Positions 1 through 64,000 of a stretch of DNA of 64,000 nucleotides are shown one piece after another. Location of the stretch: the NCBI RefSeq assembly GCF_000143965.1, contig NC_014365.1:3127501-3191500 (forward strand), read 5' to 3'. Within the stretch, counting starts at the first letter, position 1; every line of letters starts with the position of its first letter. The notes beneath the pieces were generated by a model that made no database searches, had not been told where the DNA came from, and saw only the letters and a program-made list of their open reading frames with translations. The stretch comes from Desulfarculus baarsii DSM 2075. GTDB taxonomy: Bacteria > Desulfobacterota > Desulfarculia > Desulfarculales > Desulfarculaceae. Made by a program: the position numbers and the translations under genes.

Positions 1-93
1 TTAAATTAGGTACGATTAAAAAATAGCCCATCCTCCGAAATGCGCAAGTCAAAAAACCAGCCCACGGCTATTTTTTCGCCGGCGACAGGCACG

Positions 94-136
94 AAAAAAG
101 GCCCCGGGGCAAGCGCCGGCGGCGTCGCCCGGGGCC
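94..136 (-). terminator. Rho-independent terminator of the DUF4198 cluster
   Basis: Read on the minus strand, a GC-rich hairpin with arms GGCCCCGGGC and GCCCCGGGGCC is followed directly by a run of six T. It lies 20 bases beyond the stop of the leftward DUF4198 gene, so it should end that operon. Positions 1-93 hold no gene; a weak AAAAAATAGCC/GGCTATTTTTT inverted repeat (18-76) has a 37-base loop and is not called. Confidence 0.8.
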
Positions 137-157
137 AGGGCCAAGGCCCGGGTATGG

Positions 158-1042
158 CTACGGTTTCACGGTGAAGCCCACGGAGGCGGCGATGTAGACG
201 TCGGTGCATTTGCCGGCCAGGTCTTTTTGCCCGTCCGCCACGCGCTGGTGATAATAGATGTTGGCCAACCACTGGCCGGCCGCCGGCATGCGGAACTGGG
301 CCACGCCGTCGATGACATAGGCGGCCAAATGGAATTTGTCGGGTTGGCCGAAGGCGTTGCTTTCGCAGGTCAGGGTCGGGATGGCGGCGGGGCTGGCGGT
401 CAGGGGCTGGCCTTTGTAGGTCACCTTGAAGCGCACCAGGTCGTTTTTCCGCACGTTGGAGAGGTCATCCAGGGGGACGATCTCCAGTTCGTGGCCCAGG
501 GCCTTGGGCTCGGTCCATTTCTTGATGCCAAAGAAGGCCTTGGCGTAGGACTGATATTTGATCGACGAGATGACCTTGCCCAGGTTGGCGATGGCGTCCA
601 TGGGTTTGGGGGCCATGGCCTGCTGGCCCTTGTCGTCGAGGTAAACGGTGAAGAAAAGCGGCTCGGAGGCGGCCACGACCTGATACGTCCCCGGCCCGAC
701 CTTGTCGGTGAGGGCGATCTTGCGCAGGCCCAGGTCACCCTGCTGCACGGTCAGGCCCGTTGGCGTGGGCTTGATCGGCGGCACGGCCGGATCGGGCAGG
801 CCCAGGTCCGAGCTCTGGCCCTTGGGGTCGACCAGGACGTAGCTTTTGATCCTGATCACGCCGGCCTCGCTGGTCAGCAGATCATCCAGCGGCAGGACGT
901 GGCCAAAGCCCAGCAGGCTGGTGACATGCCCCGGCGGATGGGTCAACGACTCGTTGAGCAGCACCCAAAAGCTGTGGGCCATGGCTGGCTGGGTCCACAA
1001 CACGCCGGCGGCCATGGCCAGCGTCGCGATGATTTTTTTCAT
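158..1042 (-). CDS. DUF4198 family exported protein (copy 1)
   Basis: A 294-residue protein with a Sec signal peptide (residues 1-22, cleavage after AMA), so the mature protein starts with His. The mature N-terminus carries the DUF4198 signature of a His-Ser-Phe-Trp start, a G-H-V-T-S segment, then G-F-G-H-V-L-P-L-D-D. The family is periplasmic, often encoded next to TonB receptors or metal transporters, and its biochemical role is not established; the N-terminal His suggests metal binding (inference). It is clearly paralogous to the protein at 1630-2520, with matching blocks throughout. It is the last gene of a leftward cluster below a TonB receptor. GC content is high, like most of the window. 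The start is preceded by GAGGAG. Confidence 0.8.
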   Translation of the reverse strand: MKKIIATLAMAAGVLWTQPAMAHSFWVLLNESLTHPPGHVTSLLGFGHVLPLDDLLTSEAGVIRIKSYVLVDPKGQSSDLGLPDPAVPPIKPTPTGLTVQQGDLGLRKIALTDKVGPGTYQVVAASEPLFFTVYLDDKGQQAMAPKPMDAIANLGKVISSIKYQSYAKAFFGIKKWTEPKALGHELEIVPLDDLSNVRKNDLVRFKVTYKGQPLTASPAAIPTLTCESNAFGQPDKFHLAAYVIDGVAQFRMPAAGQWLANIYYHQRVADGQKDLAGKCTDVYIAASVGFTVKP

Positions 1043-1066
1043 CTCCTCAACTCCCGCTGATTTTGG

Positions 1067-1372
1067 TTATCTGGGCCCGTCCGCCGTGGCCACGTGGCCC
1101 GGCCCGCCGTCCATGACGATGCGATAGGGCCCCTTGGGTTTGTCAAAGGTGATCTCGCCCTCGTCGTCGGTGCGCCCCTTGAACAACACCCGTCCCTGGT
1201 CGTCCTCCAGGCGCACTTCGGTGGCCGGGGCGGTCACGCCGGTTGAATACATGCCCTGGGCGCTGACGGTGCCGTCGCCGTTGTCGATGACGGTCATGAA
1301 CAGGGTGTGCGCCTGGGCCGCGCCGGCCAGGCACAGCACGATCAGCGCCGCGCCGATTGTTCGCCAAAACAT
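1067..1372 (-). CDS. Small exported protein, unknown function
   Basis: A 101-residue protein with a Sec signal peptide (residues 1-21, AQA cleavage site), giving a mature protein that begins His-Thr-Leu-Phe, so again a His at or near the processed N-terminus as in the two flanking DUF4198 proteins. The remainder looks like a single beta-sandwich domain of the CarboxypepD_reg/nickel-uptake accessory type (L-E-D-D-Q-G-R-V-L-F-K-G-R-T-D-D-E-G-E-I repeats of strand and turn). It lies 24 bases upstream of copy 1 of DUF4198 and is probably cotranscribed with it. I do not recognise a named family with certainty. A promoter with an internal palindrome lies 74-102 bases upstream. Confidence 0.65.
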   Translation of the reverse strand: MFWRTIGAALIVLCLAGAAQAHTLFMTVIDNGDGTVSAQGMYSTGVTAPATEVRLEDDQGRVLFKGRTDDEGEITFDKPKGPYRIVMDGGPGHVATADGPR

Positions 1373-1445
1373 TCGTTTCCCCCGTGTCGCAGGCGTTCTC
1401 GGCGGCCTTGGCCGTCCGTCGTGGCCGGCCAGCCGTTCGTTTCCT

Positions 1446-1474
1446 TGTATATCCTAAAAAATTTAGGCTTGCAA
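1446..1474 (-). promoter_or_regulatory. Promoter with palindromic operator in its spacer
   Basis: On the minus strand TTGCAA (1469-1474), a 17-base spacer and TATACA (1446-1451) form a good sigma70 promoter upstream of the gene starting at 1372. The spacer contains the perfect palindrome CCTAAA-AAA-TTTAGG (1453-1467), placed where a bound repressor would block polymerase. The regulator is not identifiable from this; a metal-responsive repressor fits the gene context (inference). Confidence 0.6.
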
Positions 1475-1629
1475 AATTATTTTACCAAGAACCTGTCCGG
1501 CCGGGACACTGACCCATGAGCTGGCCCCGTGGGGCCACGGCGCGACGGGTTGTCGAGGCGGTGGCGACGACGTGGCCCATCGATGGTCCACGCCGTCGCC
1601 GCGATCGTGGTTTGCCGAGCCGGGCAAGA

Positions 1630-2520
1630 TCAGGGCTGCACGTGGAAAGTGTAGCTGCTGGCGTAATGTATCGTCATGCATTTGCCCTTCAACGCGGACA
1701 AGTCGGCCCGGCGGGCGACGTCCTCCTGCATGCGCGCCTGCATCAACCATTGCCCGGCCGCCGGCATGCGGAACGCGCAGCGCCCGTTTTCCAGATAAGA
1801 CATCAGAAAGGTCTTGTCGGAAGCGCCAAAGGAGCCGCTTATGCCGGTCAAGGAGAACATGCCGTCAACGCCGGCTGAAAGAGGCTTGCCCATGAAGGTG
1901 ACTTCGAACTCCACTACATCGCCGACCTTCACGCGGGAAAGGTCGCTCACCGGCGTTATCTCCAAGTCGTAACCCAGCTTGGACGGCCCTGTCCACTTAC
2001 CCACAGCAAACGATGTTTTGGCATTGGATTTGTATTGCATGCTCATGAGTATTTTGCGCGGATTTTCGATTTCGTCCATGGGAATCATCCCCGAGACGCT
2101 CTTGCCATCGGCGCCGATCCACATGGAAAAAAAAGCGTCTTTGCCCGCGGCTGCCACTTGATAGGTTCCCTCCAGCGACTCCTTTTTCAGGGCCATCTTG
2201 CAGACGCCAAGCTCGCCGGTTATCACATCAACCCCGGCCTTGGTTTTGATGGTCGAGATATCGCATTTGGGCTTGGGGAGTTCGGTTGTCGCATTGTTGG
2301 GATCGACAAGAATATAAGAGGAAAGTGACAGGGCGCCGTGCTTTGTCGTCAAAAGATCGTCCAGGGGAGCCAAATGACCGAAACCGATGCAGGCCAGCAC
2401 GTGACCCGGAGCGTGAATGTTGTTGTGGTAGGCGTTCACCCAAAGGCCATGGGACATGGCCGGCCCGGCCAGGCACAAGGCAATGAGCGCCGCGATTGAG
2501 CATGAAAACGCCTTTTTCAT
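1630..2520 (-). CDS. DUF4198 family exported protein (copy 2)
   Basis: A 296-residue exported protein. The ATG at 2520 is preferred over the upstream in-frame ATG at 2604 because it has AGGAG seven bases upstream and begins the signal peptide (Met-Lys-Lys-Ala, hydrophobic core, cleavage after AMS) leaving an N-terminal His-Gly-Leu-Trp-Val. It shares the G-F-G-H-L-A-P-L-D-D motif and overall plan with copy 1, so the two arose by duplication. Its base composition is less GC-rich than copy 1. It lies about 100 bases downstream of the TonB receptor gene on the same strand, which suggests that it works with that receptor in periplasmic handling of the imported ligand (inference from context; the family's function is not known). 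Confidence 0.8.
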   Translation of the reverse strand: MKKAFSCSIAALIALCLAGPAMSHGLWVNAYHNNIHAPGHVLACIGFGHLAPLDDLLTTKHGALSLSSYILVDPNNATTELPKPKCDISTIKTKAGVDVITGELGVCKMALKKESLEGTYQVAAAGKDAFFSMWIGADGKSVSGMIPMDEIENPRKILMSMQYKSNAKTSFAVGKWTGPSKLGYDLEITPVSDLSRVKVGDVVEFEVTFMGKPLSAGVDGMFSLTGISGSFGASDKTFLMSYLENGRCAFRMPAAGQWLMQARMQEDVARRADLSALKGKCMTIHYASSYTFHVQP

Positions 2521-2618
2521 TTGAACTCCTTTGATGTGTGTGGCCGTGCCCATGTTTTCGCGCGGCCTCCGGCGAGATGGCAAGAGGCCAAAGGCTTGCC
2601 ACATTTGATAACGATAAG

Positions 2619-4823
2619 CTAGAAGCGAATCTTGCCGATGACGCCGAAAATCCTCGGCGCGCCAACGAACCCGGCCTCATGCACGCCGGGCACCATGTAG
2701 CCCGAGATATTGTTCAATTGGGTGAAATAATATTCATCCAACAAGTTATCAACAAAAACGTACAGATCCATCAATTCCGTTTCGTAACCGACCTTTGCCT
2801 TGACGATTTCATAGGCCCCTTGGCTCAGCCTATCCGCATTCTCCCTGGTGAAATATAGTTCACCTACACCAGTTACATCAGCCCTAAAATAGAGCCCTGA
2901 TTCAAACCTGTATTGCGCGGCCAAATGATATTGCATGTCTGGGGTCAGAGCGATGGCGTTGCCGTCAAAACTGACAGCAACACCGGAGGACATGTCACGG
3001 TAGTCGTCGTATTCCGCATGCAACAGACCCAATGATGCGATCAGATCAAGTCCTGATAGCGGCTTGTAACGGACCTCGGCCTCACCGCCATATATTGTGG
3101 CCTTGGCCGCGTTCTTCATGGTGACAATATTGTCCACCACTATGCGATCTTGGTAATCGTCAACCTTGGTGTAAAAGCAGCTAAGGTTGAGCATCATCCT
3201 TTCTTGCAAAAGAGTGCTTTTGATACCGACCTCGTATGTCCAGGCGTATTCCGGATCATAAGACGACTTGTCTGGATCGTTGGATATGCTGCTGAAACCG
3301 CCGGCTTTGTATCCCAAGGCCGCGCTGAAATAGATCATCAGCGCCGGATTGACGCGGTAATCCAAGGCGAATCTGGGCAAAAGGGAATCAAAGCTGGTGT
3401 CTAGGGCGTATTCGCCACTGTATTGGGACGCCATTCGACCCAGCAGGGAATTGTTGAGGGCCATGGTCATTCCCCCAAGGGAATAGACGCGCTTGCGTTG
3501 TATATAACGTGTGTCGTGTTCATACCGCAAACCGGCGGTCAGGCCCAGTTTTCCCCCGATTAAACGATAGGTAGATTGGCCAAATACGGCATATGTTTCG
3601 TCTTCGTATGTCGCATTGGTAATCTGATCGTAACTCATGAAATAGTCCTTGCCAAAATCGAATATCTGCTCATAATCAGAATCTTTTTTGGCAAAAAACA
3701 GTCCGGCTACCCAGCTGAATTTTGTTTCATCGTCGGGAGAGTTTACTCTGACTTCCTGTGAATACTGCTGGGTCTCTTGAGCTTGCGTGAAAGACATGTA
3801 ATCGAGCGAAGTGCAATCAAGATCGCCGCCGACATCATCCGTCCTGGCCATGCGCGAGGTTATGGAGGTAATGGCGCCCCAAGGCGTGCTGTACTTGACA
3901 CGCAAGGACTCCTTATCGCTCTGGTTTCGAGCGAAACCTTCATCGTCAATGGAGACGTCATACTTGTCCAGGCCAGTTTTCCATATGGAATTATAGGCGT
4001 TTCTGTCTTTGACGGCCCAAAGCCACTGGCCATCGTCGTTGTGGTCCGCCGTGACGCCAAACCTGATCTCCATGCGCTCGGAGGCAATCCATCGCAGATT
4101 GGCGCCGCCCATGAAAGTCCGCCACCCGTTCAGATCATTGCCGCTGAATTTGTTGTCAAAATCACCGCTCGCCGCTTCGGCCAGCAAGGAAATCCCGGCG
4201 AATAATTGATCTTTAACCAGGGGGCCACTGGCTGATATGTTGCTTTTGTATCGATCATAGCTGCCGTACTCCACGCCGGCCGTCCCCGCCAAATCATTAC
4301 CAGGTTGTTTGGTGACAATGTTTATGACCCCAGCTTCGGTATTCATCCCATAGAGGCTTCCCTGAGGCCCGCGCAGGACTTCTATGCGCTCAACGTTATC
4401 TAAAGGAAACGAAAAGAAGTGGGAGTCTAAAACTGGCATGTCATCGATATATATGCTGACCGCTGAATCACCTTCGTACAAGTTGCCCATGCCGCGCATC
4501 TTGAACAACGATGAACTGAACGCGCGATTACCCGTACTCGCTGAAAAAAAGTTGGGCACGACCTGGTAAAGCTCGGTAGTATCCGAGACATGGGCGTCTT
4601 CCAGGTCTTGGGCGGAAATAACCGATATGCTCTCGGGCACGTCCTGTAGGTTTTCTTCTTTTTTTTGGGCAGTGACGGATATCTGCTCAAGCTTGTATGA
4701 GGCTAATTCATCCGCGCCATTGTCAGCAATTTCCTGGGCTGATGCGTGTGTTGAGCCAAAGGCGAAAACCAAAAGGCAAAACACCAAACCAGCTAGCCTT
4801 ACACGCTGATCACTACACCACAT
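2619..4823 (-). CDS. TonB-dependent outer-membrane receptor
   Basis: A 734-residue TonB-dependent receptor. Residues 1-29 are a signal peptide (AHA/ASAQ-type site). Around residues 44-52 lies a TonB-box-like segment (E-Q-I-S-V-T-A-Q-K), followed by the plug domain (residues about 60-175: V-P-E-S-I-S-V-I-S, the G-S-L-Y-G-M-N-T-E-A-G-V-I-N-I-V-T-K block) and a 22-strand barrel ending in an aromatic residue (K-I-R-F), as needed for BAM assembly. The length is normal for the siderophore/cobalamin class. The ligand cannot be read from sequence. The upstream AraC-type regulator and downstream DUF4198 genes suggest iron-chelate or other metal uptake. RBS GGGAG is eight bases before the ATG. GC content is well below the window average. 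Confidence 0.92.
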   Translation of the reverse strand: MWCSDQRVRLAGLVFCLLVFAFGSTHASAQEIADNGADELASYKLEQISVTAQKKEENLQDVPESISVISAQDLEDAHVSDTTELYQVVPNFFSASTGNRAFSSSLFKMRGMGNLYEGDSAVSIYIDDMPVLDSHFFSFPLDNVERIEVLRGPQGSLYGMNTEAGVINIVTKQPGNDLAGTAGVEYGSYDRYKSNISASGPLVKDQLFAGISLLAEAASGDFDNKFSGNDLNGWRTFMGGANLRWIASERMEIRFGVTADHNDDGQWLWAVKDRNAYNSIWKTGLDKYDVSIDDEGFARNQSDKESLRVKYSTPWGAITSITSRMARTDDVGGDLDCTSLDYMSFTQAQETQQYSQEVRVNSPDDETKFSWVAGLFFAKKDSDYEQIFDFGKDYFMSYDQITNATYEDETYAVFGQSTYRLIGGKLGLTAGLRYEHDTRYIQRKRVYSLGGMTMALNNSLLGRMASQYSGEYALDTSFDSLLPRFALDYRVNPALMIYFSAALGYKAGGFSSISNDPDKSSYDPEYAWTYEVGIKSTLLQERMMLNLSCFYTKVDDYQDRIVVDNIVTMKNAAKATIYGGEAEVRYKPLSGLDLIASLGLLHAEYDDYRDMSSGVAVSFDGNAIALTPDMQYHLAAQYRFESGLYFRADVTGVGELYFTRENADRLSQGAYEIVKAKVGYETELMDLYVFVDNLLDEYYFTQLNNISGYMVPGVHEAGFVGAPRIFGVIGKIRF

Positions 4824-4852
4824 GACCGACTCCCTCTTGCAACAAACTCAAA

Positions 4853-4890
4853 TTTGCGAGCATATTAGATTTGTTTGCGCGCCACAACAA
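4853..4890 (-). promoter_or_regulatory. TonB receptor promoter with direct repeats
   Basis: On the minus strand TTGTTG (4885-4890), a 17-base spacer and TAATAT (4862-4867) form a promoter about 40 bases upstream of the receptor ATG. On the plus strand two copies of TTTGCG followed by A/C-GC (4853-4861 and 4874-4882) are spaced 21 bases, two helical turns, the arrangement AraC-family proteins bind. An inverted ATTTGTT/AACAAAT pair (4869-4892) overlaps it. Control by the adjacent AraC-type gene is inferred. Confidence 0.5.
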
Positions 4891-5040
4891 ATGATGGCAG
4901 ATCTAATCATGCCGACATAAGCGTTGATATCACATGCGGAATTTTTTTATCGCGTCGTGGTGTTACGGCGGCAGGGGAACGCGCGGCCATACGGCCGACA
5001 CGCTGCGGAAGTCACGAAGATAAAGGACGGTCGATCAGTG

Positions 5041-5706
5041 TTATTTGTATTGAGTCGGCGCTATACCATATTGTTTGCGAAAGGCATAGGTAAAATGACT
5101 TGAAGTGGAAAACCCGGTCTCATAGGCGATTTCAGTCATATTTTTTCGGCCTTCCATTATCAATAACCTTGCTCTATCCAAACGCTGAGTGCGCAGATAT
5201 TCAAAAACAGTACTGCCAAAGATAGCTCTGAATCCCATGTTCAGCCTAGTGTGAGTAAGGCCCACGGCCATTGCCAGCTCAACTAGGGAAGGCGGGCTGC
5301 AAATATCCTTCATAAGTATCTGTCTCGCCGCCCAAATCCTGTCCGCTTCGTCCGGCGCAAGCGCGACAACTCCTTCACGCCGAAATCGTTTATCTTCCTG
5401 GATCCAGTGAGCCAGAAACTGCATGATGGCTCCCTCAAGAAAAAGACGCCGCGCTGTCCCATGCAGTCCGCAGCGGAACAACTGAAGAAGAGTCGCGCGA
5501 AGGCCCGGGCAAAGCTGCCGATTGTCCAAATGAATGTCTTCGTTTTGTATCGCTGTCTCTAGCGCATCGTTTTCCAGAGAATGGTAGGTTTTGGCCAGAG
5601 GGATTTTAACGATGATGTTTTGCAGCATTTCACCAGGTTCAACCTGCCTCACGAATACCTGTTCCGGGGAAAAAAACAGGGTCGCCGTGCCGCCGCGCAC
5701 TTCCAA
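5041..5706 (-). CDS. AraC-family regulator, 5' end lost to an IS element
   Basis: The C-terminal half is an intact AraC/XylS DNA-binding domain with two helix-turn-helix motifs (L-V-E-L-A-M-A-V-G-L-T-H-T-R-L-N and I-A-Y-E-T-G-F-S-T-S-S-H-F-T-Y-A-F-R-K-Q-Y-G), the layout of PchR-like regulators of TonB receptors. The only in-frame start is a TTG at 5704-5706. The reading frame stays open upstream to 5826 and encodes recognisable sensor-domain sequence (about 40 more residues), then enters the IS element and stops at 5836-5838. So roughly the first 60-80 residues of a normal ~320-residue protein are missing, and the product is probably non-functional or constitutively deregulated. It precedes and reads into the TonB receptor gene. 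Confidence 0.8.
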   Translation of the reverse strand: MEVRGGTATLFFSPEQVFVRQVEPGEMLQNIIVKIPLAKTYHSLENDALETAIQNEDIHLDNRQLCPGLRATLLQLFRCGLHGTARRLFLEGAIMQFLAHWIQEDKRFRREGVVALAPDEADRIWAARQILMKDICSPPSLVELAMAVGLTHTRLNMGFRAIFGSTVFEYLRTQRLDRARLLIMEGRKNMTEIAYETGFSTSSHFTYAFRKQYGIAPTQYK

Positions 5707-5826
5707 TGGAGGCCTCCCGGCGACGCTGATTTTTCGTACGCCCCCCCTGAGGCATATAAAAAAGTACGCCCCCGGCTCGGCGTCGTGCAGCTCGGAGTTC
5801 CAGCGCTGTTTGATACGGCATTCGCT

Positions 5827-7044
5827 TGTGCTGATCTAGTAATGACCTGACAGTCGACCACGTAGAGGAAGTGGTCATGCCGCCCTTGGTTGGGGTAGGT
5901 TTGTAGTTGCGAAACTCGAACAAACCTCAACACAGGAGGGCAACATGACCACGGAGAAGAAGGTAGCACGAAGGAAGCTGAGTCTGCTAGAGCTTGCTGG
6001 GGAATTGAGCAACGTCAGCCGGGCCTGCAAACTGATGGGCTACTCGCGGCAGCAGTTTTACGAGATTCGGCGCAATTTCCAGACCTACGGCGCACAGGGC
6101 CTTGTGGACCGTTTGCCCGGCCCCAAGGGGCCGCATCCCAATCGTGTGGAAGCGGAGGTTGAGGCGGCGATCATGGCTTACAGCCTGGAGTATCCGACCC
6201 ACGGAGCGCTTCGCGTGTCGCAGCAATTGGCCCTTCGCGGCGTGCAAGTGAGTTCCGGCGGCGTGCGAGGCGTGTGGAGTCGCCACGAGATGCTCACGCG
6301 GCACGAGCGTCTTTTGCGTCTCGAGCAATCGGTTCGCGCCCAGGACATTCAACTCAGCGACGAGCAGATTCGGGCTTTGGAGCGCTTCAGCCCGGAGTTT
6401 CGCGACCGCCACATCGAGGCCCGGCACACCGGGGCCCTGGTGGCGGTGGACACGTTTTTCGTTGGCGCGCTCAAGGGCGTGGGCAAGGTGTATCTACAAT
6501 CGGTCATCGACTGCCACAGCCGCCACGCCTGGGGTCGCCTGTACACCAGCAAGCTTCCGGTCACGGCGGTGCATGTGCTCAACGAGGAAGTGCTGCCGTG
6601 CTTTGAGGCCCACGACGCGGTGATTGAGACGGTGCTTTCGGACAATGGGCGAGAGTTTTGCGGCCGGCCAGACCAGCATCCGTATGAGCTGTTTCTGCAG
6701 CTTGAGGGGATCGAACACCGCACCACCAGGGTGCGTCGGCCTCAGAGCAATGGCTTCGTGGAACGGCTTCACCGGACGCTCTTGGACGAGCATTTCCGGA
6801 TCAAGGGCCGTCAGAAATGGTATGAAACCTTGGATGAGATGCAGGCCGACTTGGATGAGTATCTGCGCCATTACAACCATGAGCGGGCGCACCAGGGCCG
6901 GAACATGAACGGCAGGACGCCGAGTCAGGCTTTCCTGGAGGGCCTGCCCGGGCGTAAGAAGCCCAAGGAAAAGGCGTCCCAAAAGGCCGCCTAAAAATCA
7001 CCCCGCCAGGGGCGGCAGTGTCAGGTAAATACTATATCTGTACA
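5827..7044 (+). mobile_element. IS481-family insertion sequence, complete
   Basis: About 1218 bp with one transposase. Both ends begin TGT and match as imperfect terminal inverted repeats of about 28 bp: the left end reads TGTGCTGATCTAGTAATGAC and the right end, reverse-complemented, TGTACAGATATAGTATTTAC, both continuing CTGACA (about 22 of 28 identical). There is no perfect target-site duplication: the flanks are ...ttcgct on the left and ggctgt... on the right. Genes on both sides are truncated exactly at the ends. Confidence 0.85.
5945..6994 (+). CDS. IS481-family transposase
   Basis: A 349-residue DDE transposase. Residues about 10-75 form a helix-turn-helix (S-R-A-C-K-L-M-G-Y-S-R-Q-Q-F-Y-E-I-R), followed by an HTH_29/leucine-zipper-like linker. 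The integrase core (rve) spans about 150-320 with catalytic D in V-A-V-D-T-F-F, D in L-S-D-N-G-R-E-F and E in S-N-G-F-V-E-R-L-H-R. The C-terminus has the usual Y-N-x-E-R-A-H-Q-G and T-P-S-Q-A-F motifs. Length is normal for the family and no frameshift is visible, so it may be active. RBS GGAGG lies seven bases before the ATG. It is on the strand opposite to all neighbours. Confidence 0.95.
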   Translation: MTTEKKVARRKLSLLELAGELSNVSRACKLMGYSRQQFYEIRRNFQTYGAQGLVDRLPGPKGPHPNRVEAEVEAAIMAYSLEYPTHGALRVSQQLALRGVQVSSGGVRGVWSRHEMLTRHERLLRLEQSVRAQDIQLSDEQIRALERFSPEFRDRHIEARHTGALVAVDTFFVGALKGVGKVYLQSVIDCHSRHAWGRLYTSKLPVTAVHVLNEEVLPCFEAHDAVIETVLSDNGREFCGRPDQHPYELFLQLEGIEHRTTRVRRPQSNGFVERLHRTLLDEHFRIKGRQKWYETLDEMQADLDEYLRHYNHERAHQGRNMNGRTPSQAFLEGLPGRKKPKEKASQKAA

Positions 7045-7963
7045 GGCTGTCATCATCATAGATGTAGGCTCCATAAAGAGCCATGTCCCACCCATTGAAA
7101 TTGCTTGATAAAGCCAAACCATATTCCTGGCTTTCCAGCCCAAACGGCGGAGTTACTTCCGCTGGTAGGCAGCGCGATGCGCTGTAATAGTCACTGCCGT
7201 AAACGGGAAATTTGCCGAAGCGTATTTCATGGACTACCAGCCCGGTGATAATCCAATTGCCCAATATATAATCGAGTCTAGTCATGGTCGTCGGCAAACG
7301 AAGATCCTCTATATCGGTCATGCCAGGCTCACGATTATCCAAGGGATTCAGCACGTCCGTGACACGAATATTGTCTGATTTTCCCCAAACCACAATCTGG
7401 CGGCCAAACTTGACATCCAACCCCGCAACGAGCGAACCTTGAAGCCAGGCTTCACCCAATTCCAGCTCATTCTCATAGGCTTCCAACATCTGATCCGTGA
7501 AGTTTTGTCGTCCACGTACTGCATATGCCCAATCGTAATATGTCTGCCCACTCAATCTGGCTCGCCAGCCTTCCTTTATCTCCACATCTGCCGTCAGATC
7601 AAGCTCGGTGCGAAATTTGGAAAGTCCCTGCAAATCAATCTGATCTGGCGGCGCTTCATGAGAACACAAGCTTACGGCGCTGGCCACAGCCAGTGATCCA
7701 CCAATTCGTAACCACTCAGGGGCATTGTCATGCCTTTGTGTTAATTCTCCGCCAAGTAAATCGGAAGAATTTTCAATGAAATCAATCGATCGATCTATTT
7801 CATTTTCGGCTCCTTTTAACTCAAATCCATCCAAAACCAAATCGAGATCATCGTCCGCAATATCATCTAGCTTTGACGCCAAAGCCATGGCCTGCGTTGT
7901 GGAAAAGATTAGAAGCAATACGGCCAGCATGCCGATAATTTTCACCGGCGCGCCAAATTTCAT
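6998..7963 (-). CDS. DUF1302 outer-membrane protein, 3' end lost to the IS element
   Basis: 321 codons beginning with a signal peptide (residues 1-27, AMA-type site) and continuing as a DUF1302-type beta-barrel protein (G-W-R-A-R-L-S-G-Q-T-Y-Y-D-W, G-R-Q-I-V-V-W-G-K-S-D-N-I-R-V-T-D-V-L-N-P). Family members usually exceed 450 residues. Here host sequence ends at 7045, and the last 15 residues before the stop come from the IS end, so the C-terminal third of the barrel, with the membrane-insertion signal, is gone. The gene is the last of a tight operon (1-base gap from the LolA-like gene). In intact loci the protein is the presumed outer-membrane partner of an MMPL exporter. It is almost certainly inactive. 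Confidence 0.8.
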   Translation of the reverse strand: MKFGAPVKIIGMLAVLLLIFSTTQAMALASKLDDIADDDLDLVLDGFELKGAENEIDRSIDFIENSSDLLGGELTQRHDNAPEWLRIGGSLAVASAVSLCSHEAPPDQIDLQGLSKFRTELDLTADVEIKEGWRARLSGQTYYDWAYAVRGRQNFTDQMLEAYENELELGEAWLQGSLVAGLDVKFGRQIVVWGKSDNIRVTDVLNPLDNREPGMTDIEDLRLPTTMTRLDYILGNWIITGLVVHEIRFGKFPVYGSDYYSASRCLPAEVTPPFGLESQEYGLALSSNFNGWDMALYGAYIYDDDSLYRYSIYLTLPPLAG

Positions 7964-7964
7964 T

Positions 7965-8774
7965 CTACAATCCCTTTTCCAATTGCCGTGTTGAAAAAAA
8001 CTCCTCCTTTATGTCCTGGCCAAATCTGGTGTTTCTTTGATTGAAAATTGTCTGGTGCATTACTCTGCCATTTCTGGTTGTTTTTGCCTTGGTCTGCGTG
8101 CTAACCCAGACGCCATCTATCTGCTCAATGGTAACATTTTCCAGGTATTTAATCTCTCCGCCCTCTTTGCACCAATTAACCCCCCTCACCACCATGAATA
8201 TGTCTTGCCGCACAAATAGCACTGATTTTTCATAACCATACCTATCTTCCACTTCATCGTTGACTGGCGTCGCCTCAATGAGCCAGCATGATTTTCCCCC
8301 AATATCCATGGTCTTGAGTAATTTATAATTCCATTCGGCAACAACTCTTTTGGTCATGTCCGCATAGGAAAAATCAGATCCCATAAAGGCCGACGATTTA
8401 TCCGAGGATGCGATGCGCTTTACCTTTTTAAGCTCCGGCAGGTATAGCCATTGATCGTCATCACGTTCACCCAAATAATAATCATAGGTCAAGAACCCCG
8501 TGCCTCGCACATCCGCCGGCTCCATGAAAAACATCAACTTAAGCGTATCCTTGCCTTTATCCTTAGAAAACGCTTTCATGCGTCGTATTCTTTTGTGACC
8601 ATTTTTATCAATCAAAATCATTTCCTGATCAGCAGTCATGTTATCGCCATCATCACGAGCATCCACCATCTCCATTATCTGCCTGGCCGTCATGCCAGCT
8701 TCGGCGGAGCATATCAAGCCACCAAACCAGGCAGCCACCATTGTCACAATCAAGCTCATGGCCCATTTTTTCAT
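7965..8774 (-). CDS. Outer-membrane lipoprotein-sorting (LolA-like) protein
   Basis: A 269-residue periplasmic protein with a signal peptide (residues 1-26). The mature part is the LolA-like domain found next to MMPL exporters: an early M-T-A-D-Q-E-M-I-L-I-D strand, R-M-K-A-F-S-K-D-K-G-K-D, T-G-F-L-T-Y-D-Y and the D-D-D-Q-W-L-Y-L-P-E-L-K-K-V-K-R-I motif. These proteins are thought to carry a lipid or lipoprotein-like cargo through the periplasm from the inner-membrane pump. It starts four bases after the MMPL stop and ends one base before the DUF1302 start, so it is in the same operon. Confidence 0.85.
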   Translation of the reverse strand: MKKWAMSLIVTMVAAWFGGLICSAEAGMTARQIMEMVDARDDGDNMTADQEMILIDKNGHKRIRRMKAFSKDKGKDTLKLMFFMEPADVRGTGFLTYDYYLGERDDDQWLYLPELKKVKRIASSDKSSAFMGSDFSYADMTKRVVAEWNYKLLKTMDIGGKSCWLIEATPVNDEVEDRYGYEKSVLFVRQDIFMVVRGVNWCKEGGEIKYLENVTIEQIDGVWVSTQTKAKTTRNGRVMHQTIFNQRNTRFGQDIKEEFFSTRQLEKGL

Positions 8775-8778
8775 TACG

Positions 8779-11223
8779 TTACTCCACCTTCATTTGCGTG
8801 GTGCGATTCATCAGGGTCAAGATTGCCGGAACGGAAAAGAAATCGGCAACCAGCGCCAACATGATTGTCAAACCAGTCAACCAACCAAAGTTGACAACGT
8901 TGCGCATGGAGGCGCAAGTAAATGCCAAAAAACCAATTGTAAGGACAATACTGGTCACAAGCATTGCCCTTCCAGAGGTGTGCAAAGTCTTATTTATCGC
9001 TACCTTTACATCGCCTGTTTCATCATAGTACTTTCGGAATCCGTTCATGAAGTGCACCGTGTCATCCACAGATAGTCCCAAAGCAATGGTGCCTATCATC
9101 ATTGTATAAGTATCCAAAGGCAGTCTCAGCCAATGCATTAAACCTATGACTAATATGACAGGGGAAAGATTGGGTATCATTGCTAAAATTCCCAGACGTA
9201 TCTTTCCAACCATCAATATCATCATAATTGTTATCAAGATTACCGCCGATACATATCCTTCCGCCATTGATTTGCTCGCTGCCGTTACTGTATGTATAAA
9301 AAGGCGCAGGATTCCCGTAGTGCTAATCGTTGCTTTAGTCCCCAGCTTTTCCTGAAAATCATGTTCTATCTTGTTGACTAGCGGAACATAGCGAAACACA
9401 TCAACCCAAGGAACAAGCACCGAAAATCGCCCCACTCTGAAAGCGCTGTCAGTTACTTTTTCCAGGTCGTCCGATCCGGAATTTTCAAATAGCAAAAACT
9501 CCTGAGGGATCAGGTCGCCATTTTCAGGTACCGTGTAAAACTCGGGACGGTTCTCATTCAATGCCTGATGAATTTCCTTCAAAATATCGGCGATTGATGA
9601 CGCTTTGGCTACCTTGATCAGCCCATCGTCGAACTTATCAAACTCCTCCGCAAGCTGGTCTAAGCTTTTCAATATGTATGGATCGTAAAGCCCGTTTTCG
9701 CGCCCAGTGTCCACCAAAACTTCTAACGTAATCGTGCCGCCAAGCACTTCATCTATCTTTTCGGTTGCCTGCCGGCATGGCCAAGATGGATGCAACCATT
9801 TAAGTGTGTCGTGAGAAAATCTAAGTTGCATTGCACTTGCTAATCCCACGACTAACAACGCTACTGTTATCGCTGTTATTGTTTTGGGATACCCAGTTGA
9901 CATATCACTGACCCAGTCCAGGAATCTGCCGAACCTATCCTGAAGAGCTGGCCCACCACGTTTGTTGACAAAACGCACTTTCAACGGCAGCAAAAACAAC
10001 AAGGTTGGCAGCAATACAATCGTATATATCAGGCTGAAAAGCACACCTGCGCCACCGAATATTCCCAGATACGCCACGGGCGCCATTTCAGTAGTGGCAA
10101 AAGAAGCAACCCCTACCGCTGTGGTAAGGCTGGTCATTACCACGGCCAGACCGAAATGGCCCATGGCGTAAACAATCGCCTCGCGTTTATTATTATTTTG
10201 CTCATAGTGGCGATAAATTAGGGAAAGAATGTGCACTGATGCACCCACGCCAACTGCCAGCAAAAATGACGGCAAAATCATGTTTGGAACGGTGAATGCA
10301 ACCCCAAACAACCCCATCATTCCCAGGGTTGATAGGAGACTCAGCACTACCACCAACAATGGTAAAAGCACACCAGTAATGCGATGGAACATCAAATATA
10401 GGCATAATGCTATCGTCGCAATGGCTAACAGCATAAACTTACCCATGTCACCTATCATGGCCTCTTTATGTTTTTTCAAGACCACGGGCGCGCCGGCCAG
10501 ATGTATCCTGAAATCCGGCGATTGATATTTATTGACTATTTTCTCAACAGCGGAAACAACTGCTTCGGCAATGTCATTTTTCGATATGTTTTTTTCTTCC
10601 AAAGACGGCTCGATTGCCTCGCTTTCCTCAAAGCCACTCAGCGCGTCGATCTTATTTGAAGTTACCGCACTTAAGTCAGTTTCCAGGATGATTGTCGTCA
10701 TGCCACCATCGGACGATATGATTCGATTTATGTACAATGGGTTCGCCATGACCCGTTTTTTCAAATCCGCCATTTCGCTTGCATTTTTAGGAAAATTCTC
10801 GAGCAGATCCTCTACTATCAGTTTATCCTCTTCTCCTCGAGTATTTCTGGCATTGACCATTGAGGTAATGTCTGCCAAGTGGGGCACATTATCCTCTAAA
10901 TCAGCATGTAATTCTTTTAATCTTTCCAAAAAGTCTTTATCAAAAACCTCTGGCGGCTCTATTGCCAGGACAATCAACTCATCCCATCCGAATTGGTCCT
11001 TGAACGCTTCATATTCTTCCAAGACGGGATCATCTTTATGAAAAAAACTCTCCGTGCTGGTGTCAACCCGCAGGCCGGGCAGTTGATAGACCAAAAAACC
11101 TGTCGCAAGCCCGGTGATGACCAGTAATAACCAGGCCCTGTTGCAGATTGTCTCGGCGACGAACCTGAACCATGCTTCGATGCGCATCCTCATCAAAAAC
11201 CGCCTTTTTCTCCCTGCCATCAC
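8779..11223 (-). CDS. MMPL/RND family lipid exporter
   Basis: An 814-residue inner-membrane RND-superfamily protein of the MMPL type. It has one N-terminal helix (about 28-50), a large periplasmic domain (to about 245), a block of five to six helices (about 250-420), then the same arrangement repeated (helix about 440, second periplasmic domain, helices about 640-800). Conserved acidic residues occur in the membrane blocks, for example G-L-S-V-D-D-T-V-H-F-M in the second half. Homologues move hydrophobic molecules such as hopanoids and lipids from the inner membrane toward the outer membrane. It sits between marR and the LolA-like gene in one operon; the substrate is unknown. Confidence 0.9.
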   Translation of the reverse strand: MMAGRKRRFLMRMRIEAWFRFVAETICNRAWLLLVITGLATGFLVYQLPGLRVDTSTESFFHKDDPVLEEYEAFKDQFGWDELIVLAIEPPEVFDKDFLERLKELHADLEDNVPHLADITSMVNARNTRGEEDKLIVEDLLENFPKNASEMADLKKRVMANPLYINRIISSDGGMTTIILETDLSAVTSNKIDALSGFEESEAIEPSLEEKNISKNDIAEAVVSAVEKIVNKYQSPDFRIHLAGAPVVLKKHKEAMIGDMGKFMLLAIATIALCLYLMFHRITGVLLPLLVVVLSLLSTLGMMGLFGVAFTVPNMILPSFLLAVGVGASVHILSLIYRHYEQNNNKREAIVYAMGHFGLAVVMTSLTTAVGVASFATTEMAPVAYLGIFGGAGVLFSLIYTIVLLPTLLFLLPLKVRFVNKRGGPALQDRFGRFLDWVSDMSTGYPKTITAITVALLVVGLASAMQLRFSHDTLKWLHPSWPCRQATEKIDEVLGGTITLEVLVDTGRENGLYDPYILKSLDQLAEEFDKFDDGLIKVAKASSIADILKEIHQALNENRPEFYTVPENGDLIPQEFLLFENSGSDDLEKVTDSAFRVGRFSVLVPWVDVFRYVPLVNKIEHDFQEKLGTKATISTTGILRLFIHTVTAASKSMAEGYVSAVILITIMMILMVGKIRLGILAMIPNLSPVILVIGLMHWLRLPLDTYTMMIGTIALGLSVDDTVHFMNGFRKYYDETGDVKVAINKTLHTSGRAMLVTSIVLTIGFLAFTCASMRNVVNFGWLTGLTIMLALVADFFSVPAILTLMNRTTQMKVE

Positions 11224-11236
11224 CAGGGAAAACTCA

Positions 11237-11704
11237 TCATTTCAATTTTTCACCCATCTTTTCAATCTTGCGCAAAAATGCATACACCACGCCAAAATCA
11301 TCTTCACTCATCTCTCTTACATAGGCATAGATATCGATGTTTATCTCTTCGTGATATTTTTCATGCGCGAGATAGGCCGCCTTTCCTTTTTCCGTCAGGA
11401 CCGGCACCATTCTTAGATTATTTTTTGGCCCATAATCTTTGCAAATCAGGTTTTTCTTCTCCAACTTATTCACTACCTGGGACACTGCGCCACGCGTGAT
11501 TCCCGCTCTTCTGGCCAATTCCGACAAATGAGCCCCCGGATTGTCGCCCACCAGCATCACCATATGGATTTCCGATGGGTATAGCAGCTCACTGATGCCA
11601 AAATTTCGGGGCTTCTTCTCGTTTTGCACGGCCATGTTGAACACCCGCAAAATAATCGCGCCAAGCTTGTTCATTCGTTCATTCACCGGCCGCACTCCGT
11701 CCAC
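11237..11704 (-). CDS. MarR-family transcriptional regulator
   Basis: A 155-residue winged-helix regulator. The recognition region is H-L-S-E-L-A-R-R-A-G-I-T-R-G-A-V-S-Q-V-V-N-K-L (about residues 58-80), followed by the wing (L-I-C-K-D-Y-G-P-K-N-N-L-R-M-V) and the dimerisation helices. Family members usually repress their own operon and release DNA on binding a small phenolic or lipid-like ligand. As the first gene of the marR-MMPL-LolA-like-DUF1302 operon (13-base gap) it is the obvious autoregulator. I see no convincing operator palindrome upstream. Confidence 0.88.
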   Translation of the reverse strand: MDGVRPVNERMNKLGAIILRVFNMAVQNEKKPRNFGISELLYPSEIHMVMLVGDNPGAHLSELARRAGITRGAVSQVVNKLEKKNLICKDYGPKNNLRMVPVLTEKGKAAYLAHEKYHEEINIDIYAYVREMSEDDFGVVYAFLRKIEKMGEKLK

Positions 11705-12680
11705 GCTAAGCCCATTGCTCCATGGATGGTCAAAACACTCTTCTTCTGGAATGTATAGTTGCTACCCGCTCTGCGCTATCATCCGGCGAATCATTTTGTC
11801 ATCAGCGGAACGCAACCGGCATGGCACGATTTTGTCTGGTGGTTAGCGGTTTGCAACAGTACGGCAATCTTCGTCTTTTCGCGATTTGCAGGCATGAAAA
11901 CACACCGTCTCTACATGGCTGGACAGCGACGCCTGCGGAGAAGCGGATACCTTTAAAAAATTCCAACGCTCCGCTTATACAGGCTAAAATCGGCCATCTC
12001 CCGAGTGGCCGGCTCCACATAGTCATTCAAAGCGCTTGACCAGCACCGCCGCCATGGCTAAAAAGTCAATGGCCGTCCGTCATATCAGACCGACGATCGT
12101 TCATCGCGCAGTCCGCCCTAGTCGATTTTCCGCCCCGGCCCAATATCACCCGCCGGCTTGCTCCCACGAAAATAACGTCATTCAGGCATGTTGCTTGTCT
12201 TGAAAGTCGGTGTGCCCAGGGCAAGGCTATGGCAATTGGCCGTTGCCGTTAGACGCGATCTTTGCGCGCCAGCAACGAGGCGACGACGGCTAAAAGCAGA
12301 AGCCCCGCATGCCGGGCGGCTCGCGGGGGCGGAAAAAATGCGCGGATGGTTTCATTGCGCCGGAGGAGAGGCTTTTGCCTTGATTTTGGGCCTACTCCCT
12401 CAGCGCCTCGAACACGCCACAACAACACACTCCGCCCGTGGCCGCCGGCGTTCGTGCGTTGGTTGACGCGCCCGTCAAACAGTTATAATATGAACAACGT
12501 CCAAACAATGTGCGTATTTATATTTTACATCGTGATTACAAACAGTTGACCAAAGCCAGCCCATCATTGCCCGATGGAGGCCGATCGGTCAATTCATCTC
12601 ATGACGCGCGGAGCCACGGTTCAGGGAGCGTCAAACGCTTGCAAATATTTCACCCGCACGATCTCTAGGGGATAGCTTCG
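11705..12680. other. Divergent intergenic region without a recognised gene
   Basis: 976 bases between the marR operon and the diaphorase genes. Short open frames here (for example 11722-12039 and 12188-12466) have no ribosome binding site or recognisable protein features and look like chance. The right end holds the diaphorase promoter (12463-12489) and a leader of about 190 bases. I see no tRNA, hairpin terminator or repeat array. Confidence 0.6.
12463..12489 (+). promoter_or_regulatory. Sigma70-type promoter for the diaphorase operon
   Basis: TTGACG (12463-12468) and a perfect TATAAT (12484-12489) with a 15-base spacer, short but workable, pointing at the gene starting at 12681. Predicted start of transcription is about 12496, giving a leader of roughly 185 bases. 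Confidence 0.6.
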
Positions 12681-13193
12681 ATGGCTGAAGAATCGCGAAA
12701 CCAGGACGCCAAACCTTGCGCGCCGCAAGTGGATATCGATTATCAAGAGTTGGATGATCTGATATTCCAGCGGTCTGGCGGCGACAAGGAAAATCTGATC
12801 ATGATCCTTCAGGCGATCAGCAAGCGCTACAACTATCTTCCGCTGCCCGCCCTGAGGTATCTGTCGGCCAAGCTTGGCGTCTCGATGAGCGGCATATACG
12901 AAATCGTCACTTTTTACAGCATGTTCTGCCTGGAGCCACGGGGCAGAAACATCATCTCGGTGTGTTTGGGCACGGCCTGTCACGTGCGTGGAGCCGAGCG
13001 GATCAAGCAATCCGTGGAAGACTATCTGGGGATCAAGGCGGGAGAAACCACCGCTGACTTCAAGTTCACCCTGGAAACGGTGCGCTGCATCGGCTGTTGC
13101 AGCCTGGGCCCGGTCGTGGTTATTGACGAAAAATACCACGGCGGCATGACGTCCGACAAGATGCTTAACACGCTGAAAGAAATGGCCAACTGA
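12681..13193 (+). CDS. NuoE/HndA-like [2Fe-2S] diaphorase subunit
   Basis: A 170-residue NuoE-family protein. It has the N-terminal three-helix region (residues about 25-75, with Y-N-Y-L-P and V-S-M-S-G-I-Y-E-I-V-T-F-Y) and a thioredoxin-like [2Fe-2S] domain with ligands Cys95 and Cys100 (C-L-G-T-A-C) and Cys136 and Cys140 (C-I-G-C-C). In NADH-linked hydrogenases and formate dehydrogenases this subunit sits beside the flavoprotein and takes part in NAD(H) electron transfer. It is cytoplasmic. AGGGGA precedes the ATG. The next gene, 23 bases on, encodes the NuoF-like partner. Confidence 0.92.
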   Translation: MAEESRNQDAKPCAPQVDIDYQELDDLIFQRSGGDKENLIMILQAISKRYNYLPLPALRYLSAKLGVSMSGIYEIVTFYSMFCLEPRGRNIISVCLGTACHVRGAERIKQSVEDYLGIKAGETTADFKFTLETVRCIGCCSLGPVVVIDEKYHGGMTSDKMLNTLKEMAN

Positions 13194-13216
13194 ACAGCCT
13201 TCCGGGAGTTTTCCGA

Positions 13217-15133
13217 ATGAATGATTCATATAAAGCGGAAAGTCAGCGGGGTTTCCGCTTGTCGTCCTTGGAGGACTTCAACAAACTGCGCCAGCGTATC
13301 GAAGCCCAGCGCGATCCGGCCAAGGGCGAGATAGTGGTCTGTCACGGCTCTGGCTGCCTGGCCGCCGGCGCGGCCCAGGTCGCCGAAGCCCTGGAGTCGG
13401 CGATAGCCGCCGCCGATTTGGACGTGGCCGTCAGGCCGGTCGTCAAGATCACCGGTTGTCACGGTTTTTGTTCTTGCGGCCCGCTGGTTGTCATCCATCC
13501 CGAAGGTATTTTTTACCAAAAGGTGCAGCCGTCCGACGCCGAAGAGATCGTCCAGGAATCGTTGATCAACGGCCGCCCGGTGACGCGTTTGTTGTACGCC
13601 GATCCGGGGACCAAGGAAAAGTTTGTCCGGGTCGCCGACATCCCGTTTTACAATCTCCAGGAGCGGGTTGTCCTGCGCAACATTGGCCACATCGACCCCA
13701 CCGACATCACCGACGCCATCGCCGCCGGCGGCTACCAGGGCCTGGCCAAGGCGCTGGGTGAAATGACGCCCGCGGAAATAATCGAGGAAGTCAAGTCCTC
13801 GGGCCTGCGCGGCCGAGGCGGCGGCGGTTTTCCCACGGGTTTGAAGTGGCAATCGTGCGCCAAGGCCGAAGGCGAGCCCAAATATGTCATCTGCAACGCC
13901 GACGAGGGCGATCCCGGGGCCTACATGGACCGCAGCATCCTGGAGGGCGACCCCTTCAGCGTGCTGGAGGGCATGACCATCGCGGCTTACGCCGTGGGCG
14001 CGCGCCACGGTTTCGTCTATGTGCGCAACGAATACCCCCTGGCCGTGGTCCGGCTGGTGGGAGCCATCAAGCAAGCCAAACAATATGGCTTGCTGGGCGA
14101 AAACATCCTGGGCCTGGGCTTTGATTTCGACATCAAGATCAGCACCGGGGCCGGCGCTTTTGTCTGTGGCGAATCCACGGCCCTGATGCGTTCGCTCGAG
14201 GGCAAGGTCGGCCGACCCAGGGCCAAGTACATTCACACCGTCGAGCACGGCTACCGCGACAAGCCCTCCAACCTCAACAACGTCGAGACGTTCGCCAACG
14301 TGCCCATGATCATCAAAAACGGCGCCCAGTGGTTCGCCTCCATGGGAACGGCCACCAGCAAGGGCACCAAGGTCTTTTCGCTGGTGGGCAACGTGAAAAA
14401 CACCGGCCTGGTGGAGGTGCCCATGGGCGCCAGCCTACGTCATATCGTCTACGACGTGGGCGGCGGCACCCTTAAAAAAGCATTCAAGGCCGTGCAAAGC
14501 GGCGGCCCGTCCGGCGGGTGCATTCCCGCCAGCATGCTCGACATCCCCGTCGACTATGAAAAGCTGGTCGAGACCGGCGCGATGATGGGCTCGGGCGGCA
14601 TGATCGTCATGGACCAAGACACCTGCATGGTCGACGTGGCCCGCTATTTTCTCGAGTTTTTGCAAGAGGAGTCGTGCGGACAGTGCACGCCCTGTCGCGA
14701 GGGCATCAAGCGCCTGTTGCAGATCCTCACCGACATCTGCCAGGGCCGGGGCCGCGAGGGCGACATCGAGCTGTTGCAGGAGCTATCGGCCACGGTCAAG
14801 GAATTGTCGCTGTGCGGCCTGGGCGGCAGCGCGCCCAACCCGGTGCTCAGCACCATCCGCTATTTCCGCGATGAATACGAAAGCCACATCCGCGACAAAT
14901 TCTGCCCGGCCGGCGTGTGCAAGGAGCTGTTTCAATACGAGATCGACCCCGAGGCCTGCACGGGCTGTCACGCCTGCTGGCGCAAATGCCCCCAGCAGGC
15001 CATCAGTGGCGAGAAGAAAAAGCCCCACGTCATCGACCAGGCCAAATGCATCAAGTGCTCCATTTGCTACGATGCGTGCAAGTTCAACGCCGTCGTGGTC
15101 AAGCCCAACAAGAAACAGGAGCCGCGCCAATGA
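13217..15133 (+). CDS. NuoF/HndC-like NADH-binding flavoprotein with extra ferredoxin domain
   Basis: A 638-residue fusion. Residues 1-115 form a thioredoxin-like [2Fe-2S] domain (C-H-G-S-G-C, then C-H-G-F-C-S-C). The NuoF core (about 140-560) has the FMN/NADH glycine motif G-R-G-G-G-G-F-P-T-G-L-K-W, C-N-A-D-E-G-D-P-G-A-Y-M-D, an SLBB domain and the [4Fe-4S] site E-S-C-G-Q-C-T-P-C-R-E-G. The C-terminus (about 575-630) is a two-cluster ferredoxin (C-T-G-C-H-A-C-W-R-K-C-P and C-I-K-C-S-I-C-Y-D-A-C). This is the architecture of the diaphorase subunit of NADP/NADH-dependent and electron-bifurcating hydrogenases. It overlaps the next gene by four bases (ATGA). Confidence 0.93.
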   Translation: MNDSYKAESQRGFRLSSLEDFNKLRQRIEAQRDPAKGEIVVCHGSGCLAAGAAQVAEALESAIAAADLDVAVRPVVKITGCHGFCSCGPLVVIHPEGIFYQKVQPSDAEEIVQESLINGRPVTRLLYADPGTKEKFVRVADIPFYNLQERVVLRNIGHIDPTDITDAIAAGGYQGLAKALGEMTPAEIIEEVKSSGLRGRGGGGFPTGLKWQSCAKAEGEPKYVICNADEGDPGAYMDRSILEGDPFSVLEGMTIAAYAVGARHGFVYVRNEYPLAVVRLVGAIKQAKQYGLLGENILGLGFDFDIKISTGAGAFVCGESTALMRSLEGKVGRPRAKYIHTVEHGYRDKPSNLNNVETFANVPMIIKNGAQWFASMGTATSKGTKVFSLVGNVKNTGLVEVPMGASLRHIVYDVGGGTLKKAFKAVQSGGPSGGCIPASMLDIPVDYEKLVETGAMMGSGGMIVMDQDTCMVDVARYFLEFLQEESCGQCTPCREGIKRLLQILTDICQGRGREGDIELLQELSATVKELSLCGLGGSAPNPVLSTIRYFRDEYESHIRDKFCPAGVCKELFQYEIDPEACTGCHACWRKCPQQAISGEKKKPHVIDQAKCIKCSICYDACKFNAVVVKPNKKQEPRQ

Positions 15134-15897
15134 TCAACCTGACCATCAATGGCCAAAAAGTCCAGGCCGAGCCCGGCTCGACGCTGTTGCAGGCCGCCGC
15201 GTCCATCGGCGTCAAGATACCCACCCTGTGTCATCACGAGGCCCTGGAGCCGGCCGGCATCTGTCGTTTGTGCACCGTGGAGCTGTTCGACGGCCGGCGC
15301 AAGCGCTTCGTGACCTCGTGCAACCACCCCGTGCGCGAGGGCGTCGAGGTGTGGACCCACTCCGAGGCCGTGCTCAAGCACCGCAAAATGCTCGTGGAGC
15401 TGATCCTGTCCCGTTGCCCGGAAAACGCCTTTGTGCGCGACCTGGCCGCGCAGTACGGCCTGGAGCGCCCGCGCTTTCAGTGCGACCAGGACAACTGCCT
15501 GCTCTGCGGCCTGTGCTGCCGCGTCTGCGAGTTGATGGGCCCCCGGGCCATCACTTTCGCCGGCCGCGGCACCGAAATCGAGGTGACCACGCCTTTCCAC
15601 TGCGTGTCCGACGACTGCCTGGCCTGCGGGGCCTGCGCGGCGGTCTGCCCCACGGGCAACATCGTCATGGAGGACGCCGGCGACGAAATCGTCATGAAGA
15701 TCGGTGGCAAGGAGACCCGGCGCGCGCCCAAGCAAAAGTGCGCCGAATGTGGCCGTCTTTTCGCGCCCAGCGTTTTTCTGGCGGACGTGGGCCGTCGGTT
15801 GCCCGGCGCCGTCCAGCCGGCCGAGGACGCGCCCAAAATCTGCCCCGACTGCGCCCGCCAGGTTTTCGCCCGCAAGATGGCCATGGGCCAAGACTGA
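15130..15897 (+). CDS. HoxU/NuoG-like iron-sulfur subunit
   Basis: A 255-residue protein; the ATG in the ATGA overlap is chosen because it begins the [2Fe-2S] domain directly. Ligands Cys34, Cys45, Cys48 and Cys64 form the plant-type cluster. The usual His-Cys3 cluster motif of NuoG is not visible (only one Cys, in S-R-C-P-E-N). Two [4Fe-4S] motifs follow (N-C-L-L-C-G-L-C-C-R-V-C and C-L-A-C-G-A-C-A-A-V-C-P). An unusual tail has two CxxC pairs (C-A-E-C-G and C-P-D-C-A), a likely zinc- or iron-binding ribbon. It has no catalytic hydrogenase or molybdopterin domain, so it must pass electrons to another protein. Confidence 0.88.
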   Translation: MINLTINGQKVQAEPGSTLLQAAASIGVKIPTLCHHEALEPAGICRLCTVELFDGRRKRFVTSCNHPVREGVEVWTHSEAVLKHRKMLVELILSRCPENAFVRDLAAQYGLERPRFQCDQDNCLLCGLCCRVCELMGPRAITFAGRGTEIEVTTPFHCVSDDCLACGACAAVCPTGNIVMEDAGDEIVMKIGGKETRRAPKQKCAECGRLFAPSVFLADVGRRLPGAVQPAEDAPKICPDCARQVFARKMAMGQD

Positions 15898-15920
15898 GCG
15901 GCCACGGCCGATCGCTGAAC

Positions 15921-15957
15921 AAAAGGCCCCTCCCGCGGCGCGGGAGAGGCCTTTTTC
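15921..15957. terminator. Bidirectional terminator between convergent operons
   Basis: The hairpin with arms GGCCCCTCCCGC and GCGGGAGAGGCC is preceded by AAAA and followed by TTTTT, so it works in both directions. It lies between the rightward diaphorase genes and the leftward molybdopterin enzyme genes. Confidence 0.85.
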
Positions 15958-15981
15958 GTTGAGGCGCGGCCCTAGGCTGGC

Positions 15982-16509
15982 TCAGCCCGTCGCTTTTTCG
16001 CCGAAATACGTGCTTTCGGCCAAGGCCTGGGCAAAGCGCTGACGACGTTTGTCATCGACCTGATTGGCCTCGCCGAACTCCAGGCAGCCGGTCAGGCATT
16101 TGGTGACGCAGGCCGGCTTTAGCCCGGCGTCCAGGCGATCCATGCAATAGTCGCACTTGACGGCCTTGTTGGTCTGGGGATTCCATTGGCAAGCGCCCCA
16201 GGGGCAGGCGGCGATGCAGCTTTTGCAGCCGATGCAACGGGCCTGGTCGATGTAGACGATGCCGTCGGAGGGGCGTTTGATCACCGCGCCCGTGGGGCAG
16301 ACGGCCAGACAACTGGCCTCGGTGCAGTGAAAACAGGGCATGAACACGAACCTGACCCTGGGCAGGCCGCCCACGGCCAGCGGCCCCACGGCGATGTTTT
16401 TGCAGAGGGCCGGCCCCACCGGCAGGCCTTTGTTGGTCTTGCAGTGGACCTCGCAGGCCTGGCAGCCGATGCACATGTCCGAGTCTTGCAGCAGATAATA
16501 TTTGCTCAT
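15982..16509 (-). CDS. 4Fe-4S dicluster electron-transfer subunit (DmsB/HycB type)
   Basis: A 175-residue protein with no signal peptide and four [4Fe-4S] motifs in the DmsB/PsrB/FdhB order: C-I-G-C-Q-A-C-E-V-H-C, C-F-H-C-T-E-A-S-C-L-A-V-C-P, C-I-G-C-K-S-C-I-A-A-C-P, and C-D-Y-C-M-D-R with A-C-V-T-K-C. It is the usual partner of a molybdopterin catalytic subunit, which is encoded 12 bases upstream. No membrane anchor gene (NrfD or cytochrome b type) follows, so the complex is probably cytoplasmic and soluble. Confidence 0.9.
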   Translation of the reverse strand: MSKYYLLQDSDMCIGCQACEVHCKTNKGLPVGPALCKNIAVGPLAVGGLPRVRFVFMPCFHCTEASCLAVCPTGAVIKRPSDGIVYIDQARCIGCKSCIAACPWGACQWNPQTNKAVKCDYCMDRLDAGLKPACVTKCLTGCLEFGEANQVDDKRRQRFAQALAESTYFGEKATG

Positions 16510-16521
16510 TTTCGGGCCTCC

Positions 16522-18663
16522 CTACTTGCCCGCCCGGGCCAGGCGCACGGTGGCCTCGCACAAGGCGTTGGCGCCGCCGGCCGGGTCATAGACATGCAAC
16601 AGCCCCACCTGCAGCCTTTGGTCGGCCACGCCGTTGCCAAAGGCGCGCTTTTGCAGGGGCACGGTGCGCCCGAAGCCGTGCAGCAGAAACACCGCGTCGG
16701 GGTGGATCCACGGCGTCAATTTGACCTTGGCCTTGGCGCTGTAGCCGGGCGCGCTGACCACGGCCTCGTCGCCATCGGCCAGGCCCAGGGCCTCGGCCCG
16801 CCGGGGGTGGACCCAAATGGGGTTGTCGTGCAAAATCTCGTGTAAAAGAGGGTTATTGGCCGTATGGGCGTGGTTGTGCACGCTTGATCGGCCAAAGAGC
16901 AGGCGAAATTCATCGTCGGCCAACGCCTTGGGCGGCTGGAAGGGCGCGAAGCTCTCGATGCCGGCCTGGCTCAGGCGCGAGCTGACCAGCTCGATCTTGC
17001 CCGAGGGCGTCTTGAACTTGAGCCCCTCGGCGCGGTCGAACATGATGGGCTGGTCGGCCAGGGACAAGACGCCGCGTTGGCGCAGTTGGGCGATATCGAC
17101 GCCCGTGCCTTCGAGCTGATAGGCCCAGATATCCTCGATGGCCTGGAAGTTGAAATATTGCCCCGCGCCCAGGCGACTGGCCAACTGGCCGAAGATCCAC
17201 CAGGCCGGCCTGGTGTCGTGGAGCGGGGCCACGGCCTGGTCGCGCATCTGGATGGTCGGCTTGGCGCCATCCTTGAGGGCCAGGATGTTGGCCCGCTCCA
17301 GATAGGTGGCCTCGGGCAGGATCACGTCGGCGTACCAGGCCGTCTCGGAGTAATTGACGTCGATGGCCACCAGCAGGTCCAGGCGGTCGAGGGCCTTTTT
17401 CTGGGCCTCCGGGTCGGGCAGGGCGCTGAGGGGGTCGTGCCGATAACAGATATAAGCGCCCACGTGATAGGGCTGGTCGGTCTCCATGGCTTCGTAAAGC
17501 AAGTGCAGCAGGCCGGGCCCCGCGTCGAAATGGCTGTATTTCCAGCCGCAACCATCGACGCGCTGATCGACGGGCTTGGGCATGGGCTCACCCAGGCTGC
17601 GCAGGGGCTTGCGGCCGGCGTCGGCGGCCTTTTTGGCGAAGATAAGTCCGCCGGGCGTCTCGATGGCCCCGAAAAGGACGTTGAGAATGCTGGCCGTGCG
17701 GCTGGAGTAGAACGACTGCATGTGGCGAGCGGTCATCCAGCCGGCGTGGAACATCACCTTGGGCGCGTCGGCGGCGATCTCGCGGATGAAGCTTTGCACC
17801 TCGGCCGCCGGGATGCCGGTGTGCTCTTCCTGCCACTGGGCGGTGTAGGGGGCGACAAAGGTCTTCAGTTCGTCCAGGCCGCTGACCCAGCGCGCGCAGA
17901 ACTCCTTGTCGTACAGCTCGTTGTAAATCACCTCGTGGATCAGGGCCAGGTTGAGGGCGTAGTCGGTGTTGGGGCGGATCTGCCAATAGCGGGTGGCCTT
18001 GGCGGCGGTGAGGCTGGCCCGGGGGTCGATGTAGGTGCATTTGGCCCCGGCGGCCATGGCTTTCATGAAGTCCTTGGCCTCCTTGACCTGCAACGACTCG
18101 ATGATGTTGCGGCCGTAGAGCACGATGTGGCGGGTGTTTTTTATATCGTAGGACAGGCCCTTGCGGCCCAGGCCATAGAGGCTCAGCGCGGCGTGGTGGG
18201 TGTTGCGGCCGCAGGTGCAGTCGTGGTTGAAGTAGTTGGGCGAGCCGATGGCCTTCAGAAAGCTCTTGGTCAGGTCGTTGAACGGGCCGCCGCGGTCGCT
18301 CAGGGCGATGGCCTTGGCCCCGTGGGCGTCGATGACCTTTTGCAGCTTTTGGGCCACGTAATCCAGCGCCTCGTCCCACGAGGCTTGCCGCCACTGGCCC
18401 TGGCCGCGTTCGCCCACGCGGATCAGCGGCTGCAGGGGCCGCTGGTCGTCGTCGTAGAGCAGGCTCAGGCCCGCCGCGCCCTTGGCGCAGAGGCTGGCGC
18501 CCATGGCCTTGTCGTTTTCGTTGCCTTGCAGCCAGCGCACGCGCCCGTCCTCCACCTCCACCTGGATCGGACAGCGCACCGCGCACATGCCGCACATGCT
18601 GTAGACGGTTCGTTTGCCTGGGTCGGCCACGTTGGCCACATTGGGCGCTTGGGTTTTGTTCAT
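16522..18663 (-). CDS. Molybdopterin oxidoreductase catalytic subunit (DMSO reductase family)
   Basis: A 713-residue protein. The ATG at 18663 is chosen because GGAG precedes it and the recognisable domain follows; the longer open frame to 19353 runs across the cheW gene and is spurious. An N-terminal [4Fe-4S] site (Cys24, Cys27, Cys31, Cys59) is followed by the Mo-bisPGD domains and ends with the C-terminal molydop_binding barrel (L-F-G-R-S-S-V-H-N-H-A-H-T-A-N). A C-T-C-G-R-N-T-H-H segment in the expected loop may supply the Mo ligand. There is no Tat signal and no in-frame UGA, so it is a cytoplasmic, non-selenocysteine enzyme. It resembles thiosulfate/polysulfide reductase and formate dehydrogenase large subunits; the substrate is uncertain. 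Confidence 0.88.
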   Translation of the reverse strand: MNKTQAPNVANVADPGKRTVYSMCGMCAVRCPIQVEVEDGRVRWLQGNENDKAMGASLCAKGAAGLSLLYDDDQRPLQPLIRVGERGQGQWRQASWDEALDYVAQKLQKVIDAHGAKAIALSDRGGPFNDLTKSFLKAIGSPNYFNHDCTCGRNTHHAALSLYGLGRKGLSYDIKNTRHIVLYGRNIIESLQVKEAKDFMKAMAAGAKCTYIDPRASLTAAKATRYWQIRPNTDYALNLALIHEVIYNELYDKEFCARWVSGLDELKTFVAPYTAQWQEEHTGIPAAEVQSFIREIAADAPKVMFHAGWMTARHMQSFYSSRTASILNVLFGAIETPGGLIFAKKAADAGRKPLRSLGEPMPKPVDQRVDGCGWKYSHFDAGPGLLHLLYEAMETDQPYHVGAYICYRHDPLSALPDPEAQKKALDRLDLLVAIDVNYSETAWYADVILPEATYLERANILALKDGAKPTIQMRDQAVAPLHDTRPAWWIFGQLASRLGAGQYFNFQAIEDIWAYQLEGTGVDIAQLRQRGVLSLADQPIMFDRAEGLKFKTPSGKIELVSSRLSQAGIESFAPFQPPKALADDEFRLLFGRSSVHNHAHTANNPLLHEILHDNPIWVHPRRAEALGLADGDEAVVSAPGYSAKAKVKLTPWIHPDAVFLLHGFGRTVPLQKRAFGNGVADQRLQVGLLHVYDPAGGANALCEATVRLARAGK

Positions 18664-18848
18664 ATGCGAAACTCCATCCTGCCTGCTGGGGGCTTTGGCG
18701 ACGCGAAAAGCCGCCGTCCAGGAGACCATTTTGTCACGATCAGCCCGCCAACGCCAGCCCGAGGGCGTTTTTTTGGCGCGGCAAGACAAAACGCCGCCCC
18801 CGCCGACCCCACGGGCGGCGCGAGCGGCGCGCGGCGGCCAGGAAAATC

Positions 18849-19355
18849 CTAGATCGAGCCGATGGCCCTGATCTCGGTGGAGGTGAGCACTTTGTCGATG
18901 GCCAACAGCGTGATGACCTTTTCGCCAAACTTGGCCATGCCCAGGATGAAGCTGGTGTCGAGGACGACGCCGAAACTGGGCGTGGGCTCGACGTTTTCGG
19001 CCCGCACGTCGGCCACCTCGTTGACCATGTCCACCACGATGCCCATCATGATCGGCTGGTCCTCGCTCATCACCTCGACGACGATCACGCAGGTGCGGTC
19101 GTCGGGCTCTTTGTATTGCAGGGCGAATTTCAGGCGCAGATCGACCACCGGGATGACCTTGCCGCGCAGGTTGATCACGCCCAGGACGAAATCGGGCGTG
19201 CGGGGGATGGGCGTGACGTTCATCATGCCGATGATCTCGCGCACGCGCAGGATCTCCAGGCCGTATTCCTCGTCGGCCAGGCCGAAGGTCAGATATTTGC
19301 CGGCCAATTCCTGGCCGATGGCGCTGACTTGTTGCGAAGCGTCCTTGGCGCACAT
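18849..19355 (-). CDS. CheW-like chemotaxis coupling protein
   Basis: A 168-residue single-domain CheW protein; the ATG at 19355 has GGGAGGAAA in front and is preferred over 19433. Family signatures are Y-L-T-F-G-L-A-D-E-E-Y-G-L-E-I-L-R-V-R-E-I-I, the P-D-F-V-L-G-V-I-N-L-R-G-K-V-I-P-V-V-D-L-R motif, and G-I-V-V-D-M-V-N-E-V-A-D-V. CheW links receptors to the kinase CheA. No receptor, CheA or other chemotaxis gene is nearby, so it serves a distant array. It lies downstream of the NtrC-type regulator, separated by about 225 bases with a large palindrome. Confidence 0.9.
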   Translation of the reverse strand: MCAKDASQQVSAIGQELAGKYLTFGLADEEYGLEILRVREIIGMMNVTPIPRTPDFVLGVINLRGKVIPVVDLRLKFALQYKEPDDRTCVIVVEVMSEDQPIMMGIVVDMVNEVADVRAENVEPTPSFGVVLDTSFILGMAKFGEKVITLLAIDKVLTSTEIRAIGSI

Positions 19356-19553
19356 GGCGTTTTCCTCCCGCCTTGGGTTTTGCTTGGCCGCCGGGGCGAC
19401 CTCGTTTTTCGTGCCGGGGCTCCGGCGGTCCACGCGGGTTTGTTTTGCGAAATCCGGGCCAACGGGCGCGGCGCGCGCTACAAAAATAAAAACTGGTTAT
19501 TTCAACATGTTGCCCGCCACTCGATAGCCGTCACGCCGAGCGAGGCCCGTCAC

Positions 19554-19585
19554 GTGACACTTGTGTCACGTGACACAAGTGTCAC
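19554..19585. repeat. Perfect 32-bp palindrome of four 7-mers
   Basis: The sequence is GTGACAC-TT-GTGTCAC followed by GTGACAC-AA-GTGTCAC, a perfect 32-base palindrome whose halves are each near-palindromes, so the 7-mer GTGACAC occurs four times in alternating orientation. It overlaps the last codon and stop of the NtrC-type gene and lies about 200 bases upstream of cheW. It lacks a T-run, so it is either a multimer protein-binding site for cheW or a strong 3' hairpin for the upstream mRNA. Confidence 0.8.
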
Positions 19586-21309
19586 TCCGAGCCGTCGCCC
19601 AGTTCGCTCAGGCCAAGCTCGTTCAGCTTGCGATAGAGCGTGTTGCGGCTCAAACCCAGCAGGCGGGCGGCCTTGGCCTTGTTGCCGCCGGCCCGGCGCA
19701 GGGCGGCCAGGATGCGCTGGGCCTCGCTGGTGGGGCCGTCGGCCGCGGGCGAAATCGGCGGCGCGGACAGCTCGGGCGGCAGATGTTCGGGGCCGATGAG
19801 CCCGCCGGGGCAGAAAATATAGGCATGCTCCAAGACATGGCGCAACTGGCGCACGTTACCGGGCCAGGGCTGGCGCATCAGCGCCTCCAGCGCCGTGGGC
19901 GAGAGGCCCTCCACCGGCCGGGGCATGCGCCGGGCGAACTGGGCCAGGAAATGCTCGGCCAGCAGGGGGATATCCTCGCGGCGCTGGGCCAGGGAGGGCA
20001 TGTTCAGGCGCACGACGTTGAGCCGATAATACAAATCCTGCCGAAAGCGGCCCTGGGCGCTCAACGTGGCCAAGTCCTGGTTGGTGGCCGCCACCACCCG
20101 CGCGTCCACGCGGCGCGGTTTGGCCTCGCCCACCCGCTCGACGATCTTGTCCTCCAGCACGCGCAGCAGCTTTAGCTGCACCGCGGGCGAGATGTCGCCG
20201 ATCTCGTCGAGCATGATCGTGCCGCCGTCGGCCAGCAAAAAGCGGCCGGCCTTGTCGGCCACCGCGCCGGTGAAGGCCCCGCGCGCGTGGCCGAACAGCT
20301 CACTCTCCAAGAGGTTTTCGGCCAGCGCCGCGCAGTTGACCTTGATCAACGGCCCATTGGCCCGGGGACCAAGGTAGTGCAGGGCCTCGGCGGCCAGTTC
20401 CTTGCCCGAGCCACTGGGCCCGCCGATCAGCACCGTGGTGTCGGTCTCGGCCAGGGTCTCCAGCAGGCGGTATACCTCCTGCATGGCCGGGCTCTGGCCC
20501 ACCAGGCCGTGCAGGCCACGGCGGCTGCGCAGGCTGTCCTCCAGCAGCGACAGCCGCGTGCGGTCGCGCAGCACCAGCACCGCGCCCATGGCCCGGCCCT
20601 GGCCGTCGCGCAGCGGTCGGCAGCTCAGCTCCACCAAGCGCGGCCCAGCGCCGGCGGGCACGATCTGCTGGCGGGCCTCGGCCGGGGCCGAGCCGCCCCG
20701 GGCCGTGGCCAAAAGCATCTGGCGGCCCTGGCCCAGGGGCGCCCACATGGGCTCTTCCAGCGACGAACCCAAGGCCGCCTGACTGGTCAGGCCCAGCAGC
20801 TCCTGGGCCGCGCGGTTGATCTGGCTGAGGCGGCCGTCAACGCCCACGCTGATCACGCCGTCACCCACGCCCTCGACGATGGCCGTCAGCAGGGCCTGAT
20901 AACGCCGGCGCTGGGCGGCCTCGTGGTCCCGTTCATCGATCAGGCGCTTGTGGGCCAGCGCCGCCCGGGCCGCGCGCAGCAGGGCGTCCTTGGTCACGGG
21001 CTTGACCATGAAATCAAAGGCCCCCAGCCGCAGCGCCCGCGAGGCCGCCTCCACCGTGGGCTGGCCGGTGATCATCACCACCGGCGTGGTCGGTTGCAGG
21101 CCCTTGGCCCGTTCCAGCAGCTCCAGGCCCGAACGCCCGCCCAAGATGATATCGACAAACACCGCGTCAAAGGCGTCCGCCTCCAGGGCCGCCACGGCCT
21201 GGTCAAAGTCGGCCGCCGTTTGCACGGCGTGGCCCGCGTCGCCAAGCAGCGCCTCGAAGGTCAGGCGCAGAACTTGTTCGTCGTCGACCACCAACACCCG
21301 GCCGCTCAT
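19582..21309 (-). CDS. Sigma54-dependent response regulator (NtrC type) with PAS domain
   Basis: A 575-residue activator. The receiver domain (1-120) has phospho-acceptor Asp53 (F-V-D-I-I-L). A PAS domain (about 135-250) follows. The AAA+ domain (about 275-500) has Walker A G-P-S-G-S-G-K-E, the sigma54-contact loop G-A-F-T-G-A and Walker B I-M-L-D-E. A Fis-type helix-turn-helix (N-K-A-K-A-A-R-L-L-G-L-S-R-N-T-L-Y-R-K-L) ends the protein. The extra PAS between receiver and AAA+ is uncommon and suggests a second input. It overlaps the upstream kinase gene by four bases (ATGA), so the two form a two-component system. No clear sigma54 promoter was seen nearby. Confidence 0.95.
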   Translation of the reverse strand: MSGRVLVVDDEQVLRLTFEALLGDAGHAVQTAADFDQAVAALEADAFDAVFVDIILGGRSGLELLERAKGLQPTTPVVMITGQPTVEAASRALRLGAFDFMVKPVTKDALLRAARAALAHKRLIDERDHEAAQRRRYQALLTAIVEGVGDGVISVGVDGRLSQINRAAQELLGLTSQAALGSSLEEPMWAPLGQGRQMLLATARGGSAPAEARQQIVPAGAGPRLVELSCRPLRDGQGRAMGAVLVLRDRTRLSLLEDSLRSRRGLHGLVGQSPAMQEVYRLLETLAETDTTVLIGGPSGSGKELAAEALHYLGPRANGPLIKVNCAALAENLLESELFGHARGAFTGAVADKAGRFLLADGGTIMLDEIGDISPAVQLKLLRVLEDKIVERVGEAKPRRVDARVVAATNQDLATLSAQGRFRQDLYYRLNVVRLNMPSLAQRREDIPLLAEHFLAQFARRMPRPVEGLSPTALEALMRQPWPGNVRQLRHVLEHAYIFCPGGLIGPEHLPPELSAPPISPAADGPTSEAQRILAALRRAGGNKAKAARLLGLSRNTLYRKLNELGLSELGDGSE

Positions 21310-23003
21310 GGGGTCTCCTCGCCGCTGGCGGCCGCCGGCAGATCGACGATCACCGTGGCCCCGCCGCCCTCGCGGCTTTCGAAACCGATGCGCCCGCCGT
21401 GATCGCGGACAATGCCGTGGCTGACGCTAAGCCCCAGGCCCGTGCCCTGGCCCGGCGGCTTGGTGCTGAAAAACGGCTCGAACACGCGGCGTTGCATGGC
21501 CGGGGCCAGGCCCACGCCGTTGTCGATAAAACGCAGGCGCAGGGCCGGGCGGCCGTCGGCCGACTCGTGGCGGGCGGCCTGGATGGTCAGGGTCTTGCGC
21601 GGATCGGCCGAGGGAAAGCGCTGATCCAGGGCCTGCTGGGCGTTGGAGATTAAATTCATGAACACCTGCTGGAGCTGGCGGCGGCGGCCCAGGGCCGGCG
21701 GCAGATCGGCCGGCAGATCCAGCTCCAGGCGCGCGCCGCGCTTGGTCAGTTGGTTGCCCATCAGGGCCAGGGCGTCGCCCAACACGGCGGCCAGGTCGAC
21801 GGCGGCGGGCTCTTCGCTGTGGGGCCGGGCAAAGGACAGCAGGTTGGCCACGATGGTCGAGATGCGTTGGCCTTCCTGGATGATCAGGGCCGGATACTCG
21901 GCGCGGGCCTGGGGGCTGTCGGCGCGGTCGATGATCAGTTGGGCCAGGTTGATCACGCCGTTGATGGGATTGTTGATCTCGTGGGCCACGCCGGCGGCCA
22001 GTTCGCCGATGGAGGCCAGATGGGCGGCCATGGCCGCCTCGGTCTCCAGGTTTTTTTTGGCCGTCACCTCGCGCAGCATGACCAGGGCCGTGTGGGCCGC
22101 GCCGTCGCCGGCCGTCTCCACCGGCCGAGCCGTGGCCCAGAAATGCCGGCGGCCGTCGGGGCCGTCCTGGCCGCATTCGGCCTCGTGGGCTTGGCCGCCT
22201 TGCAGGCAGGCCCGGGCCAGTTCCTCGGCGGTGGTTCTGGCCTCGCCGCCCTGGCCCAGCAGGGCCAGGGCTTGATCGTTGGCCCAGGTCATGGCCAGAT
22301 TTTGATCGAAGATGACCATGGCCTCACCCACGGCCTCGACTATGGCCGAAAGCTTGCGCCCGCTCTCGACCAAGGCCTGCTCCATGGCCTGTTTTTCGGT
22401 GATGTCGTGGACGATGACGTGAACCAGGCCCACGGCGGCGATGGGGCTGGAATGCAGTTCCACCTGGCGTTGGCGGCCGTCGGCCAGGCGATGGCGGCCC
22501 AAGGCCACGCCGGGCTCGCTGGCTGGCGGGGCCGGCTGGCCCGAGGCGTCCAGTTGGCCCAAGCTCATGGCGGCCAGCTCCGTCCAGCGGTGGCCGTAGT
22601 AGCGGCAGGCGGCGGGGTTGGCGTCGCGGATGCGGCCGCCGTGGGGGTCGATCAGCAGCATGGCCTGGTGCGAGTCGTGAAACAGGCTGCGATAGCGGGC
22701 ATCGCTTTCGACCAGGGCCTCTTTGGTCAGCCGGCCGCGCTCGACCTCCAGTTGCAGGGCGGCGATGAGCGCCTTGTCATGCTGGGCTCTGGCCAATTCG
22801 GCGCGGCGGGCGCGCGTCAGCGACCGCCAGGCGGCCCAGGTCGTCACCGCCAGCGCCGCCAGGCCGGCGGCCAGGCCCAGCGCCAGCCACCCATCAGGCC
22901 ATGGCCCGGCCAAGGCCCGGCCCAAAAGCGCACCCACGCCCAACGACACGGCCACCAGCGTCGCGCCGAGAGGCAACGCGTTTTCGCGGCTGAAAAAATT
23001 CAT
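21306..23003 (-). CDS. Membrane PAS sensor histidine kinase
   Basis: A 565-residue sensor kinase. Two closely spaced transmembrane helices lie at about 13-33 and 38-60, leaving almost no periplasmic loop, so sensing is probably cytoplasmic or in the membrane. Two PAS domains follow (about 100-205 and 215-325). The HisKA box is G-V-A-H-E-I-N-N-P-I-N-G-V-I-N-L, and the ATPase domain has N-L-I-S-N-A-Q-Q-A-L, D-N-G-V-G-L and G-T-G-L-G-L-S-V-S. It is the partner of the NtrC-type regulator encoded immediately downstream. Confidence 0.94.
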   Translation of the reverse strand: MNFFSRENALPLGATLVAVSLGVGALLGRALAGPWPDGWLALGLAAGLAALAVTTWAAWRSLTRARRAELARAQHDKALIAALQLEVERGRLTKEALVESDARYRSLFHDSHQAMLLIDPHGGRIRDANPAACRYYGHRWTELAAMSLGQLDASGQPAPPASEPGVALGRHRLADGRQRQVELHSSPIAAVGLVHVIVHDITEKQAMEQALVESGRKLSAIVEAVGEAMVIFDQNLAMTWANDQALALLGQGGEARTTAEELARACLQGGQAHEAECGQDGPDGRRHFWATARPVETAGDGAAHTALVMLREVTAKKNLETEAAMAAHLASIGELAAGVAHEINNPINGVINLAQLIIDRADSPQARAEYPALIIQEGQRISTIVANLLSFARPHSEEPAAVDLAAVLGDALALMGNQLTKRGARLELDLPADLPPALGRRRQLQQVFMNLISNAQQALDQRFPSADPRKTLTIQAARHESADGRPALRLRFIDNGVGLAPAMQRRVFEPFFSTKPPGQGTGLGLSVSHGIVRDHGGRIGFESREGGGATVIVDLPAAASGEETP

Positions 23004-23111
23004 GCAACGGGAGCCTTTCGGAACGGCTTCGGCCCGCGCGCCCCGAGGCCCCAGGCCATCTTGACCCGCCGGCCGCCAAGCGCGATCCCCGCGCCGGCCC
23101 GCGCGGTGGCG

Positions 23112-25277
23112 TTACGACCTGGCGCGCGACGGCGCGGGCGGGGCCAGCAGGCGCAGGCCCATGCCGCCGCCCAGGCAGTGTTCGCGGGCCAACCGGCAGA
23201 GCATTTCCAGCTCATCGTCGCCCCCCCCGCGCGCCAAGTCAAGGACGATGTCCACCACGCCGCCGTCGCCCAGCGCCCGATTGTCCACGGCCATGGCCGC
23301 GCGCAATGCCACCAGCGGGCTGCGGCCGCCTTCGCCGGCCGGCGAAAGCCCCGGCGTCAGGGGTTGTCCGGCCAGGCGGCCGTTGGGCAAGGCCCCGGTG
23401 CGCAGACCCAGGGCCCGGCCGCCCTCGCCGCTATTCATGCCCGGCCAAAAGGCGTCCTCGCCCTGGCCACGGCGCGACAGGCACTCGTGAAAAAGGCCCG
23501 AAACCCGCCGGGCCATGGCCGTGGGCAGAGGGTGGCCGCCACCCAGCTTGGGCGCGGCCAGGATGGCGCCCAGCAGCTTGAAGTTCTTGCTGAAGCCGGC
23601 GGCCATCTCGGCGGTGAGCTGGCTGAGGCTGGTTTGACGGTTTTCGAAGACCACCGTTTGCAACGCGGCCAGCGAATCGGCCGTATCGGCCAGGCCCACG
23701 CCCTGGATGGCCCCGTGATCGCACCGCGCGCCACCGCCGGCCAAGTCCAGGCCCCGCTGCCGGCAGCCATCCGACAACAGCGAGGCCAGCGGCGCGGCCC
23801 ACCAACGTCGCCGCCCATGGCGCGCGGCCCGCAGGCCCTCCACCACCCGGCCCAGCAGGAAGTCCATCTGCCGGCCAAAGGCGTCCAGCACCTGGCCAAG
23901 ACCGCCCATGCCCGCCGGCGGCGGCGTGGCCAGGCCCAGCCGGCGTTTGGAGCCGAAGCAGCGGCCCTGGTTGAGAGCCAGCTCCAGGCACAACGGCAGG
24001 TTGAAACAGGCCGCGCCCGGCCAGACGAAACTGACCCCCGGCACGGCCACGCCGCCACGGGCGTCCGGGACGTAGCCGGCGGCATCGGCCGCCCCGCAGC
24101 CGCGCTCGGTCAGCGAGGCGATCACCGCTTCGTCGCAGGCCAGGCTCACGCTCAGGCCGCCCTGCCAGGTCGTCTCCAGCGCCCAGCGCAGAAAGCGCGG
24201 CGACGAACCGGCGTGCAGGCGGATCTGCAAGCTGGCCGAACCCAACCCGGCCAGGGTCGCCGCCTCGACGATCAGCCGCGAAAGCTCATTGGCCCCATCG
24301 CCGCCCGCGCCGTCATCGCCGCCCAGCACCACGGCCAGGGCCTGGGGCCGGGGCGCTTCGTCGTGACTTGGCCGCCAGCGCGTCACCTCGGCGGCCTTGG
24401 CCATCAGGCACAGCAAAAGCTCCCTGGCTTGGGCGGCGTTGATGCGGCCGGCAATCAAATCGGCGACATAATATGGATAAAGGTATTGATCGACCCGGCC
24501 CAACGAAGAAACCAGGCCGGGGCTCTCCAACTCCAGACCCATATAGCAAAGCCACAGGGCTTGCAGGGCCTCGTGAAAGGTCTCGGCTGGCCGGGCCGGC
24601 GTCTTGCGACAAACGCGCGCGATCTGGCGTAGTTCGGCCGCCCTGGCCTCGTGGCTGGACCGCGCCAGGCGTTCGGCCTCCTCGGCCAGGCGCGTGGCGT
24701 GGGCGGTCAAAGCCTGACCAACCAGTCGCGCCGCCTCGAAAAACGGCCCTTCACGCCCGCTGATCGAGGCCAGCAGACCATCGACGCCCAGGCGCAGGAA
24801 GCTCGCGAAATCGGGCAAGAAACGGCCGCCATCAGCCTCGTCAAACCACAAGGCCTGGGCCGGCGGCAGATCGCGGCCCCTGGCCGTCCGGCGGCCACAT
24901 TGGCCGGCCAACACACCCAGGCGATCCGCGAGGGCCAGGGGCAGCGGGGCCTGGCGGCCGTCGCCGCCGCGAGCCAGGCACTGGGCCCGCGTCAGCGCGT
25001 CGAACTCCGGGTGCACCAGCACCGAGCGCCGAAAAGAGCCAACCGCGCCGACGATCAGCTCGTGGTCGTGGATACGCGGCGGTTTGTGCCGCATCAGGTA
25101 GGCGAAGGCCTGGGCCCGGGCCAGGACGGGAGGCAAGTCGCCACGCCCGCCCCGACGGCGGAAGCGGCCCAGCAGCAAGGCCCGCTCGGGGCAGAGGCGA
25201 ACCGGCTCGGCCAGCATTTGTCGCTTGATGGCCGCGAAACGATCCCAGGTGACGCCGATCCATGGCTGATCCAACAT
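23112..25277 (-). CDS. Glycyl radical enzyme (PFL) homologue lacking both catalytic residues
   Basis: 721 residues from the ATG at 25277, which has GGAGG just upstream (an earlier ATG at 25301 lacks one). Family features are clear: the T-F-H-E-A-L-Q-A-L-W-L-C-Y block, V-D-Q-Y-L-Y-P-Y-Y-V-A-D-L, N-L-P-L-C-L-E-L-A-L-N-Q-G, and the late G-R-L-A-G-Q-P-L-T-P-G-L-S-P segment. However, the active-site G-C-x-E is replaced by G-Y-V-P-D (Tyr402 where the thiyl Cys should be). The protein ends in G-L-R-L-L-A-P where the radical loop R-V-x-G-Y should be, so the radical Gly and about 30-40 C-terminal residues are absent. No activating-enzyme gene is adjacent. A conventional radical mechanism appears impossible; it may be a pseudoenzyme or a decaying copy. 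Confidence 0.75.
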   Translation of the reverse strand: MLDQPWIGVTWDRFAAIKRQMLAEPVRLCPERALLLGRFRRRGGRGDLPPVLARAQAFAYLMRHKPPRIHDHELIVGAVGSFRRSVLVHPEFDALTRAQCLARGGDGRQAPLPLALADRLGVLAGQCGRRTARGRDLPPAQALWFDEADGGRFLPDFASFLRLGVDGLLASISGREGPFFEAARLVGQALTAHATRLAEEAERLARSSHEARAAELRQIARVCRKTPARPAETFHEALQALWLCYMGLELESPGLVSSLGRVDQYLYPYYVADLIAGRINAAQARELLLCLMAKAAEVTRWRPSHDEAPRPQALAVVLGGDDGAGGDGANELSRLIVEAATLAGLGSASLQIRLHAGSSPRFLRWALETTWQGGLSVSLACDEAVIASLTERGCGAADAAGYVPDARGGVAVPGVSFVWPGAACFNLPLCLELALNQGRCFGSKRRLGLATPPPAGMGGLGQVLDAFGRQMDFLLGRVVEGLRAARHGRRRWWAAPLASLLSDGCRQRGLDLAGGGARCDHGAIQGVGLADTADSLAALQTVVFENRQTSLSQLTAEMAAGFSKNFKLLGAILAAPKLGGGHPLPTAMARRVSGLFHECLSRRGQGEDAFWPGMNSGEGGRALGLRTGALPNGRLAGQPLTPGLSPAGEGGRSPLVALRAAMAVDNRALGDGGVVDIVLDLARGGGDDELEMLCRLAREHCLGGGMGLRLLAPPAPSRARS

Positions 25278-25375
25278 GCCCCTCCGTCGCTGTGTGGCCA
25301 TATTATGCGAAATGCGCCCGCGCCATTTCAACAGCGTTTCGGCCGCTTGCTACCTAGTGATTAGTTTTTTTGCGC

Positions 25376-25411
25376 AAAAAAACAGGGAGCCCCGCCACGG
25401 GGAACTCCCTG
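25376..25411 (-). terminator. Rho-independent terminator
   Basis: On the minus strand the hairpin CAGGGAG-TTCCCCGTGGCGGGG-CTCCCTG is followed by seven T. It lies just downstream of the leftward gene ending at 25440 and insulates the glycyl-radical-type gene from read-through. Confidence 0.85.
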
Positions 25412-25439
25412 AATCATAATTATATTTTATGGTGAGGCC

Positions 25440-26216
25440 TCAGGCCGGGCGCGGGCCGACGCCCTCCTTGAGGCGCAAGGTCTGGTCGCCGAAGAGCGCG
25501 AAGCGCAGCCATTCAAAGGCGAATTTGAGCAATTGCAGGTCGTTTTGAGCCATGGCCTCCAGGCGGGCCTGGGGCAGATCGACCATGCGGGTCAGGCTGC
25601 TGTTGGCGACAAACTCGCGGAAGCGTTCGAGGTTGTAGCAGGCCATGAAAAACATCTGCATCTTTTTGTGGATCTGCTCGGGGCTGGCGGCCGGCGGCTG
25701 GCGGCTGATGATGGGCAAAAACAAGTCGTTGACCGTGTGATAGGCCTCCAGGCCCTGGTCCTTGGTCCAGGCCTCGGTGGTCCAATCCGGGCCGTCCTCG
25801 AAGCCGCGGCAGTGGGGCTCGCGCACCAGAAACCAGCTTTCCTCCAGGGGCCCGCCGGCCTGGCCGCCCCTGGTGGCCCGGCCCAGCGGATAGGTGCGGC
25901 AGGCGCCGGGGCGGTCTTCGTAGACCGTGCAGCCGTTTTGGCCCAGAAACGGGCAGGTGCGCTCGGCGTTGTCGGCCATCTGCAGGCGAGGCATGGGCCA
26001 GCCGTTTTGGCCGGTCTCCACCTCGGCGTGGCGGTCGATGAACTCCTCGGCGCCCAGGCCAAGGCGCGTTTTCAGGCGCAGCACGTCGTAGGGCGTCAGC
26101 ACCAGGTTGAGCTTGCGGCAGCATTCGCCAAAACAAGCCACGCCAGGGTGGCACGAAAAACGAAATCCGCCCGCGCCCAGTTCCTGAAAACGACCGTCCT
26201 TGGGGTCTGGCAGCAT
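25440..26216 (-). CDS. YkgJ-family cysteine cluster protein (copy 1)
   Basis: A 258-residue cytoplasmic protein of the CxxCxxCC/YkgJ zinc- or iron-chelating family. Cys ligands occur in S-C-H-P-G-V-A-C-F-G-E-C-C near residue 21-33 and in C-P-F-L-G-Q-N-G-C-T-V-Y-E-D-R-P-G-A-C-R-T-Y-P. A C-terminal helical extension of about 110 residues is shared with the neighbour. The two genes overlap by one base (TGATG) and are paralogues, indicating tandem duplication. The family's function is unproven; some members are linked to metal-dependent modification of other proteins. Confidence 0.85.
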   Translation of the reverse strand: MLPDPKDGRFQELGAGGFRFSCHPGVACFGECCRKLNLVLTPYDVLRLKTRLGLGAEEFIDRHAEVETGQNGWPMPRLQMADNAERTCPFLGQNGCTVYEDRPGACRTYPLGRATRGGQAGGPLEESWFLVREPHCRGFEDGPDWTTEAWTKDQGLEAYHTVNDLFLPIISRQPPAASPEQIHKKMQMFFMACYNLERFREFVANSSLTRMVDLPQARLEAMAQNDLQLLKFAFEWLRFALFGDQTLRLKEGVGPRPA

Positions 26217-26983
26217 CAGTTCTTGGCCCCGTCGTCAGCCTCGTTTTGGGCCTCGACGTCCTTGAGCTTGAGCGATTTCTGGCCCAGCAGGCCGAAACGC
26301 ACCCAGGCGTAGGCCAGGTCCAGCAGGGCCAGGTCGTCCATCTTGGCCGCGTCGATGGTGTCTTGATCCAGGTCGAAGCGCTCGAGGAACGAGCTTTTGA
26401 AGACGAACTCGCGGAAGCGATCCAGGTCGTAAAGGGCCAGCAAGAGCATCTGCTGGACCTTGGGGTTGTCGATGTCCACCGGCCGGTTCATGAACTCGTG
26501 GGCCACCAGCGACTCATAGCCGCCGTCCATCTCCTTGGACTGGGTTGCGCCCTGGTCCATCAGCCAGTCGCGCACCTTCCAGCTATCGCCCTTGGCCAGG
26601 CCGTGACAGCGCTCGGGGTTGGTGACGATCTGGAAACCACCCTTGGAAAATTCATCCAGCGGGAACATGCGGCAGGCCCAGGGCCGGTGCTCGTAGTATT
26701 GACAGCCGTGGGGCCGCACGAAATAACATTTCTTGTCGTCTTCGTCGTTCATGCGAAACTGCACCATGGGCAGGACTTTGTTGGGCAACTGCACCACCTG
26801 GGTGTATTTGTCGATGAACTCGGTGGTGGTCAGGCCGATGGCCCGGCTCAGGCGCAGCACGTCGTAGGGCGTGAGCATGATCGTCACGTCGCGGCAGCAG
26901 GAGGTGTAGCACTCCAGCCCGCGATGACAGGCAAAGGTAAATTCGTCTTCCAGCCGAAGCTGATTTTTGTAATCCGGAGTCAT
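26216..26983 (-). CDS. YkgJ-family cysteine cluster protein (copy 2)
   Basis: A 255-residue paralogue of the downstream gene, with the same ordered motifs (A-C-H-R-G-L-E-C-Y-T-S-C-C, then L-T-P-Y-D-V-L-R-L, then C-Y-F-V-R-P-H-G-C and Y-Y-E-H-R-P-W-A-C-R-M-F-P) and the same long helical C-terminus with D-R-F-R-E-F-V. The two proteins probably act as a heteromeric pair, because they are translationally coupled but have diverged (inference). A promoter with an inverted repeat over the -10 region lies about 60-90 bases upstream. Confidence 0.85.
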   Translation of the reverse strand: MTPDYKNQLRLEDEFTFACHRGLECYTSCCRDVTIMLTPYDVLRLSRAIGLTTTEFIDKYTQVVQLPNKVLPMVQFRMNDEDDKKCYFVRPHGCQYYEHRPWACRMFPLDEFSKGGFQIVTNPERCHGLAKGDSWKVRDWLMDQGATQSKEMDGGYESLVAHEFMNRPVDIDNPKVQQMLLLALYDLDRFREFVFKSSFLERFDLDQDTIDAAKMDDLALLDLAYAWVRFGLLGQKSLKLKDVEAQNEADDGAKN

Positions 26984-27033
26984 CTGACGTCCTTGGCCAA
27001 GGGCCCGACGCGCGGCCGGGGAAAGTTGCGGTC

Positions 27034-27073
27034 ATTCTTGTGAAAGAATACTCTTACCAGCCGCCCTGGCCAA
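27034..27073 (-). promoter_or_regulatory. Promoter with inverted repeat for the YkgJ pair
   Basis: On the minus strand TTGGCC (27068-27073), a 17-base spacer and TATTCT (27045-27050) form a plausible promoter. A perfect inverted repeat ATTCTT-TCAC-AAGAAT (27034-27049) overlaps the -10 box, a typical repressor position. The regulator is unknown. Confidence 0.4.
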
Positions 27074-27102
27074 GGTCAACGACATATTGCGCGGCGATCG
27101 GC

Positions 27103-27711
27103 TCAGACGTCCTCGGCCGAAGGCTCTGGCTCGAAAGCGGCCGCCAGGCCGGCGCGCTCCCTGGCCAGCCGAAAACCCAGGGCCAGGGCTTTTTTGTTGA
27201 GCTCCAGCGCCGCGGCGGGCGTTCTGGCCTGCAAGGCCTTTTCCAGCGCCCGTCGACCCACCAGGCCGGTGAGTTGGCTGATGGCCCCCAGGGCCACGAC
27301 GTTGGCCACCATGACCTTGCCCAGCTTGTCGCGGGCGGCGGCGGTGAAAGGCAGGCCGATGGCCCGACTGGTGGGCGGGTGGCTGACCAGGTCGCCGTCG
27401 ACGATGATCGTGGCCTCGGGGTCGAGATCCCAGCAATAGGCGTCGGCGGCCTCCTGGGTCAGGGCCAGCAGCACGTCGACCCGGTCGCACTGGGGGAAAT
27501 CGATGGGCTCGTCGGAGACGATCACCTCGGCCTTGGAGGCCCCGCCCCGGGCCTCGGGGCCGTAGGACTGGGCCATGGCCACCTCGCGGCCCTCGTGCAG
27601 GCCGGCGGCCTCGGCCAGGACCAGCCCGGCCAGCAGCAGGCCCTGGCCGCCCGAGCCGGCCAGGCGCACTTCCATCCGAGGCTTGGGCAGGGGGGCGCGG
27701 CCGTTGTTCAT
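27103..27711 (-). CDS. korC: 2-oxoacid:ferredoxin oxidoreductase gamma subunit
   Basis: A 202-residue gamma (POR) domain; the ATG at 27711 overlaps the beta-subunit stop (ATGA) and begins just before the family motif E-V-R-L-A-G-S-G-G-Q-G-L. Other conserved blocks are Q-S-Y-G-P-E-A-R-G-G-A-S-K-A-E-V-I-V-S-D and the Asn/Met-rich M-V-A-N-V-V-A-L-G-A. It forms the CoA-binding side of the oxidoreductase. It is the last gene of korDABC. The C-terminal tail after about residue 185 is acidic and not conserved. Confidence 0.92.
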   Translation of the reverse strand: MNNGRAPLPKPRMEVRLAGSGGQGLLLAGLVLAEAAGLHEGREVAMAQSYGPEARGGASKAEVIVSDEPIDFPQCDRVDVLLALTQEAADAYCWDLDPEATIIVDGDLVSHPPTSRAIGLPFTAAARDKLGKVMVANVVALGAISQLTGLVGRRALEKALQARTPAAALELNKKALALGFRLARERAGLAAAFEPEPSAEDV

Positions 27712-28559
27712 GATTGCCCCTCCCGGCCCTGGGCCATGGCCCGCTCGACCATGGCCCCATAGGCCTCCAGATAGGTCGTGTCCTCGTCGCGCCGGGCCAG
27801 CACGCCGATGGGAAAGCGTCCCGCGCGTCGGGCCCCATCCAGCTTGGCCCATCGCTCGACGCGCACGGCCTGCTCCTTGAAGGCGCGCATCATGTCGATC
27901 TGCGAGCCCAGTTTGTTCTGACGACCAAAGTTGGTGTGACAGGGGCTCAGCACCTCCACCACGCCAAAGCCGCGGTGACTGATGGCCTGGGCCAGCAGAT
28001 CGTCGAGTTGGGTGACGTGATAGACCGTCGAGCGGGCCACGAAGCCGGCCCCGGCGGCCATGCACAGGGCGCTGATGTCCAAGGGCGGCTCGATGTTGCC
28101 GTAGGTGGCGGTGGAGGCCCTGGCCCCCAGGGGCGTGGTGGGGCTGTATTGGCCTCCGGTCATGCCATAGTTCTGGTTGTTGACGATGATGGCGGTGAGA
28201 TCCATGTTGCGGCGGGCGGCGTGGATGAGGTGATTGCCGCCGATGGCCGTGGCGTCGCCGTCACCCATGACGGTGATCACCGCAAGCTCGGGCTTGGCCA
28301 GCTTGACGCCGGTGGCGAAAGTGAGCGCCCGGCCGTGGGTGGCGTGCACGCTGCCCACGTCGACGTAGACCGGCAGCCGGCCCGTGCAGCCGATGCCCGC
28401 CACCAGCGCCACGTTGTTCTTGTCCAGGCCCAGGGTGATCATCGCCCGCACCAGCGAGCCCAGCAACACGCCCAGCCCGCAGCCGGGGCACCAGACGTGG
28501 GGGAATTTCTTGTCGTGGCGCAGCCAACCGTGGACCACGCCGCGCGAGACCGGCGGCAT
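27708..28559 (-). CDS. korB: 2-oxoacid:ferredoxin oxidoreductase beta subunit (TPP-binding)
   Basis: A 283-residue TPP-binding subunit. It has W-C-P-G-C-G-L-G near the N-terminus (iron-sulfur and TPP region), G-I-G-C-T-G-R-L-P, and the TPP-Mg site G-D-G-D-A-T-A-I-G-G-N-H with N-N-Q-N-Y-G-M-T-G-G-Q. It decarboxylates a 2-oxoacid, most like 2-oxoglutarate by overall similarity to KorB, and transfers electrons to ferredoxin. One-base overlap (TGATG) with the alpha gene and four-base overlap with gamma indicate tight coupling. Confidence 0.94.
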   Translation of the reverse strand: MPPVSRGVVHGWLRHDKKFPHVWCPGCGLGVLLGSLVRAMITLGLDKNNVALVAGIGCTGRLPVYVDVGSVHATHGRALTFATGVKLAKPELAVITVMGDGDATAIGGNHLIHAARRNMDLTAIIVNNQNYGMTGGQYSPTTPLGARASTATYGNIEPPLDISALCMAAGAGFVARSTVYHVTQLDDLLAQAISHRGFGVVEVLSPCHTNFGRQNKLGSQIDMMRAFKEQAVRVERWAKLDGARRAGRFPIGVLARRDEDTTYLEAYGAMVERAMAQGREGQS

Positions 28560-29695
28560 CAGAAAAACTCCCGGATGCGGTTCAATATTTCATCGGGGGT
28601 GATCACCTGGCCGTCCATGCGGCCGTGGTGGACCACCCGCGCCCGGCCGGCGGCCACCCGTTTGACCTCGCGGCTGAGTTGGCCCATGTTCAGCTCGGGG
28701 ACCAGCACCGCCCGGCGGCCCAGGACGGCCTTTTCCACCGCCCGGCGGGGGAAGGGCCACAGCCCCACGATCTGCAACAGGCCAAGCTTCATCCCGGCCG
28801 CGCGGGCCTGACGCACGGCGGCCTGGGCCGCCCTGGCCGTGCAGCCATAGGCGATCAGCACCACCTCGGCGTCGTCCAGGGCCATGGGCAGCACCTGCTC
28901 CAACTCGCCGAAGTTGCGGCGGATCTTGCCGAACAAACGCCGGAAGAACGGCTCGACCTCGTCGGGCCGGCGGGTGGGAAAGCCCCGCTCGTCGTGGACC
29001 AGGCCCGTGACGTGATAGCGATAGCCGTCGCCCAGGTCGGCCAGATGGGGGATCAATCCGCCGTCGGTCTTGAAGGGGACGTACCAGTCGGGCGGCACGG
29101 AGGGCTTGCGCCGTTCGATGATCTCCAGCTCGTCTTCGGCGGGCAGCGAAACTTTTTCGCGCAGGTGGGCCACCACCTCGTCGGCCAGCACGATCACCGG
29201 CGTGCGCAGGCGCTCGGCCAGGTTGAACGCCCGCACCGTCAGCTCGAAACACTGGGCCACGCTGGCCGGGCAGAGCACGATGGCCGGATGATCGCCGTGG
29301 GTTCCCCAACGGGCCTGCTGCACGTCGCCCTGGGCCGGATTGGTGGGCATGCCGGTGGACGGCCCGGCGCGCATGACGTTGACCAAAACCAGCGGCGTCT
29401 CGGTGATGCAGGCCCAGCCCAGGTTTTCCTGCATCAGCGAAAAACCCGGCCCGCTGGTGGCGGTCATGGCCTTGGCCCCGGCCAGGGACGCGCCGATGCA
29501 GGCCCCCAGCGAGGCGATCTCGTCTTCCATCTGGATGAAGGCCGCGCCGCGGGCCGGCAGACGGCGGCCGAGGATCTCGCTGATCTCGCTGGCCGGGGTG
29601 ATGGGATAGCCGGCGAAAAAACGACAGCCGGCGGCCAGGGCCCCCCGGGCGATGGCCTCGTTGCCTTGCAGCAACTCGGGCTTTTGCTTGCTCAC
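28559..29695 (-). CDS. korA: 2-oxoacid:ferredoxin oxidoreductase alpha subunit
   Basis: A 378-residue alpha subunit with GTG start. It has the pyrimidine-binding TPP domain with the signature G-N-E-A-I-A-R-G-A-L-A-A-G-C-R-F-F-A-G-Y-P-I-T-P and E-D-E-I-A-S-L-G-A, T-S-G-P-G-F-S-L-M-Q-E, and a transketolase-C-like domain at the end (I-A-Y-G-C-T-A-R-A-A). With beta, gamma and delta it makes the four-subunit enzyme that provides low-potential ferredoxin or, in reverse, fixes CO2 in anaerobes. Four-base gap from korD. Confidence 0.94.
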   Translation of the reverse strand: MSKQKPELLQGNEAIARGALAAGCRFFAGYPITPASEISEILGRRLPARGAAFIQMEDEIASLGACIGASLAGAKAMTATSGPGFSLMQENLGWACITETPLVLVNVMRAGPSTGMPTNPAQGDVQQARWGTHGDHPAIVLCPASVAQCFELTVRAFNLAERLRTPVIVLADEVVAHLREKVSLPAEDELEIIERRKPSVPPDWYVPFKTDGGLIPHLADLGDGYRYHVTGLVHDERGFPTRRPDEVEPFFRRLFGKIRRNFGELEQVLPMALDDAEVVLIAYGCTARAAQAAVRQARAAGMKLGLLQIVGLWPFPRRAVEKAVLGRRAVLVPELNMGQLSREVKRVAAGRARVVHHGRMDGQVITPDEILNRIREFF

Positions 29696-29699
29696 GGTC

Positions 29700-30026
29700 C
29701 TACTCCGCGTTGTCGGCCGGCGCGATGCGCTCGGGGCTCTGGTTGGCCCGCTTTTCGGCCGGGCCGCACGGCCCCGGCTTGACCGAGGCCACGGCCCCGT
29801 CGCCGACGCTGATGGCGAAATCGGGGCAGAGCATCTCGCAGAGGCCGCAGCGCGTGCAGCGCTCGGGCCGGGCCAGATGGGGCGCGCCCCATTGATCCAT
29901 GGCCAGGGCCTGGCGCGGGCAAAAGGCCACGCAGTTGCCGCAGCTTTTACACCAGGCCGGAAAGAAGCTTATCTTGGCCGACGCGGCCTGGCCCGCCGGC
30001 CGGCCCGCCTTGGCGTTGTCGTTCAT
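29700..30026 (-). CDS. korD: 2-oxoacid:ferredoxin oxidoreductase delta subunit (ferredoxin)
   Basis: A 108-residue two-[4Fe-4S] ferredoxin with C-K-S-C-G-N-C-V-A-F-C-P and C-T-R-C-G-L-C-E-M-L-C-P. As the first gene of korDABC it is the electron-exit subunit of the enzyme. The Pro/Glu-rich tail after about residue 80 is unlike most KorD proteins and may be disordered. Start ATG at 30026 with GGAG upstream (in CATGGAGGC on the plus-strand complement). Confidence 0.92.
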   Translation of the reverse strand: MNDNAKAGRPAGQAASAKISFFPAWCKSCGNCVAFCPRQALAMDQWGAPHLARPERCTRCGLCEMLCPDFAISVGDGAVASVKPGPCGPAEKRANQSPERIAPADNAE

Positions 30027-30049
30027 GGAGGCGCCCCTTCGCGGCCGCG

Positions 30050-30074
30050 AAAAGGCCCCCGTGGGTCGGGGGCC
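30050..30074 (-). terminator. Rho-independent terminator
   Basis: On the minus strand the hairpin GGCCCCC-GACCCAC-GGGGGCC is followed by TTTT. It lies between the receiver protein gene and korD and should make them separate transcription units. Confidence 0.75.
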
Positions 30075-30142
30075 GGTTGGTCAATGCCTGGTGGATCTGG
30101 TGTTGCCCGTCGCCCCCCAATGCCCCGGCGCGGCGGCCGGCC

Positions 30143-30589
30143 CTAGTTGAGGATGGCCTTGACGGCCTTCATCAGGGCCTCGGGCTCGACGGGCTTTTCC
30201 AGAAAAGCCTCGGGCTTGTGCTGGATGAACTGGCTCAGCACCTCCTCGGTGGGCTTTTGCACGCTCAGGTCGCCATCCTCCCGATAGCCGCGCAGGGCGG
30301 TCAATTGCTTGAGGAACTCGCCCTCGCCGGTGAGGATGATGATGGGGATGTTCTTGTACTTCCAGATGCTTTTCAGCTCGTTGAATACGACTATGCCCGT
30401 TTTCTTGGGCATGCGCACATCGAGGATCATCAGCCCCGGCATCAGGGCCTTGGCTTTTTTGAGGCCCTCGTCGCCGTCCTTGGCCGAGTGGATGTCGTGG
30501 AAGCCGTTTTCCTCGAGAATGGTCTGGAGATAGCGCACATTCTCGGGCTCGTCGTCGACGATAAGGACTTTGGTGTGTGTTTTCAGCAC
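30143..30589 (-). CDS. Single-domain response regulator
   Basis: A 148-residue receiver domain with no output domain (GTG start, G-rich RBS). Asp pair D12-D13 (V-D-D-E), phospho-acceptor in M-I-L-D-V-R-M-P, Thr in I-L-T-G-E, Lys in F-L-E-K-P. There is a longer than usual insert (E-G-E-F-L-K-Q-L-T-A-L-R-G-Y-R-E-D-G-D-L) before the final Lys. This form is seen in stand-alone receivers of Desulfobacterota that act in phosphorelays. The orphan Rossmann-PAS kinase at 31428-33770 is the nearest candidate partner (inference). Confidence 0.9.
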   Translation of the reverse strand: MLKTHTKVLIVDDEPENVRYLQTILEENGFHDIHSAKDGDEGLKKAKALMPGLMILDVRMPKKTGIVVFNELKSIWKYKNIPIIILTGEGEFLKQLTALRGYREDGDLSVQKPTEEVLSQFIQHKPEAFLEKPVEPEALMKAVKAILN

Positions 30590-30737
30590 CGTAAACCCCC
30601 GCCTCTTGCGTGGTCGATCGTTTGGAGGCGGCCCCTGGCCGGGGCGGCCGGGCCTTGTCTTGATTTTTAGTCTACTGCGCCGGCGGGCGCGGTGGCAAGC
30701 CCCAAGCGCCGGGCGGCCGAAGCGGCGTTGTTGCCCG

Positions 30738-30767
30738 TTGACGCGCGAGCCGGGCCTGTGCTAACCA
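30738..30767 (+). promoter_or_regulatory. Possible promoter for the small-gene pair
   Basis: TTGACG (30738-30743), 18-base spacer and TAACCA (30762-30767). The -10 is weak but position suits the GTG start at 30809. No other signal is seen. Confidence 0.35.
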
Positions 30768-30808
30768 ATTTGATAGTGACATATTCCGGCATAGCCAAGG
30801 GGGTCGTC

Positions 30809-31126
30809 GTGAGAAAGACCATCGCCGAAGACTTCGCGGCACTTTACAAGAAGATCAACGCCGACGGGGCGCTGGACGATTTTTTCCATCATCCCGACAG
30901 CTTTGGCAAGGGTAGCAACGACTTCGCCGCCGTCATGCTCCTGCTGGGCAAGCTGTCCCTGCGCCTGCCCAGCGCCGCCGCCCAGCGGGCCAAGCGGGCC
31001 GAGGCCCTCTGTCGCCAGGCCGTCGACGCCGACATCGAGCCCCTCGATCCCCATCGCCCGGAGTGGGAGTTGATCCAACTGCTCATGGCCGCCCTGGCCG
31101 ATTGCGCGGCCCACGGCGGCCGGTGA
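30809..31126 (+). CDS. Small protein of unknown function
   Basis: 105 residues from GTG 30809, which has AAGGGGG five bases upstream. The longer frame starting at 30692 overlaps the putative promoter and is less likely. Helical, soluble and Ala/Arg-rich; features are T-I-A-E-D-F-A-A-L-Y-K-K-I-N, F-F-H-H-P-D-S-F-G-K-G-S-N-D-F and a final amphipathic helix (W-E-L-I-Q-L-L-M-A-A-L). I do not recognise a family. It is followed after four bases by another small gene, suggesting a two-gene operon. Confidence 0.6.
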   Translation: MRKTIAEDFAALYKKINADGALDDFFHHPDSFGKGSNDFAAVMLLLGKLSLRLPSAAAQRAKRAEALCRQAVDADIEPLDPHRPEWELIQLLMAALADCAAHGGR

Positions 31127-31130
31127 CGGC

Positions 31131-31415
31131 ATGTCCATCGCCTACCCCGTGGCCATGGTGCGCGTGATTCGCTCGGTCAACATGAACGGGCGCGGGGTGG
31201 AGGTGGGCTCCAGTTGGGTCAGCGGCAATCTGCTCTTTCGCCACCACGCGCCGGGCCAAGCCGTGCAGGACTCGGCCGTCGGCTGGGCCCAGGCCGAGGA
31301 TCAACAAGGCCGCGTGTTTTTCATCTGGCAGCCCCAGGGCCGCCAGGAGGCGCGTTTGGTCATCCAGCGCGTCGACAGCCTGTATTGCTACGAGGTCGAA
31401 CCGCTGGAGGCTTGA
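31131..31415 (+). CDS. Small protein of unknown function
   Basis: 94 residues, no signal peptide or membrane helix, predicted mainly beta (I-A-Y-P-V-A-M-V-R-V-I-R-S-V, R-V-F-F-I-W-Q-P-Q-G, S-L-Y-C-Y-E-V-E-P-L). Start four bases after the previous stop. Function not recognised. It is convergent with the Rossmann-PAS kinase, 12 bases away. Confidence 0.55.
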   Translation: MSIAYPVAMVRVIRSVNMNGRGVEVGSSWVSGNLLFRHHAPGQAVQDSAVGWAQAEDQQGRVFFIWQPQGRQEARLVIQRVDSLYCYEVEPLEA

Positions 31416-31427
31416 GCGGGCCGGGGC

Positions 31428-33770
31428 CTAGGGTTTTTCCGGCGTGGCCAGGGGCAGGCGGATGGTGAAAGTCGAGCCCTGGCCGGGGCTGGACTCGACA
31501 TCGATCGTCCCGCCGTGCTCGCCGACGATCTTCTGGCTGACCGCCAGGCCCAAGCCCGTCCCCCGCGAGCCCTTGGTGCTGAAAAAGCGCTGGAACAGCC
31601 GCGAACGCAGCTCGGCGCTCATGCCGGGGCCGTTGTCGCTGACGCGCATGAGCAGGTAGCCGTCGCGCACGCCCACATCGATGCCCACCAGCCCCGCCCG
31701 ACCCGCCGGCCGCTCGACATCCTGACAGGCGTCGACGGCGTTGGTGATCAGATTCATCAGCGCCCGGCTCATGGCCGTCGGGTCCATGAGCACCACCCGC
31801 TCGCGTTCGACAGTGGTCTGGAAACGCACGCCTTCCAACTCGGCGGCCTTGGCCACCAGGTCCATCGTCCCCGAGATGAACTCGCCCAGGGCCACCGGTT
31901 GCAACTCGGGCTTGCGCTCGCGGCTGTAGCTGAGCATGTCCAGGCTGAGGTTGCCGATGCGGTTGATGGCCTTTTGCACGGTGCGCCAGCCCTCGTTGAC
32001 CAAGTCGCTGTCCTGGCGCTTGAGCCCGGTGTTGACCAGGTACGACCCGCCCTTGAGGCCGTTGAGGATGTTCTTGATACAGTGGGCCAGGCCGGCCACG
32101 GTCTGGCCGATGGCCGCCAGGCGCTCGGCCTCGATGAGCTGGCGGCGCAGGCGGTTTTCCTCGGTGACGTCCTTGCTCACGCCCACCGTGCCCAGCACCT
32201 TGCCCCGGCTGTCGCGCAAAAGGGCCAGCGAGAGGCTCACCTCCACCGACCGGCCGTCCTTGGCCAACAGCGTGGCCGTAAAGTTGTTGACCGCGCCCTT
32301 GGCCTGGACCTGAGCCATCAACGACTGGCGTTCCTCGGGGCTCTGCCACAGGCCCTCGATGCTCTTGCCGACAAGCTCGCCGCGCGAGTAACCCAGCATG
32401 CGCTCGCCGGCCGGGCTGAAGGTGACCACCCGGCCCTCCAGGTCGGTGGTGATGATCATGTCCGAGGAGTTTTGCAGGATGTTTTCCATGTATTCCTTGT
32501 TGCGGCGCACCTCCTCCTGCAGGGCGCGCTCCTCGGTGACGTCGCGGGCCATCACCGACAGGGCGGCCATCTGGCCGTCGTCGTTGAAAATGGGGTAGCG
32601 CACCGTCTGGAACCAGCGCAGTTCGCCGTCCACCCGCGTGCCCTCGTAAAAGCCCATCGACGCGCCGCTTTCGATCACCGCCCGGTCGTGGGCGGCCATG
32701 GCTTTGGCCATTTTTTCGGGAAAAAGCTCGGAGTCGGCGCGGCCCACCATGTCCTCGGGCTGGCGGTGGCTGAGTTCGCCGGCCGCCGGGTTGACGTAGA
32801 TGTAACGCCCGGCCATATCCTTGATGCAGATGATGTCCTGGGCCGCTTCCAGAAATTGCCGCAGGCGCTGCTCGGTCTGGCGCAACTCGCGCTCCAGGCT
32901 GACGCGGCGGGTCACGTCGCGCACGCCCTCTATCACCTGGACCAGGCGGCCGGCCTGATCGAAGATCGGCGCGGCCGAAACTTCCTTGAACACCTCGGCG
33001 CCATCGTCACCCCTGGTCGCGTAGACCACCGAGGCCGTGCGGCCCTCGCGCAGCACCGTCTCAAAGGGGCACGAATGGTCTTGGTGTGCCGGGCTCTCGG
33101 CCGGGCAAGGCTTGACCTCGAAACATTTGCGGCCCAGAATCTGATCCTTGCGCAGGCCCGATTCGATCAAAAACGTCTTGTTGACGCCCACCACCGTGCG
33201 CTCGGTGTCCAAGACGGCGATCTGGTCGGGCAACGAGTCGAGCACCTTTTGGTTCCAGTCGCGCTCGCGGCGCACGGCCTCGTCGGCCTCGCGTTCGACC
33301 TGGAGCTTTTCGCTCTCAAGCTGGAACATGTCCCACAGCAGCCGCGCGCCGACAAAATCGATGGTGCTGACCTGGGGCGGCTTGGTGGCGGCCATGCGAT
33401 CGCGCACCTTGGCCGAACCGGTCAGCTCGATGAGCAGGTTCAGGCCGGGCAGGTCGTAGAGATCGGTGAAATCGCCGAAGGTGGGAATGCCCAGGTCGCT
33501 GGCGTGAAGCATGCCCGGAGCCTGATCATCGGGGTCGGCCACGCCCAAGATCTCCAGGTTCAACGCGCCCATGCGGTCGTCGACCAAAATCGTCAGCAGG
33601 TTGTCGCAGGCCTTGCCGCCGCCGATGATGCCGGCCTTGAGCGCCACGTGGGCCTGGGCCCCGCGGCGGACGCTGGTCTGGTTTGGCTTGGCGGTCTCGC
33701 TCAACGGCCTCGGCTCCGCATGGTTGGTGATGGCGGCGCGACGCCTCCGCCCCAGCTTTATCAATAACAT
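31428..33770 (-). CDS. Hybrid sensor: Rossmann-like domain, three PAS domains, histidine kinase
   Basis: A 780-residue soluble kinase with no transmembrane helix. Residues 42-145 look like a NAD(P)-binding Rossmann domain of the homoserine dehydrogenase/oxidoreductase type (V-A-L-K-A-G-I-I-G-G-G-K-A, then V-A-D-P-D-D and L-L-I-E-L-T-G). Three PAS domains follow (about 175-290, 300-415 and 425-537); the first holds three Cys (216, 222, 234). The phospho-acceptor is His563 in A-G-L-A-H-C-I-K-N-I-L-N-G-L, and the ATPase domain has N-L-I-T-N-A-V-D-A, D-N-G-P-G-M and G-T-G-L-G-L-A-V-S. The predicted ligand is a nicotinamide nucleotide or redox state (inference). No cognate regulator is directly adjacent. 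Confidence 0.88.
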   Translation of the reverse strand: MLLIKLGRRRRAAITNHAEPRPLSETAKPNQTSVRRGAQAHVALKAGIIGGGKACDNLLTILVDDRMGALNLEILGVADPDDQAPGMLHASDLGIPTFGDFTDLYDLPGLNLLIELTGSAKVRDRMAATKPPQVSTIDFVGARLLWDMFQLESEKLQVEREADEAVRRERDWNQKVLDSLPDQIAVLDTERTVVGVNKTFLIESGLRKDQILGRKCFEVKPCPAESPAHQDHSCPFETVLREGRTASVVYATRGDDGAEVFKEVSAAPIFDQAGRLVQVIEGVRDVTRRVSLERELRQTEQRLRQFLEAAQDIICIKDMAGRYIYVNPAAGELSHRQPEDMVGRADSELFPEKMAKAMAAHDRAVIESGASMGFYEGTRVDGELRWFQTVRYPIFNDDGQMAALSVMARDVTEERALQEEVRRNKEYMENILQNSSDMIITTDLEGRVVTFSPAGERMLGYSRGELVGKSIEGLWQSPEERQSLMAQVQAKGAVNNFTATLLAKDGRSVEVSLSLALLRDSRGKVLGTVGVSKDVTEENRLRRQLIEAERLAAIGQTVAGLAHCIKNILNGLKGGSYLVNTGLKRQDSDLVNEGWRTVQKAINRIGNLSLDMLSYSRERKPELQPVALGEFISGTMDLVAKAAELEGVRFQTTVERERVVLMDPTAMSRALMNLITNAVDACQDVERPAGRAGLVGIDVGVRDGYLLMRVSDNGPGMSAELRSRLFQRFFSTKGSRGTGLGLAVSQKIVGEHGGTIDVESSPGQGSTFTIRLPLATPEKP

Positions 33771-33891
33771 GCCCGGCCCCGGCGTTTCAACGCCCGTTCC
33801 TGCCGCCGCATCCCCAACCGACTCTGGTTTTGGTATATAATCAATGATAACGCCATGGGGCGCGCCATCTGGCCTTTGCCGCTTCTGGCGG

Positions 33892-33920
33892 TTGACACCA
33901 TGGGGCTTGCGTGGTATTAC
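33892..33920 (+). promoter_or_regulatory. Promoter of the tRNA pair
   Basis: TTGACA (33892-33897), 17-base spacer, TATTAC (33915-33920), followed about 18 bases later by tRNA-Lys. Strong consensus, as expected for stable RNA. Confidence 0.8.
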
Positions 33921-33938
33921 TCCTTGGCCTTGAGGCGT

Positions 33939-34014
33939 GGGCCGTTAACTCAGCCGGTAGAGTATCTGCCTTTTAAGCAGAGAGTCGCGTGTTCGATCCA
34001 CGCACGGCCCACCA
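33939..34014 (+). tRNA. tRNA-Lys (anticodon TTT)
   Basis: Acceptor stem GGGCCGT pairs with ACGGCCC; D stem CTC/GAG; anticodon stem CTGC/GCAG with loop containing TTT; T arm GCGTG-TTCGATC-CACGC. CCA (34012-34014) is encoded. 76 nucleotides including CCA. Confidence 0.97.
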
Positions 34015-34029
34015 CCATGTGGCCCAAAC

Positions 34030-34107
<78 letters not shown>

Positions 34108-34116
34108 AATAATATC

Positions 34117-34154
34117 AAGGGGTTGCGGCGTATTGTCGCAACCCCTTGCCTTTT
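34117..34154 (+). terminator. Rho-independent terminator of the tRNA operon
   Basis: Hairpin AAGGGGTTGCG / CGCAACCCCTT with a nine-base loop, followed by GCCTTTT. It ends the tRNA-Lys/tRNA-Glu transcript. The next 300 bases (34155-34453) show no gene. Confidence 0.85.
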
Positions 34155-34453
34155 CGTGCCCTTGGCTGGCCGTCGCCCCGGCGGCGCGAAATAACTTCCG
34201 CCGGGCGTGATGCGATAACTCGGGCGTCAAACGCCGCCGCGCGCGGCGTGAAGGAAACGTCAACCGGGCGGGTCAGCTACCTCCCGCATTGTCAGGGCCG
34301 GGCCACGCGAAGAGGCCGGGTCCTCGCCACAAGCTGTTTCCCTGGCGGCTCCGGTTGACGACGCCAGCATATCCACCGCTGGTTTCGACGTCAAGGCGCT
34401 GGGCGCAGCCACGCCCAGCCAGGCCGGTCCCAAGGCAAGCGCCGCGCGAAGGC

Positions 34454-34951
34454 TCAGGGCTTGGCGGCCGGATGCGGCAGGGCCGACGCGGGATGAGGCT
34501 TTTTGCGCTCGGCCAACACCGAGACCAGGCTGTCGAGGGTCTGTTGCAGGCCCTGGGCGTGGCGCTCGGTGGTCTGTTCGGTTCGGTCGTTTTGCGTGGC
34601 GGAAGAGTAATACTTCTTGCTGTTGGCAAAGACGCGCACGCAACCCGGCTTGCTGATGCAATTGAAAACCAGCATCACCAACGGGCTGGGCGATTCCTGC
34701 GCGGACAAATGAACTTTTTCGTATTTTTCGACGATGGCCAGGGCGACGTCGCTCTGCTCCTTGATCTCCCAGCCCTGGTCCAGGGCCCCCTCGGCCAAGG
34801 CCGTGACGACCTCGGGGCAGGTGACGCCCTCGATGGTCACCTCGGGCCGGCCGCTGGGCGTGGCCAGGGGTTTATAGGGTGAGCAGGCCCACAGCAGAGA
34901 CATCGCCGCGCAAACAAGATAAACAGCCAGTCGTTTCAAGTCATTCCCCAA
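34454..34951 (-). CDS. Putative lipoprotein of unknown function
   Basis: 165 residues with a lipoprotein signal: a short basic start, a hydrophobic stretch and lipobox L-L-W-A-C (lipidated Cys23). The rest is periplasmic with one predicted mixed alpha/beta domain (D-V-A-L-A-I-V-E-K-Y-E-K-V-H-L, V-M-L-V-F-N-C-I-S-K-P-G-C-V-R-V-F) and a Pro/Ala/His-rich tail. The two internal Cys may form a disulfide. No family recognised. It is monocistronic on the minus strand between tRNA genes and the NCS2 permease. Confidence 0.65.
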   Translation of the reverse strand: MGNDLKRLAVYLVCAAMSLLWACSPYKPLATPSGRPEVTIEGVTCPEVVTALAEGALDQGWEIKEQSDVALAIVEKYEKVHLSAQESPSPLVMLVFNCISKPGCVRVFANSKKYYSSATQNDRTEQTTERHAQGLQQTLDSLVSVLAERKKPHPASALPHPAAKP

Positions 34952-35126
34952 CTTGTCGATTCACAGGGCGCGCCGGCGGCGGAAGTCAACACCGCGACAC
35001 CAACACGGGTTGAGTTTATATCGCCACCCCACCCCCTTGTCAAGCCCGCGCCACGGCCCCAGGCCAAGGCCGGCGCGCGCCCGAAAAACGCCCGTCATCG
35101 GCGGCGATTCGAGCGTTGCCAGATCC

Positions 35127-35155
35127 TTGACCGCCGGCCGCGCGGCGTGCATACT
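35127..35155 (+). promoter_or_regulatory. Promoter of the NCS2 permease gene
   Basis: TTGACC (35127-35132), 17-base spacer, CATACT (35150-35155). The leader of about 100 bases shows no purine or xanthine riboswitch that I can recognise. The RBS is AAAGGAAAG before ATG 35265. Confidence 0.5.
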
Positions 35156-35264
35156 GGGGCATCGTCATCGCTTCGATAAAAAGCAATATGTTCGGCGTGT
35201 TACCTGACCGACAAGCCAAGCGCGCCCGCGCCGCGCGGCGAAAATTGTAAAGGAAAGCCAAACC

Positions 35265-36977
35265 ATGCCGCAAAAACCGGCCAACGTGATCTTTGGCTTG
35301 GCGGACAAGCCGCCCCTGGGGACGACCGTCTTCCTTGGCTTCCAACACGTGTGCTTGGTCGCCATTTCCCTGGTCTTTCCTGCCTTGCTGATCTATGAAA
35401 CCGGCGGCAGCCCAGAGCAGGCCGGTTTCATGATCGACATGTCGCTGCTGGCCGGCGGGTTGGGGGCGATCATGCAATCGCTGCCCAGGGGGCCGGTGGG
35501 TTGCGGGTATTTCTGCCCGCAGGTGTGCGGGCCGTCGTTCTGGGCGGCGTCGCTGGCGGCGGCCAAAATGGGCGGTTTGCCGCTGGTGCTGGGCATGACC
35601 GCCGTGGCCGGCCTGATAGAATCGATTTTCTCCAGGTTCATGCACAAGTTGCGCGGGCTGTTTCCGCCAGAGGTGATCGGCCTGATCGTGGCCCTGGTGG
35701 GCATCACCGTCATCCGCACGGCCATGAACAGCCTCACCGCCAGCGACCCCCAAGCCGAGGCCTTCGCCCACCACGGCCTGCTCATCGGCCTGTTCACCCT
35801 GGGCGTGATGATCGCCCTCAATATCTGGACAAAGGGCAATCTGCGCCTTTTCTGCTCGCTGATCGGCATGGCCGCCGGCTACGGCCTGTCCATCGCCAGC
35901 GGCCTGGTTCACCAGGAGCACATGCTCCACGTCGGCCAGCAACCGTGGATCGATCTGCCCGTGTTGGATCACCCCGGCTTGGCTTTCGACTGCTCGCTGA
36001 TCCTGCCGTTGGTGGTGGCCACGCTATGCTCGACCCTCAAGACCGTCGGCGACATCACCACCTGCCAGAAGATCAACGACGAACAGTGGAAACGGCCCGA
36101 CATGACAAATATCAAAAAGGGCATCCTGGCCGACGGCCTGACTTGCCTGACGGCGGGCGTGGTGGGCGGATTTGGCCAATCGACCTCCTCGAGCAACATC
36201 GGCCTTTCCATCGCCACCGGAGCCACCAGCCGGGTCATCGGCGTAGCCGTGGGCGCGATCATGATCGTCATGTCGCTGTGCCCCAAGCTGGCGGCGGTGT
36301 TCACGGTCATGCCCCGGCCGGTCATGGGCGGCACGCTGTTGTTCGCCATGAGCTTCATGGTGGTGGCCGGCGTCCAGATAATCACCAGCCGCATGCTCGA
36401 TTCACGCAAGACCTTCGTGGTGGGCCTGTCTTTGATCATCGGCCTGAGCGTCGACATCACCCCCCAGGTCTACGAAGGCCTGCCCGAAGCCATCCGGCCC
36501 ATCTTCGGCTCGTCGCTTTCGGCCGGAGCCATCTGCGCGGTGTTCCTCAACCTGGTGTTCCGCCTGGGCCTGCGCAAATCGGCCCAGACCGCGTTGCCGG
36601 CCACGGCCCAGGCCCAGGGTGAGGCCGTGGCCTTCCTCAAGCGCCAGGGCGCGGCGTGGGGCGCGCGGGCCGAGGTGATCAACCGGGCGGCGGCGGGCCT
36701 GAGCGAATTGGTGGAGCTGTTGACCCTGCACGGCATGGTGCGCCAGGGCGGCATCGACGTTCAGGCCTCTTTCGACGAATTGAGCGTCAGCTTGAAGCTT
36801 TCTTACGCGGGCCAAGCCGTGGAGCTGCCCCCGGCGCCGCCCGAGGCGTCGACGATCCTGGAAGATCAATTGGCCCAACGTCGGTTGGGTGGCTTTTTGA
36901 TAGGCAAATACGCCGACCAGGTGGAGGTGGCGCGGCGCGGCGAGATCAACGAGGTGCGGCTGCGCTGGGAGCATTGA
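35265..36977 (+). CDS. NCS2 (xanthine/uracil) permease with C-terminal HATPase-like domain
   Basis: A 570-residue protein. Residues 1-440 form the 12-14 helix nucleobase:cation symporter-2 fold (F-L-G-F-Q-H-V-C-L-V, Q-S-L-P-R-G-P-V-G-C-G, G-L-I-E-S, the carrier motif G-G-F-G-Q-S-T-S-S-S-N-I-G-L-S-I-A-T-G-A-T-S-R). Residues about 460-570 are a separate cytoplasmic domain resembling an anti-sigma/HATPase_c_2 kinase fold (V-I-N-R-A-A-A-G-L-S-E-L, Q-A-S-F-D-E-L, then G-G-F-L-I-G-K-Y-A-D-Q-V-E-V-A-R-R-G-E-I-N). Ordinary NCS2 permeases stop near 430-460. Transport of a purine or pyrimidine base is likely; the role of the fused domain is unknown. Confidence 0.85.
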   Translation: MPQKPANVIFGLADKPPLGTTVFLGFQHVCLVAISLVFPALLIYETGGSPEQAGFMIDMSLLAGGLGAIMQSLPRGPVGCGYFCPQVCGPSFWAASLAAAKMGGLPLVLGMTAVAGLIESIFSRFMHKLRGLFPPEVIGLIVALVGITVIRTAMNSLTASDPQAEAFAHHGLLIGLFTLGVMIALNIWTKGNLRLFCSLIGMAAGYGLSIASGLVHQEHMLHVGQQPWIDLPVLDHPGLAFDCSLILPLVVATLCSTLKTVGDITTCQKINDEQWKRPDMTNIKKGILADGLTCLTAGVVGGFGQSTSSSNIGLSIATGATSRVIGVAVGAIMIVMSLCPKLAAVFTVMPRPVMGGTLLFAMSFMVVAGVQIITSRMLDSRKTFVVGLSLIIGLSVDITPQVYEGLPEAIRPIFGSSLSAGAICAVFLNLVFRLGLRKSAQTALPATAQAQGEAVAFLKRQGAAWGARAEVINRAAAGLSELVELLTLHGMVRQGGIDVQASFDELSVSLKLSYAGQAVELPPAPPEASTILEDQLAQRRLGGFLIGKYADQVEVARRGEINEVRLRWEH

Positions 36978-37068
36978 CGGGCCGAGGCAACTGCCCGAAA
37001 ACAGTCGCGGCGGCCGGGCAGACAAGTCGGCGCGACCACCGCGGCGATCGGTGAAAGCTGTTTGCGGT

Positions 37069-37145
37069 TGGCGCGCCTGGAGGGAGTCGAACCCCCGACC
37101 CGCGGCTTAGAAGGCCGCTGCTCTATCCAACTGAGCTACAGGCGC
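37069..37145 (-). tRNA. tRNA-Arg (anticodon TCT)
   Basis: On the minus strand: acceptor GCGCCTG pairs with CAGGCGC, D arm TAGCTCAGTTGGATAGAGCA, anticodon loop CTTCTAA (TCT), T arm GGGGG-TTCGACT-CCCTC. CCA is encoded at 37069-37071 in complement. Confidence 0.97.
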
Positions 37146-37257
37146 GCGTTGGCTAATAATATCGAGCCATCGGCGAATGTAAAGCCCCTTGGCGCGACCG
37201 CCGCCCCCCTTGCCAAGGCCCGCCGATTGGGATACAACGGCCGTGGGAGAAGATACG

Positions 37258-38403
37258 TTGTCGCAAGCCGCCCCTGGCCCCTACAACAAGCTGACGATCG
37301 ACCTGGAGGCCATCGCCCACAACCTGCGCGCCTTGCGGACGATCATGCCCAAGGGTCTGCGCGTGGCCGGCACGGTCAAATCGGACGGCTACGGCCACGG
37401 CATGGTGGCCGTGGCCCGCAAGTTAAAAGAGGCCGGGGCCGAGTTCCTGGCCGTGGCTCACGCCGCCGAGGGCGCGGTGTTGCGGCGGGAGGGCCTGGCC
37501 GGCCAGATACTTCTGCTGCTGGGCCTGCATCCATCCGAGATGACCCAAGCGGCCCGCCTGCGCCTGACGCCGGTGCTGTTCGACCTGGAGACCATGGCGG
37601 CGCTGTCGGACGTGGCCACGGGCCTGGGCCTGCGGGCCCAATGCCACCTGAAGGTGGATACGGGCATGGGCCGGCTGGGCGTGCGGCCCGAGGACGCCCT
37701 GGAATTGCTGCGGGCGGCCAGGGCTCTGCGTGGCCTGGAGGTGCGCGGGCTGACCAGCCACCTGGCCACCGGCGGCTCGGCCGATCGCGCCATGGCCGAC
37801 GAACAGGCCGCCGTTTTTGGCCAGCTGTTGGCGGCCGCCCGCGCCGAGGGCTTTGACCTGCCCGACTCCAGCCTGTGCAACAGCGGCGGCGCCATGGACC
37901 CGCCCGCCGCCGCGCCGGGCCCGCCCCACGTGGTTCGCCTGGGCATCGCCCTCTACGGCGGCCTGCCCGACCCGGCCATGGCCGGACGCCTGGATCTGCG
38001 CGGGGCCATGGGCCTGGCCAGCCAGTTGATCGCCGTGCGGCCGGCGCGGCGGGGCCAGCCGGTGTCTTACGGCTGCACCTGGCGGGCCGACTGCGACACC
38101 TGGCTGGGGGTCGTCCCGTTGGGCTATGGCGACGGCTATCCCCGGGCGGCGTCCAACAACGGCTTCATGTTGGTCCACGGCCAACGCGCGCCCATCGTGG
38201 GCCGGGTGTGCATGAATCTGACCGTGCTGGACCTGGGCGGTTTCGACCCCCTGCCCCAGGTCGGCGACGAGGTCGTCGCGCTGGGCGGTCAGGGCGCTGA
38301 CGAAATCACCTGCGACGAACTGGCCTCGTGGTGCCAGACCATATCCTACGAAATCGTCTGCCGCCTCGGCGCGGCCAACCCGCGCATCCACGAGCCCGCT
38401 TGA
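37258..38403 (+). CDS. alr: Alanine racemase
   Basis: 381 residues from TTG 37258 (GGGAG eight bases upstream); GTG 37243 and TTG 37189 are in-frame alternatives. PLP-Lys lies in A-G-T-V-K-S-D-G-Y-G-H-G (usual form V-K-A-N-A-Y-G-H-G), catalytic Tyr in V-S-Y-G-C-T-W, and the C-terminal domain has V-V-P-L-G-Y-G-D-G-Y-P-R and G-R-V-C-M-N-L. It makes D-Ala for peptidoglycan. The substitution S-D-G for A-N-A beside the PLP Lys is uncommon but is found in distant Alr proteins. Confidence 0.93.
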   Translation: MSQAAPGPYNKLTIDLEAIAHNLRALRTIMPKGLRVAGTVKSDGYGHGMVAVARKLKEAGAEFLAVAHAAEGAVLRREGLAGQILLLLGLHPSEMTQAARLRLTPVLFDLETMAALSDVATGLGLRAQCHLKVDTGMGRLGVRPEDALELLRAARALRGLEVRGLTSHLATGGSADRAMADEQAAVFGQLLAAARAEGFDLPDSSLCNSGGAMDPPAAAPGPPHVVRLGIALYGGLPDPAMAGRLDLRGAMGLASQLIAVRPARRGQPVSYGCTWRADCDTWLGVVPLGYGDGYPRAASNNGFMLVHGQRAPIVGRVCMNLTVLDLGGFDPLPQVGDEVVALGGQGADEITCDELASWCQTISYEIVCRLGAANPRIHEPA

Positions 38404-38493
38404 CCGCCAGGCCGTCACAAGGTAATTTATTGTATTTTCATGGCCGATCCCGGCGCGCCACGAACGCGGGCGGCCCGTTTTTGGAGCCCAGCC

Positions 38494-38673
38494 ATGACCG
38501 ACCACGACCAGCAGGCCCCGCCGATCACGGCCCAGGATCAAACCCTCTGCGCCGTTTGCGCCTGGCGGGCCGACTGTCAGAAACAATACTCCCGCCCGGC
38601 CGGCGGGGCGTTCAAATGCCCCGACTACGCCAGGGACATGACCTTGCCCCCCAAGGATAAACGCTCATCATGA
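38494..38673 (+). CDS. Small Cys-rich protein upstream of argS
   Basis: 59 residues from ATG 38494 (GGAG upstream); the longer frame from 38440 is not favoured. It has C-A-V-C-A-W-R-A-D-C-Q-K-Q-Y and F-K-C-P-D-Y-A-R-D, four Cys in a zinc-finger-like pattern. Its stop overlaps the argS ATG (ATGA), implying translational coupling. Similar short four-Cys proteins occur widely in Desulfobacterota but have no known function. Confidence 0.7.
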   Translation: MTDHDQQAPPITAQDQTLCAVCAWRADCQKQYSRPAGGAFKCPDYARDMTLPPKDKRSS

Positions 38674-40334
38674 AAGACAAGATTCGTTCCGCCGCCCTGG
38701 CCGCCCTGGCCCAGGCCCAAGCCGAGGGCCTGCTGCCCCAGGTTACCGCGCCGGCCTTTGCCGTCGAAAAGCCCAAACAGGCCGAACACGGCGACCTGGC
38801 CTTGAACCTGGCCATGGTCCTGGCCAAGCCCTGCCGCATGAACCCCAGGGCCGTGGCCCAGATCATCATCGAGCGGATGGCCGACGCCGGCGGGCTGATC
38901 GAACGGGCCGAGATCGCCGGGCCGGGCTTCATCAACCTGTTCTGCCGACCGCTGGCCTGGCTGTCGGTCGCGCCCGAAGTTCTGGCCCAAGGCGATGATT
39001 TCGGCCGCTGCGCGCTGGGCGCGGGCAGGCGGGCGCAGGTGGAGTTCGTCAGCGCCAACCCCACCGGACCGCTGCACGTGGGTCACGGCCGCGGCGCGGC
39101 CCTGGGCGACGTGATGGCCCGGCTGCTGGCCTTTGCCGGCTGGGAGGTGGCCACCGAATACTACATCAACGACGCCGGCAACCAGATGGCCACCCTGGGC
39201 CGTTCGGTGCTGATCCGGGCCCGCCAGGCCCGCGGCTCCGACGAGCCTTTCCCGGACAAACACTACCGTGGCGACTACATCGTCGACCTGGCAGAGGAAC
39301 TGCTGGCCTCGCCCGAGGGGGCCGGGTTGCTGGCCATGCCGCAGGACCAGGCCGTGGATCTGGCCACCGACTGGGCCGGCGGCAAGATTCTGGCCGGCAT
39401 CAAGGACGACCTGGCCGTTTTTGGCGTGAATATCGCAACCTATTTCAGCGAGCGCTCGCTGTTCGCCGACGGCAAGGTGCAAGCGGCCCTGGACGAGCTG
39501 GCCGCGCGGGGCCTTTTGTACGAGGCCGACGGCGCGCTGTGGTTCCGGTCCAGCCAGTTCGGCGACGACAAGGACCGCGTGGTGCGTCGCTCCAACGGCG
39601 AGTTGACCTATTTCGCCAGCGATATCGCCTATCACCTGGACAAGTTCAAGCGCGGTTTCGACGCCGTCGTCGACATCTGGGGGGCCGACCATCACGGCTA
39701 CGTGCCCCGGCTGCGGGCGGCGGTGCGCGCGGCGGGCCGCCAGCCCGAGGACTTGACGGTGGTGTTGGTGCAGATGGTCAACCTGCTGCGCGGCGGCAAT
39801 CCGGTGGCCATGAGCACCAGGGCCGGCGAGTTCGTGACCCTGCGCGAGGTCGTCGACGAAGTGGGCGCCGATAGCGCCCGGTTCATCTTTCTGACCCGCC
39901 GCTCGGACGCGCCGCTGGATTTCGACCTGGACGTGGCCAAGCAAAAGAGCATGGACAACCCCGTGTTCTACGTGCAGTACGCCCACACCCGCGTTTGCAG
40001 CGTCTTGCGCAAGGCCCTCGAGGCCGGCCAGGGCCAGGCCCCGCCGCAGGGCCTCGACCTGGGCCGCCTGGGCCCGGCCGAGGTGGATCTGGCCAAGATC
40101 ATCGGGCAGTTCCCCGAGATGGTGCGCGGGGCGGCCGAGACCTTGGAGCCCCACCGCGTCGCTTATTATCTGCGCGAACTGGCCAGCGCGTTTCATTCCT
40201 ATTACAATGAAACCCACATCCTGGTCGATGACGCCGCCCTGAGCGCGGCGCGACTTTGCCTGGCCCGCGCCGTGGGCCAGGTGCTGCGCAACGGTCTGGC
40301 GCTGCTGGGCGTGAGCGCGCCCGAAGCCATGTAG
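38670..40334 (+). CDS. argS: Arginyl-tRNA synthetase
   Basis: 554 residues. An N-terminal ArgS-specific domain (Add1) is followed by the class I core with H-V-G-H in P-T-G-P-L-H-V-G-H-G-R-G and A-D-H-H-G-Y, a KMSKS-equivalent in A-M-S-T-R-A-G, and a DALR anticodon-binding domain at the end (V-A-Y-Y-L-R-E-L-A-S-A-F-H-S-Y-Y-N). Length is normal. It charges tRNA-Arg, including the tRNA encoded at 37069-37145. Translation is coupled to the small Cys protein. Confidence 0.97.
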   Translation: MKDKIRSAALAALAQAQAEGLLPQVTAPAFAVEKPKQAEHGDLALNLAMVLAKPCRMNPRAVAQIIIERMADAGGLIERAEIAGPGFINLFCRPLAWLSVAPEVLAQGDDFGRCALGAGRRAQVEFVSANPTGPLHVGHGRGAALGDVMARLLAFAGWEVATEYYINDAGNQMATLGRSVLIRARQARGSDEPFPDKHYRGDYIVDLAEELLASPEGAGLLAMPQDQAVDLATDWAGGKILAGIKDDLAVFGVNIATYFSERSLFADGKVQAALDELAARGLLYEADGALWFRSSQFGDDKDRVVRRSNGELTYFASDIAYHLDKFKRGFDAVVDIWGADHHGYVPRLRAAVRAAGRQPEDLTVVLVQMVNLLRGGNPVAMSTRAGEFVTLREVVDEVGADSARFIFLTRRSDAPLDFDLDVAKQKSMDNPVFYVQYAHTRVCSVLRKALEAGQGQAPPQGLDLGRLGPAEVDLAKIIGQFPEMVRGAAETLEPHRVAYYLRELASAFHSYYNETHILVDDAALSAARLCLARAVGQVLRNGLALLGVSAPEAM

Positions 40335-40341
40335 GGGCCAA

Positions 40342-40932
40342 GTGGCGGCCGCCTCTCGCAAACGCCGTGGACGGCTTTCCGACTCGGGCCTGGCCTGGGG
40401 CCGGGCCATCTTCACGTTGTTTTTGACGGCGTGGGCCTTTGTGCTGGGCGTGCTGGTGGGCCAGGGCGTTTTGGCCACGCCCGAACAGATCCACTGGCTC
40501 AAGCGGGCTTCGGGCCTGGACGTGGTCTTCGACTCGCCGGCCGCCAAGCCGCCCCAGGACGACCTGACCAAGGTGCAGCTTTCGTTCTACGATTCGCTTT
40601 CCGGCGACAAACCCGGCCCCGGCGGCCACGCCCCGGCCCCGGCGGCCACGCCCACGCCCAGGAAAGACTCGGCCCAACCCGTCGATGAGCCCGTCGGCGT
40701 CTACGCGGTGCAGGTGGCCTCGTTCAAGGACAAGCCCCAGGCCCAGGAGTTGGCCGCCCGCCTGCGCGGCGGCGGTCACCCCTCGTTCATCGTCGAGGCC
40801 CAGGTCAGCGGCCTGGGCCCGCGCTACCGCGTGCGCGTGGGTCCGTTCAAGAACAAACAAGACGCCCAAACCGCCGCCGACAGTATCCGCGAGCTGCACA
40901 AGCTGGCCGGCCTGGTGCTCAAAGAGCCATAA
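40342..40932 (+). CDS. SPOR-domain membrane protein
   Basis: 196 residues, GTG start seven bases after the argS stop. One transmembrane helix (about 20-42) near the cytoplasmic N-terminus, a Pro/Ala linker, and a C-terminal SPOR domain (about 120-194: V-Y-A-V-Q-V-A-S-F-K-D-K-P-Q-A, Y-R-V-R-V-G-P-F-K-N-K-Q-D-A). SPOR domains bind denuded septal peptidoglycan, so a division-related role is likely, like FtsN/DedD in topology. Confidence 0.9.
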   Translation: MAAASRKRRGRLSDSGLAWGRAIFTLFLTAWAFVLGVLVGQGVLATPEQIHWLKRASGLDVVFDSPAAKPPQDDLTKVQLSFYDSLSGDKPGPGGHAPAPAATPTPRKDSAQPVDEPVGVYAVQVASFKDKPQAQELAARLRGGGHPSFIVEAQVSGLGPRYRVRVGPFKNKQDAQTAADSIRELHKLAGLVLKEP

Positions 40933-41105
40933 ACCGCGCCTATTTTTTGGGGTCGGCACGGTCTTCGCAACGCTGCTATACTGGGAAGCGGGCGTAAACC
41001 AACCGCCCGCGCCGGCTTGGCCGGCCGACACGTCAGCGCGGCCCAACTCGCGCGACGCCTGGCTCGCCCACAAACCTACTCCCAGGTAGGAAGGTGGTTA
41101 CCGAT

Positions 41106-41540
41106 ATGAAGTTTTTCCGCAGAAAAAAAGCGTCGCCCAGCACCGAGGAACTCATCGGCCGGGCCAAGGCCATCGAGCCGCTGGTCGACAAGCTTTGCCA
41201 AGACATCGTCCGCGCCCACCGCGACGCGCTGCTGGCCCACGAGGTGACATACGTTGTGCCGGCGGTCTGGGGCGTCTCGCCCCAGGGCCCGCTCAACGAC
41301 GAGCAAAAGGCGATCCACGCCAAGGTCGCCCAGGTGGTGGACCAGGTCATGGCCATCATCGACATGCGCCGGGCCCAACCGGCCCAGGAATACGCCGTGG
41401 CCTATCTGCTGCGCGGGCTGATCATCTCCAAGGTCGCCTTCCAGATCGAAGGGCTCAAGTATCACCTGATGTGCATGAACGCCCCGCGCGGCGGGCCGGA
41501 CATGACCCAGCGCGATTTCGAAACCATGGGCAACGCCTGA
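41106..41540 (+). CDS. Conserved hypothetical cytoplasmic protein
   Basis: 144 residues from ATG 41106 (GTG 41094 is an alternative). Begins with a very basic stretch (M-K-F-F-R-R-K-K) then is helical: L-I-G-R-A-K-A-I-E-P-L-V-D-K-L-C-Q-D-I-V, Q-V-V-D-Q-V-M-A-I-I-D-M-R-R, G-L-I-I-S-K-V-A-F-Q-I-E-G. No family recognised. It lies between the SPOR protein and the ArgA-like gene on the same strand. Confidence 0.6.
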   Translation: MKFFRRKKASPSTEELIGRAKAIEPLVDKLCQDIVRAHRDALLAHEVTYVVPAVWGVSPQGPLNDEQKAIHAKVAQVVDQVMAIIDMRRAQPAQEYAVAYLLRGLIISKVAFQIEGLKYHLMCMNAPRGGPDMTQRDFETMGNA

Positions 41541-41570
41541 AAAGGCCCCGACGGCAAGGACACTGAAACG

Positions 41571-42023
41571 ATGATCCGCAGGGCGCGGCAAAGCGACGTG
41601 GCCTTTATCCACGCCATTCTGGCCAGGTTCGGCCGGGAGGGCCGCCTGTTGGGCCGCCCGCTGACCGAAATATACGATTTTCTGCGCGACTTCCTCATCG
41701 CCGAGGACGCCTCCGGCGCGCCCATCGGCGTGTGCGGCCTGCACCTGTGCTGGGAAAACCTGGCCGAGGTGCGCTCGTTGGCCGTGCTGCCCGAGGCCCA
41801 GGGCAAGGGCGTGGGCACCAAGCTGGTGGAGGCTTGCTGCTCCGAGGCCCTGACCATGGGCTTCAACAACGTCTTCACCCTGACCTATCGGCCCGAGTTT
41901 TTCCAGTCGTTGGGCTTTCGGGTGGTGGACAAGCAGCTCCTGCCCAACAAGATTTGGGCCGACTGCATCAAGTGCGTCAAGTTCCCCAACTGCGACGAAA
42001 CGGCGCTTTTATTGGAGATGTAG
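41571..42023 (+). CDS. ArgA-like N-acetyltransferase (GNAT)
   Basis: 150 residues with the full GNAT fold: N-terminal R-R-A-R-Q-S-D-V, V-R-S-L-A-V-L-P-E-A-Q-G-K-G-V-G-T-K-L-V acetyl-CoA motif and the F-F-Q-S-L-G-F-R-V-V end. The C-terminus I-W-A-D-C-I-K-C-V-K-F-P-N-C-D-E is typical of the short N-acetylglutamate synthases that start arginine synthesis. AAGGA precedes the ATG. argJ, which can also acetylate glutamate, is present at 56119-57369, so the activity may be partly redundant. Confidence 0.85.
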   Translation: MIRRARQSDVAFIHAILARFGREGRLLGRPLTEIYDFLRDFLIAEDASGAPIGVCGLHLCWENLAEVRSLAVLPEAQGKGVGTKLVEACCSEALTMGFNNVFTLTYRPEFFQSLGFRVVDKQLLPNKIWADCIKCVKFPNCDETALLLEM

Positions 42024-42031
42024 CCACCGCC

Positions 42032-43375
42032 ATGGATTTGCTGGCCAAAGAGATCGACCGCGCCCAGCGACTTTGCCGGGCGGCCGGGATCGACGAATAC
42101 GAAATCATGGCCGCCCACTCGCGTGGGGTGACGGTGGGCGTGCGCGGCCAGGAGTTGGACAAGCGCCAGGCCTCCGAGAGCCTGGGCCTGGCCCTGCGCG
42201 TGATCGTCGATCAACGGCCTGGGTTTTCCTATGTTTTTGGGGCCGACGGCGATCAGGCCGTGGCCCGGGCGGTGGAGCTGGCCGTAGCCGCGGCGCGGGC
42301 GGCCGACCCCCAGCCCGAGCTTGGTTTCGCCGAGCCGGCGGCCGGCCTGCCGCTGGTGCAAACTTTCGACGAGCGGGCGGCCGAGTTGCCCCTGGCCGAA
42401 TTGATCGAGGGGGCCAAGGCCCTGGCCGCGGCGGCGCGAGCGGCCGACAAGCGGGTGATCCACGTCCATCCGGCCGAGGTCAGCCGAGTGGTCAGCCATG
42501 TGCGGCTGCGCACCAGTCGGGGCTTTGATCAATCCCACGCCGCCACCCACGTCTCGGCCGGAGCCGAGGCCCTGGCCGACGACGGCGCCGAGCAAGAAGC
42601 CGGCTGGGATAGCCACTCCGCCTGCTTCTGGTCGGAACTGGACCTGGAGGACATCGGCCGGCGGGCCGGGCGCAAGGCCGTGGCCCGGCTGGGCGGCGGC
42701 CCGGTGGGCGACGGGCTCTACGATGTGGTGCTGGGCCGCGAGGTGGCCGCGCAATTGCTGGAAATCCTGGGCGAATCTTTTTTGGGCGACAACGTGGCCA
42801 AGGGCCGGTCACTGCTGGCCGGCAAGCTGGGGCAAGAACTCTTGGCCCCCGGCCTTGCCATCATCGACGACGGCCTGTTGCCCCGGGGCCTGGGCAGCGC
42901 GCCTTTTGACGACGAAGGCGAGCCCCAGCGGCGCACGGTGTTGGCCGCCGGTGGAGTGATCGAGCGCTTTGCCTACGACCGCCTGTGGGGCGCCCTGGCC
43001 GGCGGTGGGAGCACCGGCAACGCCGTGCGGCCGTCACTGAAGGCCCCGCCGGCGGTGGGCTTCACCAACCTGCTCATCGAACCCCGGGCCGGCGATCAGG
43101 CCTCGCTGCTGGCCGAGATGGGCCAGGGGCTTTTGATCGACGAGATCATGGGCGGCCACACCGCCGATCCGGTCAGCGGTGAATTTTCATTTGGCGCGGC
43201 GGGTCATTTGGTGCACAATGGCCAGGTGAACCGCCCGGTCAAATCCATCGCCATGGCCGGTCAGATTCTTTCGTTTTTTAGAGGCATCAAAAAAATCGGC
43301 GCGGACATCAAGTTTTTTGGCCGCGTCGGAGCCCCATCCCTGCTGGTGGAACGGGTTTCCGTCAGCGGACCCTAG
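42032..43375 (+). CDS. TldD/PmbA-family metallopeptidase (TldE-like)
   Basis: 447 residues; start ATG 42032, nine bases after the previous stop. The protein follows the PmbA/TldE pattern: N-terminal domain with E-Y-E-I-M-A-A-H-S-R-G, and C-terminal domain with L-G-R-E-V-A-A-Q-L-L-E-I-L, G-G-S-T-G-N-A-V-R and G-G-H-T-A-D-P-V-S-G-E-F-S-F-G-A-A-G. It lacks the HExxxH zinc site of TldD, as TldE subunits do. TldD/TldE degrade unfolded peptides and mature some modified peptides. No tldD is present in this window. Confidence 0.9.
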   Translation: MDLLAKEIDRAQRLCRAAGIDEYEIMAAHSRGVTVGVRGQELDKRQASESLGLALRVIVDQRPGFSYVFGADGDQAVARAVELAVAAARAADPQPELGFAEPAAGLPLVQTFDERAAELPLAELIEGAKALAAAARAADKRVIHVHPAEVSRVVSHVRLRTSRGFDQSHAATHVSAGAEALADDGAEQEAGWDSHSACFWSELDLEDIGRRAGRKAVARLGGGPVGDGLYDVVLGREVAAQLLEILGESFLGDNVAKGRSLLAGKLGQELLAPGLAIIDDGLLPRGLGSAPFDDEGEPQRRTVLAAGGVIERFAYDRLWGALAGGGSTGNAVRPSLKAPPAVGFTNLLIEPRAGDQASLLAEMGQGLLIDEIMGGHTADPVSGEFSFGAAGHLVHNGQVNRPVKSIAMAGQILSFFRGIKKIGADIKFFGRVGAPSLLVERVSVSGP

Positions 43376-43495
43376 GGTTCGAGACGATTTTTTCTGCTGC
43401 TATGGATTGACGAGCTTCCCGCAAGTATGGTAGTTCAAACCATTCGGAGAGTTGATCCGCGGCCCCCTCGAAACCTGACCTGAAAAGGGAGCACC

Positions 43496-44404
43496 GTGTT
43501 CAAAAAGTTCACCATACTCTTGATCCCTGAAGGCGCGCACCACGTTCAACGACTGACCATCCCCCGTTTGGTGCTGCCTGCTTTGGCCCTGTTGCTTGTC
43601 GCTTCCATCAGTTTGGCCGGTTTCTGGCTTTATCAATATCAAACAATCTGCGATGAGTTGCCCAACCTCCAGGCCCTCCAGCGCCAAACCGAGCGCCAGG
43701 AGGCCCAGGTCGAGGCCTTTGGCCGCGAGTTGGGCGAGTTCAAAGAGCAGATGCTCTCCCTGAAGAAATTCAACAACCGCCTGCGGGTGATGGCCAACCT
43801 GGAAAAACCGGCCAGCGACGACGGGGCCTTTGGCGTGGGCGGCCCCGAGGCCGACAAGGTCGGCCTGGGCCTGAGCGTGGCTGGCAGCGTGCGCGAACGC
43901 CAGTTGCAATCCATGCGCCGCGACCTGGACCAGATGGTCACCGAGAGCGAGTTGCAGCGCGAGTTGCAGCAAGAGCTGGCCAACTTCCTGCAAGAGCGCC
44001 GTTCGATCCTGGCCTCGACCCCGGCCATCTGGCCGGTGCGCGGCTGGGTCACCAGCGGCTTCGGCTACCGCGTTTCGCCCTTCACCGGCAAGCGGACTTT
44101 CCACGCCGGCATCGACATCTCCTCGCGCATGGGCACCCGGATCGTGGCCCCGGCCGACGGCGTGGTCACCTTCCGCGGCCGTCAGGGCGGCTTTGGCAAG
44201 ATGCTGGCCATCAACCACGGCCACGGCATCGTCACCCGCTACGGCCACCTCAGGGACTACAAGGTCAACGTGGGCCAAAAGGTCAAGCGCGGCCAGGTCA
44301 TCGGCCAGATGGGCAACAGCGGCCGCTCCACCGGCCCCCACCTGCACTACGAGGTGCTGCTTTCGGGCGTGCCTACCAACCCCCGCTACTACATTCTCGA
44401 TTGA
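43496..44404 (+). CDS. M23-family peptidoglycan endopeptidase with coiled coil
   Basis: 302 residues, GTG start with AAAAGGGAG upstream. A membrane anchor (about 25-47), a coiled coil (about 55-170, rich in Gln/Glu/Arg heptads) and the M23 domain (about 185-300) with zinc ligands H-A-G-I-D and H-L-H. The domain order matches EnvC/NlpD/MepM-like proteins that cleave or activate cleavage of septal peptidoglycan. All catalytic His and Asp are present, so it is probably an active enzyme. Confidence 0.92.
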   Translation: MFKKFTILLIPEGAHHVQRLTIPRLVLPALALLLVASISLAGFWLYQYQTICDELPNLQALQRQTERQEAQVEAFGRELGEFKEQMLSLKKFNNRLRVMANLEKPASDDGAFGVGGPEADKVGLGLSVAGSVRERQLQSMRRDLDQMVTESELQRELQQELANFLQERRSILASTPAIWPVRGWVTSGFGYRVSPFTGKRTFHAGIDISSRMGTRIVAPADGVVTFRGRQGGFGKMLAINHGHGIVTRYGHLRDYKVNVGQKVKRGQVIGQMGNSGRSTGPHLHYEVLLSGVPTNPRYYILD

Positions 44405-44423
44405 CCGCGGCCCTTGCCGCCCG

Positions 44424-44457
44424 CTCCCGACGCCGCGCGCGTCGGGAGTTGTATTTT
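44424..44457 (+). terminator. Rho-independent terminator
   Basis: Hairpin CTCCCGAC / GTCGGGAG with a nine-base loop, followed by TTGTATTTT. It ends the M23 peptidase transcript. Confidence 0.75.
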
Positions 44458-44539
44458 GGCGCAAACGCCTTACAATGCCTTTAGCTGGGCGGGCCAAAGC
44501 GCCCGCGCCGTTGTCGCCACCCCCACTTGGCCGGGATTC

Positions 44540-45055
44540 ATGCGCGCCGTTGATCAAGCGTGGTTTGCCATCCGACCCCTGGACCCCGCCGACGCCCAGG
44601 CCGTCTGCCGCGTCCATCACGCGGCCGTGGCCGCCTTGGCCAACGACGGCTTGCACACGCCGGCCCAATTGTCGCTTTGGGCCGCGGGCATGCGTCCGGA
44701 AGTGATCACCCAACGCCTGCCCGCCGAGGGGGCGCGAGGCCTGGTGGCCCAAGCGGCGGGCGAGGTGATCGGTTTCGGGGTATTGTTAGAAGCCGAGATC
44801 AGGGCCCTTTACGTGGACGTCCGCTGGCAAGGCCGTGGCGCGGGCCGTGGCCTGTTGCTGGCGCTGGAGGCGTTGATCGCCGAGGCGGGGCACACGCGGC
44901 TCACGCTGAACAGCTCGCTCAACGCGCGCCGCTTTTACCAGGCCATGGGATACAACGCCTTGCGGGAGGCCGTCTTCCCGCTGGGTGAAAACGAGGCCAT
45001 GCGTTGCGTGGTCATGGAAAAACGCTTGCGTGAACAGCCGCTGTCGGCACTCTGA
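44540..45055 (+). CDS. GNAT-family N-acetyltransferase
   Basis: 171 residues from ATG 44540, before which no strong RBS is seen; the reading frame extends to 44414 but that part crosses the terminator. GNAT motifs: I-R-P-L-D-P-A-D-A, I-R-A-L-Y-V-D-V-R-W-Q-G-R-G-A-G-R-G-L-L, and A-R-R-F-Y-Q-A-M-G-Y. Substrate unknown. It stops 12 bases before secA, possibly in the same transcript. Confidence 0.85.
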   Translation: MRAVDQAWFAIRPLDPADAQAVCRVHHAAVAALANDGLHTPAQLSLWAAGMRPEVITQRLPAEGARGLVAQAAGEVIGFGVLLEAEIRALYVDVRWQGRGAGRGLLLALEALIAEAGHTRLTLNSSLNARRFYQAMGYNALREAVFPLGENEAMRCVVMEKRLREQPLSAL

Positions 45056-45067
45056 TGGGCTGGCCAA

Positions 45068-47587
<2,520 letters not shown>

Positions 47588-47723
47588 TGGCCTTGGGCGT
47601 CCGGGGCGGAACGCGCCTCGGACGCCGACGCGCGAGATAGCCGGGCGGCCCGGCTTCGGCAACGCCTCGACGTCATGAAAAAGCTAGTGAAATAAATCCC
47701 TATCGCTTTCACCGGTTTTATCC

Positions 47724-47751
47724 TTGACACCGGCGCGCCAAATTTTACTAA
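47724..47751 (+). promoter_or_regulatory. Promoter for the binding-protein gene
   Basis: TTGACA (47724-47729), 16-base spacer, TACTAA (47746-47751). The rest of the 320-base gap after secA holds no gene. A GTGAAA/TTTCAC inverted repeat (47687-47712, 14-base spacer) lies just upstream and could be an operator. Confidence 0.6.
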
Positions 47752-47907
47752 AATCAACATCAGAAACATCATTTTAGCGCCGGCCCAGGCCGGGCGATCA
47801 TCTTGCCGGCGTGGCGTCGGTCAGGGCGTTGGTTTGCAACGCGGCGGGAAAGCCGTACCCCGCTCTGGCCCCAACCCCAAATCAAAGCGAAACGGGAGGG
47901 TGAGGCA

Positions 47908-49101
47908 GTGACATTAAAACGATTGGCGACTTTCGTCTTGGCCCTAGCGCTGATCATCCCCTCGGCGGCGGCGGCCGACGACCGCACCGGCGTCAGCGAC
48001 GACAAAATCCGCGTGGGCATTAGCACGCCGATCTCCGGTCCGGCGGCGTTGTGGAGCACCGCCGCCCTGGGCATGAACGCCTGGGCCACCCACATCAATG
48101 AGGGCGGCGGCATCCATGGCCGCAAGATCGAACTGATCATCAAGGACGACGGCTACAATCCCGAACGCACCGTCCGCAACTTGCAAGAGATGAAAGACAA
48201 CGTTTTCGTGGTGATGGGCCTGTTGGGCTCGGCGGCCTGCGAGGCCGGCAAGGATTTCTTCCCCGACAACCAGATACCTCTGATCAACGCCTACGGCGAC
48301 ATCCGCATCTTCGCCGACATGCCCAAGGAAAAGCACAAGTGGTTCTTCATCGCCTACCCCGACTACGAGGACGAAAACGAATATCTCTGTAGTTACGGCA
48401 TCGAGAGCCTGGGCGCCAAAAAGATCGCCCATTTTTATCAAAACGACGACTACGGCCAAAAGGCCGAGGCCGGCATCAAAAAAGCCGTGGCCGCCGCCGC
48501 TGGCAAGGCCGAACTGATCGCCTCGGTGCCTTATCAGGTCAACGAACGATCCATGGCCCCCTACGCCGCCCAACTCAAGAACTCCGGGGCCGACACCCTC
48601 ATCCTCACCGCCTCGCCCACCCACGCCTCGCTTCTGATCAAGGCCATGGCCAAGCAAGGCTACGCGCCCAAGGTGCTGACCAACTTCACCGTGGGTGACC
48701 CGATCATGTACAAGATCGCCGGCCGCAACTGGGAGGGCACCTATGTCACCGCGCCCGGCCAGATGGGCATGCCCGGCGTCGACCCGGCGGCCGACCGCGT
48801 GGCCGCGATCCTGCTGGAAGTGGACCCACGGCTCAAGGGCCGTGAATATTTGGCTATCTTTGGCGCGGTCTCGATGATGCACCTGGCCAAGGGCCTGGAG
48901 TTGGCCGGCCGCGACCTCACCCGCCAGGGGCTGATCACGGCCATGGAAAAAATCAAGGACTGGAAGCCCGAGGGCATGGGCGCGCCGGTGACCTACGGCC
49001 CGGACCGCCGCCAGGGCGTCAACGCCGTGCGCATGAGCCAAGCCCGCGACGGCAAGATCGAGCCGCTCACCGACTTCAAGGTCTTCGCGCCGCGCTTCTA
49101 G
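47908..49101 (+). CDS. Branched-chain amino acid-type ABC substrate-binding protein
   Basis: 397 residues from GTG 47908 with GGGAGG upstream; the longer frame to 47803 is not translated from a recognisable start. Signal peptide 1-23 (A-A-A site), then the type I periplasmic-binding fold of LivJ/LivK proteins (I-R-V-G-I-S-T-P-I-S-G-P-A, G-G-G-I-H-G-R-K-I-E-L-I-I-K-D-D-G-Y-N-P, I-A-H-F-Y-Q-N-D-D-Y-G). The ligand may be an amino acid, amide or aromatic acid. No ABC permease or ATPase gene is adjacent, so it is an orphan. Confidence 0.92.
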   Translation: MTLKRLATFVLALALIIPSAAAADDRTGVSDDKIRVGISTPISGPAALWSTAALGMNAWATHINEGGGIHGRKIELIIKDDGYNPERTVRNLQEMKDNVFVVMGLLGSAACEAGKDFFPDNQIPLINAYGDIRIFADMPKEKHKWFFIAYPDYEDENEYLCSYGIESLGAKKIAHFYQNDDYGQKAEAGIKKAVAAAAGKAELIASVPYQVNERSMAPYAAQLKNSGADTLILTASPTHASLLIKAMAKQGYAPKVLTNFTVGDPIMYKIAGRNWEGTYVTAPGQMGMPGVDPAADRVAAILLEVDPRLKGREYLAIFGAVSMMHLAKGLELAGRDLTRQGLITAMEKIKDWKPEGMGAPVTYGPDRRQGVNAVRMSQARDGKIEPLTDFKVFAPRF

Positions 49102-49126
49102 CCGCCGCGAGGCCGCGCGCCTTTGC

Positions 49127-49157
49127 CGGGAAGGGCCACCAGGCCCTTCCCGTTTTT
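49127..49157 (+). terminator. Rho-independent terminator
   Basis: Hairpin CGGGAAGGGCC / GGCCCTTCCCG followed by TTTTT, 26 bases after the binding-protein stop. Confidence 0.85.
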
Positions 49158-49195
49158 CGTCCGCCGGCGCGCGCGTTGTCCGGCCGGCGCGATCG

Positions 49196-49423
49196 TGCCA
49201 TAATGAGAGTGCTGCACGGGGGCGTCCTGCCCCGTGCAGCATCGGCTTGGCAAAAGCGCGGTTTTGCCAAGCCTCACAAATCGCTCGCCTAATCAGGCTC
49301 GCGATTTGGCGCGCCGTCCATGGCGCGCTTCGGCCGCCGCACGGTGAAATTCATGTTTCACAGGTTACCATCTGTTTTTACAACATTTGTTATGTTTCAC
49401 CGTGCAGCAGCCTCATAATGCCA
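49196..49423. repeat. Highly structured repeat, MITE-like, with terminal inverted repeats
   Basis: A 228-base segment bounded by imperfect 25-base terminal inverted repeats (left GTGCCATAATGAGAGTGCTG, right complement GTGGCATTATGAGGCTGCTG, both followed by CACGG; 21 of 25 match). Inside are five nested or successive perfect hairpins: GCTGCACGGGG/CCCCGTGCAGC (49211-49240), GGCTTGGCAAAA/TTTTGCCAAGCC (49244-49273), AAATCGC..GCCT/AGGC..GCGATTT (49278-49307), GCGCGCC/GGCGCGC (49309-49328) and CACGGTGAAA/TTTCACCGTG (49340-49404). No protein is encoded. A non-autonomous element or a structured RNA are the main options. Confidence 0.6.
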
Positions 49424-49507
49424 CAGTCAACTCACGGAGGCCCGCTCCCATGAACCGACGCCCAACACGGCCCGCCGCGCGCCAGGCCGCCAACGCCGAG
49501 GCCCATC

Positions 49508-51778
49508 GTGGCCGTTGAGCTGGCCCGCTGGTGGCTGGCCACGACGGCCATGACCCTGGCCGCCTGGCCGTTGTGCCACGCCCTGCTGGGCCGTCTGGAC
49601 GATCGCGGCTGGTCTCTGGCCAGGGTCTTTGGCCCATGGCTGGTCGGACTCGCTCACTGGCTGGCCTGGGCCTACGGCCCGTGGCCCAGTGGATGGGCGC
49701 TGGCCTGGGGCGCGTTGGCGTTGGTGGCCGTTGGCGGCTGGGCGTGGGTCGGCTGGGCCGGCGTGAACCGGGCCTTTGGCTGGCTGGCGCGCCGGTGGCG
49801 CTTGGCCCTGGGCCTGGAGGCGCTGTATCTGGCGGGCTTTCTGGCCTGGGCCTGGTTGCGCTCGCTGAACCCGGCGGCCAATCACACCGAACAACCCATG
49901 GACATGATGCACTTGCAGGCCCTGTGGGGCGGCGGCGGCTACCCGGCTCAAGACGCCTGGTTGGCCGGCCGGGCCATTGGCTATTATTATTTCGGTCACT
50001 GGCAGATGAGCCACGCCGCCCACCTGGCCGGCCTTTGGCCCTGGACGGCCTACAACCTGGGCCAGGCCGGATGTTTCGCCGCCTGCCTTTGCGGGGCCTT
50101 TGGCCTGGCCCGCGCCGGGGCCTTGGCCGCCCGCTCGGGGCCGGAGCGGGCGCTCGTGGCCGGCGTGCTGGCCGCGCTGGCCACATGCTTAAGCGCCAAC
50201 ATCAAAGGCGCGCTGATGGCCCTTGGCGCATGGCCCGCCGGTGATGGCGGCTGGTGGTGGTTTCAGGCCACACGGGTCATCGAGGACGCCCTGGCCGGTG
50301 GCCGCCGGGCCTGGCTGATCGACGAATTTCCCTTTTTCAGCTTTTATCTGGGCGACAATCACGCCCATGTGCTGGCCCTGCCGCTGGCCTTGTTGACGCT
50401 GGCCCTGACCTTGAACGCCTTGTCCGCGCCGCGCGGGCGCGTCGTGACCGACGGCCTGGCCGCCGCCTGGCGGGCCTGCGCCGCCACGCTCTCGCCCCTG
50501 GCCGGCGGCTGGTTTTTGGCCCTGGCCGCGCCGGGGTCGTTGCTGGCGGCCAACACCTGGGACTGCGCGGGGCTGTGGCCGTTGTTGGTCCTGGCCGTGG
50601 CCGCCGCCTCGCCCGGCGGCCTGGCCCGGCGAGCGCGGCAAGCGGCCCTGGCCGGCGGGGGGCTGATCGTCGTCGCGGCGCTGGTCCATCTGCCCTATTT
50701 GGTCACGGCCCAGAGCCAGGGCCTGGGTTTGGCGGCCAACGCCATGGCCTTCAGCGGGGCCGGGCCTTTGCTGGCGGCGCTGGGACCGCCCCTGGCCGCC
50801 GGCCTGGCGGCGCTGGCCGTGGCCTGGGCCTGGCTGCGACCGCGCGCCGCTCATCTGATCGTGGGGCTGGCCTTGGCCGTGGGCGCGCCGCTGGCGGTGC
50901 TGCTCGGCGGGGCCGTGGACGCGGGCCATTGGCCGGGCGCGCCATGGGGACTTTTGCTGATCGGCCCGTTGCTGGCCGTGGCGGCGGCTTTGGCCTGGCG
51001 CTGGCTGAGCGCCGCCCAAGAGCTGGACCTGCCGCCGGGCCTGGGCTTGTGCCTGTTGATGGCGCTGCTGGGCCTGGCCCTGGCCCTGGCCCCCGAGATC
51101 GTGGTCGTCCGCGACGCCTTTGCCAGCCGCATGAACACGGCCTTCAAGTTTCATTATCAGGCCTGGCTGCTGCTGGCCCTGGCCGGGGCCATCGCCGTGG
51201 CCACGGCCCAGAACCGGCTGGCCGTGATCGCCGCCGGCGTCTGGGCGGCGCTGGCGCTCTTGGGCCTGGCCTATCCGGCCAAGCTCGTTGGCCACGACTT
51301 GGCCCTGGCCCCGCCGCCCCAGGCCCGCACCCTCGACGCCGCCCATTGGCTGAGCGTGGCCGACCCCGACGCCTTGGCGGTCATCGGCTGGCTGCGCGAA
51401 AACTCCGCCCCCGGCGACGTGGTGGCCCAGGCCCCGGGCCGGGTCTATCAGGCCTTGGACAACGCCGTGAGCACCTTTGGCGGCCGGGCCGCGCCGCTGG
51501 GCTGGGTCGGCCATCAACATCAATGGCGGGGCGGCGACCCGCTGATCGCCCGGCGCGAGGCCCTCTTGCACGCCCTCTACGCCGCCGCCGACCAGGCCGC
51601 GTTTGGCCGGACCATGGACGCGCTGGGCGCGCGCTTTGTTCTGGTCGGCCCCCGCGAGCGCCAGGTTTACGGCCTGGGCGCTGGCGACGGCGCGCCGGGC
51701 CGCTGGGGCAAGCTCGTTTTCCAGGCCGGGCGCGCGCGTCTCCACGCCTGGCCCGTGACCGCCGAGGAGGGCCCATGA
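49508..51778 (+). CDS. DUF2298 (Chlor_Arch_YYY) polytopic membrane protein
   Basis: 756 residues, GTG start, with about 15-18 hydrophobic helices. The hallmark Y-Y-Y-x-G motif is present (A-I-G-Y-Y-Y-F-G-H), as are N-H-T-E-Q-P-M-D and F-P-F-F-S-F-Y-L-G-D-N-H-A-H-V-L-A-L-P, which are conserved in the family. The family is known mainly from Archaea, Chloroflexi and a few others and is linked by co-occurrence to TIGR03663. A GT-C-type glycosyltransferase or related membrane enzyme is the most plausible role (inference). It overlaps the next gene by four bases (ATGA). Confidence 0.85.
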   Translation: MAVELARWWLATTAMTLAAWPLCHALLGRLDDRGWSLARVFGPWLVGLAHWLAWAYGPWPSGWALAWGALALVAVGGWAWVGWAGVNRAFGWLARRWRLALGLEALYLAGFLAWAWLRSLNPAANHTEQPMDMMHLQALWGGGGYPAQDAWLAGRAIGYYYFGHWQMSHAAHLAGLWPWTAYNLGQAGCFAACLCGAFGLARAGALAARSGPERALVAGVLAALATCLSANIKGALMALGAWPAGDGGWWWFQATRVIEDALAGGRRAWLIDEFPFFSFYLGDNHAHVLALPLALLTLALTLNALSAPRGRVVTDGLAAAWRACAATLSPLAGGWFLALAAPGSLLAANTWDCAGLWPLLVLAVAAASPGGLARRARQAALAGGGLIVVAALVHLPYLVTAQSQGLGLAANAMAFSGAGPLLAALGPPLAAGLAALAVAWAWLRPRAAHLIVGLALAVGAPLAVLLGGAVDAGHWPGAPWGLLLIGPLLAVAAALAWRWLSAAQELDLPPGLGLCLLMALLGLALALAPEIVVVRDAFASRMNTAFKFHYQAWLLLALAGAIAVATAQNRLAVIAAGVWAALALLGLAYPAKLVGHDLALAPPPQARTLDAAHWLSVADPDALAVIGWLRENSAPGDVVAQAPGRVYQALDNAVSTFGGRAAPLGWVGHQHQWRGGDPLIARREALLHALYAAADQAAFGRTMDALGARFVLVGPRERQVYGLGAGDGAPGRWGKLVFQAGRARLHAWPVTAEEGP

Positions 51779-53883
51779 TCAAACTCCGCAAAGGGGCCAC
51801 GGCCCTGGCCGCCGCCTGGAGCGCGCTGCTGGCCGGCGCGGCGCTGGCGCGCCTGTGGGAACTGGGCGCGCGGGCCATGAGCCACGACGAGAGCCTGCAC
51901 GCCTATTACAGCCATATCTTGGCCCAGAGCGGCGCGCATCACCACGACCCGATGATGCACGGCCCGCTGTTGTTCCAGCTTGGCGCGGCGCTGATGGGCG
52001 CCTTTGGCCCCAGCGACTTTGTCGCCCGGCTGGGCTTCGCCCTGTTGGGCGTGGGCCTGGCGGCCTCGCCGCTCTTGCTGCGGCGCTGGCTGGGCGACTG
52101 GGGCGCGTTCTGGGCCGGGGCGCTGATCGCCTTTAGCCCCAGCCTGCTTTTTTACAGCCGCTACATGCGTAACGACGTGCTTTTCGGCCTGTTGTGCATG
52201 TTCTGGCTGTGGGCGGCGCTGGGTTTCTTGCGCACGGGCCGGGCCAAATGGCTTTGGCCCAACGCCGTGGCCATGGCCCTGTGCTTCGCCTGCAAGGAGA
52301 CCGTGTTTATTTTCGGCGTGTTTCTTGGTGGCTATCTGCTTGTCGCAGGTCTGTTGCGCGCCCGCCGCGCCGGCCTTTCACCGCGCCAGGAGCCCGCAGC
52401 CCAGTTGGCCTGGCTGACGCTGTGCATGGCCCTGCCTTTTGCCGCGCCGCTGGTTCACCTGGCCCTGGGTTGGAGCGTGCTGGACTACGCCTCGCAAACG
52501 GCCGTGTGGCGGGCGGTCATCGTGGCGGGCGCCCTGGGCTTCGTGGCCGCCGGCCTGGCCTGGCTGTGGCTGGGCGATCACGCCTGGTGGGGCGGTGAGC
52601 CGCCCGAGTTGGATTTTTACGATTTTCTGGGCCCGGCCAGCCTGATGTGGACCATCGATCTGCTGCTTTTTGGCAACTGGGGTCGCAACCTGGGTGGCGG
52701 CCTGGCCAGCGGTTTGGTGGGCAGCGGCGGCTATTGGCTGGCCCAGCACGAGGTGGCGCGCGGCGGTCAGCCGTGGTTTTACTACCCAATGCTGCTGGCC
52801 GTCTACGAGTTCGCGCCGCTGATTTTGGCCGTCTGCGCGGCCGTGGCCCTGGCTCGGCGGGCGCGCTCACCCCTGCGCCGCCAAAGGCCGCGCCCGGCCC
52901 AACCGTTGGATATGCCGATCTTTTGCCTGGCCTGGGCCCTGTTTGGCCTGGTGGCCTATTCGCTGGCCGGCGAAAAGATGCCCTGGCTGTTGGCGCACAT
53001 GGCCCTGCCCCTATGCCTGTTGGGCGGCTGGTGGCTGGGCCGCTTCGTCCAGCGCCTCGCCCCGCTCAAGGCCGACGCGCCGTTGATCGTGGCCGGCTGG
53101 GCGCTGCCGTTGTTGCTGGGCGTGTTGGTGATGATTCCGCCCTTTGCCGGCCGGGGCCTTGGCGAACTGGCCCACACCACCCACTGGCTGGGCGCGTTGG
53201 CGGCGGCTCTGCTTTTGGTCGGGCTGGCCCTGTGGCGGCGGCCCAAGATCGGCTGGCGGCGTTGGGCCGGCCTGCTGGCCCTGGGCGCGCTGGCCCTGGT
53301 TGTTTCGCTAAACGCCCGCGCGGCTTGGCTGGCCTGCTTTGTCCATCACGAACAGGCCGTGGAGCTTTTGGTCTACGCCCACGCCTCGCCCCAGCTCAAG
53401 CCGGCCCTGGCCCGGGCCGTGGCGGCCAGTCAAGCCACTGGCCGGCCCATGGCCCACGATCAGCAAACGTCCTGGCCCATGGCCTGGTATCTGGGCCAAC
53501 ACGCGGGCAGCTTCATTTTCAACGACCCCGACGACCCGCGCCAGAGCCAGGCCTCGGCCCTGTTCGTTGGCGAGGATATGGCCCCGGAGGCGCTCCAGCG
53601 CCTGGCCGGCCGCGCCCAGACGATCAACATCATCAGGCTGTGGTGGCCGCCCCAGGATTATCAGGGCCTTGGCTGGCGCGAGTTGGCTGACCGGCTGGCC
53701 CGGCCAGGGTTTTGGCGCGATATGGCCGCCTATTGGTGGGCGCGCGACTTGCCCGGCGGCCGACCAGAGCCCTGGCCCCTGCGCTCGGAGATGCTGGTCA
53801 TCTTGCCCGAGCCAGCCGCAGGCGCAGCCGCCACAGCTCCAGCGCCGCCGCCCAGCACAGACGCAACAATCGCCGACCAATGA
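51775..53883 (+). CDS. TIGR03663/Agl23-type membrane protein (GT-C, PMT-like)
   Basis: 702 residues from ATG 51775. N-terminal helix and an arginine, then the invariant family signatures S-H-D-E-S-L-H-A-Y-Y-S-H (DE dipeptide) and M-M-H-G-P-L-L-F (HGP tripeptide), and Y-S-R-Y-M-R-N-D-V-L-F-G. It shares the dolichyl-phosphate-mannose mannosyltransferase fold, so a lipid-linked sugar donor is expected. About 12 transmembrane helices; a hydrophilic C-terminal domain of some 180 residues is probably extracytoplasmic. The final 86 bases overlap the convergent glycosyltransferase gene. Confidence 0.85.
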   Translation: MIKLRKGATALAAAWSALLAGAALARLWELGARAMSHDESLHAYYSHILAQSGAHHHDPMMHGPLLFQLGAALMGAFGPSDFVARLGFALLGVGLAASPLLLRRWLGDWGAFWAGALIAFSPSLLFYSRYMRNDVLFGLLCMFWLWAALGFLRTGRAKWLWPNAVAMALCFACKETVFIFGVFLGGYLLVAGLLRARRAGLSPRQEPAAQLAWLTLCMALPFAAPLVHLALGWSVLDYASQTAVWRAVIVAGALGFVAAGLAWLWLGDHAWWGGEPPELDFYDFLGPASLMWTIDLLLFGNWGRNLGGGLASGLVGSGGYWLAQHEVARGGQPWFYYPMLLAVYEFAPLILAVCAAVALARRARSPLRRQRPRPAQPLDMPIFCLAWALFGLVAYSLAGEKMPWLLAHMALPLCLLGGWWLGRFVQRLAPLKADAPLIVAGWALPLLLGVLVMIPPFAGRGLGELAHTTHWLGALAAALLLVGLALWRRPKIGWRRWAGLLALGALALVVSLNARAAWLACFVHHEQAVELLVYAHASPQLKPALARAVAASQATGRPMAHDQQTSWPMAWYLGQHAGSFIFNDPDDPRQSQASALFVGEDMAPEALQRLAGRAQTINIIRLWWPPQDYQGLGWRELADRLARPGFWRDMAAYWWARDLPGGRPEPWPLRSEMLVILPEPAAGAAATAPAPPPSTDATIADQ

Positions 53884-54517
53884 GCCGGCTGGGGCCATCG
53901 CGGCGCGCGCGATGGGCCACCGGCTCCTGCACAACCACCAGGCCCAGGGCGCTGGCCGCCAGCACCAGCCCGGCCGAGGGCGCAAGGGCCTTGGGGCCAA
54001 GCAGCGGCGTCAGGCGCTCCAGGCACGGCCGGCCGATCAGCTTGAACGGCGCGTTGACGTCGGCCAGGCGCGCGCCAAAAAGCAGCCGGCCCAGCAAACG
54101 CAGCGTCCGGCTGATCAGCGCCCGACCCGGCCCTTCCCAGCGGCCCTGACGCACGCCCACCACCATGGCCGCGCCCTGGCGTCTGGCCCACAACCGCCAA
54201 AAATCCTCGGCGTCCTGCTGGCGATCGGCGTCGATGAGCAACACCCACGGCGCCCGCGAGCGGGCCAGGCCGGTCATCAGCGCCGGGCCGTGGCCGGCGT
54301 TGGCCTGGTGGATCACCACCAGCCGGGGGGCCAGGCCCTGGGCCAGGCGGTCGAGGATGGGGCCCGTGCCGTCGGTCCCGCCGTCATCGACGACGATCAG
54401 CCGCGAGCCGGGCAACCGGCCCAGAATGGCGCGGTCGACCTCGGCCACGGCGGTCTCGACGCCGGCGGCCTCGTTGAAGGCCGGCATGATCACATCGACT
54501 GTTTCAACAGGGCCCAT
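53798..54517 (-). CDS. Family 2 glycosyltransferase
   Basis: 239 residues from ATG 54517 (GGGA seven bases upstream); GTG 54529 is an alternative. GT2 signatures: V-D-V-I-M-P-A-F-N-E-A-A-G-V, V-V-D-D-G-G-T-D-G-T, N-A-G-H-G-P-A-L, and the DxD-like site L-I-D-A-D-R-Q-Q-D. It resembles polyprenyl-phosphate sugar transferases (DPM1-like), but without a clear C-terminal membrane anchor. It would make a lipid-linked sugar for the GT-C proteins encoded opposite (inference). The gene overlaps the Agl23-type gene tail-to-tail by 86 bases and its upstream neighbour by 28 bases. Confidence 0.88.
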   Translation of the reverse strand: MGPVETVDVIMPAFNEAAGVETAVAEVDRAILGRLPGSRLIVVDDGGTDGTGPILDRLAQGLAPRLVVIHQANAGHGPALMTGLARSRAPWVLLIDADRQQDAEDFWRLWARRQGAAMVVGVRQGRWEGPGRALISRTLRLLGRLLFGARLADVNAPFKLIGRPCLERLTPLLGPKALAPSAGLVLAASALGLVVVQEPVAHRARRDGPSRLIGRRLLRLCWAAALELWRLRLRLARAR

Positions 54518-55860
54518 TGTTCGTCCCACAGCGGCTCGCCGGCCGCGCCCAACAGCCGGCCCACGGCCTCTTGGCCCATGCGCGCGGCGTGATCCATGTT
54601 GCCGATCTCGTAGAGCCAGCCGCCCAGGCGGCCCCGCGAGAACACACCCAGGCCCTCCAGAAAATCGTGCAGCAGGCGCAGGTCATCCTCGCGGCCCAAG
54701 GTCGGCGCGGGATAGGCCACCGGCAACAGCCGCGTGAACACGCTCACCGGCCGCTCGCCCGGTTGGGCCAGGCCGGCGCGGATCAGGCCCTCCCGCACGG
54801 CCTGGACCAAACCAGCCGGCTGGTCCGCGCTCCCGCCCGGCGCGGGAACCTCGGCCAGATAGGCCCGCCAGCGCCTGGCGTCGGCCCCCGGCAGATTGGC
54901 CGGGCCATGGGCGGCCATGTTGGTCAGGCGGCTGAAGATGAACTCGGGCTCCGGGAAATACATCCAGGCCGCCGCCTCGGCCGGCATGGGGCCGGCCAGG
55001 CCCAGGCCCACCAGCCACATGGCGTTGTGCTTCAGGCGCGCGGCCGCGGCCAGGGCCCGGGCCGGCGGCGCGGGCCGCAGCATGGCCAGCAGGCGCGGCA
55101 GGGGCATGGTCGAGATCAGGCCGTCCCAGGCCAGGCGCTGGCCGTCGGCCAGGTGGATCGTCCGCGCCCCGGCGTCGATGGCCTCCACCGCCGCCTTCAA
55201 GCGCAGGCCATCGCCCAGGGCCCGGGCCATGGCCACGAAGGGCCGCCCCGCGCCGCCCTGGGCCGGATAAAAATAATGGTTGTTGGGCCCCCAATCGGCC
55301 CGACCATCGGCCGGGGCCACCCGCCGGTCCACCCAAAGGCTGCTCATGCCCTCCAGGGGGGTTTGCCACAGCTTGGCGTTGAACGGCCAGAAAAAGGCCT
55401 CGGCCAGGGGCCGGCCGTAGACGGCAGCGCACCAGGCGGCGAAGCTCTGGCCCGGCGTCGCGCCCGGCGCTTGAGCCAGGCCCTGGGCCAGGGGCGCGGC
55501 CAGCGCGGGCGGCAGCGTTTGAAAGTGGCTCTGGAAGGGGAAATCCACCCAGTGGCCGCTATAAAAAACCTTGGCCCGCCGCCGGCGCTCCACCATTGTC
55601 GCCCGGCCAGGGCCCGACAGCAACGCCATGAACCCCGGCCAGGACGAGAAAAACACGTGGCCGCCCATGTCCCAGACAAAACCGCGTTCGTCGCGCAACG
55701 AGCCACTCAGGCCGCCGACGCGCGCGGAGGCCTCCAGCACCAGCCAATCGGCCTGGCTCTGCCCGGCCAGGGCCAAACCAGCGGCCAAACCGGTCGGCCC
55801 GGCCCCGATGACCACGATGCGCGGGCGTTTTGGTTGCCGGCTGGCGTAAGGGCGGTTCAT
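54490..55860 (-). CDS. FAD-dependent UDP-galactopyranose mutase-like/amine oxidase-fold protein
   Basis: 456 residues. Dinucleotide site I-V-V-I-G-A-G-P-T-G-L-A-A-G (about 15-28), the second FAD motif E-A-S-A-R-V-G-G-L-S-G-S, and the F-N-A-K-L-W-Q-T-P-L-E-G-M-S segment typical of UGM-like sugar mutases and related protoporphyrinogen-oxidase-fold proteins. In such operons it acts on a nucleotide- or lipid-linked sugar; the substrate cannot be read. It precedes the family 2 glycosyltransferase gene, 28 bases overlapping. The divergent region to argJ (258 bases) holds no gene. Confidence 0.85.
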   Translation of the reverse strand: MNRPYASRQPKRPRIVVIGAGPTGLAAGLALAGQSQADWLVLEASARVGGLSGSLRDERGFVWDMGGHVFFSSWPGFMALLSGPGRATMVERRRRAKVFYSGHWVDFPFQSHFQTLPPALAAPLAQGLAQAPGATPGQSFAAWCAAVYGRPLAEAFFWPFNAKLWQTPLEGMSSLWVDRRVAPADGRADWGPNNHYFYPAQGGAGRPFVAMARALGDGLRLKAAVEAIDAGARTIHLADGQRLAWDGLISTMPLPRLLAMLRPAPPARALAAAARLKHNAMWLVGLGLAGPMPAEAAAWMYFPEPEFIFSRLTNMAAHGPANLPGADARRWRAYLAEVPAPGGSADQPAGLVQAVREGLIRAGLAQPGERPVSVFTRLLPVAYPAPTLGREDDLRLLHDFLEGLGVFSRGRLGGWLYEIGNMDHAARMGQEAVGRLLGAAGEPLWDEQWALLKQSM

Positions 55861-56118
55861 ACTTTCGCGCCTGGTGGGTTGGGGCCGGCGCGCGGCGCGC
55901 CTTCCGGCCGAGGTTCAATCGCCGGGGCAGGCCTTGCTCGGGGTTTTGAAAATACTACGCCAGCGCCCGCCGGTCAAGCCGAGCGCTGGCGTGGGGCGCG
56001 CGGCCGGGTTATAGTGGCGCGGCGTCACGCCCGACGTGGACCTGGCGCGCCGCTGGTGTAAAATAGGCCCCGCGCGACCAGCGCCATTCAACGGTTTGGC
56101 CCACGGGAGGACACGGCC

Positions 56119-57369
56119 ATGAACGACTTGCCCAAACTGCACGACGGCCCGCTCAAAGGCGCGGCCCAGGTTGACCCGGTCATCGACGGCTTCAAAGGCG
56201 CGGCCGTGGCCTGCGGCCTGCGCAAGGATGGTCGCGAGGACTTGGCCCTGATCGTCGCCGACCACGCCGTCGACGCCGCCGGCCTGTTCACCACCAACCG
56301 CCTTTTCGCCGCGCCGGTGGCCGTGGCCAAAAACCACATCCAGGCCGGCCGGGCCAGGGTGATCCTGGCCAACAGCGGCGGGGCCAACGCCGCCACCGGC
56401 CAGGCCGGTTTGGAGGCCTGCCTGCGCGCCTGCCAAGAGGCCGCCCGCGTGGCGGATTGCCCGCTGACGGAGGTGCTGCCCTGCTCCACCGGCGTCATCG
56501 GCCAGGTGCTCGACGACCAAAAAATCCGCGCCAAGCTGCCCGAATTATTCGCCAGCGCCGATGACCAAGGCCTGGCCCGCGCCGCCGGGGCGATCATGAC
56601 CACCGACGCCTTCCGCAAGATGGCCCGGGCCGAGGCGATCATCGACGGCAAGAAAGTCAGCGTCCTGGGCCTGGCCAAGGGCGCGGGGATGATCCGCCCC
56701 GACATGGCCACGCTATTGTGCTTCGTGCTCACCGACGCCGCGGCCTCGCCCCAGGCCCTTGGCCTGGCCCTGGGCCGGGCGGTGGAGCAAAGTTTCAATC
56801 GCATCACCGTCGATGGCGACATGTCCACCAACGACACGATCCTGCTCTTGGCCAGCGGCCGGGCCGCCAACACCCGCCTGGAGGGCGACGGCCCCGGCCT
56901 GAGCGCCCTGACCGAGGCCCTCACCGCCGTCTGCCAGGATCTGGCCCAGATGATGGTCTGCGATGGCGAAGGGGCCGGGCGCATGGCCCTGTTGCACATC
57001 ACCGGCGCGGCCGACCAGTCCAGCGCGCGCAAGCTCTGCTTCGCCATCGGCAACTCGCCCCTGGTCAAAACGGCCCTGGCCAGCCCCGACCCCTATTGGG
57101 GCCGCATGCTCTCGGCCGCCGGGGCCGAGGCCGCCCGCGAAAACCTGCCCTTCCAGCCCGAAAAAACCAGGGTGTGGATCGAAGGAATCCTGGTGGGCGA
57201 CCACGGCGCGCGCGCCAGCCTCGAGGCCGAGGAAGCCGCCGGTCGGGCCATGCAAAAGCCCAGGGTCTCGGTGCGTATTGACCTGGGTCTGGGCCAGGGG
57301 CAATACTGGGTCATGGCCAGCGACCTGGATCACAACTACATCACCCTCAACGTCTCGTATCGCTCGTAG
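56119..57369 (+). CDS. argJ: Bifunctional ornithine acetyltransferase/N-acetylglutamate synthase
   Basis: 416 residues with GGGAGG upstream of the ATG. Self-cleavage site in K-G-A-G-M-I-R-P-D-M-A-T-L-L: cleavage before the Thr yields alpha and beta chains. Other motifs: G-L-F-T-T-N-R-L-F-A-A-P-V, N-S-G-G-A-N-A-A-T-G and C-S-T-G-V-I-G, and the beta-chain N-D-T segment in S-T-N-D-T-I-L-L-L. It recycles acetyl groups in arginine synthesis. An ArgA-like enzyme is encoded at 41571-42023. Confidence 0.95.
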   Translation: MNDLPKLHDGPLKGAAQVDPVIDGFKGAAVACGLRKDGREDLALIVADHAVDAAGLFTTNRLFAAPVAVAKNHIQAGRARVILANSGGANAATGQAGLEACLRACQEAARVADCPLTEVLPCSTGVIGQVLDDQKIRAKLPELFASADDQGLARAAGAIMTTDAFRKMARAEAIIDGKKVSVLGLAKGAGMIRPDMATLLCFVLTDAAASPQALGLALGRAVEQSFNRITVDGDMSTNDTILLLASGRAANTRLEGDGPGLSALTEALTAVCQDLAQMMVCDGEGAGRMALLHITGAADQSSARKLCFAIGNSPLVKTALASPDPYWGRMLSAAGAEAARENLPFQPEKTRVWIEGILVGDHGARASLEAEEAAGRAMQKPRVSVRIDLGLGQGQYWVMASDLDHNYITLNVSYRS

Positions 57370-57402
57370 GCGGGCGCGGCGGGAAAGGGCGTTTAGGGCG
57401 CG

Positions 57403-58155
57403 ATGATCGAGCAAACCAAGGCCGGGCTGAGCCTGATGCGCTTCGAGTCGTTGGCGGGCCTGCCGGGCCTGGCCCACTGGGTGAGCACCCGGCAGGGCGG
57501 GGTCAGCGCCGCGCCCTTTGACAGCCTCAACCTGGGCGGCGGCCAGGACGATCCCCTCAAGGTGACGCAGAACCGCCAACTCTTGCGCCTGGGCCTGGAG
57601 CTGCCGGCCATGACCTGGGCCAGGCAGGTCCACGGCGTGGAGATCATCGAGGTCGGCCCGGACGACAACGGCTCCGTGGGCCAGGCCGACGGCCTGATGA
57701 CCGACGCGCCGGGCGTGGGTCTTTTGATCAAGCAGGCCGACTGCCAGGCTGTTTTGCTCTACGCGCCGCGGCGACGGGCCCTGGCCAACCTGCACGTGGG
57801 CTGGCGGGGCAACGTGCAAAATATGCCCGGCCGGGGCGTGGAGCGCCTGTGCCGGCGCTACGACGTCGCGCCGGCCGAGTTGCACGCGGCCATTTCGCCC
57901 AGCCTGGGGCCGTGCTGCGGCCAGTTCGTCAACTGGCGTGACGAGTTGCCGGCCTGGTTCACAAGCTTTCGCGTCCACGAGGACCGCTTCGACCTGGTCG
58001 CCGTCACCGCCAGCCAGTTGCGCCAAGCCGGCGTGCCAGCCGAAAACATCCAGGCCAGCGGCCTGTGCACGCGCTGCGACCGGCGCTTTTTTTCCTATCG
58101 CCGCGACGGCCGCACCGGCCGCTTTGGCACGGTGGCGGCCATCAGTTGGGAGTGA
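57403..58155 (+). CDS. pgeF: Laccase-domain purine nucleoside phosphorylase-type protein
   Basis: 250 residues of the DUF152/YfiH (PgeF) family. Metal-site residues are in R-Q-V-H-G, A-D-C-Q-A-V-L-L-Y and H-V-G-W-R-G; the C-terminus carries C-T-R-C-D-R-R-F-F-S-Y-R-R-D. Known members are adenosine/purine nucleoside phosphorylases or editing factors for peptidoglycan precursor synthesis, not true laccases. Start 33 bases after argJ; five bases before pyrK. Confidence 0.88.
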   Translation: MIEQTKAGLSLMRFESLAGLPGLAHWVSTRQGGVSAAPFDSLNLGGGQDDPLKVTQNRQLLRLGLELPAMTWARQVHGVEIIEVGPDDNGSVGQADGLMTDAPGVGLLIKQADCQAVLLYAPRRRALANLHVGWRGNVQNMPGRGVERLCRRYDVAPAELHAAISPSLGPCCGQFVNWRDELPAWFTSFRVHEDRFDLVAVTASQLRQAGVPAENIQASGLCTRCDRRFFSYRRDGRTGRFGTVAAISWE

Positions 58156-58160
58156 CGATC

Positions 58161-58940
58161 ATGCACGGCGCGGCCATCGTCGGCCAAAACCGCCAACTGG
58201 CGCGAGACGTTTTTCTGCTGAGCCTCCAGGCCCCGGAGCTGGCCCGCGCCGCCGCGCCGGGGCAGTTTTTGATGCTGCGGGTGACCTCCGGCCCGGAGCC
58301 GCTGCTGGCCCGGCCATTTTCGATCCACGCCGTGGAGGGCGACGACGTCGGCGTGCTCTATCGGGTGGTGGGCCGGGGCACCAGGCTGCTGGCCCAGGCG
58401 ACGGCCGGCCAGCGGCTCGAACTGTGGGGCCCGCTGGGCCGGGGCTTTGACCTGGCGCTGGAGCGGCCGCTGTTGGTGGCCGGCGGCATGGGGATTGCGC
58501 CGCTGCGTTTCGCGGCCCAGCGCCTGACGGCGCGCGGCGCGCGGCCACGGCTGCTGTGCGGGCTGGCCAGCGCGACGGGCCTGGGCGGCCTGGTCGAGGC
58601 CGTGGACGAATGCCTGACGGCCCAGTCTTGCGCGGTGAGTTGGGTCACGGAAGACGGCTCGCTGGGCGAGCGGGGCCTGGTCACGGCGCTATTGGACCGG
58701 GCGCTGGAGGGCGTCGACGGCGTGCTCTGCTGCGGGCCCATGGCCATGCTGCGGGCGGTGGCCGAGGCCTGCGGCCGGCAAGGCGTGGCCTGCCAGGTCT
58801 CGTTGGAGGCGCCCATGGCCTGCGGAGTGGGGGCCTGCCTGGGCTGCGTGATCCCGGCGGCGGATGGTGGTTATCTGCGGGCCTGTCAGGAGGGCCCGGT
58901 CTTGCCTGCGGCGGCGGTGGATTGGCCGCGCCTGGCCTGA
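58161..58940 (+). CDS. pyrK: Dihydroorotate dehydrogenase electron-transfer subunit
   Basis: 259 residues from ATG 58161 (frame is open further upstream but overlaps pgeF). FAD-binding domain with R-P-F-S-I-H and G-G-M-G-I-A-P-L-R, NAD-binding domain ending in C-C-G-P-M-A-M-L, and [2Fe-2S] cluster C-G-V-G-A-C-L-G-C-V-I-P with the fourth Cys in R-A-C-Q-E-G. It passes electrons from PyrD to NAD. The partner gene is two genes downstream. Confidence 0.93.
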   Translation: MHGAAIVGQNRQLARDVFLLSLQAPELARAAAPGQFLMLRVTSGPEPLLARPFSIHAVEGDDVGVLYRVVGRGTRLLAQATAGQRLELWGPLGRGFDLALERPLLVAGGMGIAPLRFAAQRLTARGARPRLLCGLASATGLGGLVEAVDECLTAQSCAVSWVTEDGSLGERGLVTALLDRALEGVDGVLCCGPMAMLRAVAEACGRQGVACQVSLEAPMACGVGACLGCVIPAADGGYLRACQEGPVLPAAAVDWPRLA

Positions 58941-58965
58941 ACGGCCGGCGGAAAGGAACGTGAGC

Positions 58966-59628
58966 ATGGGCGAGGACGTGGCTGTTTTTCTGGCCCCGGC
59001 GCCGGGCATTGAGTGCGACAATCCCGGCGTCATCGAGCTGGCCGCGCGCGTCTGCGCCGGCGCGCGGGGTGAGGTGGCCAAGGCCGAGGCCCTGTTTCTG
59101 TGGGTCCGCGACCAGATCGCCTACACCATGACCGCGCCGTTCTGGGAGTTGGAGCACTATCTGGCCAGCGCCGTCATCGCCCGGGGCAAGGGCTATTGCG
59201 TGCAAAAATCGGCCCTGCTGGTGACCCTGGCCCGGGCGGCGGGCATCCCGGCGCGCATGTGTTTCGCCGATATCGACAACCTGGCCATCGCCCCCCACGT
59301 GGTCCAGATGATGGGCGGCCACGGCTTTGTCTGGCACAGCTACGCCCAGTGGCTGATCGACGGCCAGTGGCGGAAGGCCACGCCGGCCTTTGACGCCGCG
59401 CTCTGCCGCGAGCACGGCCTGCCGGTGGTGGAGTTTCGGCCGGGCCAGGATTTGCTGCTGCCGGCCCAGACCCTGGACGGCCGGCCCTACATCGTTTATC
59501 GGGCCGATCACGGCTGGCGCGCGGGCCTGCCGCTGGCGGAGATCATGGCCGGCTGGCTGGCCCATTATGGCCCCGAGGGCGTGGCGGCCTTTCGCCGGAT
59601 GATCGAAGAGCAAAAGGAGGCCCTGTGA
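58966..59628 (+). CDS. Transglutaminase-like cysteine peptidase-fold protein
   Basis: 220 residues from ATG 58966 (AAGGA upstream). Transglutaminase core with catalytic Cys in G-K-G-Y-C-V-Q-K-S-A-L-L, His in G-F-V-W-H-S-Y-A, and Asp in A-T-P-A-F-D, spaced as in the family. No signal peptide, so cytoplasmic. It is inserted between pyrK and pyrD and overlaps pyrD by four bases (GTGA). A role in pyrimidine synthesis is not known; it may simply be cotranscribed. Confidence 0.85.
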   Translation: MGEDVAVFLAPAPGIECDNPGVIELAARVCAGARGEVAKAEALFLWVRDQIAYTMTAPFWELEHYLASAVIARGKGYCVQKSALLVTLARAAGIPARMCFADIDNLAIAPHVVQMMGGHGFVWHSYAQWLIDGQWRKATPAFDAALCREHGLPVVEFRPGQDLLLPAQTLDGRPYIVYRADHGWRAGLPLAEIMAGWLAHYGPEGVAAFRRMIEEQKEAL

Positions 59629-60548
59629 ACGGCCGGCCGGAGATGAACACCAGCGTGGGCGGGCTGAGGCTACGAAACCCCGTCATCGCCGCCAGCGGAA
59701 CATTTGGCTATGGCCGCGAATATGCGCCGTATTTCGCCTTGGAGCGCATCGGCGGCCTGGTCACCAAAGGCGTGAGCCTGCGCCCCCGCGACGGCAACAA
59801 GCCGCCCCGCGTCTGCGAGACCAGCGCGGGCATGCTAAACGCCATCGGCCTGGCCAACGTGGGCGTGGAGGCCTTCGTGGCCGACAAGCTGCCCTGGCTG
59901 GCCGGGCAAGACACGCCGGCGGCGGTCAACCTCTATGGCGAGTCCATCGACGAATTCGTCCAACTGGCCCAGCGCCTGGACGGCCTGGCCGGCGTGGCCG
60001 CCCTGGAGCTGAACGTCTCGTGCCCCAACGTCAAGGCCGGCGGCATGGCCTTCGGGACCAACCCCCAGGCCGTGGCCCAAGTCACCGCCGCCGTGCGCCG
60101 CGTCACCAGCCTGCCGCTGTGGGTCAAGCTCACGCCCAACGTCACCGACCCCGTGGCCGTGGCCGGCGCGGCCATGGAGGCCGGGGCCGACGCCCTGTGC
60201 CTGATCAACACCTTGCTGGGCATGGCCATCGACGCCCGCCGCCGCGCGCCGCGCCTGGCCAACGTGGTGGGCGGGCTTTCGGGACCGGCGATCAAGCCGG
60301 TGGGCCTGCGCATGGTCTGGCAGGTGGCCCGGGCCCTGCCCGGCGCGCCGATCATCGGCCTGGGCGGCATTTGCTGCGGCGAGGACGCGGCCGAATACCT
60401 GCTGGCCGGGGCCTCGGCGGTGCAGGTGGGCACGGCGTCGTTCGCCGATCCCACGGCCTGCGCCAGAGTGGCCGACGAGTTGGCCCGCTTCTGCGCCGAG
60501 GAAGGCGTGTCCGCGGTCAGCCAGCTCATCGGCGGGCTGCGCGCCTAG
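59625..60548 (+). CDS. pyrD: Dihydroorotate dehydrogenase B, catalytic subunit
   Basis: 307 residues, GTG start coupled to the previous gene. FMN-binding barrel with N-P-V-I-A-A-S-G-T-F-G-Y-G, the catalytic Cys of class 1B in N-V-S-C-P-N-V-K-A-G-G, K-L-T-P-N-V-T-D, and phosphate-binding G-L-G-G-I-C-C-G-E-D-A. It uses PyrK to reach NAD as acceptor. Convergent with selB, nine bases apart. Confidence 0.96.
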   Translation: MNGRPEMNTSVGGLRLRNPVIAASGTFGYGREYAPYFALERIGGLVTKGVSLRPRDGNKPPRVCETSAGMLNAIGLANVGVEAFVADKLPWLAGQDTPAAVNLYGESIDEFVQLAQRLDGLAGVAALELNVSCPNVKAGGMAFGTNPQAVAQVTAAVRRVTSLPLWVKLTPNVTDPVAVAGAAMEAGADALCLINTLLGMAIDARRRAPRLANVVGGLSGPAIKPVGLRMVWQVARALPGAPIIGLGGICCGEDAAEYLLAGASAVQVGTASFADPTACARVADELARFCAEEGVSAVSQLIGGLRA

Positions 60549-60557
60549 CCGTAGCCG

Positions 60558-62462
60558 CTATTTGCGGCGCAGCACCCGCTCGTCGCCCAGGCGCATGGTC
60601 AGCTGGATGGTGTCGAAGTACTCCAAAAGCGGGATGATGTACTTGCGCGAGAGCCCCAGCATCTCCTTGAACTGCTGGGCGTCGATCTTGCCGTGGCTCT
60701 CCAGGTGGGCCACCAGCTTGGCCTTGATGGCCTCCAGCGCCGGGCCGTGATAGTAAAGGTCTTCCTTGATCCTCGTCAGGACGCCCTCGTTTTGCATCAC
60801 CGCCAGCAACTGGCCCAACTGCTTTTTGTTCTGCCCCTCGGCCACGTCCTTGAGCGACGGCGGGGCGAGGCCGCCCTGGCGATAGGCCGCCTCGATCTTG
60901 GCGCGCAGGGCCTGGTCGTCGGCGGCCAGGCGCACCTCGTGGCCAGGCAGGCGCACCAGCTCTTTTTCGGCGATCAGCCGGCCGTCGGCCTCCAGTTTTC
61001 TTTGCAGATGGCCAAAGAGCTTGGGCTCCAGGCCCCGGGCCAGGCGGGTGCGCAACTCCTCGCGGGGCATGCCGGGTTTCAGCGGGTTCTGCCCATGATA
61101 TTGGCCCACCACTTCCACGGCCTCATCCAGCAGGGCCTGTTGCACGCCGGCCTCGATCAAAAGCCCAGCTTCCTTGTCAAAGCGGATCAGCTCCTGCTTG
61201 GAGAGCATGTCGGCCAACAGCGCGCTCAGCTCCTTGGGGGCCAGGTTGGTCAGGCGCACCAGATCGCGCTCGGTGACGCCGCGCTCGCCGGCCAGGCGGG
61301 CGTGCACGGCCACCAGCTCACGGGCGCGGCCGGATTTGAGCGTCTCCAGGTCGGCCAAAATCTCGGGGCGGTTGCGCTTGTGGCGCACGGGGTGGGGATG
61401 CAGCACGCGACCGCCGGCGATGGTGCGCACCGGCGAATAAGAACGAATCACGAAGCGGTCGCCGGCCATCACCGCCACCGCCTCTTCCAGGCGCACCTGG
61501 CACAGGGCCTGATCGCCGGGGACCAGGGCGTCGCGGTCCAGAAAATGAATGCGGCCCATCACCTCCACCGTGCCGGTGTGCAGGCGGATCGGCGCGCGGT
61601 GCTTGAGCGGCCGAGCCATCTCGGCCAGGGCTTGGACCTCCACGTCCAGCCACAGCGAGGGCCGCAGCACGCCAGGCTCGGAGAGCACGTCGCCACGGGC
61701 GATCTGATCTTTGTCCAGGCCCTGGAGGTTGACCGCCGTGCGCTGGCCGCGCCGCGAGCTTTGGCAATCCTGGCCGTGGTTTTGCAGGCCGCGCACCTTG
61801 GCCGTGACGCCCCGGGGATAGACCTCCAGCTCGTCGCCGATCTTGACCTGGCCGCCGATGGAGGTGCCGGTGACCACGGTGCCAAAGCCCTTGATCGAAA
61901 AAACGCGATCGATGGGCAGGCGAAAGGGCCCCAGGGCCGGGCGCTCGTCCAAAGAGGCGGCGATGCGGTCGAGCTCGGCCACGAGCAGGTCCAGGCCCTG
62001 GCCGCTGACCGCCGAGACCGGCACGATGGGCGCGTCTTCCAGAAACGTGCCCTGGACGTAGGCCCGGATGTCCTCGCCGACCAATTCCAGCCAATCGGGC
62101 TCGACCATGTCGACCTTGGTCAGGGCCACCAGGCCGGCCTGCACGCCCAGCAGCGCGCATATGTCCATGTGCTCGCGGGTCTGGGGCATGACGCCCTCGT
62201 CGGCGGCGATGACCAGGGCCACCATGTCGATGCCCGCCGCGCCGGCGACCATGTTTTTGACAAAGCGCTCGTGACCCGGCACGTCGACGATGCCCAGGCG
62301 CTGGCCCGAGGGCAGATCCAGGTGGGCGAATCCAAGCTCGATGGTGATGCCCCGGGCCTTTTCTTCCTTGAGGCGATCGGTGTCGACGCCGGTGAGGGCC
62401 TTGACCAGGGAGGTCTTGCCGTGATCGATGTGGCCTGCCGTGCCCAAGACAAGTTGCTTCAT
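60558..62462 (-). CDS. selB: Selenocysteine-specific elongation factor
   Basis: 634 residues from ATG 62460-62462 (the open frame extends to 62615 without start support). GTPase domain with [19 protein letters not shown] and T-K-V-D; domains 2 and 3 follow; the C-terminal third is four winged helices that read the SECIS hairpin ([30 protein letters not shown]). Its presence shows that this genome encodes selenoproteins. No in-frame UGA selenocysteine gene is apparent in this window. Confidence 0.96.
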
Positions 62463-62599
62463 CGTTAAAAAATCCTCTGCGTGAACCAAACGGAATCCTT
62501 GATCAAGCTGGCGCTGAACGCCTCGAGGCCATGAATTGTCGCCCGCGCCGTCAAGAGTGCGGCCTTGACCAGCGGCCGATCTCATTATAATAACCATCC

Positions 62600-63037
62600 A
62601 TGAGCCAGGCGACACCAGGCAAAATCATGGCCCTGGACGTGGGCCGGGCGCGCATAGGCGTGGCCGTCAGCGACGAGGCCGGCCTGACGGCCCAGCCCCT
62701 GTGCGTGCTGCGCCGCCAGGGCCGCGACGAGGACGTGCGGGCCATTGGCCGCCTGGCCCAGCGCGAAGGGGCGCGGCTGATTGTCCTGGGCCTGCCGCTG
62801 CACAACGACCAGATCGGCCCCGAGGCCCAGCGCGTGATCAGCCTGGGCCGGCGGCTCCAGCGACGGCTGGGCCTGCCGGTGGGGTTCACCAACGAGGAAG
62901 ACACCACCATCGAGGCCCACGAAGCCATGCTGGAGGCCGACCTCAGCCGCAAACGGCGGGCCGAGGTGGTGGACAAGGTCGCCGCGGCGCTGATCCTGCG
63001 GCGTTGGCTCGACGGCATGCGCGAGGAGGTTTTATGA
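62600..63037 (+). CDS. ruvX: Putative pre-16S rRNA nuclease/Holliday junction resolvase-like
   Basis: 145 residues of the YqgF/RuvX family: A-L-D-V-G-R-A-R-I-G-V-A-V-S-D near the N-terminus, V-L-G-L-P-L-H-N-D in the middle, and E-V-V-D-K-V-A-A-A-L-I-L near the end. RNase H-like fold; acts in 16S rRNA 5' processing. It overlaps mltG by four bases (ATGA), a very common pairing. Divergent from selB. Confidence 0.93.
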   Translation: MSQATPGKIMALDVGRARIGVAVSDEAGLTAQPLCVLRRQGRDEDVRAIGRLAQREGARLIVLGLPLHNDQIGPEAQRVISLGRRLQRRLGLPVGFTNEEDTTIEAHEAMLEADLSRKRRAEVVDKVAAALILRRWLDGMREEVL

Positions 63038-64000
63038 ATCGGGGGCTGATCGCCGCCATCGTGGTGATTGCCGTCTGCCTGGCGGCGGTGGCCGGCTATT
63101 TCGGCGGCCGGACCCTGCTGCTCAACCACACCGCCGGCATCGGCGACAAGGACGTGGTGGTGGAGATTCCTCCGGGGGCCGGGGTGCGGGCCGTGGCCGA
63201 TCTGCTGGGTCGGGCCGACGTGGTCTCCAGCCCCAACCTCTTTTGGCTGACCACCCGCCTGACCTCGGCCGACGGGCCGATCCTGGCCGGCGAATACAAG
63301 CTGAGCCCGGCCATGACCTATGGCGGAATCCTGCGCGTGCTGCGTCAGGGCAAGGTGCTGCTGCACACGGTGGTGCTGCCCGAGGGCCTGACCATGGCCC
63401 AGGCCGTGGGACGGCTGGCCCAGGCCGGGCTGATCGACGAACAAAAGGCCCTGGCCTTGTGCGGCGACAAAGGCTTCGTGACGGCCATGGGCCTGGCCGG
63501 CCCGAACATGGAAGGCTACCTGTTCCCCGACACCTATCACCTGGCCAAGGGCCTGGGTGAACGGCGGATTCTGGGCCTGCTGGCGCGCCGCTTCCTGACG
63601 GCCTGGCGCGTGGTCGAGCAGCGGGCTTCCGCCCAAAAACTGGGCATGGCTCAAACCGTGACCCTGGCCAGCATCATCGAGGCCGAGGCCAAGTTGGCCA
63701 ACGAACGGCCGCTGATCAGCGCCGTTTACCACAACCGCCTGCGCGCCGGCATGCTCCTGCAAGCCGACCCCACGGTGATCTACGGCCTGGGCGGGCTCAA
63801 GCGACCGCTCAACCGCGCCGACCTGGCCGTGGACACGCCCTACAACACCTACCTGCGGCCCGGCCTGCCGCCGGGGCCCATCTGCAACCCCGGCCTGGCC
63901 AGCCTGGAGGCGGCGGTGGCCCCGGCCACGGTGGATTACCTCTACTTCGTGGCCAAGGGCGACGGCGGCCACGCCTTCAGCGCCGATTACCGCGACCAGG
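63034..64000 (+). CDS. mltG: Endolytic peptidoglycan transglycosylase, partial (runs off window)
   Basis: About 322 codons, open to the right edge. A single N-terminal transmembrane helix (about 5-27), a LysM-like subdomain (V-V-V-E-I-P-P-G-A-G-V), then the YceG/MltG catalytic domain: A-S-I-I-E-A-E-A (catalytic Glu), S-A-V-Y-H-N-R-L, M-L-L-Q-A-D-P-T-V-I-Y-G-L and P-Y-N-T-Y-L-R-P-G-L-P-P-G-P-I-C-N-P-G. MltG ends nascent glycan strands during cell-wall synthesis. The remaining C-terminus, about 20-30 residues, lies outside the window. Confidence 0.93.
   Translation, partial: MNRGLIAAIVVIAVCLAAVAGYFGGRTLLLNHTAGIGDKDVVVEIPPGAGVRAVADLLGRADVVSSPNLFWLTTRLTSADGPILAGEYKLSPAMTYGGILRVLRQGKVLLHTVVLPEGLTMAQAVGRLAQAGLIDEQKALALCGDKGFVTAMGLAGPNMEGYLFPDTYHLAKGLGERRILGLLARRFLTAWRVVEQRASAQKLGMAQTVTLASIIEAEAKLANERPLISAVYHNRLRAGMLLQADPTVIYGLGGLKRPLNRADLAVDTPYNTYLRPGLPPGPICNPGLASLEAAVAPATVDYLYFVAKGDGGHAFSADYRDQ

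Follow-up and report, generated by a model that had tools for sequence, protein, structure and literature searches.

A candidate extracytoplasmic glycosylation cassette of Desulfarculus baarsii combining DUF2298 and Agl23-type membrane proteins with a UDP-galactopyranose mutase homologue

Four adjoining genes at positions 49508-55860 of the analyzed window, a stretch of 64,000 nucleotides from the genome of the sulfate-reducing bacterium Desulfarculus baarsii DSM 2075, probably serve extracytoplasmic glycosylation with a lipid-linked donor, which supports the role in surface or lipid glycosylation suggested in a preliminary description. New here is the sequence-based assignment of the flavoprotein as a eukaryotic-type UDP-galactopyranose mutase (UGM), which points to furanose donors. 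We lean towards a cassette that resembles three-component glycosylation systems of the Gtr, pentofuranose, and DPA/Emb types and uses a UGM-derived donor, a polyprenyl-phosphate-furanose whose sugar would probably be galactofuranose (Galf).

The four genes and their products

The locus comprises the following genes:

49508..51778, plus strand: DUF2298 (Chlor_Arch_YYY) membrane protein, 756 aa, GTG start (PF10060, TIGR03662)
51775..53883, plus strand: TIGR03663 (Agl23-type) membrane protein, 702 aa (TIGR03663, PMT_2)
53798..54529, minus strand: GT2 glycosyltransferase, 243 aa (PF00535), predicted polyprenyl-phosphate-sugar synthase of the ArnC/DPMS type
54490..55860, minus strand: flavoprotein, 456 aa, homologue of eukaryotic-type UGM (T. 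cruzi and A. fumigatus UGM)

The DUF2298 and Agl23 genes overlap in the sequence ATGA, while the GT2 gene overlaps by 40 bp with the 3' end of the flavoprotein gene and, on the opposite strand, covers the last 86 bp of the Agl23 gene. The preliminary description was correct in its outer coordinates and in the arrangement of a translationally coupled DUF2298 and Agl23 pair facing a GT2 gene and a flavoprotein gene. Since the two pairs are convergent, co-transcription is not implied at this locus.

The family assignments of both membrane proteins in the preliminary description were upheld by profile searches. The DUF2298 protein exceeds the curated cut-offs of PF10060 (376.6 bits; cut-off 27.8) and TIGR03662 (342 bits; cut-off 300.25) and keeps the YYY-x-G motif as Y159-Y160-Y161-F-G163, in which the three tyrosines and the glycine are invariant among 14 relatives. 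Further invariant residues in the 14 sequences are E128, a candidate for the acidic catalytic residue of the first extracytoplasmic loop that is positioned after helix 97-120, D149, E273, D283, H285, and H287. In the AlphaFold model (pLDDT 71, pTM 0.79), three additional N-terminal helices precede a GT-C-like core and a soluble C-terminal domain, and the PDB matches at a probability of at least 0.98 are exclusively GT-C enzymes (AglB, AftA, DPY19, STT3). Judged by this model, the protein is predicted to be a GT-C glycosyltransferase. In the literature searched, two full-text matches to the name DUF2298 assign it no function, and nothing on Chlor_Arch_YYY was found.

AglB is the best structural match of the DUF2298 model and, together with the family name Agl23 and the archaeal precedent, it might suggest that the cassette is part of a protein N-glycosylation pathway like the archaeal Agl proteins; the preliminary description mentioned Agl23 in connection with flippase activity in N-glycosylation. 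However, the DUF2298 protein resembles AglB at the fold level only, and a search of the complete genome for an STT3/PglB/AglB homologue yielded no PF02516 match, although the same search matched four archaeal controls. The link to N-glycosylation is thus unsupported, and this highly improbable reading was dropped for lack of an oligosaccharyltransferase in the genome.

The Agl23-type protein scores 219.1 bits against TIGR03663 (curated cut-off 126.25; 220.1 bits in the whole-genome search) and 33.8 bits against PMT_2. It carries the signatures HDE at residues 37-39 and HGP at residues 62-64 and thereby keeps the GT-C EL1 motif (HDE ... DPMMHGP), and the HDE signature would fit the acidic catalytic residue of the first extracytoplasmic loop of GT-C enzymes. 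The structural model is poor (pLDDT 57.6), with ArnT and PMT as top PDB matches and GT-C enzymes alone among its confident ones. Because the catalytic-loop motif is kept and this low-confidence model matches ArnT and PMT, flippase activity is considered as one of two roles, and the protein is predicted to be a GT-C transferase and/or a flippase for a polyprenyl-phosphate-sugar.

In a strict three-component system of synthase, flippase, and GT-C enzyme, Agl23 would be solely a flippase and DUF2298 the sole transferase. This possible but rather unlikely division of labor has a precedent in Haloarcula hispanica Agl23 (HhAgl23), which is reported, in purified form, to translocate Man5GlcNAc2-PP-dolichol in liposomes and to rescue a yeast rft1 deletion, flippase activity being reported for this archaeal protein only (PMC11182771). 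No further flippase-like gene is present in the cassette, in contrast to several loci of Chloroflexota, where PF03706 flippase-like genes occur separately. On the other side stand the retained EL1 motif, the ArnT and PMT matches, albeit of a poor model, and DUF2298 proteins fused to a PMT_2 GT-C module, which suggest paired transferase modules that work jointly.

The GT2 protein matches PF00535 (67.3 bits), and its nearest solved structures are ArnC (E 8e-14) and DPM synthase (E 2e-5). It contains the motifs DDGGTDGT at 48, DAD at 100, and DVNAPFK at 157, and scores 40 bits against the ArnC model, below the cut-off of 529. Its sequence suggests a polyprenyl-phosphate-sugar synthase of the ArnC/DPMS type. 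In the loci examined, its best relatives are situated beside DUF2298 or UGM (154, 118, 113, and 95 bits), compared with 62 bits for the best other GT2 of its own genome.

The flavoprotein and the sugar donor

The flavoprotein has the FAD motif and aligns over residues 12-442 with T. cruzi UGM (4dsg; 215.6 bits, E 1e-62) and scores 193 bits against A. fumigatus UGM (AfUGM) compared with 21.6 bits against the M. tuberculosis enzyme; the bacterial GLF domain PF03275 found no match in it. Fifteen of the 18 AfUGM active-site positions checked are kept, including the equivalents of R182, R327, Y419, R447, Y453, and N457, and three are altered (Y104F, Y334H, Q458M). As a result of Y334H and Q458M, the substrate may differ from that of AfUGM. 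Matches to the PRK07208 NCBIfam models (NF005547 and others) reach 139.9 bits, under the cut-off of 380, and the protoporphyrinogen or amine oxidase role suggested by Pfam was rejected after PDB comparison. The flavoprotein superfamily also includes HpnE and phytoene desaturases, and PRK07233 members adjoining Chloroflexota Agl23 genes match HpnE weakly, so that a desaturation or reduction of the isoprenoid carrier, rather than a reaction on the sugar, was considered. This option appears improbable, as the window protein aligns with UGMs over its full length and keeps the sugar-nucleotide contacts, and a bona fide GLF occupies the same position in another genome (G332).

GT2 and mutase genes recur beside DUF2298 and Agl23 in other loci. 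Genome G290 (locus L038) holds UGM, GT2, DUF2298, a GT-C-DUF2298 fusion, and Agl23 in a single same-strand operon, which adjoins an operon of DprE1-, DprE2-, and DPPR-synthase-like (UbiA) genes for the pathway to polyprenyl-phosphate-arabinofuranose, the arabinofuranose donor. G332 (locus L039) combines a bacterial-type GLF (254 bits) with GT2 and two DUF2298 genes, indicating that two kinds of UGM were recruited next to the same set of GT2 and DUF2298 genes. In all three genomes (D. baarsii, G290, and G332), the UGM and GT2 genes overlap. The tree that unites the window UGM with that of G290 has long branches and was left out of the evidence. UGM is not a universal partner, being missing from G056 (locus L037, GT2 convergent with Agl23), from genus g14, and, genome-wide, from the Caldilineales, the closest Chloroflexota relatives, which nevertheless have DUF2298 and Agl23. 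Other Chloroflexota carry a PRK07233 flavoprotein in place of UGM. Consequently, a furanose donor is not general for the DUF2298 and Agl23 families.

The Caldilineales also favor a lipid-linked extracytoplasmic system whose donor carries glucose, galactose, or mannose in pyranose form, and in which UGM feeds UDP-Galf elsewhere or uses another NDP-sugar and its adjacency to GT2 reflects operon history only; in addition, UGM relatives elsewhere in the phylum belong to ordinary polysaccharide loci without DUF2298. We regard such a donor as unlikely, given that two UGM types adjoin GT2 and DUF2298 in separate families (the window genome and G290 versus G332), that the UGM and GT2 genes overlap throughout these three genomes, and that the active site of the window UGM is kept.

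A furanose donor is somewhat preferred, and its specific identity as Galf is proposed more tentatively. In the pathway that we infer, the flavoprotein would turn UDP-galactopyranose or a similar compound into its furanose form, which GT2 would transfer to polyprenyl phosphate at the cytoplasmic face. The lipid-linked sugar would then pass the membrane, possibly via Agl23, and DUF2298, probably together with Agl23, would act as a GT-C enzyme that moves it to an acceptor beyond the inner membrane. Candidate acceptors are LPS, another glycolipid or polysaccharide, and protein.

To our knowledge, the Galf transferases known so far take UDP-Galf directly in the cytoplasm, which counts against polyprenyl-phosphate-Galf, and no paper on this compound was found in the literature searched. 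If it were the donor, Galf would enter glycans by a route absent from that literature. More speculatively, DUF2298 might represent a new GT-C galactofuranosyltransferase family that uses polyprenyl-phosphate-Galf supplied by the UGM and GT2 pair. This would be a counterpart, for hexofuranoses, of the DPA pathway of mycobacteria and the pentofuranose pathways of Gram-negative bacteria, and the Chloroflexota PRK07233 flavoproteins would then be mutase-like enzymes in the same position. DUF2298 comprises hundreds of Chloroflexota and archaeal proteins, and the window gives the family a concrete, testable job. The window and two independent loci connect the family with recognizable donor enzymes, which makes its activity accessible to assays with purified components.

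Distribution of the two membrane protein families

As had been supposed, both of these little-studied families, which are characteristic of Chloroflexota and archaea, are rare in the phylum Desulfobacterota: DUF2298 occurs in 7/395 genomes and TIGR03663 in 4/395. The proposed co-occurrence was likewise observed, all four genomes with an above-cut-off TIGR03663 match being DUF2298-positive (p = 3.5e-8; by family 1e-6). In Chloroflexota, the families are common (198/301), and the suspected affinity to this phylum is reflected in trees of bacterial sequences, in which both window proteins group with Caldilineales and one other Desulfobacterota genus. A plasmid origin was rejected, as no DUF2298 match was found among 72,556 plasmid records. 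Composition does not indicate recent foreign DNA either; with a GC3 of 0.85-0.89, the four genes match their neighbors, so any transfer would be old.

Comparison with known systems

The H. hispanica Agl22/Agl23 pathway ties a TIGR03663 protein to the synthesis and use of dolichyl-phosphate-hexose, but serves archaeal N- and O-glycans with an oligosaccharyltransferase, which was not found in the genome of D. baarsii. The eukaryotic UGMs of T. cruzi and A. fumigatus share full-length homology and most active-site residues with the window protein, which differs from them in being bacterial, in adjoining GT2, and in its three substitutions.

The proposed pathway also has a parallel in mycobacterial DPA synthesis (DPPR synthase, DprE1/DprE2, Emb/Aft arabinosyltransferases), where a polyprenyl-phosphate-furanose donor likewise depends on a flavoenzyme and is used by GT-C transferases. 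AftA ranks high among the structural matches of the DUF2298 model, and G290 carries DprE1/E2/UbiA genes beside its DUF2298 operon. The donor predicted for the window would, however, derive from a UDP-sugar mutase and not from PRPP; DPA synthesis itself was rejected for D. baarsii, as DprE1 is absent.

The three-component systems, GtrABC and the pentofuranose version with GT136, share the scheme of a cytoplasmic lipid-linked monosaccharide, membrane crossing, and GT-C transfer, and the latter provides a published case of GT-C enzymes drawing on polyprenyl-phosphate-furanose donors for the O antigens of Gram-negative bacteria (PMC11127046). Its furanose sugars correspond to the donor proposed here, although UGM and GT2 would provide a hexofuranose, DUF2298 would replace GT136 or Gtr as the transferase, and Agl23 would stand in for GtrA or MATE as the candidate flippase. 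By homology, the window contains the GT2 and GT-C parts of such a system, with Agl23 as its candidate flippase.

Gene organization and the predicted cytoplasmic enzymes

The window spans positions 3,127,501-3,191,500 of its source genome, which is complete as a single contig of 3,655,731 bases, and the four genes of the proposed cassette are arranged as follows:

49508-51778, + strand: DUF2298 gene, GTG start; PF10060 and TIGR03662 above curated cut-offs
51775-53883, + strand: Agl23 gene; TIGR03663 above curated cut-off
55860-54490, - strand: flavoprotein gene, upstream of the GT2 gene on the same strand
54529-53798, - strand: GT2 gene, following the flavoprotein gene

The DUF2298 and Agl23 genes overlap by ATGA. 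The GT2 gene starts 40 bp within the flavoprotein gene and overlaps Agl23, on the opposite strand, by 86 bp at the 3' terminus of the latter. Profile scores and coordinates confirm the gene pair and facing GT2 and flavoprotein genes of the preliminary description, including the family identities. Just upstream of the DUF2298 gene lies a MITE- or REP-like element (49204-49415; about 211 bp) that contains multiple hairpins and has inverted-repeat ends. It occurs once in the window; genome-wide, some 22 copies are nearly full-length, at 92-99% identity, and fragments are also dispersed. A 22-codon ORF with a good Shine-Dalgarno sequence (ACGGAGG; 49450-49518) overlaps the GTG start and could possibly serve as a leader peptide or in translational coupling to DUF2298.

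Pfam assigns the flavoprotein to the amine oxidases. In a comparison against all solved structures, its residues 12-442 align with eukaryotic-type UDP-galactopyranose mutases (UGMs), scoring 215.6 bits with the T. cruzi enzyme and 193 bits with that of A. fumigatus; the M. tuberculosis enzyme scores just 21.6. At 15 of 18 alignment-mapped positions, which we take to be those of the A. fumigatus active site, the flavoprotein has the same residue, among them the counterparts of R182, R327, Y419, R447, Y453, and N457; the differences are Y104F, Y334H, and Q458M. Eukaryotic-type UGM homologues 34-39% identical to that of the window were found in about 20 of 395 Desulfobacterota genomes (loci L053-L064, L065-L079), several within glycosyltransferase clusters. 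Among solved structures, the GT2 protein comes closest to ArnC (E 8e-14) and to dolichol-phosphate mannose synthase, enzymes that load a single sugar onto polyprenyl phosphate. Its best relatives in the loci examined are GT2s that adjoin DUF2298 or UGM (L038, 154; L039, 118; L079, 113; L037, 95 bits), and its top paralogue within its own genome scores 62.

Distribution and phylogeny

Profile searches of 395 Desulfobacterota genomes placed DUF2298 over cut-off in seven and TIGR03663 in four, all four among the seven and each from a different family; for this co-occurrence, p = 3.5e-8 when genomes are counted and 1e-6 when families are. The source organism's family is represented by nine further genomes, all of which lack DUF2298. 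The system was therefore rightly called rare in this phylum, and common, vertical inheritance within it is excluded. With the window DUF2298 protein as query, 198 of 301 Chloroflexota genomes were matched.

On whether the pair branches with Chloroflexi or Archaea, trees limited to bacterial sequences place both proteins with Caldilineales Chloroflexota. In the DUF2298 tree (66 rows), the window protein falls in a group (SH-aLRT 100) with Caldilineales and three proteins from a single further genus of Desulfobacterota, apart from the genes of the Desulfobacterota genomes G056, G290, and G332; the Agl23 tree agrees, uniting the window protein with those of another genome of that genus (G078) and of Caldilineales (97/99). 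Transfer, in either direction, would be old: identity to the closest proteins is no more than about 35%, the branch leading to the window protein is long, and the cassette genes have normal GC3.

Neighborhoods in other genomes

The association with GT2 and mutase genes recurs. In G290 (L038), a single operon with all genes on one strand encodes UGM, GT2, DUF2298, a fusion of PMT_2 to DUF2298, and Agl23. In G332 (L039), GT2 and two copies of DUF2298 accompany a GLF of bacterial type (254 bits). On the opposite strand in G290, an adjoining operon (L038:217-3192) encodes a UbiA protein like decaprenyl-phosphate phosphoribosyltransferase and DprE1 and DprE2 homologues, all below NCBIfam equivalog cut-offs (against solved enzymes, DprE1 E 3e-71, synthase E 2e-24); genes like these belong to polyprenyl-P-arabinofuranose synthesis. 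The same set in genome G005 (L168:4719-8014) is followed by two multi-spanning membrane proteins; the DprE1 homologues of G005 and G042 are on other contigs. No DprE1 was found in the complete genome of the window.

In several Chloroflexota, a PRK07233 flavoprotein immediately follows Agl23 (456-494 bits, cut-off 252), and some of these loci also carry PF03706 flippase-like genes. In G056, such a flavoprotein adjoins DUF2298 and, at another site, GT2 is convergent with Agl23. PRK07233 (NF005560), a "hypothetical protein" in NCBIfam, lies directly beside Agl23 or DUF2298 in L036 (5138-6568) and in Chloroflexota loci L126, L128-L130, L132, L133, and L138, at the position held by UGM in other genomes. 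This recurrent placement provides a lead to its function.

Predicted folds and proposed mechanism

The DUF2298 model (14 sequences, pLDDT 71, pTM 0.79) matches AglB, AftA, DPY19, and STT3, each at a probability of at least 0.98, all other listed matches reaching at most 0.2. For Agl23, confidence in the model is low (pLDDT 57.6), yet its leading matches, ArnT and PMTs, are consistent with the protein's PMT_2 profile match. TM-scores are low (0.2-0.5), and the anticipated GT-C fold is therefore supported at fold level only.

In the best-supported reading, UGM and then GT2 would form a cytoplasmic donor branch yielding a polyprenyl-P-sugar, and Agl23 and DUF2298 an outer branch. We infer a furanose donor because UGM is present, two different UGM types occupy the same position, and DprE1/E2 neighbor the operon in G290. 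Counting against this, no UGM was found in the Caldilineales relatives, so specificity for furanoses need not reside in the membrane proteins. By analogy with the Haloarcula hispanica protein (PMC11182771), Agl23 may be a flippase; its GT-C motifs argue that it may be a transferase, and both roles may be true. The glycosylation system originally suggested is partly supported and made more specific; an N-glycosylation route is unlikely because no oligosaccharyltransferase was found in the genome. The proposed cassette would work in a manner like three-component extracytoplasmic glycosylation, a mode for which work on Gram-negative O antigens has demonstrated polyprenyl-P-pentofuranose donors and GT-C enzymes (PMC11127046).
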